A program made the position numbers and the translations under genes. The notes under the pieces were generated by a model. The model worked only from the letters and a program-made list of their open reading frames with translations. It was not told the origin of the DNA and did no database searches. From a virus, in the IMG/VR virus record IMGVR_UViG_3300047560_000743, positions 1 to 27,079 of that record: a stretch of DNA of 27,079 nt; one strand, 5' to 3'. Every line of letters begins with the position of its first letter. The first letter of the stretch is position 1. Of the stretch, positions 1 through 27,079 are shown piece by piece.

Positions 1-2
1 AC

Positions 3-494
3 AGTAAATGGCGTCCAATGATGGGTTGGATGTACATGGTTGTCTGCACTATGGATATGGTTATATTCCCTATTCTATGGAGTTTATTGCAAACATTCAA
101 TCATCAACCGGTAACGCAATGGAATCCGCTAACACTACAAGGTGCAGGACTATTCCACATTGCCATGGGTGCAGTTCTAGGACTAGCAGCATGGGGTCGA
201 ACACAGGAAAAATTAGGAGGAGCAAACAATGGCGGAGCACAACCAGCACCAACAACAGGCTTTGGCGTACCTAGCCCAGGACCAAGCAGTTTCCAGGCAC
301 CAGCTCAGACAGGTTTCGGAGCAACAAGCACCCCAGGAGGCTTTGGCTCAGGCAGCTTTGGAAGCACACCTAGTCCGGCGCCAGCTGGAGGCTTTGGCAG
401 CAATCCAGGACTTGGAGCGCCAGCGTTTGGGTCAATAGAAATGACCGCAAGTGGAAAGAAAATCGTACCAACTGGTCCGGACCCACTTCTATAA
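3..494 (+). CDS. Holin-like membrane protein with Gly/Phe-rich tail (5' partial)
   Basis: The frame is already open at the left edge (Ser-Lys-Trp-Arg-Pro before the first visible Met codon at 18), so the true start lies outside the window. The visible protein has a hydrophobic segment near its start (Trp-Met-Tyr-Met through Leu-Leu-Gln-Thr-Phe) and a second after a short polar stretch (Ala-Gly-Leu-Phe-His through Ala-Ala-Trp-Gly). The 'RPxMxWxY...D..IFPxLW' pattern resembles three-TM holin-like proteins of phages and gene-transfer agents. The last ~90 residues are low complexity, rich in Gly, Pro, Ser and Ala, with repeated Gly-Phe-Gly units. Inferred role: inner-membrane protein in lysis. 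The tail is unlike classical holins, so a structural membrane protein is possible. Confidence 0.55.
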   Translation, partial: SKWRPMMGWMYMVVCTMDMVIFPILWSLLQTFNHQPVTQWNPLTLQGAGLFHIAMGAVLGLAAWGRTQEKLGGANNGGAQPAPTTGFGVPSPGPSSFQAPAQTGFGATSTPGGFGSGSFGSTPSPAPAGGFGSNPGLGAPAFGSIEMTASGKKIVPTGPDPLL

Positions 495-507
495 GGAGCA
501 AATAGAT

Positions 508-699
508 ATGAAAAAAATATTAACATTATTAATCACAGGCCTTATGGCTACTACATTAGTATACGCCGGCGGGGAAGAAAAGAAAGTCTGCGAAACCAAA
601 GTAGATCCAAAGACTAAAAAGGAAAAAGAAGTTTGCAAAACTATCAAAGTCCATAAAAAAGTCGAAGGTGATAAAGTCCCAGACAGTAAGAAAAAATAA
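508..699 (+). CDS. Small secreted lysine-rich peptide
   Basis: A 63-residue protein. The ATG at 508 follows an AAGGAG ribosome site at 493-498; an in-frame ATG at 451 lies inside the upstream gene and has no such site. The N-terminus is a classical signal peptide: Met-Lys-Lys, a Leu/Ile/Thr-rich hydrophobic core, then Val-Tyr-Ala before Gly-Gly, fitting signal peptidase I cleavage near residue 20. The mature part is about 43 residues, very Lys-rich, with two Cys in similar settings (KVCETK and EVCKTI) that could form a disulfide in the periplasm. Position beside the holin-like gene suggests a role at the envelope, but I do not recognise a characterised family. Confidence 0.7.
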   Translation: MKKILTLLITGLMATTLVYAGGEEKKVCETKVDPKTKKEKEVCKTIKVHKKVEGDKVPDSKKK

Positions 700-703
700 A
701 ATC

Positions 704-732
704 TTGACAACCTAAGAAAGGTATAGTATACT
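704..732 (+). promoter_or_regulatory. Sigma-70-type promoter before dnaJ-like gene
   Basis: TTGACA at 704-709, a 17-base spacer, and TATACT at 727-732, one base from the full consensus. Transcription would start near 739, leaving about 13 bases before the ATG at 753. The -10 box lies inside the palindrome at 713-750. Confidence 0.75.
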
Positions 733-750
733 CTACTATACCTTTTCTTA
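713..750. terminator. Stem-loop overlapping the promoter (terminator or PeSL-like cassette)
   Basis: Arms TAAGAAAGGTATAGTA (713-728) and TACTATACCTTTTCTTA (734-750) are complementary apart from one bulged base, with a five-base loop (729-733). The A-rich left and T-rich right flanks make it nearly symmetrical, so it could end transcription in either direction. T4-type phages are known to carry early promoter plus stem-loop cassettes between genes, and this has that composition. Confidence 0.55.
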
Positions 751-752
751 TT

Positions 753-1583
753 ATGGATCACTACTCAACGTTAGGTGTTGCTAAAACAGCAAGCCAAGAT
801 GAAATTAAAAAGGCTTACAGAAAGCTGGCAAGTCAACACCACCCCGATAAAGGTGGAGATAAAACCAAATTCCAAGAAGTACAGGCCGCATATGACACAC
901 TAAGCGATCCGGACAAACGAGCACAATACGACAATCCTGCACCGCAAGGCTTCCACCAATATGGCGGGATGCCACCGGGATTTGAAGACATGATGAGCCA
1001 AATGTTTGGCAGCGGTGGATTTGGCGGATTTAATGATATATTTGGGCGTCGACAGCAACCCGTACGAAACAGAACGTTAAATCTTCAAACTCAAATTACA
1101 TTAGAAGAAGCATTTACAGGTAAAGACATTGTTGCTAACATTAGATTACCTTCGGGCAAAGACCAAGTAGTTGAAGTTAAAGTGCCCGCCGGTGTCCGTG
1201 AAGGAACTGTGTTGAGACTTTCAGGAATGGGTGACGATTCTTATCCAAATATGCCCCGAGGTGATATTCACTTAGCTGTTAATATCTTACCACATAACAC
1301 TTACATGAGGCAAGGAGATGATCTCTTAAGGACTCTACCAATAACCTGTTTCGATGCAATACTAGGTAAAACTCTTACATTCGAAACACTAGACAATAAA
1401 ACACTTGAAATTAACATTGCCCCAGGAACACAACATGGACAGATATTAGCAGTTCAAAATTATGGCATGCCCCACATGTCAGATAATAGGATGAGGGGTC
1501 GATTGTTATTAGAAATTAAAATAACAGTACCTACTAACTTAACCGAGACTCAAAAAGATCTCGTTAAAAAAATTATTTCTTAA
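753..1583 (+). CDS. dnaJ: DnaJ/CbpA-type co-chaperone
   Basis: A 276-residue J-domain protein. Residues 1-65 form a J domain with the catalytic His-Pro-Asp at 30-32, needed to stimulate DnaK ATPase. A Gly/Phe-rich linker follows (about 80-110), then a C-terminal substrate-binding region. No CxxCxGxG zinc fingers are present, so it is type II (CbpA-like) rather than full DnaJ, and its length fits that class. The ATG is only two bases after the palindrome at 713-750 and has no visible Shine-Dalgarno site. The clp gene follows 24 bases later, so the two probably form one transcript. Inferred role: recruiting host DnaK to phage proteins or remodelling host ones. Confidence 0.9.
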
Positions 1584-1607
1584 ATATCTAGAAGGAAAAA
1601 TAAAATA

Positions 1608-3899
1608 ATGTTGCAACCAAATAAAGACCTAGAACAAATTTTCGAATCTGCTGTCAATCTTGCAGGAAAGAAACAGCATGAGTACGTTACTTTAGAACAT
1701 TTTCTGTATGGTCTTATTACAAACGAGTCATTTTCGAATCTTCTTTTAAGTTTCGGTGCCGATGTAACTACATTGGCTAAGAATCTAGAAAAGTTCATCG
1801 ACGAAGGATTGACCGAGATAGTTAATCCTAATTCGGATAGGCCCAAGAAAACAAATACAGTTGACAAAGTTCTAAATAGAGCATTTACTCATGTATTGTT
1901 CTCAGGAAGAACTGTAATTGAACCAGTTGACTGTTTTATCAGTATGTTTGCTGAAAAGAAAAGTCATGCCGCATTTTTTATTAGAAAAGCAAACATTGAT
2001 AAAGATAAGTTTATTAGTTTCCTAAGGAAAGAACATCAGCAAAGAGAAGAACAAGAAGATGCTGAAGAATTCAGAGGAAAAAATCCGCAAATTGAAAGAT
2101 TAATCAGTCAGTTCTGTACTAATCTAACAGCTCGTGCTAAAGCAAAGAAAATTGATCCGGTTATTGGCAGAGAACAAGAAATCGAAGAAGTACAATTGGT
2201 ACTTGCTCGTCGTAACAAAGCCAACGTCATGCTTATCGGAGATCCTGGTGTAGGTAAAACTGCTATTGCAGAAGGTCTTGCTCGTAAAATTGTAGAAGGT
2301 AATGTCCCCAAGTTTATTCAAGATCATACTGTTTATAACCTAGATATTAGTGCTATCCTTGCAGGTAGCAAATATCGTGGTGACTTTGAAGAACGCCTTA
2401 AAATGATCATCGGTGCTATTGAGAAGAAAGGCAAGTGCATCTTGTTTATCGACGAAGCACATATGATGAACGGTGCAGGTGCCGCAAACGGTAATAGCAA
2501 TGACATGGCCAATATGCTCAAACCTGCTCTAAGTAAAGGTACTCTAAAAGTTATTGCTAGCACTACTTGGGAAGAATTCCGTAAGCACTTTGAAAAGGAT
2601 CGTGCGTTGATGCGTCGATTCCAACGTGTTGTAGTCGACGAGCCAAACGAAGCAACCTGTATTAAGATTCTTAAAGGTCTTAAAAAATATTATGAAAAAC
2701 ACCACGGTGTTAAGATTACAAATCAGGCCATCACAGATGCAGTTACATATTCTGTGAAATATATGAGCGATAAGAAACTACCAGATAAGGCTATTGACCT
2801 AATTGACTGTGCGTGTGCTCGTTTCAAGGTTAAAGACGAAGAAAATGGGGTCGTAGACCATGATGAAATAATGTATGAAGTAGCAAAGATCGCTAATCTT
2901 CCTTTAGAACAAGTTAATGCTAAAGAAGGAATGAACTTAGCTAGCCTTGAAAAGAATCTACGCAATAAAGTTTTCGGTCAAGAAAGTGCAATTGAAAGTC
3001 TGCTTGATAAGATTTTTATTAGTCAAGCAGGGCTAAAAGCATTCAATAGACCTGTCGGTAGTTTCTTATTTGTTGGTCCAACCGGTGTCGGTAAGACAGA
3101 AGTTGCTAAACAACTATCGAGCAATATGGGTGTTAAACTTGTTCGCTTTGATATGAGTGAGTTTCAAGAGAAACACAGTGTTGCTAAGTTTATCGGTGCG
3201 CCTCCGGGATACGTCGGCTTTGATGATAATGCAGGTCAGTTGATTACACAATTACAAGAAAATCCAAACTGTGTTCTATTACTAGATGAAGTTGAAAAAG
3301 CACACCCTGATGTTTTAACTGTGCTTTTACAACTGATGGATAATGGATTTGTTACAGGTAGCAACGGCAAGAAAGCTGATGCCCGCAATGCTATTATTAT
3401 CATGACATCAAATCTTGGTGCTTCGGACGCTGAAAAGAATGCAGTTGGATTTGGTAGTCTAGAACGTGACAGCGATCCTAAAGATGCTGTTAATAAATTC
3501 TTTGCCCCAGAATTCCGTAATCGTTTAGATGGTATTGTTAGATTTGGCAAATTGGATCAAATTAACATGATCAAGATTGTTAAGAAATTCATTGACGAGC
3601 TAAACTCACTAGTAAAGGACAAAAACATCCATATTAAACCAACATCAGAAGCTGTTGAATTCTTGATCTCTAAGGGGTTTAATAGTAAAATGGGGGCTCG
3701 TCCTTTACAAAGAACAATTGACGAACACATTAAGAAACCGCTAAGTAAAGAAATCTTGTTTGGTAAATTAACAAACGGTGGTGTCGTTGAAGTTTCTGTT
3801 GAAAAAGATAAACTACAAATCAATATTGTTGATGTTCTTCCTATCGAAAAGACAAAATCTACTGATGAAAACCCAAATTCAAAAGCTGAGATCCAGTAA
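1608..3899 (+). CDS. clpA: ClpA-type AAA+ unfoldase
   Basis: A 763-residue HSP100 ATPase, close to bacterial ClpA in length. An N-terminal Clp repeat domain (about 1-140) precedes two AAA+ modules with Walker A motifs GDPGVGKT (211-218) and GPTGVGKT (490-497), and Walker B motifs FIDEAH and LLLDEVEKAH. The long coiled-coil middle domain of ClpB is absent, which argues for ClpA/ClpC. Val-Gly-Phe at 613-615 sits where the ClpP-binding [LIV]-G-[FL] loop is found, so it could dock on host ClpP; no clpP gene is in the window. An AAGGA site lies upstream of the ATG at 1608. It ends inside the start of the next gene. Confidence 0.92.
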   Translation: MLQPNKDLEQIFESAVNLAGKKQHEYVTLEHFLYGLITNESFSNLLLSFGADVTTLAKNLEKFIDEGLTEIVNPNSDRPKKTNTVDKVLNRAFTHVLFSGRTVIEPVDCFISMFAEKKSHAAFFIRKANIDKDKFISFLRKEHQQREEQEDAEEFRGKNPQIERLISQFCTNLTARAKAKKIDPVIGREQEIEEVQLVLARRNKANVMLIGDPGVGKTAIAEGLARKIVEGNVPKFIQDHTVYNLDISAILAGSKYRGDFEERLKMIIGAIEKKGKCILFIDEAHMMNGAGAANGNSNDMANMLKPALSKGTLKVIASTTWEEFRKHFEKDRALMRRFQRVVVDEPNEATCIKILKGLKKYYEKHHGVKITNQAITDAVTYSVKYMSDKKLPDKAIDLIDCACARFKVKDEENGVVDHDEIMYEVAKIANLPLEQVNAKEGMNLASLEKNLRNKVFGQESAIESLLDKIFISQAGLKAFNRPVGSFLFVGPTGVGKTEVAKQLSSNMGVKLVRFDMSEFQEKHSVAKFIGAPPGYVGFDDNAGQLITQLQENPNCVLLLDEVEKAHPDVLTVLLQLMDNGFVTGSNGKKADARNAIIIMTSNLGASDAEKNAVGFGSLERDSDPKDAVNKFFAPEFRNRLDGIVRFGKLDQINMIKIVKKFIDELNSLVKDKNIHIKPTSEAVEFLISKGFNSKMGARPLQRTIDEHIKKPLSKEILFGKLTNGGVVEVSVEKDKLQINIVDVLPIEKTKSTDENPNSKAEIQ

Positions 3900-4551
3900 G
3901 CTCTTTTATAATAAGTGGCCTTATAAGGTAGAATGCTACCAACATGGGGCTTCTAAGATCCCCTTTCATAGTCTATCTGCAATACGTGATTGGTGTAAGA
4001 CTGGAAAGGGTATCTACTTTGGCAGATTCGATAAAACTCCAGATCCTAAACAATATTTAGAGTTTATCGATGCTGTTGAGCCTTTCTTAAAAAACGAAAA
4101 TGTAAGGGTGCGAACAGAACGAGGGCATTTTAATCTGTTCTGTATGGATCAAGCTCAGTTAGAAGTTATAGAAAACCGCTTACGACCTTGGATTACTAAA
4201 ATCAGCGGTCCAACTACACAAGAAGAATTAGACTTTCTATTGTCAAATGGACATAAAAAAATACTCTGTGACGGGCTACCTCACGAAATGTACAATTATA
4301 AAATTTATTTTAAGAGTAATTTTCCGCCCGATAAAAGACAGAACTTCCTGCTGTGGTCTAAAAAATACGGTGATAAACTTAATATAAGCAGTACAACAGA
4401 AGGATGGCTATCATGCACCAAGCATTATGTACAGAGTCCGTTTATGTATGTAGTAGATGATAAAATGTTAAGCATGATCGGCATCTATCTCAGCGGAAAT
4501 ATCAGAAAAGTAGAAGAATTCATACTTAGAGAGAACGCACTAACGGTATAA
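3865..4551 (+). CDS. Conserved phage protein of unknown function
   Basis: A 228-residue protein if started at the ATG at 3865, which overlaps the end of the clp gene by 35 bases; the frame is open further upstream (first ATG 3778) but that would be a much longer overlap. No ribosome site is visible, suggesting coupling to clp translation. The protein is soluble and aromatic-rich. Two stretches look loosely related: Tyr-Lys-Val-Glu-Cys near residue 20 and Tyr-Lys-Ile-Tyr-Phe near residue 145, each followed by a polar, Ser/Lys-containing segment, hinting at an internal duplication. I do not recognise the family and assign no function. The stop codon is embedded in the late promoter at 4547. Confidence 0.75.
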   Translation: MKTQIQKLRSSKLFYNKWPYKVECYQHGASKIPFHSLSAIRDWCKTGKGIYFGRFDKTPDPKQYLEFIDAVEPFLKNENVRVRTERGHFNLFCMDQAQLEVIENRLRPWITKISGPTTQEELDFLLSNGHKKILCDGLPHEMYNYKIYFKSNFPPDKRQNFLLWSKKYGDKLNISSTTEGWLSCTKHYVQSPFMYVVDDKMLSMIGIYLSGNIRKVEEFILRENALTV

Positions 4552-4554
4552 ATA
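4547..4554 (+). promoter_or_regulatory. T4-type late promoter TATAAATA
   Basis: An exact match to the T4 late promoter -10 octamer, overlapping the stop codon of the upstream gene and eight bases before the ATG at 4562. T4 late genes need gp55/gp33 and the gp45 clamp, and a clamp gene is present at 15615. Transcription would start almost at the ATG. Confidence 0.65.
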
Positions 4555-4561
4555 ACATATT

Positions 4562-4957
4562 ATGCCAGCTTTAAGTCAAAGTCTTATTTTTCATGTTGTT
4601 ACAGGAACTAACACTGTACTAGTAGATTACCCTAACACAGGAACCTCTACCCTTTCATACTTTAGCGATAAAGTAAAAGGAGATGGTTATTTCGGTGGGA
4701 GTGATGGGTTCCACACAATATCCGTTAATTCGTCTAGATACTTTGTAGGTACCGTTACAATGCAGGCAACGTTAGCGGCTGAACCAATAGATTCGGATTG
4801 GTTTGATATTGCAGATACAGCAGTTTCTTATAGACAGAATGAAATAAGAACAACAAACACCGTCGATCTATTCAATTTTACTGGCAATTTTGTATGGGTT
4901 AGAGGACACATCTTAATAGATGAAGGTGCTGTCCTTTCAATCCAATACAATCACTAA
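4562..4957 (+). CDS. Beta-rich structural-type protein
   Basis: A 131-residue protein rich in Thr, Ser, Val, Phe and Gly with alternating hydrophobic residues, as in a beta-sandwich domain. The C-terminal pattern 'NFTGNFVWVRGH...G.V.SIQYNH' resembles small structural proteins of marine T4-like phages, where a similar strand motif ends capsid-decoration or fibre-like proteins. The perfect late promoter directly upstream supports virion function. No Shine-Dalgarno site precedes the ATG, so translation may start on a leaderless or near-leaderless mRNA. The exact structural role is not known from the sequence. Confidence 0.7.
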   Translation: MPALSQSLIFHVVTGTNTVLVDYPNTGTSTLSYFSDKVKGDGYFGGSDGFHTISVNSSRYFVGTVTMQATLAAEPIDSDWFDIADTAVSYRQNEIRTTNTVDLFNFTGNFVWVRGHILIDEGAVLSIQYNH

Positions 4958-4968
4958 AATATCTTTCA

Positions 4969-5001
4969 TATAAATTTTAATAAATACTCTATAAGAGTAT
5001 T
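4969..5001 (+). promoter_or_regulatory. Late-promoter-like octamers and hairpin
   Basis: In the gap before the gene at 5029 there are two 7-of-8 matches to the T4 late octamer, TATAAATT at 4969-4976 and AATAAATA at 4979-4986. The second runs into a perfect inverted repeat, AATACTCT (4983-4990) and AGAGTATT (4994-5001), with a three-base loop. It could be a late promoter with a hairpin in its leader, or a weak terminator. Confidence 0.35.
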
Positions 5002-5028
5002 CACGCCTTCTTATGACCGATAAAAAAT

Positions 5029-5394
5029 ATGAAACTATTAGAATTTTTTAACAAACCTCTCAATTTTAGCAAGACTAAAGAGGAACAAGATAGAGATGAT
5101 AAGAAGCTCGACGACGAACTTTTTTGGTATATCCTAGATCACGATAAACTACACAAAGATTATTTTTTTCCTATTGCTAAAAAAGTAAACAAATTAAAAG
5201 AATGTGGACCAGAAATGGTATTAGAGCTATATATGCCTATGGTTATAAAAGGTTGTAAAGAATTTTATCATGATAAAAAAATGGAAGGTAGCTTAGGAAA
5301 AACATTTTCAACTAAATTCAGAGAAAACCTATGTCACAGATTACACGATCACTATCGAGATGACATAAAAAAGGGTGCTTACAAGCTAGGATAA
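5029..5394 (+). CDS. Small acidic/basic helical phage protein, unknown
   Basis: A 121-residue, highly charged, probably all-helical protein. It starts Met-Lys-Leu-Leu-Glu-Phe-Phe-Asn-Lys-Pro, similar in style to the start of the large protein that follows (Met-Asn-Leu-Phe-Asp-Leu-Ile-Arg-Lys-Pro), and the two genes are four bases apart, so they are probably made together. The central part has a Trp-Tyr-Ile-Leu-Asp-His-Asp patch and several His residues (DHDKLHKDYF; HRLHDHYRDD) that might bind a metal. I do not recognise a characterised family. Proximity to late-promoter-like sites suggests late expression. Confidence 0.75.
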   Translation: MKLLEFFNKPLNFSKTKEEQDRDDKKLDDELFWYILDHDKLHKDYFFPIAKKVNKLKECGPEMVLELYMPMVIKGCKEFYHDKKMEGSLGKTFSTKFRENLCHRLHDHYRDDIKKGAYKLG

Positions 5395-5398
5395 ACAG

Positions 5399-8300
5399 AT
5401 GAATTTATTTGACCTAATTAGAAAACCTAAATTAATGGAAGGCGGCAACCTAGCAATAGGGGGCGACGAAGCTCAACAGATTGATCTTAAAGTTCATAAC
5501 CGTTCATATATTGTTCCAATTTTAGATAATCTACTACAGAGCATAAACAATGCATATACACAAGCATACGGTGGACCACTTTGGAATCCAAAGGTCTTAA
5601 AGAGTCGTAAGTACCTAAGTGGGTCAAGTCTACATTTTTTCAACACGGATATACCCGATGATGAATTTGTTAGAGTAAAACCTAAAGTGGGCGATATTGA
5701 TACACAGGTTAATAAGGATGCCGAAGGTAATTTAGAACAATGGTTAAACTTTGTTAAAGGTAAGGTCACAGGGCCTGCTAGACTTATTGGCTTTCAACGA
5801 GGCAATGAACAATTTAGTAGTCTATGGGAGTTAACCGACCCCCCTATTAAAGTGCAGATTGATTTAGAATTTGTTGCTTATGAAAAAGATCAACCATCTG
5901 ACTGGTCTGCTTTTAGTCATAGTAGTTCATGGGAAGACCTTAGTCAAGGTATCAAAGGCGTATTTCATAAGTATTTAATACAGTCATTTACACGATTAAC
6001 TACTAAAGAATTTTTATTACGTAAATTAGTGGGCAGGGGTAAAGCTAGAGCAGAGCAGGATATCCCTACTACAGATAATATGTTCTCATTTGCAGTTAGC
6101 AGTAGCGAAGGCGGGGGACTGAGACCTAAATACGAACCAGTAGTTGACGAGAAAGGAAAACCGTTAATAATAGATAATTTACCTGTTATGAAGGCATTGC
6201 CTGCAAGCGGGTACGAACAAGACATCGGAGCTATTTTTCAAAGCATATTCGGTAATCGAGTAAATGGAGCTCAAATTAAAAAACTACTGCCAAAGACTTG
6301 GTCCTTTGTAGGTTTATTAGATATTATGAATGCTACAATGTCTCCGGAAGACAAAGACCTCGTTCTTAATGGATTTGTAGATAAGCTATTTGGTCAGGGC
6401 GCTCAAGGACTTTATAAAAATGACCCAAACAGAGACATGGGCGAAAAAAATGTCGCATTGAATAAGATGATTGAGATTTTAGGTGTTGCTCCGCCTAATA
6501 ATCTTGAACAAACTCGACAAGCATATAAAGCCAATTATAAAATGACTTCTGAAGGTCCCATTGGTCTAGACCGACCTTTAGATGAAGAAGAAAAACCAGC
6601 AGTTCAGGCGCAGTTGCGTAAAAACATGCCTCATCTCCGAGATCTAAAACCTGCAGATTTTTTAGATCTTATAGACGAACTTCGAACTGAAGGTGGTCGT
6701 TTTAAACTTGAAAATATTCCATTAAATGTTAAGATAGATGGCTTTGGCGGTCGCTTTGGAAAGAATGCAGAGGGAAAACCTTTCATGGGGACCAGCAGAA
6801 CAGAGCCTCGTTATTCTGCAGGATTTGTAGATTACCATAAACAAAAAGGAACCGACGATCCCGAAATCTTAGCAAGAGCAGAAAAATTTGATAGCTTGTT
6901 TAATGAAATGATGTCTGCTATCCAAATGATCGACAACAAATTAGGACCAGACTTTTTAATAGATCGTCAGGTCACCTGTGAAGTGTTGTTCCTACCATTC
7001 GCTACGCAAACAGATGAAGGTAAATTAAAGTTCGTAGGTATCGAATATGATAATTTACCAAAGGGTGTTGAATTAGTTCTAGTGCCATATCGCATTGTAG
7101 AAGCTAGCACAGGGAAAGATGTTCCAGGTGGGGATCGAATCGCCCAAGAAATTGCAGAGTTAGGTCAAAGCGGTAATGTAATGTTTATGAGTAATAGGTT
7201 AACTCAGAAAGAAGGGTTAGATGTTACAGAAATAATTAACCCGCTCGAGAACATAGAAGAGCTTAAAAAAATTGTTAGCGATACAATGGGCAAAAGAGAT
7301 CGTGCTAGCCTAGAGCTACGCCGAGAAGTCGAAGCCAAACTAAAACCTGTTCAGCTTGCACTAGAAAAAGCAATCGATGAAGATCCTAACATTGTAGGAA
7401 AGAATAACTTAGGCCAAGACTATGAAGGCATTGTTATCAACAGTCGTTTAGGTCCTATTAAAGTTACGAGCCAAAAACAGAAAGACATTATTGCACAGAA
7501 ACAGGCCGCAAAGAAAGCTGCATGGGCAGAACAACCTAGAGAAAACTCTGCTAAAACAGCAGTAGTTGCTATCGGTAGCTTTGTTGGTCATAGAGGCCAC
7601 GAAGAGCTGTTTAACTATACAATTAATAAAGCCAAAGAAGTAAACGGCGATCCTTACTTGTTTATCGGCAATGCCGTAGGCAAAGATGATCCCATTCCAC
7701 CAGATGTTAAAGCACAAACATGGCACAAAATGTATCCTAACTATGCTAAGAACATCAGTACGGTTCAAGCAGGTGGCAGTATTATGCAGAAGATCAAGCA
7801 TGAGCTAATTAATCCACTACCAGGCAAGCCACCGCGTTATGATAACATTATCATTATGGTAGGTGAAGATCAATCTAGCATGCCTATTGCTAACGCACTA
7901 ATGAAGGCAGTTAACAAGTTCCAAGGTTATGAACATGTTAAAGTAACACTTGAACCAACACCACGCGGAACAGGAATGAGTTTTACAAAACTACGCAACG
8001 TTCTAAAAGACCCAAATGCTACTCCAGAACAACAATATGCGCTGTGGTCGCAAGGTTTCGATGAGCAAAAATTAGGAAAAGATTGGATATTACATCTTAT
8101 GGACATTTCAAGAAAAGGCATGGGCATCAAAGAGCCTACACCAGCTGCCCCAGTTCAACCGGCCGTTCAACCTATACCTGTAGCAGAAGTAAGATTGTTT
8201 AATTCTCTAGTTAGACCTAGTCTAATAGAAACTAAACGTATGAGTGCTGCCGTTAAACTACAACGTGCGTTTGATCGTGAACGTGCTAAGAGTGATGCTA

Positions 8301-9295
8301 GTCGCAAGCGCGGCGAGGAAGTAATGGCACAGGCTCGTGCAGATGCTGAAAAGAAAAACAACTTCAATTACAAACCTGACGATTGGTCGCAGGACTTTGA
8401 GAAAAGAGTAAAAGAAGAAGCAGGAGTAGGAGTCATTGCTAGCAAGAAACAAGCCAAAGATCCTCGTTACTCTATGAGTTTAACTAGAGATGTTCGCCCT
8501 GGCCAAATTAAAAAGAATTTAGATGCATTCAGTTTAGAAGACACAAGCCAGGCAATGGCACAGACTGCTAAACGTTTAACTGATCCCAAAGATGGTGCTA
8601 CTGCTAAATTACGTGCGGCTGGTGACAAACGTCGTGAAGAACAGTTAAAAGGCAGGGATATTGCCAAACGTGATGACATGCAAAAAGAAACAATGTTGCC
8701 TAAGAGTGCATTTGCAGGCAGTGATAAGAATAAGTTAGGACCAGCCGCACACTTAAAAGGTTCTATGAAGCGCCCAGCACGTCAAGGCGATCTAGTCGGC
8801 GGCATGGAAGAAGACTGGCAGAAAGTCAACAAGAGCGACAAGACAGACGGCATGAGCAGTAAAGCAGTCAAAGCATATCGTAGAGAGAATCCTGGTAGCA
8901 AACTAAAAACCGCTGTTACTAAAAAGCCCAGCGAACTTAAGAAAGGTTCTAAAGATGCAAATCGCCGTAAAAGTTTCTGTGCTCGTATGAGCGGAATGAA
9001 GAAACATAATGCAGGAGCAGATACTAAGCGAGATCCAGATAGCCCAATCAACAAGGCGTTGAGAAGATGGAATTGTGAAAGCATCGAAGAACTACAAGCT
9101 ATATTAGAAGGCTTAAAAAAACAGGCCAAGAAAAAAGGTGCCGATGGTAAAGCCTGTTGGGATGGATATCGCTACAACGGTACCGAGAACGGTAAAGACA
9201 AATGTGTTAAGGTCAGCGAAAGCATCGAATCTACAATGTCTTCTCTAATTGACAAGATTATTACCAATGAAGCAATACAGAATAACAAAGGATGA
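5399..9295 (+). CDS. Giant multidomain nucleotidyltransferase protein
   Basis: A 1298-residue protein with three catalytic-type signatures. (1) Residues ~70-160: Gly-Ser-Ser at 75-77, Gly-Asp-Ile-Asp at 98-101 and Asp155 in QIDLEF, the pattern of a pol-beta-type nucleotidyltransferase. (2) Residues ~440-695: Lys-Ile-Asp-Gly at 445-448, Cys-Glu-Val at 527-529, Glu-Gly-Ile-Val-Ile at 676-680 and Lys688, resembling motifs I, III, IV and V of ATP-dependent ligases. (3) Residues ~720-870: GSF then HRGH at 731-734 and IST at 786-788, as in HIGH-type adenylyl/cytidylyltransferases. The basic C-terminus has a DUF6321-like segment (AYRRENPGSKL, RRKSFCARMSGMKK, INKALRRWNC) and an ACWDGYRYNGTENGKDKC module. 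N-terminal Leu-Met-Glu at 12-14 fits a prohead protease site. Substrates are unknown. Confidence 0.7.
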   Translation: MNLFDLIRKPKLMEGGNLAIGGDEAQQIDLKVHNRSYIVPILDNLLQSINNAYTQAYGGPLWNPKVLKSRKYLSGSSLHFFNTDIPDDEFVRVKPKVGDIDTQVNKDAEGNLEQWLNFVKGKVTGPARLIGFQRGNEQFSSLWELTDPPIKVQIDLEFVAYEKDQPSDWSAFSHSSSWEDLSQGIKGVFHKYLIQSFTRLTTKEFLLRKLVGRGKARAEQDIPTTDNMFSFAVSSSEGGGLRPKYEPVVDEKGKPLIIDNLPVMKALPASGYEQDIGAIFQSIFGNRVNGAQIKKLLPKTWSFVGLLDIMNATMSPEDKDLVLNGFVDKLFGQGAQGLYKNDPNRDMGEKNVALNKMIEILGVAPPNNLEQTRQAYKANYKMTSEGPIGLDRPLDEEEKPAVQAQLRKNMPHLRDLKPADFLDLIDELRTEGGRFKLENIPLNVKIDGFGGRFGKNAEGKPFMGTSRTEPRYSAGFVDYHKQKGTDDPEILARAEKFDSLFNEMMSAIQMIDNKLGPDFLIDRQVTCEVLFLPFATQTDEGKLKFVGIEYDNLPKGVELVLVPYRIVEASTGKDVPGGDRIAQEIAELGQSGNVMFMSNRLTQKEGLDVTEIINPLENIEELKKIVSDTMGKRDRASLELRREVEAKLKPVQLALEKAIDEDPNIVGKNNLGQDYEGIVINSRLGPIKVTSQKQKDIIAQKQAAKKAAWAEQPRENSAKTAVVAIGSFVGHRGHEELFNYTINKAKEVNGDPYLFIGNAVGKDDPIPPDVKAQTWHKMYPNYAKNISTVQAGGSIMQKIKHELINPLPGKPPRYDNIIIMVGEDQSSMPIANALMKAVNKFQGYEHVKVTLEPTPRGTGMSFTKLRNVLKDPNATPEQQYALWSQGFDEQKLGKDWILHLMDISRKGMGIKEPTPAAPVQPAVQPIPVAEVRLFNSLVRPSLIETKRMSAAVKLQRAFDRERAKSDASRKRGEEVMAQARADAEKKNNFNYKPDDWSQDFEKRVKEEAGVGVIASKKQAKDPRYSMSLTRDVRPGQIKKNLDAFSLEDTSQAMAQTAKRLTDPKDGATAKLRAAGDKRREEQLKGRDIAKRDDMQKETMLPKSAFAGSDKNKLGPAAHLKGSMKRPARQGDLVGGMEEDWQKVNKSDKTDGMSSKAVKAYRRENPGSKLKTAVTKKPSELKKGSKDANRRKSFCARMSGMKKHNAGADTKRDPDSPINKALRRWNCESIEELQAILEGLKKQAKKKGADGKACWDGYRYNGTENGKDKCVKVSESIESTMSSLIDKIITNEAIQNNKG

Positions 9296-9521
9296 CATTC
9301 CGCAAGATAGTTCAGATGACTGCTATCTTGCTCCAGATGATCCTATACACGAGTTAAAAATTGGTGCTATGCTAGGTGGGTTAGGTGCTAACGAACGATT
9401 AGCACAGTATAGGGCAACATTGCCACATCCTAACATAGGCAGTAATAAAGGACAAATACAGCGCGAACAAGGAATTAAGCCCGGGACAGATGCTTGGTTC
9501 AAGTTGTGGTTTGGTAAATAA
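9267..9521 (+). CDS. Small phage protein with GTDAWFKLWFG C-terminus
   Basis: An 84-residue protein from the ATG at 9267; an in-frame ATG at 9249 is also possible. It overlaps the end of the giant gene by 29 bases and so is probably translationally coupled. The C-terminal 'PGTDAWFKLWFGK' resembles a short motif that recurs at the ends of small proteins in marine T4-like phages. The middle contains LKIGAMLGGLGANERLAQYRA, which looks helical. No function is known to me. A Cys-poor, soluble protein with no signal peptide or membrane segment. Confidence 0.7.
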   Translation: MKQYRITKDDIPQDSSDDCYLAPDDPIHELKIGAMLGGLGANERLAQYRATLPHPNIGSNKGQIQREQGIKPGTDAWFKLWFGK

Positions 9522-9527
9522 TATATC

Positions 9528-9857
9528 ATGCGTATTATTGAAGTGATTCACGAAAACAAAAATAACAATGCCACTTCATCTGGTATGAGTTCTTACCCCG
9601 ATGCTGATAGCCCTTACTGGAAATATAGATTAGGAGTTGCTGCTGCTGGATCCCCGGACTTTGATCATGATTACAAAGTAAGCGGGCCCGCTGCCGGGGA
9701 TATGGTATCAAGTCATTATAGCGATGCTGATAAAGATATCATGTCTAACGCACACAAGAAAATGGGATTTAAACCATCTAAGGTTTCGCCTACTGGAAGT
9801 AAAGAGCCAGAGGATACCTATAAAGTTAGTCCCGTATCAAATTGGATGAAGAAATGA
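9528..9857 (+). CDS. Internal-protein-like small protein A
   Basis: A 109-residue protein. Its N-terminus, MRIIEVIHE followed by Asn, carries Ile-x-Glu at 7-9, the kind of site cut by T4 gp21 prohead protease, and parallels the capsid-targeting sequence of T4 internal proteins. Its C-terminus EPEDTYKVSPVSNWMKK is nearly the same as that of the next gene, while the middle is unrelated, polar and Asp/Ser/Gly-rich with no predicted membrane segment. It overlaps the next gene by four bases (ATGA). The ATG lies in the loop of a weak AT-rich inverted repeat (9517-9523 with 9533-9539). Inferred: a head-packaged protein delivered with DNA; the body gives no function. Confidence 0.7.
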   Translation: MRIIEVIHENKNNNATSSGMSSYPDADSPYWKYRLGVAAAGSPDFDHDYKVSGPAAGDMVSSHYSDADKDIMSNAHKKMGFKPSKVSPTGSKEPEDTYKVSPVSNWMKK

Positions 9858-10228
9858 GAGCCAACGAATTCATTGTAGAGAACCGTAAAGAGGGCAAAGT
9901 TAAAAAGAAACATGCCGCTGTACAAAAAAGTATAGTTAAGTCCCGCGACGTCGGAGGCTTCGATCGTGTTAATTACATGAACCGCAAGTGGATGGCTACT
10001 GCTATGGCGGACGGTAAGAATCCTAACAAAGGTGTAGACATGGACGGCTATAGTTGGATCGAAAAATACAACACAGAACATCCTTATACAGAAGAAGAAT
10101 ACAACATGTTCCGACAAGCAGATAAAACTGTACCCGGAGATGTAAAAGTAGTAATGCCCTGGAGCAAGAGCGAAGAACCCGAGGATACACATAAGGTAAG
10201 CCCTATTAGCAATTGGAATAAAAAATGA
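9854..10228 (+). CDS. Internal-protein-like small protein B
   Basis: A 124-residue protein. The ATG at 9854 is chosen because it overlaps the upstream stop codon (ATGA) and gives the N-terminus MRANEFIVE followed by Asn, close to the T4 internal-protein targeting peptide (MKTYQEFIAE) and ending in an Ile-x-Glu site. The body begins with a basic segment (Lys/Arg-rich, residues 10-30), then an aromatic region with GYSWIEKYN. The C-terminus EEPEDTHKVSPISNWNKK matches that of the upstream gene. It overlaps the next gene by four bases. Probable role, by analogy only: cleaved in the prohead and injected with the DNA. Confidence 0.72.
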   Translation: MRANEFIVENRKEGKVKKKHAAVQKSIVKSRDVGGFDRVNYMNRKWMATAMADGKNPNKGVDMDGYSWIEKYNTEHPYTEEEYNMFRQADKTVPGDVKVVMPWSKSEEPEDTHKVSPISNWNKK

Positions 10229-11337
10229 ACAACGAATTTAAAAAAATTAAAAGTAAGACAGAAACTCGTTATGTTTTAGAAACAATGACCTCAGGTGGCA
10301 CGGGTGCAGATAGTATTGCAACTTCACCACAGTCTGTAGGTAAAACACAACAGCGTTTATTAACACCTGCAGAGGGAAAAGAAAAAAAAGTACCTGTAAA
10401 CAAACCCCGTAACTTTGTAGCTAAAAATGCAAAGATGGGCGGTGCTGGCACACACAAAGATAAAAAGAAAGCCGCTAAACAGGGCGATGTGAAGCATAAG
10501 GCAAAAGAATTAGAAGTAGCAGAAGCATACGGTAGAAGAAGTAGCTACGGATACAATCCAGAAAGAGATGCTCAAGATCAATGGGATGCCGCTCGACGTG
10601 CAGATCAAGACTTTAGAAATCGCGAACGCAACGCAGGAGACGATGGTGAAGAATACTATCGTCAACAAGTTGACAAAGATCGCGGTCCTTGGTACTTAAA
10701 AATTGACGGTAAGATTTATAAGCAAAAAGGCATTCCAAAGTCGTTTGATTGGAAAAGCGGTGCTAGTAAGTATGGTATGGCAATTCTTAAAAACAATCCA
10801 AATTTACAAGGTAAGATTTATATTACTAAAAAAGCAGAAGACGATACGGCAGAAAGCGCACCACCTGGATGGGAAAAGACTGTCAAGGCCATGAAGAAGC
10901 ACGACGAAATTGATAATCCATTTGCACTAGCATGGTCTATGAAAAACAAAGGCTATAAAAGCCACAAGAAAGAAAGTACAGTAGGCGAAGCAACTCCAAC
11001 AGGCAACGAAATTGATGTTAGAAGAAAACTTATAAAATATATTGCTAGAGAAAAGGGTTGGGGCATTAGTGATTTAGAACTAGCGTCAACCGAAGAACTT
11101 GTTGATATGTATAAGCAATGTCAGAAAGACAGAAAAGCCTGGAGAAACCGAAGAAGCGATTGGATGTCAAACGCAGACGACCAAGCAAGAAAAACTGGCG
11201 GTGACAAATGGGAAATAATGCGAAAGACCAGCAAGGACTATGACCTAGATGGTCCCGAACAAGGTGAACTGAACTTTAAAGAAGATGCCTATATAGAATC
11301 TCTTTTTAAGAAGTTAGAAGAAAAAGCAAAAAAGTAA
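10225..11337 (+). CDS. Virion-associated-type protein, 0-frame product
   Basis: A 370-residue, strongly charged protein with segments known to me from marine T4-like phage proteins: a Lys-rich block near residue 60-95 (PRNFVAKNAKMGGAGTHKDK), and a module near 210-250 with PPGWEKTVKAMKKH and NPFALAWSMKNKGYK. A region at about 145-205 (WYLKIDGKIYKQKG...) looks like a small compact domain. The C-terminal third is helical with many Trp and Arg. It ends Leu-Glu-Glu-Lys-Ala-Lys-Lys at a TAA immediately after A AAA AAG, a canonical -1 frameshift heptamer. The upstream gene overlaps it by four bases. Function unknown; neighbours suggest a head or packaged component. Confidence 0.8.
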   Translation: MNNEFKKIKSKTETRYVLETMTSGGTGADSIATSPQSVGKTQQRLLTPAEGKEKKVPVNKPRNFVAKNAKMGGAGTHKDKKKAAKQGDVKHKAKELEVAEAYGRRSSYGYNPERDAQDQWDAARRADQDFRNRERNAGDDGEEYYRQQVDKDRGPWYLKIDGKIYKQKGIPKSFDWKSGASKYGMAILKNNPNLQGKIYITKKAEDDTAESAPPGWEKTVKAMKKHDEIDNPFALAWSMKNKGYKSHKKESTVGEATPTGNEIDVRRKLIKYIAREKGWGISDLELASTEELVDMYKQCQKDRKAWRNRRSDWMSNADDQARKTGGDKWEIMRKTSKDYDLDGPEQGELNFKEDAYIESLFKKLEEKAKK

Positions 11338-11378
11338 TTGAGCAGGAGCCGCAAACAGGCCCTAATGCCCCTGCTCAA
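11328..11378 (+). promoter_or_regulatory. Programmed -1 frameshift signal
   Basis: A AAA AAG at 11328-11334 is in the correct phase (0-frame codons AAA, AAG) and is followed at once by TAA (11335-11337). A perfect nine-base-pair stem begins right after it: TTGAGCAGG (11338-11346) with CCTGCTCAA (11370-11378), extendable by two pairs beyond a mismatch. The E. coli dnaX frameshift site uses the same heptamer with a downstream stem-loop. Confidence 0.7.
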
Positions 11379-11582
11379 GATCCCCAACAAGGGCAGGCAC
11401 CTGTTAAAACTACAGGCCCCTTGCCTAAATTAAAACCAGATATGTCATTAGACTATTGGAAAGAGCGTTTTCAAAATGCTGATCCAAACAAGTATCATCA
11501 ATTCCGCCACAAGACACCAGATAAAAAAGATCAGATGGCTACGGCGGCGCTATATAAAGCAAGACAACCAAAGTTAAATTAA
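11334..11582 (+). CDS. -1 frame extension of the preceding protein (82 codons)
   Basis: After slipping at A AAA AAG the ribosome would continue at GTA (11334) and read 82 codons to TAA at 11580-11582, giving a 452-residue fusion. The extension begins VIEQEPQTGPNAPAQDP, a Pro/Gln-rich linker, and ends in a basic domain (MSLDYWKERFQNADPNKY, then HKTPDKKDQMATAAL) that looks like real protein. It has no start of its own near its beginning: the frame opens at 11310 and the first ATG is at 11442 with no ribosome site. It fills the whole gap to the next gene. A base-call or assembly error in the A6 run would look the same. Confidence 0.7.
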   Translation, partial: VIEQEPQTGPNAPAQDPQQGQAPVKTTGPLPKLKPDMSLDYWKERFQNADPNKYHQFRHKTPDKKDQMATAALYKARQPKLN

Positions 11583-11583
11583 C

Positions 11584-12213
11584 ATGCTAAAACGATCCGA
11601 CGTACATATCGTTTCGAATCCTACATGCTCCGAACCACTGTTCGAAATTATACAAGACGATTTTAAATTCTACGATAAAGACGGATTTGAATTGAATAAG
11701 GCAGAACAGAAGTTTTATAATTTAATGCATCATCCAATTAATGAACCAATCCTTAATCATTCTTGTTGGCAAGAAACATGGTTCGACTTAGAGGATAAAG
11801 ATTCTGTATTAATTTTAGATCATTGCATGATCTTACATAGATGTGATTATTCGGGTCATGCAGAATATCAATTGAATAAAATTAAAAAAGATATTGCAGG
11901 TGCAAGCTGGTTACTAAACACAAAACAAAAATGGGGCTTTGACTTTGCATTAGATGCACTAGATCCGGACGGAAATACCTATGAAGTATTGCACATTGAA
12001 TACGATAATCTAGACTATGATGAATTCACAAAGCAAATGATAAACTTTGATTTCATTATACGTCACACTGATTGGTTTGATGCCGCTATTAAAATAAACC
12101 AGCATAAAGATGAATGGATCGCCTTAAAGAGTTGGGAACAGAATAACTGGAAATCAAATTTTTTAATCGGTTGGAAAAAATCCGAATATACAGAAAAAAG
12201 TTTGACATTCTAA
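11584..12213 (+). CDS. Conserved phage protein of unknown function
   Basis: A 209-residue soluble protein starting one base after the stop of the frameshift extension. It is rich in aromatic and acidic residues, with a Trp/His/Cys-containing core (NHSCWQETWFDLED; LDHCMILHRCDY; HIEYDNLDYDEF). No Walker, radical SAM or nuclease motif is apparent. The His and Cys residues in the middle could coordinate a metal but the spacing fits no motif I know. It is the last gene before a strong promoter, so it probably ends the transcription unit that began upstream. No terminator hairpin is evident in the 39 bases that follow. Confidence 0.75.
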   Translation: MLKRSDVHIVSNPTCSEPLFEIIQDDFKFYDKDGFELNKAEQKFYNLMHHPINEPILNHSCWQETWFDLEDKDSVLILDHCMILHRCDYSGHAEYQLNKIKKDIAGASWLLNTKQKWGFDFALDALDPDGNTYEVLHIEYDNLDYDEFTKQMINFDFIIRHTDWFDAAIKINQHKDEWIALKSWEQNNWKSNFLIGWKKSEYTEKSLTF

Positions 12214-12230
12214 AATCAAGTCTGTATAAT
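12202..12230 (+). promoter_or_regulatory. Perfect sigma-70 consensus promoter
   Basis: TTGACA at 12202-12207 and TATAAT at 12225-12230 with exactly 17 bases between: a full consensus match. The -35 box lies in the last codons of the upstream gene. It would start transcription near 12237, ahead of the dsbA-like gene, the membrane protein and probably gene 43. Confidence 0.85.
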
Positions 12231-12252
12231 TAACACTTACACAGGAGAAACC

Positions 12253-12522
12253 ATGGGCAAATCATTTGGCGCACCCGAGCAGGCAAAAATTAAACAAATT
12301 ATTTCTGAAGGCATGACAGTTATGCAGGAAATTCAAGACCTTACAGAGGGGTTGAACGAAACTATCAAAGCTGTAGCAGAAGAACTCGAAGTAAAACCAA
12401 GCATCATTAGAAAAGCAATTAAGATTGCACAAAAAGATCAATGGGACCAAGTGTTCCGTGAATTTGACGACCTTGAAACAATCGTAGATATAAGTGGTCA
12501 CGCCACTCGTAGAGAAGACTAA
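12253..12522 (+). CDS. dsbA: DsbA-like dsDNA-binding protein (late transcription)
   Basis: An 89-residue, mostly helical protein with the same length and layout as T4 DsbA, a double-stranded DNA-binding protein acting near late promoters. The helix-turn-helix-like stretch KAVAEELEVKPSIIRKAI (around residues 38-55) is the most similar part; an N-terminal coiled-coil segment (IKQIISEGMTVMQEIQDL) precedes it. An AGGAG ribosome site lies before the ATG at 12253 and the gene follows a full-consensus promoter, so early or middle expression is likely. It overlaps the next gene by one base (TAATG). Assignment rests on motif resemblance and replication-gene context. Confidence 0.72.
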   Translation: MGKSFGAPEQAKIKQIISEGMTVMQEIQDLTEGLNETIKAVAEELEVKPSIIRKAIKIAQKDQWDQVFREFDDLETIVDISGHATRRED

Positions 12523-12818
12523 TGATCGACGCAGTATTTGGACCAACAATAAAATGGATCAAGGATGATTGGGCTTCTCACAAGTTTCGTTTTATTGTTG
12601 AGCTCGTTGCTTGGGCTATATCTATTGGCTGTAGTATCACGATGGCAGTCACAGTCCCTAATCCCCCTCTTATTATACTATATCCTATCTGGATTAGTGG
12701 CTGTGGGATGTATGCTTGGGCTGCGTGGACTCGTCGAAGCTTTGGCATGTTGGCTAATTATATCTTGTTAACAACCATAGATACTGTCGGCCTAATTAGA
12801 ATGTTAATAAATAATTAA
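12522..12818 (+). CDS. Small multi-spanning membrane protein
   Basis: A 98-residue protein with two to three hydrophobic segments: about 22-45 (Phe-Ile-Val-Glu-Leu-Val-Ala-Trp through Met-Ala-Val-Thr-Val), 48-68 (Pro-Pro-Leu-Ile-Ile through Ala-Trp-Ala-Ala-Trp) and a weaker one at the C-terminus (Ile-Leu-Leu-Thr-Thr-Ile-Asp). The N-terminus is amphipathic with several Lys and Trp. It is translationally coupled to dsbA and sits just before the DNA polymerase gene. I do not recognise it; possible roles include membrane anchoring of replication or superinfection exclusion, neither supported by a motif. Confidence 0.7.
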   Translation: MIDAVFGPTIKWIKDDWASHKFRFIVELVAWAISIGCSITMAVTVPNPPLIILYPIWISGCGMYAWAAWTRRSFGMLANYILLTTIDTVGLIRMLINN

Positions 12819-12826
12819 GAGAAAGG

Positions 12827-12880
12827 TTTGATCAGCCATAAATGATCAAGAAGATGGTTGCCGGCCATAAGCGGTAGGAG
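12827..12880 (+). promoter_or_regulatory. Tandem hairpins with identical loops: probable gp43 translational operator
   Basis: Hairpin 1: TTGATCA (12828-12834), loop GCCATAAA (12835-12842), TGATCAA (12843-12849). Hairpin 2: TGCCG (12859-12863), loop GCCATAAG (12864-12871), CGGTA (12872-12876). The Shine-Dalgarno AGGAG (12876-12880) abuts the second stem. T4 gp43 represses its own translation by binding a hairpin with an eight-base loop overlapping its ribosome site, and this has that geometry. Confidence 0.75.
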
Positions 12881-12886
12881 AAGAAT

Positions 12887-15559
12887 ATGAGTAATTTAGA
12901 CGCGATCTGGAATCGCGATAAAGACATCATCCACGTTGTCGAACGAGATCCTAAAAAAGGCAGGATCTATCAAGAGTACCCAGCAAAATATATTTTTTAC
13001 TATCCCGACCAACGGGGTAAGTATAAATCGATCTACGGGGACAGTTTAAGCAAAGTTACAACTAAGAGTTTTAAAGAATTCCAAAAAGAACAAAGAATTC
13101 ACAGCGGCCATAGCCTTTATGAAAGTGATATCAACCCAGTCTTTCGAAATCTTGAAGAAAACTACTTAGGAAAAGAAGCACCCAAACTACATGTAGCATT
13201 TTTCGATATTGAGGTGGACTTCGACCCAGAACGTGGCTATGCATCGCCAGATGATGCATTCATGCCAATTACTGCGATTGCTGTTCACCTACAATGGTTA
13301 GATACATTAGTGTGCCTTGCTGTTCCGCCAAAGACGCTTACTATGGAGCAGGCACAAGAGCAGGTTAAAGATTTTCCTAACACGCATCTGTTTGAAACAG
13401 AAGGCGAGATGTTAGAAATGTTCTTACAGCTTATCGAAGATGCAGATGTGTTAAGCGGTTGGAACAGCGAAGGCTTTGATATACCTTATACCGTAAATAG
13501 AGTTACAAAAACACTAAGTAAAGAAGATACTCGCAGATTCTGCCTGTGGGATCAATTTCCGAAAAAACGAGAATACGAAAAATATGGGAAACAGGCTGTT
13601 ACTTATGACCTGGTTGGTCGCGTTCATCTGGACAGTCTCGAGCTGTACCGCAAATACACATACGAAGAGCGCCACACATACCGATTGGATGCAATCGGCG
13701 AGATGGAGATAGGCGAGAGCAAGACCGTATACGAAGGTACTCTTGATCAACTTTACAACAACGATTTTAAAAAGTTTATTGAATATAACAGACAAGACTG
13801 TGCATTGTTAGATAAACTAGACAAGAAACTAAAGTTCTTGGATCTTGCTAACACACTGGCACACGAATGTACTGTATTGTTACAGACTACAATGGGTGCT
13901 GTTGCTGTAACTGAGCAGGCGATTGTAAACGAAGCCCACCATCGTGGGTTAATTGTCCCTAGTCGTCCTAAACGCGATGAAGATGCTAATAACCAAGCTG
14001 CCGGTGCCTATGTTGCATATCCTAAAAAGGGACTGCACGACTGGATTGGTTCCATGGACATTAACAGTCTGTATCCTAGTGCAATTCGTGCTCTTAATAT
14101 GGGACCAGAAACCATCGTAGGTCAATTAAGACAAACAGTCACAGATAACTACATCCAAGACCAAATGTCAGTCCATAAAAAATCATTTGCCGCATCTTGG
14201 GAAGGTAAATTTGGCAGCGATGAATACGAAGCTGTCATACGGCAAGACAAAGCATTTGAAATCGTTATCGATTGGGAAACCGGTGAATCTGATATTCTAA
14301 GTGCTGCCGAAGTATACAGATTAATATTTGAAAGCAATCAACCGTGGATGCTCAGTGCCAATGGTACGATCTTTACCTACGAAACAGAAGGTATTATTCC
14401 TGGATTGCTCAAGCGTTGGTATGCTGAACGTAAAGACATGCAGAAAAAGCTCAAGGCAGCAATTGATGCAGGCAACAAGATTGAAGAAGAATACTGGGAC
14501 AAACGACAACTAGTTAAAAAGATTAACTTAAACAGTTTGTATGGTGCTATTCTTAACCCAGGTTGCCGTTTCTTTGATAAACGTATTGGTCAAAGTACAA
14601 CTCTTGTAGGACGGCAAATTGCACGTCACATGGCCGGTAAAGTTAACGAGATGATTACTGGGGAGTACAATCACATAGGCAAGTCAATTATCTACGGTGA
14701 CACAGATAGTTGTTACTTTAGTGCATATACAACACTAAAAACTGATATTCAGAAAAAATTAATTCCCTGGGATCGTGATGTTGTTATTCAACTATATGAT
14801 CAGATATCCGAACAGGTTAATTCAACATTCCCCGACTTCATGCTTGAGGCATTCCACTGTCCCAAGAGCCGAGGTGAAGTCATTAAAGCAGGTCGAGAAA
14901 TTGTTGCAGTAAAAGGCCTATTCATTACTAAAAAGAGATATGCTGTTCTTTATTATGATAAGGACGGCAAAAGACAAGACGTGGATGGCAAACCAGGTAA
15001 GATCAAGGCCATGGGCTTAGACCTTAAGCGTTCAGACACTCCTGAATTTATGCAAGATTTCTTAACTGAAATATTAACCAAAGTTCTCAATGGTGCCCAG
15101 GAAGAAGAAATTCTAGATCGCATTAGCGAATTTCGTACAGAGTTTAAGGCTCGCCCGGGTTGGGAGAAAGGCAGTCCCAAACGTGCTAATAACATTACAG
15201 AATATCAGGCTAAGGAAGCTAAACAAGGTAAAGCAAACATGCCCGGACACGTTCGTGCAAGCATTAATTGGAATACCTTAAAGCGTATGAACAGTGACAA
15301 ATACTCTATGGGCATTGTTGACGGTATGAAGGTAATTGTTTGCAAACTTAAAGATAACCCGCTAGGTTATACCAGCGTTGCTTACCCAGTCGATGAATTG
15401 CGGTTACCAAAATGGTTCCAAGAACTTCCGTTTGATCACAGTGAAATGGAAGCAACTATCATTAACAACAAACTCGATAACTTAATCGGTGTGTTGGAAT
15501 GGGATCTCGAATCCACTACACAAGATAATACATTTGGCAAACTATTCAGCTTTGATTAA
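12887..15559 (+). CDS. 43: Family B replicative DNA polymerase (gp43)
   Basis: An 890-residue polymerase, close to T4 gp43 in length. The 3'-5' exonuclease has Exo I with Asp107 and Glu109 (FFDIEVDFD), Exo II (SGWNSEGFDIPY) and Exo III (YNRQDCALLD). Polymerase motif A is DINSLYPS near residue 390, motif B KINLNSLYGA near 545, and motif C YGDTDSCYF near 603-611, followed by KKRYAVLYY. All catalytic acids are present, so it should polymerise and proofread. The C-terminal Leu-Phe-Ser-Phe-Asp could be the clamp-binding tail. An AGGAG ribosome site lies six bases before the ATG, directly against the second operator hairpin. Confidence 0.97.
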   Translation: MSNLDAIWNRDKDIIHVVERDPKKGRIYQEYPAKYIFYYPDQRGKYKSIYGDSLSKVTTKSFKEFQKEQRIHSGHSLYESDINPVFRNLEENYLGKEAPKLHVAFFDIEVDFDPERGYASPDDAFMPITAIAVHLQWLDTLVCLAVPPKTLTMEQAQEQVKDFPNTHLFETEGEMLEMFLQLIEDADVLSGWNSEGFDIPYTVNRVTKTLSKEDTRRFCLWDQFPKKREYEKYGKQAVTYDLVGRVHLDSLELYRKYTYEERHTYRLDAIGEMEIGESKTVYEGTLDQLYNNDFKKFIEYNRQDCALLDKLDKKLKFLDLANTLAHECTVLLQTTMGAVAVTEQAIVNEAHHRGLIVPSRPKRDEDANNQAAGAYVAYPKKGLHDWIGSMDINSLYPSAIRALNMGPETIVGQLRQTVTDNYIQDQMSVHKKSFAASWEGKFGSDEYEAVIRQDKAFEIVIDWETGESDILSAAEVYRLIFESNQPWMLSANGTIFTYETEGIIPGLLKRWYAERKDMQKKLKAAIDAGNKIEEEYWDKRQLVKKINLNSLYGAILNPGCRFFDKRIGQSTTLVGRQIARHMAGKVNEMITGEYNHIGKSIIYGDTDSCYFSAYTTLKTDIQKKLIPWDRDVVIQLYDQISEQVNSTFPDFMLEAFHCPKSRGEVIKAGREIVAVKGLFITKKRYAVLYYDKDGKRQDVDGKPGKIKAMGLDLKRSDTPEFMQDFLTEILTKVLNGAQEEEILDRISEFRTEFKARPGWEKGSPKRANNITEYQAKEAKQGKANMPGHVRASINWNTLKRMNSDKYSMGIVDGMKVIVCKLKDNPLGYTSVAYPVDELRLPKWFQELPFDHSEMEATIINNKLDNLIGVLEWDLESTTQDNTFGKLFSFD

Positions 15560-15567
15560 AATATTAC

Positions 15568-15596
15568 TTGACATCAACTCTAAATCTAAATAAACT
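15568..15596 (+). promoter_or_regulatory. Sigma-70-type promoter before gene 45
   Basis: TTGACA at 15568-15573, 17-base spacer, TAAACT at 15591-15596 (4 of 6). An AAAGGA ribosome site at 15602-15607 precedes the ATG at 15615. This allows the clamp to be made independently of the polymerase. Confidence 0.55.
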
Positions 15597-15614
15597 AACA
15601 CAAAGGACTAAATT

Positions 15615-16349
15615 ATGAAAGATATTCTTCAAGACATCGTGAGTCATACTCACAATCTAGGTTTTTTAAACATCGTTAAAATTACAGGCGATGATAAATC
15701 TACAAAGATCGATTCCATGGCTGATGACCGAACCGTTGTTATGTTCGGCGAGGCGGCAAATCCACAACCAGAAATGATTGGCGTATTCGGTATGCCACAA
15801 CTTAACAAATTAAAATACAACTTAGAATGTCCAGAATATAAAGACGATGCTAAGATTGAATTGCAGACCGCAGACCGCAACGGAGAAACAATTCCAATTG
15901 GTCTCCACTTTGAAAATAAAGACGGTGATTTTAAAACAGATTACCGTTTTATGAATTCAGAGATCATCAACGAAAAACTTAAGACTACAAAGTTCCGCGG
16001 CGTTAAGTGGGATGTTGAAGTTGTTCCTACACTTAGTTCTGTTCAGCGTTTTAGCTTCCAGGTTGCAGCCAACAGTGAACACACAACTTTCTTAGCAAAG
16101 ACAGAAGGCGACAAGCTAAAATTTACCTTCGGCGATGGTGCAAGTCATGGTGGTGAATTTATTTTCGCAACAAATGTTACAGGAACACTAAACAAAGGTT
16201 GGACATGGCCTGTTGCACCCGTATTAGCAATCTTAAAGATCGCAGATGTTAACAATGCTAAGATGAGTTTATCAAACGAAGGTGCATTACAAATCACACT
16301 CGACAGTGGAATTGCAACTTACAAATATATCATTCCAGCACAAACATGA
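15615..16349 (+). CDS. 45: Sliding clamp (gp45)
   Basis: A 244-residue protein, slightly longer than T4 gp45 (228). The overall pattern is that of T4-type clamps: an acidic beta-rich fold without enzymatic motifs, with recognisable stretches such as GVFGMPQLNKLKYNL and HGGEFIFATNVTGTL followed by the WTWPVAPVLAIL connecting region. The trimeric ring tethers gp43 to DNA and in T4 also activates late transcription from TATAAATA promoters, one of which is at 4547. It has its own promoter and a good AAAGGA ribosome site, and overlaps the next gene by four bases (ATGA). No loader genes (44/62) are in the window. Confidence 0.9.
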   Translation: MKDILQDIVSHTHNLGFLNIVKITGDDKSTKIDSMADDRTVVMFGEAANPQPEMIGVFGMPQLNKLKYNLECPEYKDDAKIELQTADRNGETIPIGLHFENKDGDFKTDYRFMNSEIINEKLKTTKFRGVKWDVEVVPTLSSVQRFSFQVAANSEHTTFLAKTEGDKLKFTFGDGASHGGEFIFATNVTGTLNKGWTWPVAPVLAILKIADVNNAKMSLSNEGALQITLDSGIATYKYIIPAQT

Positions 16350-16711
16350 TAAAAAGCATCTCAGGTAATGGTCATGTACAGGTAACTGGTTCTAGTGGGT
16401 TTACTCCATATGTTAATATGAGTAACCCTAGCGCCGGAATGATGCGATATAACGGCACCAATCAACAACTCGAAGTTTATGATGGAATGAGCTGGTTAAC
16501 ATTAACATCTGATAGTGTACATATTGGTTTAGACCACAATGCAACAGCGGCTCTTACCTGGGCAATGACTAAAATGTCAGAAGAAGCAGAATTACAAAGG
16601 ATGGTGGAAACCCATCCTGCTGTTCTTGCAGCCTACGAAGCATTTAAACGTGCAGGCGAGCAATTAAAAACAACAATTATATTGAGTAAAGATGAGCAAC
16701 CCACCAGTTAA
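16346..16711 (+). CDS. Fibre-like small protein
   Basis: A 121-residue protein in two parts. Residues 1-55 are Gly/Ser/Asn-rich and beta-like, with 'GMMRYNGTNQQLEVYDGMSWLTL', a pattern found in phage tail-fibre and virion surface proteins. Residues 60-121 are helical and charged, with an Ala/Glu-rich segment (MSEEAELQRMVETHPAV). Similar small two-part proteins are common in marine T4-like phages. It is coupled to the clamp by ATGA and its end overlaps the dpdA-like gene by 20 bases, so it is expressed with non-structural genes, unusual for a fibre component. Function not established. Confidence 0.7.
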   Translation: MIKSISGNGHVQVTGSSGFTPYVNMSNPSAGMMRYNGTNQQLEVYDGMSWLTLTSDSVHIGLDHNATAALTWAMTKMSEEAELQRMVETHPAVLAAYEAFKRAGEQLKTTIILSKDEQPTS

Positions 16712-18248
16712 CTTAACACCATTGCAGAAAGATTACGCTGTCTATCTGCCAGCTATTAGTAGTTTCTACAGCACGTATGTGGCTAAACAACGTCTAGAGG
16801 AATTTGTCCCTAAGACACGCATTCCTGCAGGCTTCGATCGTGGCATCGAAGGTATGAACTTTTTAAATGAAGAAGAAGGATATTTTACCTACAAGTATGC
16901 TCTGTACTCTGCAGGTCATGCACAACTTGACATTGTTAAGGCACAGACTCAAGAGTCTATGATTCAACAACGAGATCGCAATGGTACATTAATCCTAGGT
17001 GACTCTGGCGGATATCAAATCGGTAAGGGTGTTCTTAAGTTTGATTGGCTCAACTTCGAAGGTGCAGAGGCTAATAAAACTCGTCAAAAGATTCTCGAAT
17101 GGCTAGAAGCAACTGCTGACTGGTCTATGATGCTTGACGTTCCTACATGGGCCTGCGATCATATTCACAGTCCTAAGACAGGGCTTAAAACATTTGAAGA
17201 TTGTCTAGATAAGACAAGATTCAATAATGATTACTTTTTAAAACATCGCCTAGGTGCTACCAAGTGGCTTAACGTTTTACAAGGTAGCGATTGGGATACT
17301 GCTGAAAAGTGGTATCAAGGTGTAAAAGAGTTTAGCGACCCTAAAGGTCCATATGCTGGCAAGGAAGCTGAAGGCTGGGCCTTTGGTGGTGCTAACATGT
17401 GTAAAATGGATATTACTCTTAAGCGTCTAATGACTCTTAGAGAAGATGGTTTACTGAAAGGTAAAAACTGGATCCACTTCCTGGGCACTGCTCAGTTAGA
17501 TTGGAGTTGCTACTTAACTTTAATTCAAAGGGAAATTAGGAAACACATCAATGAAGAAATTACCATATCTTTTGACTGCGCCTCACCGTTTATCGCAACA
17601 GCACACGGACTTGTCTACACAAATGCACAACACCTACCGAAACGGTGGAGCGTTATTATGGACAAAGCCCCAGACAACAAAGCCCTTGCAAGAAGCGACA
17701 TCCCATTCCCATTTGAAAGCGAAGTTGGTAGAAGATTAACAATAGGCGACATTTGCCATTACGCACCGGGCATGTTAAACAAGATCGGCAAAGAAGGTAA
17801 AACTTCATGGGATAGCTTTGCCTATGCATTAATGATGGGTCATAATGTTGAATGTCATATTAAAGCCGTTCAACGTGCCCAACATTTAATGGATATTGAA
17901 ATTGCTAAAACTAAAGATAAAATAAGTTGGAAGCATTGGAAAAAAGTTAAATCTCAAGATATGAGTGATGAATATAGCGACTGGGTTCCTCGTAATATTC
18001 TTTACTTTGCAAACTTTATCAAAGACCTGTTTAATACAACATCTAAGATAGATGCCTTTGCAATGATCGATCAAGCAGGACCATTCTTACGTAGTCTCGA
18101 AGGTGCTCGATTACAAGGAGGCCCTGCACAGAATAAGTTTAATAGCTTATTTGAATTTGAAGAAGTTACCAAGCAAGAAGAAATTGATCTTGCTAACCCA
18201 GACGACGATATGTTAAGAGACCTTGAAGAAGGCACACTAGGAGAATAA
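16692..18248 (+). CDS. dpdA: TGT/DpdA-like 7-deazaguanine base transglycosylase
   Basis: A 518-residue protein with tRNA-guanine transglycosylase features: Asp104 in DSGGYQ (104-109), Asp149 in LDVPTW, VLQGSDW near 195-201, a Gly-Gly loop WAFGGANM (229-236), and Asp295 in FDCASP (294-299), equivalent to the nucleophile region of TGT. The CxCxxC zinc site of tRNA enzymes is not visible. Phage relatives (DpdA) insert 7-deazaguanines into DNA in place of guanine and protect it from restriction. QueD-like and QueE-like genes downstream support this role rather than tRNA modification. It overlaps the upstream gene by 20 bases; the C-terminal ~120 residues are helical and of unknown role. Confidence 0.78.
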   Translation: MSNPPVNLTPLQKDYAVYLPAISSFYSTYVAKQRLEEFVPKTRIPAGFDRGIEGMNFLNEEEGYFTYKYALYSAGHAQLDIVKAQTQESMIQQRDRNGTLILGDSGGYQIGKGVLKFDWLNFEGAEANKTRQKILEWLEATADWSMMLDVPTWACDHIHSPKTGLKTFEDCLDKTRFNNDYFLKHRLGATKWLNVLQGSDWDTAEKWYQGVKEFSDPKGPYAGKEAEGWAFGGANMCKMDITLKRLMTLREDGLLKGKNWIHFLGTAQLDWSCYLTLIQREIRKHINEEITISFDCASPFIATAHGLVYTNAQHLPKRWSVIMDKAPDNKALARSDIPFPFESEVGRRLTIGDICHYAPGMLNKIGKEGKTSWDSFAYALMMGHNVECHIKAVQRAQHLMDIEIAKTKDKISWKHWKKVKSQDMSDEYSDWVPRNILYFANFIKDLFNTTSKIDAFAMIDQAGPFLRSLEGARLQGGPAQNKFNSLFEFEEVTKQEEIDLANPDDDMLRDLEEGTLGE

Positions 18249-18249
18249 T

Positions 18250-18441
18250 ATGACAAAATTAAAAAAACTCGCAAAAGTAAATGAATCAATTACCATCAAT
18301 CGGTATGATAACGCTTGGATGGTAGAAATCGGTGGTCGCGATAAAGACAGCGATTGGAAGAATACTAAAACTGTCTGTAACACAGAAGAAGAATTAATTG
18401 CTCTTATCAAAGAGTATAATTCAATGGACGTTGACAATTAA
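18250..18441 (+). CDS. Small conserved phage protein, unknown
   Basis: A 63-residue soluble protein two bases after the dpdA-like stop, with a GGAGAATA ribosome site in the end of that gene. It has a short beta-type core (ITINRYDNAWMVEIGGRD) followed by DWKNTKTVCNTEEELIALIKEYNS, ending in an acidic tail. Similar short proteins occur in marine T4-like phages. No enzyme motif is present; it may be an accessory protein of its neighbours, but nothing in the sequence shows this. Confidence 0.65.
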   Translation: MTKLKKLAKVNESITINRYDNAWMVEIGGRDKDSDWKNTKTVCNTEEELIALIKEYNSMDVDN

Positions 18442-18450
18442 GGAATAATC

Positions 18451-18945
18451 ATGGCCTGGTACACAGTAAAAACATATTACAAAAAGTCTTGTGAGCAACA
18501 CGAACACTATGTTCAGCGTAACGGTAATGGACGAATCCTTGTTAAGGACGGTTTTCGGTTCTGTGAATTTCAGGTAGAAACTAACGATGACGAATTTCCT
18601 CAATTTGAATTCGATTGTGTACCGGGCGGAGATGGCAAGAAAGACAGTCTAGATATGTACAGTCTGTCTGGTTCAAATATCGAAGGGTCAGAGCTTGTTG
18701 AAATGTTCGACGGCGGTTGCTGGGGAGATATTGAGATCGAAGGCATCGAGGATGAAGAAGAATTGGAACGCCTCGAAGAATTCATCAACGAAGAGGGCGC
18801 ATACGCACTAGAAGACGACGGTGAATGGTACCTTGAAGATACTGAAGTTTGGGTTTGGGGACCGATTGAAGTCACAGACGAAGACGGTAATACTCGCATT
18901 ATCTGTGCAGACGAAGATGGCAACATGATTGACTTTGAGGAATAA
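18451..18945 (+). CDS. Very acidic protein, paralogue 1
   Basis: A 164-residue protein; by my count 47 Asp/Glu against about 11 Lys/Arg, so strongly negative. A small N-terminal region with Tyr-Lys-Lys and two Cys is followed by an acidic helical stretch (IEDEEELERLEEFINEEG, about residues 95-112) and a C-terminal part with Trp-Tyr-Leu-Glu-Asp-Thr-Glu-Val-Trp-Val-Trp-Gly-Pro then DEDGN. The last 70 residues follow the same plan as the next gene, indicating duplication. Such charge recalls DNA-mimic proteins (for example T7 Ocr), but no specific family is recognised. A ribosome site AAGGAA lies before the ATG. Confidence 0.75.
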   Translation: MAWYTVKTYYKKSCEQHEHYVQRNGNGRILVKDGFRFCEFQVETNDDEFPQFEFDCVPGGDGKKDSLDMYSLSGSNIEGSELVEMFDGGCWGDIEIEGIEDEEELERLEEFINEEGAYALEDDGEWYLEDTEVWVWGPIEVTDEDGNTRIICADEDGNMIDFEE

Positions 18946-18946
18946 T

Positions 18947-19444
18947 ATGTCTAAGGTGTATCTAATCAAACCACTAGAAAAGAAAAGCATCATTTACCAT
19001 GTAGAAATGTATCGTGAAAATGCTGATGGTTCTATTAGTTGGTTTAATTTAGACGAAACATATCGCTGGGGACAGGGTTTTATTGAAGAAGACATGGACT
19101 GCAATCTCCCCTGGGAAGGTGATAAAGTTGCATATTGTAAACCGGATGTAGGATGGGGTTGTGAATTCGATGACAGTATCAGTATCGAGTTTGAATTCAG
19201 CGACGATCTGTCAGAAGAAGAACAAGATGCTATTCGAGAATCATACTACGAAGGCGGAGCTGGTTGGCTATACGATGGTGAGCACGACTGGCAAGAAGAA
19301 GATGCGGCTGTACATATTTGGGGACCGTATCAAGTTAGTCTATGCGAAGATGACGGTACTGTCATTGAAGAAAATGTTAAACTTAAACAAAGGCCCACAC
19401 CTAGCAATGTTTGGCCTTTTTCAGGAGAAAAAAATGGTACGTAA
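18947..19444 (+). CDS. Very acidic protein, paralogue 2
   Basis: A 165-residue protein, starting at the ATG at 18947 directly after the upstream stop, with GAGGAAT as ribosome site; an earlier in-frame ATG at 18929 lies within the upstream gene. It shares with its neighbour an acidic helical stretch (DDLSEEEQDAIRESYYEGG), a Gly-Trp-Leu-Tyr-Asp-Gly-Glu segment and a Trp-Gly-Pro followed by an acidic turn (CEDDGT), so the pair is a tandem duplication that has diverged. The N-terminal half has several Trp and Cys residues. Function unknown. Its 3' end contains a terminator-like hairpin. Confidence 0.75.
   Translation: MSKVYLIKPLEKKSIIYHVEMYRENADGSISWFNLDETYRWGQGFIEEDMDCNLPWEGDKVAYCKPDVGWGCEFDDSISIEFEFSDDLSEEEQDAIRESYYEGGAGWLYDGEHDWQEEDAAVHIWGPYQVSLCEDDGTVIEENVKLKQRPTPSNVWPFSGEKNGT
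19389..19421 (+). terminator. Possible intrinsic terminator inside a gene end
   Basis: AAAGGCC (19389-19395) pairs with GGCCTTT (19413-19419), loop of 17 bases, followed by a run of Ts to 19421. It lies within the last codons of the acidic protein and just before the ribosome site of the next gene, so it may attenuate transcription. The long loop makes it weak. Confidence 0.35.
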
Positions 19445-19682
19445 AAAGAAAACAGAAGTCATTGAATCTGCCGACATAGCTGAAATGATTGATGCTAATT
19501 GGCCAAAAATTGTTAAGGGCAGTCACTTAACCGTTATCACTCATAAAGATGGTAAAACCGAATTAGAATGGGATGATGAAGCGTTAGCAAGAGATGTCCA
19601 TAATGCCTTGACAGAATACGAAAGCTCTGTTAAAGTTAATACTGTTAAAACAACTAAACGCAAAAAGAAAAATGAAGCGTGA
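19434..19682 (+). CDS. Small basic/acidic phage protein, unknown
   Basis: An 82-residue protein. The open frame extends upstream to 19161, but that part only shadows the acidic gene; the ATG at 19434 has a good AGGAG site (19423-19427). It starts with a basic Met-Val-Arg-Lys-Lys-Lys, has a central region (DANWPKIVKGSHLTVITHKDGKTELEWDD, read as two short strands around DGKTELEW) and ends in a Lys/Arg-rich tail (KTTKRKKKN). It could bind nucleic acid through the basic ends, but no known domain is recognised. It overlaps the next gene by 11 bases. Confidence 0.65.
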   Translation: MVRKKKTEVIESADIAEMIDANWPKIVKGSHLTVITHKDGKTELEWDDEALARDVHNALTEYESSVKVNTVKTTKRKKKNEA

Positions 19683-20181
19683 TTATTCAGACGGTGTAAA
19701 AGAGGACATCGTCTTCTTTACCGGCAAGGAAGTTGAACATACCCCTGCATACGGTATGGAAACATTATTTGTAGTCGGGATCCATTCTCCAGAAAAAATT
19801 GCACTAAACCTACAAGGTTGTAAACATATCTTCTTCGGTGCAAATCATAGTTTCAATCCATCCTCTTATGAAGAATGGAAGCATTGGGAAATAATGATAC
19901 AGTTTTTCCTAGATAAAGATTACCTGTGTTCACTAGATATTCCTATGAGTGCTGTTGAAGAATTCAATGATGGTGGATTAAACGAATACGATAATTTCAT
20001 TCCGCAAATTCGTGTGCCTATTCCATATATTCGTCTATGGAACTACAATACTATGATTAAAATCGATGACAAAGATTTCAAAGCCACAAATCCCGGCGTA
20101 TGGAGTCACAGCCTACATAAATTAATGAACCGTGATAACTTCACTTCTTGGGACAAATACAATGGAGATAAAATTATATGA
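19672..20181 (+). CDS. Conserved phage protein in the deazaguanine neighbourhood
   Basis: A 169-residue protein I associate with conserved, unnamed proteins of marine T4-like phages. Notable stretches are FTGKEVEHTPAYGMETLFVVG near residues 16-36, a GANHSFNP segment near 57-64, LCSLDIP near 84-90, and a highly aromatic 'IPYIRLWNYNTMIKIDDKDF' region near 121-140. Conserved-looking His, Cys and Asp residues suggest an enzyme or metal site, but no standard motif is present. It overlaps both neighbours (11 bases before, 4 after) and lies just ahead of the QueD-like gene, so a role linked to base modification is possible but unproven. Confidence 0.75.
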   Translation: MKRDYSDGVKEDIVFFTGKEVEHTPAYGMETLFVVGIHSPEKIALNLQGCKHIFFGANHSFNPSSYEEWKHWEIMIQFFLDKDYLCSLDIPMSAVEEFNDGGLNEYDNFIPQIRVPIPYIRLWNYNTMIKIDDKDFKATNPGVWSHSLHKLMNRDNFTSWDKYNGDKII

Positions 20182-20351
20182 TTAATTCTAAAATTACAAA
20201 GCAAGCAAATCAACAAAATTCTGAAGAAAAACTTTTTAAACTTCTCGAAAGCATTGACTGGAAGTTATGGGAAATTTATAATATGATGAAAGATAATCTT
20301 CCAGAAAAGCCAGCCGCAAAGAAAACAACTAAGGCAAAGTCAGCAGAATGA
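20178..20351 (+). CDS. Very small helical protein (57 aa)
   Basis: A 57-codon gene filling the gap between its neighbours, joined to each by a four-base ATGA overlap, which is the main evidence that it is real. The product has a helical middle (EEKLFKLLESIDWKLWEIYNMM, residues 16-37, amphipathic) and an Ala/Lys-rich tail (PAAKKTTKAKSAE). No known domain. It may help complex formation with the adjacent QueD-like protein, but this is only suggested by coupling. Confidence 0.7.
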   Translation: MINSKITKQANQQNSEEKLFKLLESIDWKLWEIYNMMKDNLPEKPAAKKTTKAKSAE

Positions 20352-20731
20352 ACGATACTAATATGATTTGGGTAACCTTCCGTAAAGAAGGTGTACACAT
20401 GTACCCAGCTGCCGCAACAGACCCTGCACTCGCAACAGGTGACGAGTATGATGTTAGTTTCCTCGGTACTCCGCATCGTCATATATTTCATTTTAAAGTC
20501 TATATTCAAGTATTTCACGATGATCGTGATATTGAGTTTATTCAGTTTAAGCGTTGGCTAGAAAAGTGCTACAACGATGGCACACTCGAACTCAACCACA
20601 AATCCTGCGAAATGATAAGCCGTGATCTTCACGGAACCATTTCGGCAAGATATCCAGGTCGTGAGATTTGGATCGACGTAAGTGAAGACGGCGAGAATGG
20701 CTGCTTCATTAAATTTCCATCAACCCTTTAA
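20348..20731 (+). CDS. queD: QueD/6-PTPS-like T-fold protein
   Basis: A 127-residue protein of the size of QueD (6-carboxy-tetrahydropterin synthase). Possible zinc ligands are His17 in GVHMYP and His43/His45 in PHRHIFHF, matching the HxH pattern of the family, followed by IEFIQFKRWLE (the region of DFxxLK). The C-terminal 'SCEMISRDLHGTI' and 'IDVSEDGENG' recall the QueD segment ending VxVxExxxxxxxY. The canonical catalytic Cys between the first and second His is not seen, so activity or substrate may differ. Context with DpdA-like and QueE-like genes supports a 7-deazaguanine role. Coupled to the upstream gene by ATGA. Confidence 0.5.
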   Translation: MNDTNMIWVTFRKEGVHMYPAAATDPALATGDEYDVSFLGTPHRHIFHFKVYIQVFHDDRDIEFIQFKRWLEKCYNDGTLELNHKSCEMISRDLHGTISARYPGREIWIDVSEDGENGCFIKFPSTL

Positions 20732-20746
20732 TTAGGATTACACATT

Positions 20747-20959
20747 ATGGCACAACCTGCCTATATTCAAAAAACTCTTCGTATGAAGCCTGAAGTTGAG
20801 AAAATCTTTGATGACCTCGATGCTTGGTTAGATCATTGCAGATTTAACCTCCTTCCTTACAATCCTGCAGATCTATACAGGTCTAAAGACTATAAGGACT
20901 TTGTTCGTTCACAAAAGGGTGGCGAACGTAGACATTTTAGAAATTACAGGACACAATAA
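20747..20959 (+). CDS. Small conserved phage protein, unknown
   Basis: A 70-residue soluble protein with a helical N-terminal half (MKPEVEKIFDDLDAWLDHCR) and a motif 'YNPADLYRSKDYKDFVR' typical of small proteins seen in marine T4-like phages. The C-terminus is basic (RRHFRNYR). A weak TTAGGA ribosome site precedes the ATG. It overlaps the following glycosyltransferase gene by one base (TAATG), so the two are likely made together. No function is known to me. Confidence 0.68.
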   Translation: MAQPAYIQKTLRMKPEVEKIFDDLDAWLDHCRFNLLPYNPADLYRSKDYKDFVRSQKGGERRHFRNYRTQ

Positions 20960-22032
20960 TGACAGTATTCCTCGTCGATCTCGAGGCTGTAGAAACAAGG
21001 TACACAGGAGAATGGAAAACCTATGTGCCTTCATTATTAAAAAAGGCAGGTCACGATGTTCAAATTATTGAGGGACCTACTGATATTCCTGCGGCAACTA
21101 CCCCTGGCGCTTTTCTTAACTTTGGAGGCACAAATATTTACAAGGCTTCTCAAGTTGAGCGAATGGGTCGCTTATTCTGCGCCGGATCTGTTAAGCCTGG
21201 TGATCATTTTCTGTTTACTGATGCCTGGCATCCTGGCATCATAAATTTAAAATACATGAGTGAGCTTCTTAGCATTCCTGTTAAGATTCACGCACTATGG
21301 CATGCCGGTAGTTATGATCCTGCAGATTTCCTAGGTCGCCTAATTGGCAATGCTCCGTGGGTAAGACACGCTGAGAAAAGTTTTTTCAGTGCTATCGACT
21401 ATAACTACTTTGCTACACAGTTTCATATTGATATGTTTATTGAGAATCTATTAGACCTCGATACACGCACAGGACGTATTCGTTATATGACTGATAATAC
21501 TATTGTGCGTACAGGATGGCCCATGGATTATATGAGCAATACTCTAAATCTATACAAGGGAATGCCTAAGAGAGATTTAATTGTATTTCCGCATCGTATT
21601 GCACCAGAAAAACAAGTCGAAATATTTAGAGATCTAAAAGAACAATTACCCCAATATGAGTTTATTGTTTGTCAGGATCAGCATCTAACAAAGAACGAGT
21701 ATCACAACATACTAGGCGAAGCTAAAATTGTATTCAGTGCAAGTCTACAAGAAACATTAGGTATCGGTTGTTATGAAGGTGCAATCCTTGATGCCATACC
21801 TATGGTCCCCGATCGGTTGAGTTATAGCGAAATGTACCATGAAGGATTTAAGTATCCTAGTGAGTGGACCAAGGACTGGGATAGTTATCTCGGAAACAGA
21901 CAACAACTATGCCATCACATAATTGTTACGATGACGCATTATGAAAAGCGAATTCCGCAAGTTCGTAAGCAAGCAGAAGACCTAACCCAATATTTCTTTA
22001 GTGCAGATAAACTCTTGGAGATGCTTAAATGA
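20959..22032 (+). CDS. GT-B glycosyltransferase
   Basis: A 357-residue protein with the two-domain look of a GT-B enzyme. The C-terminal, nucleotide-sugar-binding half is clear: FPHRIAPEKQ at 210-219 (the common [RK]..EK motif), YEFIVCQDQ near 233, and an E-x7-E motif, Glu265 to Glu273 (ETLGIGCYE), followed by DAIPMVPD. This matches GT4-type retaining transferases. The N-terminal half carries His-rich FTDAWHPG and HALWHAGS segments. No signal peptide or membrane anchor, so it acts in the cytoplasm. In T4-type phages such enzymes glycosylate modified DNA bases; here the modified 7-deazaguanine or another acceptor could be the target. Overlaps both neighbours by 1-4 bases. Confidence 0.78.
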   Translation: MTVFLVDLEAVETRYTGEWKTYVPSLLKKAGHDVQIIEGPTDIPAATTPGAFLNFGGTNIYKASQVERMGRLFCAGSVKPGDHFLFTDAWHPGIINLKYMSELLSIPVKIHALWHAGSYDPADFLGRLIGNAPWVRHAEKSFFSAIDYNYFATQFHIDMFIENLLDLDTRTGRIRYMTDNTIVRTGWPMDYMSNTLNLYKGMPKRDLIVFPHRIAPEKQVEIFRDLKEQLPQYEFIVCQDQHLTKNEYHNILGEAKIVFSASLQETLGIGCYEGAILDAIPMVPDRLSYSEMYHEGFKYPSEWTKDWDSYLGNRQQLCHHIIVTMTHYEKRIPQVRKQAEDLTQYFFSADKLLEMLK

Positions 22033-22490
22033 AATGGTTTCTAAATACACTAGAGCGTCTCGGACGTAAACGTGTTGTAATGGACAGGATTAACAATGAG
22101 CCATATCTTGAACGCTATTATCTATTTCTCAAGGACAGAAAGCGGTTTCCCTTTAATGTGTTCCTTCATAGGTTTCTTAAGTCAGATCCCGATGATGTGC
22201 ATGATCACCCATGGCCTTACGCTACGCTTATCTTAAAAGGCGGATACTATGAATGGACTCCGCAATTTAATTCCAAAGGTGAAAAAATAGGAGAGATTGC
22301 AACCTGGCGTGGAGCAGGACATTTTCGTACCTGTAGTGCCACTAGCTATCATCGTATCGAGCTTGATCCTAGCGTAGAATGTTGGACATTGTTTATGCCT
22401 GGACCACAGAAACGTGATTGGGGATTTCTAGTTAATAATAAATGGATAGACAACAATACATACTTAACAGATAGAGCTAAAAATGGATAA
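22029..22490 (+). CDS. Cupin-like protein
   Basis: A 153-residue protein coupled to the glycosyltransferase by a four-base overlap. Its centre reads as a cupin fold: DVHDHPW with His58 and His60, a strand ILKGGYYEW with Glu75, and later His108 in SYHRIEL, which together make a plausible two-His/Glu/His metal site. The end WTLFMPGPQKRDWGF is shared, as far as I recall, with phage proteins of unknown function. Possible roles are a sugar-modifying isomerase or a dioxygenase; coupling to a glycosyltransferase makes a sugar-related role attractive but unproven. Confidence 0.68.
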   Translation: MKWFLNTLERLGRKRVVMDRINNEPYLERYYLFLKDRKRFPFNVFLHRFLKSDPDDVHDHPWPYATLILKGGYYEWTPQFNSKGEKIGEIATWRGAGHFRTCSATSYHRIELDPSVECWTLFMPGPQKRDWGFLVNNKWIDNNTYLTDRAKNG

Positions 22491-22767
22491 AAGAGAAAAA
22501 GAAATTTTAGACATTCTTCAAGAAGAATGTGGAGAGGTCGTTGTAGCCGCAAGTAAAATTAGTCGGTTTGGCTTGGACAATTATAAGCCAGGAAAACCTA
22601 AAACAAATAGACAACACCTGGCAGAAGAATTAGGTGACCTTTTAGCAATGATTACATTGTGTCACGATTTTGGTATTGTATCATTCGAGGATGTGATGAT
22701 TGCTAAAGATGCTAAACTGGAAAAGTTGAGACAATGGTCTACAATTTTTGCAAAGGAAACTTTGTAA
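22483..22767 (+). CDS. MazG-like nucleotide pyrophosphohydrolase
   Basis: A 94-residue all-helical protein with the MazG metal-binding pattern EExxE...ExxD: Glu14-Glu15-x-x-Glu18 and Glu49-x-x-Asp52 (EELGD). Single-domain MazG proteins are common in T4-like marine phages and hydrolyse nucleoside triphosphates, perhaps modified or alarmone-like nucleotides. It overlaps the cupin gene by eight bases. Its 3' end overlaps, tail to tail, the last 29 bases of the minus-strand radical SAM gene. Confidence 0.8.
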   Translation: MDKREKEILDILQEECGEVVVAASKISRFGLDNYKPGKPKTNRQHLAEELGDLLAMITLCHDFGIVSFEDVMIAKDAKLEKLRQWSTIFAKETL

Positions 22768-23611
22768 TCTGTTGATCCGATCCATCCATGCAGGCCAGCA
22801 TAGGACAAGGCAGAGGGGTTCCGGGCAGGTTTAAAGAATCATCCCATATATTTCCGAAATGGCCTGCGTTACAAGCACTCCCTCTAACCCATCCTAGATG
22901 AGAAATTACTAATTTTTCAATTCCAACATTACACGGTTGTCCTGTATAACTAGGATTTTCACGCACTTTCATTTCTACTCTTTGGGCAAAGGTTGTTTGC
23001 TTAAACACCTGTTGTTCTTTAACCAGCACTTCCCCTCTCATAATACGTAACTGATCCTCAGTGTAGGGAAACATGCCTAATGAATTCTCAGCCTGAAGAT
23101 ACAGAACATTTTTAGAAACAACAATTCCAAACTCTTGCTCTATATCAAGAGCACGTTGTAAATCACTTTCAAAATTGTCAGGACGAATTGGGACCATTAC
23201 ATTAACATTTTTATTGGCTTTTTTAAATGCCTGCAAAATAAATTTTATCAAATTAGGATTCTGCCAATAGTGATAGGTTAAATTTAAAGAATCAATATGC
23301 GGCTCAACTGCCCACCAATCTAGCCACAATTTTCCTCCATTAGTTGTTAAATTAATGTTACCACCACTTTCCTTGCACAGTTTTAATAACATTGGAAAAT
23401 CAAACATATCTAATGGTTCTCCGCCATCAAACTTCCAATTAATATTCCTGTTCATAGATTTGAAATGACTTATGAGCTTTTTAGTAACATTGATATAACT
23501 CAATATGTCTCTAGGAATTTCCCCTCCGCGAAATTTAATAGGACAATATGAACATTCAGAAGTGCAATAGTCGTGTAGCATCCATGAAATGTTTGTTCTT
23601 AAATTTTCCAT
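22739..23611 (-). CDS. Radical SAM enzyme with C-terminal cysteine cluster
   Basis: The only minus-strand gene: 290 residues. The radical SAM cluster is Cys16, Cys20, Cys23 (CxxxCxxC) with a SAM-binding Gly-Gly-Glu-Pro at 63-66. A C-terminal set of Cys227, Cys247, Cys269 and Cys274 in a Gly/Trp-rich setting (GWVRGSACNAGHFGNIWD) suggests an auxiliary iron-sulfur cluster of SPASM or twitch type. Such enzymes often modify peptides or proteins, sometimes nucleosides. Start chosen at the ATG with an AAGGAT site upstream (23616-23621 on the + strand). It converges on and overlaps the mazG-like gene. Substrate unknown; no clear precursor peptide is adjacent. Confidence 0.82.
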   Translation of the reverse strand: MENLRTNISWMLHDYCTSECSYCPIKFRGGEIPRDILSYINVTKKLISHFKSMNRNINWKFDGGEPLDMFDFPMLLKLCKESGGNINLTTNGGKLWLDWWAVEPHIDSLNLTYHYWQNPNLIKFILQAFKKANKNVNVMVPIRPDNFESDLQRALDIEQEFGIVVSKNVLYLQAENSLGMFPYTEDQLRIMRGEVLVKEQQVFKQTTFAQRVEMKVRENPSYTGQPCNVGIEKLVISHLGWVRGSACNAGHFGNIWDDSLNLPGTPLPCPMLACMDGSDQQITKFPLQKL

Positions 23612-23626
23612 TTTTATCCTTTTAAG

Positions 23627-23654
23627 TTGACAGGTCTAAATATAAGTGTATAAT
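23627..23654 (+). promoter_or_regulatory. Sigma-70-type promoter between divergent genes
   Basis: TTGACA at 23627-23632 and TATAAT at 23649-23654 with a 16-base spacer, both boxes perfect. It lies in the gap between the minus-strand radical SAM gene and the queE operon and would drive the latter from about 23661, downstream of the ATG at 23653, which supports the later start at 23683. Confidence 0.75.
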
Positions 23655-23682
23655 GTATTTAAGAACTTTCTTAGGAATGAAA

Positions 23683-23895
23683 ATGCAAATAAAAGAATTT
23701 ACCATAAAAGATAATGCCGGTTTTAGACTTAGAGTTAAGCAGTGGAAATGTCTCCGTCCAAACGATGTTAACGCAATTGAGTTTATACAAGAGTCTAAAA
23801 ATAAAGATGGTGATGTTGATCTTTCATCAACATATCAATTTTTTATGACCGACGACGAACTCAAGACATTAGCTAAAGGAATAGTTAATGAGTAA
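23683..23895 (+). CDS. Small phage protein upstream of queE
   Basis: A 70-residue protein. The ATG at 23683 is preferred because AGGA lies six bases before it and the promoter -10 box at 23649 would place the transcript start beyond the earlier ATG at 23653. The protein has a beta-type first half (KEFTIKDNAGFRLRVKQW) and a short acidic helical end (MTDDELKTLAKGIVN). It overlaps the queE start by eight bases. Single Cys; no recognised domain. As leader gene of the queE unit it could be an accessory factor, but this is only positional. Confidence 0.65.
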   Translation: MQIKEFTIKDNAGFRLRVKQWKCLRPNDVNAIEFIQESKNKDGDVDLSSTYQFFMTDDELKTLAKGIVNE

Positions 23896-24730
23896 AATTA
23901 AAGTTGCAGAATTATTTTATAGCATACAAGGTGAAGGACGCTATATGGGCGTTCCTTCTGTTTTTTTACGCACCTTTGGGTGTAACTTTAAATGCCAAGG
24001 ATTTGGCATGCCACGAGGAGAACTTAGCAATGAGGCAGAAAATATTGACCCTACTCAGTACACCGAGTACAAATCGCTTCCTTTGGTTAGTACAGGTTGT
24101 GATAGTTACGCTAGTTGGGATCCTCGCTTTAAGCATTTATCTCCCCTTCTATCTACTGATGCGATTGCCACTGCTATTGTGGATACGCTACCGCACAAAG
24201 AATGGCGCGACGAACATCTCGTAATTACAGGCGGTGAACCATTACTAGGTTGGCAACGTGCTTATCCAGATTTACTCAATCATCCTAAGATGGCGGGTCT
24301 TAAAGAAATTACCTTCGAGACAAACGGCACAATGCGTTTGACTAAAGACTTTAAAGAATACTTAAAAGACTGGTCATTTGGTAGCGACGAAAGAGAAATT
24401 ACATTCAGCGTCAGTGCTAAACTTCCAGTAAGTGGTGAACCTTGGAAAGATGCTATTAAACCAGAGGTGGTCTGCGATTATGAAAATTATGGTTATGTCT
24501 ATCTAAAATTTGTAGTAGCATCAGAGGAGGATCTTAAAGATGCTGAACGTGCTGTTGAAGAATATCGTGAGGCAGGTTTTACGGGTCCTGTTTATATTAT
24601 GCCTGTCGGTGGTGTTGAGCGGGTGTATGCCCTTAATAATCGTGCAGTGGCAGAAATGGCAATGCGAAAAGGATGGAGGTATAGTGACCGACTACAAGTG
24701 CCACTCTTCAAGAACGAATGGGGAACCTGA
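23888..24730 (+). CDS. queE: QueE-like 7-carboxy-7-deazaguanine synthase
   Basis: A 280-residue radical SAM enzyme. The N-terminus SIQGEGRYMGVPSVFLRTFGC is the QueE signature, with Cys32 and Cys36 (CNFKC). The usual third cysteine of CxxxCxxC is not two residues later; it appears as Cys71 in GCDSYASWDPR after an insert, giving CX3CX34C. The SAM-binding ITGGEP and FETNGT follow. QueE converts 6-carboxy-tetrahydropterin into 7-carboxy-7-deazaguanine, the first deazaguanine intermediate, which a DpdA-like enzyme could place in DNA after further steps. At 280 residues it is longer than the typical ~220-residue QueE. It overlaps the next gene by one base (TGATG). Confidence 0.85.
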   Translation: MSKIKVAELFYSIQGEGRYMGVPSVFLRTFGCNFKCQGFGMPRGELSNEAENIDPTQYTEYKSLPLVSTGCDSYASWDPRFKHLSPLLSTDAIATAIVDTLPHKEWRDEHLVITGGEPLLGWQRAYPDLLNHPKMAGLKEITFETNGTMRLTKDFKEYLKDWSFGSDEREITFSVSAKLPVSGEPWKDAIKPEVVCDYENYGYVYLKFVVASEEDLKDAERAVEEYREAGFTGPVYIMPVGGVERVYALNNRAVAEMAMRKGWRYSDRLQVPLFKNEWGT

Positions 24731-24906
24731 TGAAACTAGATGATATTATTAAACATGTAGAAGAACTAGAGCGTGCCGCTTGGCGTCATACCATCGAGGC
24801 TCAACGTCTATATTCAGCCATCGGTCAATTAGAAGTAGGCCTAAAAGGCGAACGTGCTCGTGCTAAGATCAAAGCCGAAGCAGAAAAGGAAAAAGCCGAT
24901 GCGTAA
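24730..24906 (+). CDS. Small coiled-coil protein
   Basis: A 58-residue protein starting at the ATG at 24730, which overlaps the queE stop (TGATG); an in-frame ATG at 24718 lies within queE. It appears helical throughout, with heptad-like spacing (IIKHVEELERAAWRH; LYSAIGQLEVGL) and a Lys/Glu/Ala-rich end. It overlaps the next gene by eight bases, whose product also begins with a coiled coil, so the two may pair. No known family. Confidence 0.65.
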   Translation: MKLDDIIKHVEELERAAWRHTIEAQRLYSAIGQLEVGLKGERARAKIKAEAEKEKADA

Positions 24907-25348
24907 ATTTGTAGAAAAACTTTTTGGTATTGACAAAATTAAAGCCGAAACTGAGGCCAGCGTTAGGGCGGCGGAAGAAGCAAGGCGAATTGCTGAAGCC
25001 GCAACTGAAGCCGCAGAGAGAGCCAAAGAAGCCGAACGTGTTGCTAAACTTAGCCCTAAAGAACTTGCATCTGAAAAGAAGGAACCTTGGGTTGCTGTTT
25101 TAGATACTCATGTTAACAAAGACAATATTCGAAACGGTTTTTTCGAACTTGACTGGAATGAATACTTTGTGTTACAATTAAGGACTGCCGGTTATACAGG
25201 CGCAACCGACGAAGAGGTTGTTGATGCTTGGTTTGGGGAATTGTGCCGAAATGTAGGCGGCGAGTTTGGAGTTGAAATGGGTAGAGGCGGAGCAGGTAAC
25301 GTCAGAACTACACTTCGACGTGATGACGGTCTAACAGAGATTACTTAA
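24899..25348 (+). CDS. Coiled-coil plus conserved domain protein, unknown
   Basis: A 149-residue protein from the ATG at 24899 (the frame is open further upstream, from 24854, within the previous gene). Residues ~12-55 are an Ala/Glu/Arg-rich coiled coil. The C-terminal part contains 'KEPWVAVLDTHVNKDN', 'FFELDWNEYFVLQLR' and 'DAWFGELCRNVGG', a block that I recall in conserved unnamed proteins of T4-like marine phages, followed by a Gly-rich stretch. Its end overlaps the next gene by one base (TAATG). Function unknown; possibly a structural or assembly protein. Confidence 0.72.
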   Translation: MRKFVEKLFGIDKIKAETEASVRAAEEARRIAEAATEAAERAKEAERVAKLSPKELASEKKEPWVAVLDTHVNKDNIRNGFFELDWNEYFVLQLRTAGYTGATDEEVVDAWFGELCRNVGGEFGVEMGRGGAGNVRTTLRRDDGLTEIT

Positions 25349-26340
25349 TGAATAAAACTTACATTCACGTAGACACAGCAAATACATTTTTTAGAGCAAG
25401 ACATGTAGTTCGAGGTAGTCTCGAAGACAAAGTAGGTATGAGTATTCATACCGTGCTCAGCAGTGTACGCAAAGCATGGAAAGACTTTAAAGGCGACCAT
25501 GTAATTTTTCACCTCGAAGGTCGCTCGTGGCGTAAGGACTTTTATGCTCCTTACAAGCGTCAACGCAGTGAGGCTCGCGCCGCACACAGCCCGCGGGAAG
25601 CAGAAGAAGAAAAAGTATTCTGGGAAACATTTGATCAGTTCAAAGATTTCGTTATTAATAAGACAAATTGCACGGTATTGCATAATCCGCAACTCGAAGC
25701 AGATGATCTTATTGCAGGGTTTATCCAATCACATCCCGAAGATCAACACGTTATCATCTCAACAGATGGAGATTTCGCACAATTGATTGCTCCAAATGTT
25801 CGACAATATAATGGTGTAATGCAGATCACAACCACACACGAGGGGTACTTTGATGAAAAGGGTAAGCCTGTCAAAGATAAGAAAACTGGTGAAGACAAAG
25901 CCGCTCCGGACCCGCAATGGCTACTCTTCGAGAAGTGTATGCGTGGCGACACCTCCGACAACATCTTTAGTGCTTATCCGGGAGTACGTGAGAAAGGCAC
26001 AAAGAATAAGGTTGGTCTCCGTGAAGCCTTTGCGGATCGCAATGATAAAGGCTACAATTGGAACAATCTCATGCTCCAACGTTGGACCGACCACGAAGCT
26101 GTCGAGCACAGAGTAAAAGAAGATTACGAGCGTAATGTTATCCTTTGCGATCTATCAGCACAGCCCGATAATATTAAACAAATTATTAAAGAAACTATCG
26201 ATAAAGCAACGACTGCTGATAAAAATATACCACAAGTGGGCATCAGATTACTAAAGTTCTGTGCAGAATATGACTTAAATAAAATTAGCGAACAGGTAAC
26301 AAGTTACGCTGAGCCACTTAATGCGAGGTACACCGTATGA
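25348..26340 (+). CDS. rnh: RNase H / FEN-type 5'-3' nuclease
   Basis: A 330-residue flap-nuclease family protein, similar in size to T4 RNase H (305). Metal-binding acids are in place: Asp9 in HVDTAN, Glu117-Ala-Asp119-Asp120, Asp140 and Asp142 in STDGDF, and Asp201 and Asp204 in RGDTSDN. The arch region has the basic RSWRKDFYAPYKRQR (59-73). It should remove RNA primers and 5' flaps during lagging-strand synthesis, alongside gp43 and gp45. An insert rich in Lys and Gly (about 168-190) separates the catalytic strands. Neighbouring genes overlap it by 1 and 4 bases. A phage 5' exonuclease with another role is the alternative. Confidence 0.88.
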   Translation: MNKTYIHVDTANTFFRARHVVRGSLEDKVGMSIHTVLSSVRKAWKDFKGDHVIFHLEGRSWRKDFYAPYKRQRSEARAAHSPREAEEEKVFWETFDQFKDFVINKTNCTVLHNPQLEADDLIAGFIQSHPEDQHVIISTDGDFAQLIAPNVRQYNGVMQITTTHEGYFDEKGKPVKDKKTGEDKAAPDPQWLLFEKCMRGDTSDNIFSAYPGVREKGTKNKVGLREAFADRNDKGYNWNNLMLQRWTDHEAVEHRVKEDYERNVILCDLSAQPDNIKQIIKETIDKATTADKNIPQVGIRLLKFCAEYDLNKISEQVTSYAEPLNARYTV

Positions 26341-26813
26341 ATGTCATATCTAAAACAGTAGTTCCTAACAAAGAATGGATTATAGAAGACAGCGGAGAGA
26401 AGATTGGATCTATTGCAAAGTTGAAAAAGGGTTATGAATTCTTTAGACATGGTAAAAAAATATCTTTTAAAGACCTTCAAGAATTAACTAAAGAATTTGG
26501 AACTAACTTATTCGAAGAAAAGAAACAACCTAAGTTCGAAATAGAACCTCTCGTAAATAGAATTTACGATTTTCCATGTAGTGGTAAACCGTTTGAAGCT
26601 GTTTATAACGTTAAGAAAAAATTACCATTATTTGCTAAAAGTGCTAAAAGTAAGAGCCAGTATTGTGCAGGTTACTATGTGATTAAGTTCCGTAAAGGAT
26701 GGGTTAAGAGTTTCTGTCCTAAATTAATTACACTCGAGCGCTATCCGTTTCACGGTCCTTATAAAACAGAAGTTGAAATGAAGGCTATGCTTAATACTGT
26801 TAATAAAACATGA
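26337..26813 (+). CDS. Conserved T4-like phage protein, unknown
   Basis: A 158-residue basic protein coupled to the nuclease gene by ATGA. Its C-terminal half is the distinctive part: IYDFPCSGKPFEAVYNVKKK, then SQYCAGYYVIKFRKGWVKSF and CPKLITLERYPFHGPY, with three cysteines. I recall this block in unnamed proteins of marine T4-like phages, next to replication genes. The basic character and replication context suggest nucleic-acid binding, without a motif that proves it. The N-terminal half is Lys-rich and probably beta-structured. Confidence 0.75.
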   Translation: MNVISKTVVPNKEWIIEDSGEKIGSIAKLKKGYEFFRHGKKISFKDLQELTKEFGTNLFEEKKQPKFEIEPLVNRIYDFPCSGKPFEAVYNVKKKLPLFAKSAKSKSQYCAGYYVIKFRKGWVKSFCPKLITLERYPFHGPYKTEVEMKAMLNTVNKT

Positions 26814-27034
26814 AAAATTTAAACACACTGCCTATAGAAGACTTCTTAGACAAGGCAAGAATTGCAAGAAAAAGCGGTCAAAAGACCTTATCACTAACTT
26901 CGAAAGAATATACCGACCTGTATGACAGTCTTAGCTCTGTCATGACAAGGTTAACCGGGGACCTAGATCAAGTACTGAGCCAGGTACAACAAGCAGATAA
27001 AATTGAGATCAGGGTCGACGGCGGAAAATTTTAA
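26810..27034 (+). CDS. Small helical phage protein, unknown
   Basis: A 74-residue protein joined to the previous gene by a four-base ATGA overlap. It has two helical stretches (IEDFLDKARIARKSG; YTDLYDSLSSVMTRLTGDLDQVL) and a short C-terminal strand (KIEIRVDGGKF). Similar small proteins sit beside the same neighbour in marine T4-like phages, as far as I recall. No enzymatic motif. It ends 45 bases before the window edge. Confidence 0.7.
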   Translation: MKNLNTLPIEDFLDKARIARKSGQKTLSLTSKEYTDLYDSLSSVMTRLTGDLDQVLSQVQQADKIEIRVDGGKF

Positions 27035-27042
27035 TATATTAG

Positions 27043-27079
27043 CATAAATATATACGCACTTTTCGGAGAACGTATATAT
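27043..27079 (+). promoter_or_regulatory. Late-promoter-like octamer and hairpin at window edge
   Basis: CATAAATA (27043-27050) differs from the T4 late octamer at one base. It runs into an inverted repeat, ATATATACG (27048-27056) with CGTATATAT (27071-27079), loop of 14 bases, cut by the window end. The following gene is not visible, so it could be a late promoter, a terminator, or both. Confidence 0.35.

Follow-up and report, generated by a model that had tools for sequence, protein, structure and literature searches.

The window analysed here, that is, the whole stretch of 27,079 bases of an IMG/VR record, carries on its plus strand a gene 43-type family-B DNA polymerase of 890 aa (12887–15559), which was matched by PF00136 (128.8 bits), PF03104 (65 bits) and phrog_262 (659.7 bits). 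The upstream ORF has its stop at 12818, and two tandem units together with the Shine–Dalgarno sequence (SD) fill nearly all of the 68-nt intergenic leader (12819–12886). The distal unit (unit 1) occupies 12825–12849 and the proximal unit (unit 2) 12856–12876, both on the plus strand, and the SD, AGGAG at 12876–12880, lies 6 nt ahead of the polymerase ATG at 12887. Further upstream on the same strand, a perfect 12/12 sigma-70 consensus, TTGACA-17-TATAAT, was located by consensus match only at 12202–12230, ahead of the ORFs 12253–12522 and 12522–12818 and of gene 43. It is probably the start of an early operon mRNA, and gene 43 would be read from a longer early mRNA. With such an mRNA start, the units would act after the start of transcription. 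As for intrinsic terminators, neither hairpin is followed by a T-run, and the only terminator-like site was at 12601–12617. Elsewhere in the window, DnaJ and ClpA/ClpB-like AAA+ ATPase genes stand side by side (753–1583 and 1608–3899). The ORF after gene 43 (15615–16349) matched phrog_12062, which has no assigned function; it is a candidate clamp gene, since a similarly placed gene of Sinorhizobium phage Phosso is annotated as a sliding clamp.

The distal hairpin, TTGATCA-GCCATAAA-TGATCAA (12828–12849), has a stem of 7 bp, or 8 bp if T12827-G12850 is added. The 5' strand of this stem (P2), (T)TGATCA, ends at 12834, the loop GCCATAAA spans 12835–12842, and the 3' strand, TGATCA(A), follows at 12843–12849. 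In the proximal hairpin, GCCG-GCCATAAG-CGGT (12860–12875), the strands GCCG (12860–12863) and CGGT (12872–12875) form 4 bp around the loop GCCATAAG (12864–12871); the stem reaches 6 bp with the optional T12859-A12876 and T12858-G12877. The original prediction had described two tandem hairpins with 8-nt loops, the second stem abutting the AGGAG of gene 43. Both loops are indeed 8 nt, the SD abuts or overlaps the 3' strand of the proximal P2, and the minimum-free-energy fold of the leader consists of exactly these two hairpins, which are also kept in relatives. Folded separately, they gave −6.3 and −6.4 kcal/mol, and folding energy alone is weak evidence because the z of the whole leader was only −1.45. 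The heptamer GCCATAA on its own showed no enrichment in the window (5 seen vs 3.6 expected), and the full descriptor, comprising P2, the loop and the pairing P1 described below, occurred three times against 0.72 expected. Two full descriptors in tandem within 45 nt were obtained in none of 300 dinucleotide shuffles. In addition, the covariance model R1, in which the window's own unit is included, matched 12825–12848 with 36.2 bits (E 7e-8). At the level of sequence, comparison with relatives settled the matter and confirmed that the tandem units are real.

In IMG/VR, the 80 polymerase loci closest to that of the window (82–91% identity) kept both units without exception. The loci fetched yielded 250 distinct leaders in all, which were binned by polymerase protein identity. 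Two units were present in 119 of 119 leaders at ≥80% identity and in 60 of 64 at 70–80%, the other four having one detected unit; in this bin, L242 and L281 seem to carry units whose loops are altered. At 60–70% identity, two leaders had two units, 20 had one and 34 had none, and below 60% no unit was found in 10 of 11. Unit number was strongly clustered on the polymerase tree, with 7 changes compared with 42.5 in shuffles. The nearest cultured polymerase was only ~52% identical, and the scan of bacterial genomes returned only a 66% fragment without a leader, from a Rhodospirillales MAG. The two copies seen in the window are present in nearly all members of the group.

The stems of the relatives vary widely and still pair, for example as GATCA/TGATC, GCGA/TCGC, GTCG/CGAC, GCAA/TTGC and ATTG/CAAT, among others. 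Since P2 pairing was a selection criterion for the rows counted here, the change counts, not the percentage paired, carry the weight. On the polymerase tree, the four inner P2 pairs of the distal unit changed 6, 20, 16 and 16 times and those of the proximal unit 25–30 times each, and these changes fell on both sides of the stem with pairing preserved. Every cell was paired in A1 (71 distinct distal-type units), where covariation was 0.545 vs 0.252 in shuffled and ≤0.111 in slid alignments; for A2 (38 units) the values were 0.368 vs 0.113. The loops behaved differently from these free stems. Positions 1–3 and 6–7 were nearly fixed in relatives, and positions 2, 6 and 7 (C, A, A) showed zero changes on the tree; the C and AA are part of the descriptor, and a full reading of the 80 nearest leaders showed the same constancy. 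An A was fixed at position 4 in distal loops but not in proximal ones, positions 5 and 8 were free, and some proximal units among the 80 nearest leaders had 9-nt loops. Only about 8 nucleotides per unit were near-invariant. The check put forward with the original prediction, covarying stems with constant loops in related gene 43 leaders, was therefore passed very strongly. As to its proposal that the loop is recognised, only positions 2, 6 and 7, joined in the distal unit by position 4, behave like sequence determinants. These data also bear on a structural leader without feedback, which would hold translation constantly low, protect the mRNA or serve as an RNase processing site. Structure near an SD generally lowers initiation, in keeping with such a role; plain occlusion, however, would not need an invariant C and AA, and recognition is suggested by a constant loop core that has persisted, amid free stems, as a pair of copies despite deep divergence. 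We consider a leader of this kind very improbable.

Ahead of nearly every unit, a GGY triplet complementary to the loop GCC was found 5–9 nt upstream of the loop, and at 7 nt in most distal units despite the varying length of P2. In the window, GGT at 12825–12827 and 12856–12858, which the original prediction had overlooked ahead of each stem, faces GCC at 12835–12837 and 12864–12866, respectively, and these strands make up P1, a pairing of 3 bp that is mostly invariant. When units were chosen by P2 and loop alone, GGY preceded 200 of 200 distinct GCC loops and AGT all eight GCT loops, and one ACC loop came with GGT. As a further test, IMG/VR was scanned for units combining a GATCA stem and a GCT loop. 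AGT was present in 17/17 distinct polymerase leaders (5 previously known, 12 new), at 7 nt in 16 of them and at 8 nt in L423, and in 0/6 matches lying elsewhere than before a polymerase. Taking every distinct unit together, the first base of P1 and the third of the loop formed G-C in 368, A-U in 21 and another combination in 1. On the 154-row polymerase tree, there were 10 G-C/A-U switches, each of them changing both partners together (10/10 independent pairs, p 0.002); a leader recombining separately from the polymerase gene could inflate this count of independent changes, but not the AGT/GCT rule. As P1 is short and mostly invariant, its support consists of this one switching pair and of U-G/C-G/U-A at another pair. 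A P1 of 4 bp (T12855-A12867) was feasible in the window, but the relatives do not keep the additional pair.

Each hairpin is thus probably an H-type pseudoknot, as judged from covariation. The geometry of the unit would fit such a fold, with P1 stacked on P2, an L1 of about 1–4 nt (T12859 in the proximal unit) and an A-rich L3 of 5 nt (ATAAA, 12838–12842, in the distal unit). The plain hairpins of the original prediction have accordingly given way to pseudoknots as the more likely form, with loop bases 1–3 pairing with the upstream GGY. Tandem plain hairpins with a recognised 8-nt loop would find a precedent in T4 gp43, which uses a plain hairpin (PMC3014915), and the hairpins alone are predicted to be stable. 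Nevertheless, GGY is conserved alongside the loop GCC and covaries with it, and recognition of plain hairpins is most improbable.

The relation of the element to gene 43 was tested in 18 long contigs of relatives (35–331 kb), in which every R1 match at E <0.02 adjoins gene 43. No confident site elsewhere in these contigs was given by the models R1 and R2 and the pattern GGYN{5,8}GCCAYAAN, and the pattern alone was about as frequent as its reversed control. In a scan for the GCGA stem, 66 of 78 among the matches listed directly preceded a gene 43 homologue (64–89% identity), and all 66 had GGY. Among the other 12 matches listed, 11 were without GGY, and L230 was a tandem leader cut by the contig end; further copies exist beyond the matches listed. 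In L337 and L385, an ORF is inserted between the unit with its SD and gene 43, which follows directly after it; this ORF (~3210–3900 in L337 and ~3022–3700 of the reverse complement in L385) resembles a sulfotransferase by eye. The tie to gene 43 in the original prediction is supported by these confident matches. It also makes the polymerase the simplest candidate repressor, as the unit was found at gene 43 only in the long contigs tested. The same architecture might instead be recognised by a different phage protein, whether SSB/gp32-like, RegA-like or an unknown repressor, and some observations agree with this. The leader of T4 gene 32 contains an H-type pseudoknot to which gp32 itself binds (PMC535899, PMC3014915), the shape of the unit is closer to the gp32 site than to the T4 gp43 site, and the ORF 12253–12522, two upstream of gene 43, matches the transcription-regulator family phrog_639. 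RegA sites, however, are unstructured and A+U-rich (PMC3014915), and the unit precedes no other gene in the long contigs tested. Recognition by such a protein is rather unlikely in our estimate.

Autoregulation of the polymerase by way of its leader has been studied in T4-related phages. The gp43 proteins of T4 and RB69 repress their own mRNA through a hairpin and an adjacent sequence overlapping the ribosome binding site, although some T4-related gp43 proteins do not autoregulate (PMC3014915). The leader described here belongs to the same gene family, that of gene 43-type family-B polymerases, likewise adjoins the ribosome binding site, and has 8-nt-loop hairpins upstream of the SD. The AA of the loop core is also shared with T4 and RB69 (-UAAC-) and with RB49 (-UAAA-) (PMC3014915). 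The T4 loop AATAACTC, between AGCCT and GGGCT, differs from the loop GCCNNAAN here; the conserved form of the latter is GCCAYAAN / GCCNNAAN, in which only the AA of that core is fixed. UAAA is in fact present in the distal loop of the window, GCCATAAA, but its T is free in relatives. Moreover, the T4/RB69 operator has one copy, no upstream GGY and, according to a 2010 review, no evidence of a pseudoknot (PMC3014915), whereas two units, each with P1 covariation, were found here. The descriptor found nothing in the T4 or RB69 gene 43 leaders, and the element was absent from the gene 43 leaders examined in Phosso, Atu_ph07, PA5oct, CBB, SCTP-2, Vibrio 2.275.O, ACP17, ValKK3, Cr30, S-PM2, MED4-213 and pf16. 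A descriptor match in S-CAM9 had a 7-nt loop without GCC and was probably due to chance.

The gene 32 leader of T4, T2 and RB69 has in common with the units an H-type pseudoknot, which there is the nucleation site of an autogenous repressor in the leader of a replication gene (PMC535899, PMC3014915); here the H-type form is indicated by the covariation of P1 and P2. In the gene 32 system, only one pseudoknot is present, as far as 67 nt upstream, and UUAAA repeats come after it. In contrast, two pseudoknots precede gene 43 here, the proximal one at the SD, and no UUAAA/UAAA repeats of the gene 32 type over the ribosome binding site were found in 12819–12886. The same 2010 review described the pseudoknot of gene 32 as perhaps the sole viral one in translational autoregulation (PMC3014915). 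A twin-pseudoknot switch on gene 43 was not found described in the open-licence papers searched, and a doubled pseudoknot operator on this gene appears to have evolved in a large clade of uncultured T4-like phages. By analogy, the simplest reading is that the twin-pseudoknot leader would work like the T4 gp43 operator, but it lacks two structural features of that operator, the single hairpin without a pseudoknot and the UAAC/UAAA loop core.

Translational riboswitches of the preQ1-I and SAM-II types are small H-type pseudoknots by the SD, with an A-rich loop crossing the stem. The units resemble them in being compact H-type pseudoknots with an invariant core, an A-rich L3, a position next to the SD and a tandem duplication, and a small molecule such as a nucleotide might gate polymerase translation without a protein. 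However, the roughly 8 near-invariant nucleotides per unit are few for a ligand pocket, the element is restricted to one phage gene per genome, and Rfam gave no match at the gathering score nor at E up to 10. A riboswitch-like sensor of this sort is quite improbable, and there is only a slim chance that the tandem pseudoknots constitute an undescribed RNA family acting as a protein-independent small-molecule switch on the replicative polymerase gene of phages.

We regard it as likely that the leader is a translational operator, with the polymerase stabilising the SD-abutting pseudoknot and repressing its own synthesis. The proposed cis-acting operator would consist of two tandem H-type pseudoknots, in each of which a hairpin of 4–7 bp (P2) has the GCC at the start of its loop paired with the 5' GGY (P1, 3 bp); an L1 of about 1–4 nt would cross P2 and the A-rich L3 (NNAAN) would run along P1, so that the geometry is fixed and the stem sequence free. 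Gene 43 polymerase that is free, off the replication forks, would bind one or both pseudoknots, recognising their shape and the C and AA that are invariant in the loop. We infer that the bound polymerase would lock the proximal pseudoknot and block the 30S subunit, thereby repressing its own translation, and that the distal copy might provide extra affinity or a second site; the cooperative or graded repression suggested in the original prediction would be a conjectural effect of the two copies. A stabilised proximal pseudoknot would have to compete with the 30S subunit because the proximal unit abuts the SD, which lies within P2 in a clade at 64–67% identity, where the CGG of the P2 3' strand extends into the SD (CGGAG; L131, L143 and L144).

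The large group of uncultured T4-like phages ranges naturally from two units through one to none, and with this series it can be asked how a replicative polymerase gains, alters and loses specific RNA recognition. With constant loops and free stems, the recognition code is readable from sequence, and the AGT/GCT swaps are ready-made compensatory mutants. In a clade of 17 representatives (L100–L157), no leader and no clear SD were found and the polymerase ATG directly adjoins the preceding ORF, an arrangement suggestive of translational coupling and of a lost operator; the control would be dispensable there, since the leader is absent. In the 64–67% clade (L131–L167, L179, L214–L218), the proximal unit is of the GGY...GCC type, and a different conserved hairpin occupies the distal position, about 40–70 nt before gene 43. 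This hairpin is roughly TCG-stem-C(NNN)A-stem-CATG, for example GAGTCGCTCACGTTACGAGCATG, and could represent either a derived form of the unit or a second site for recognition.
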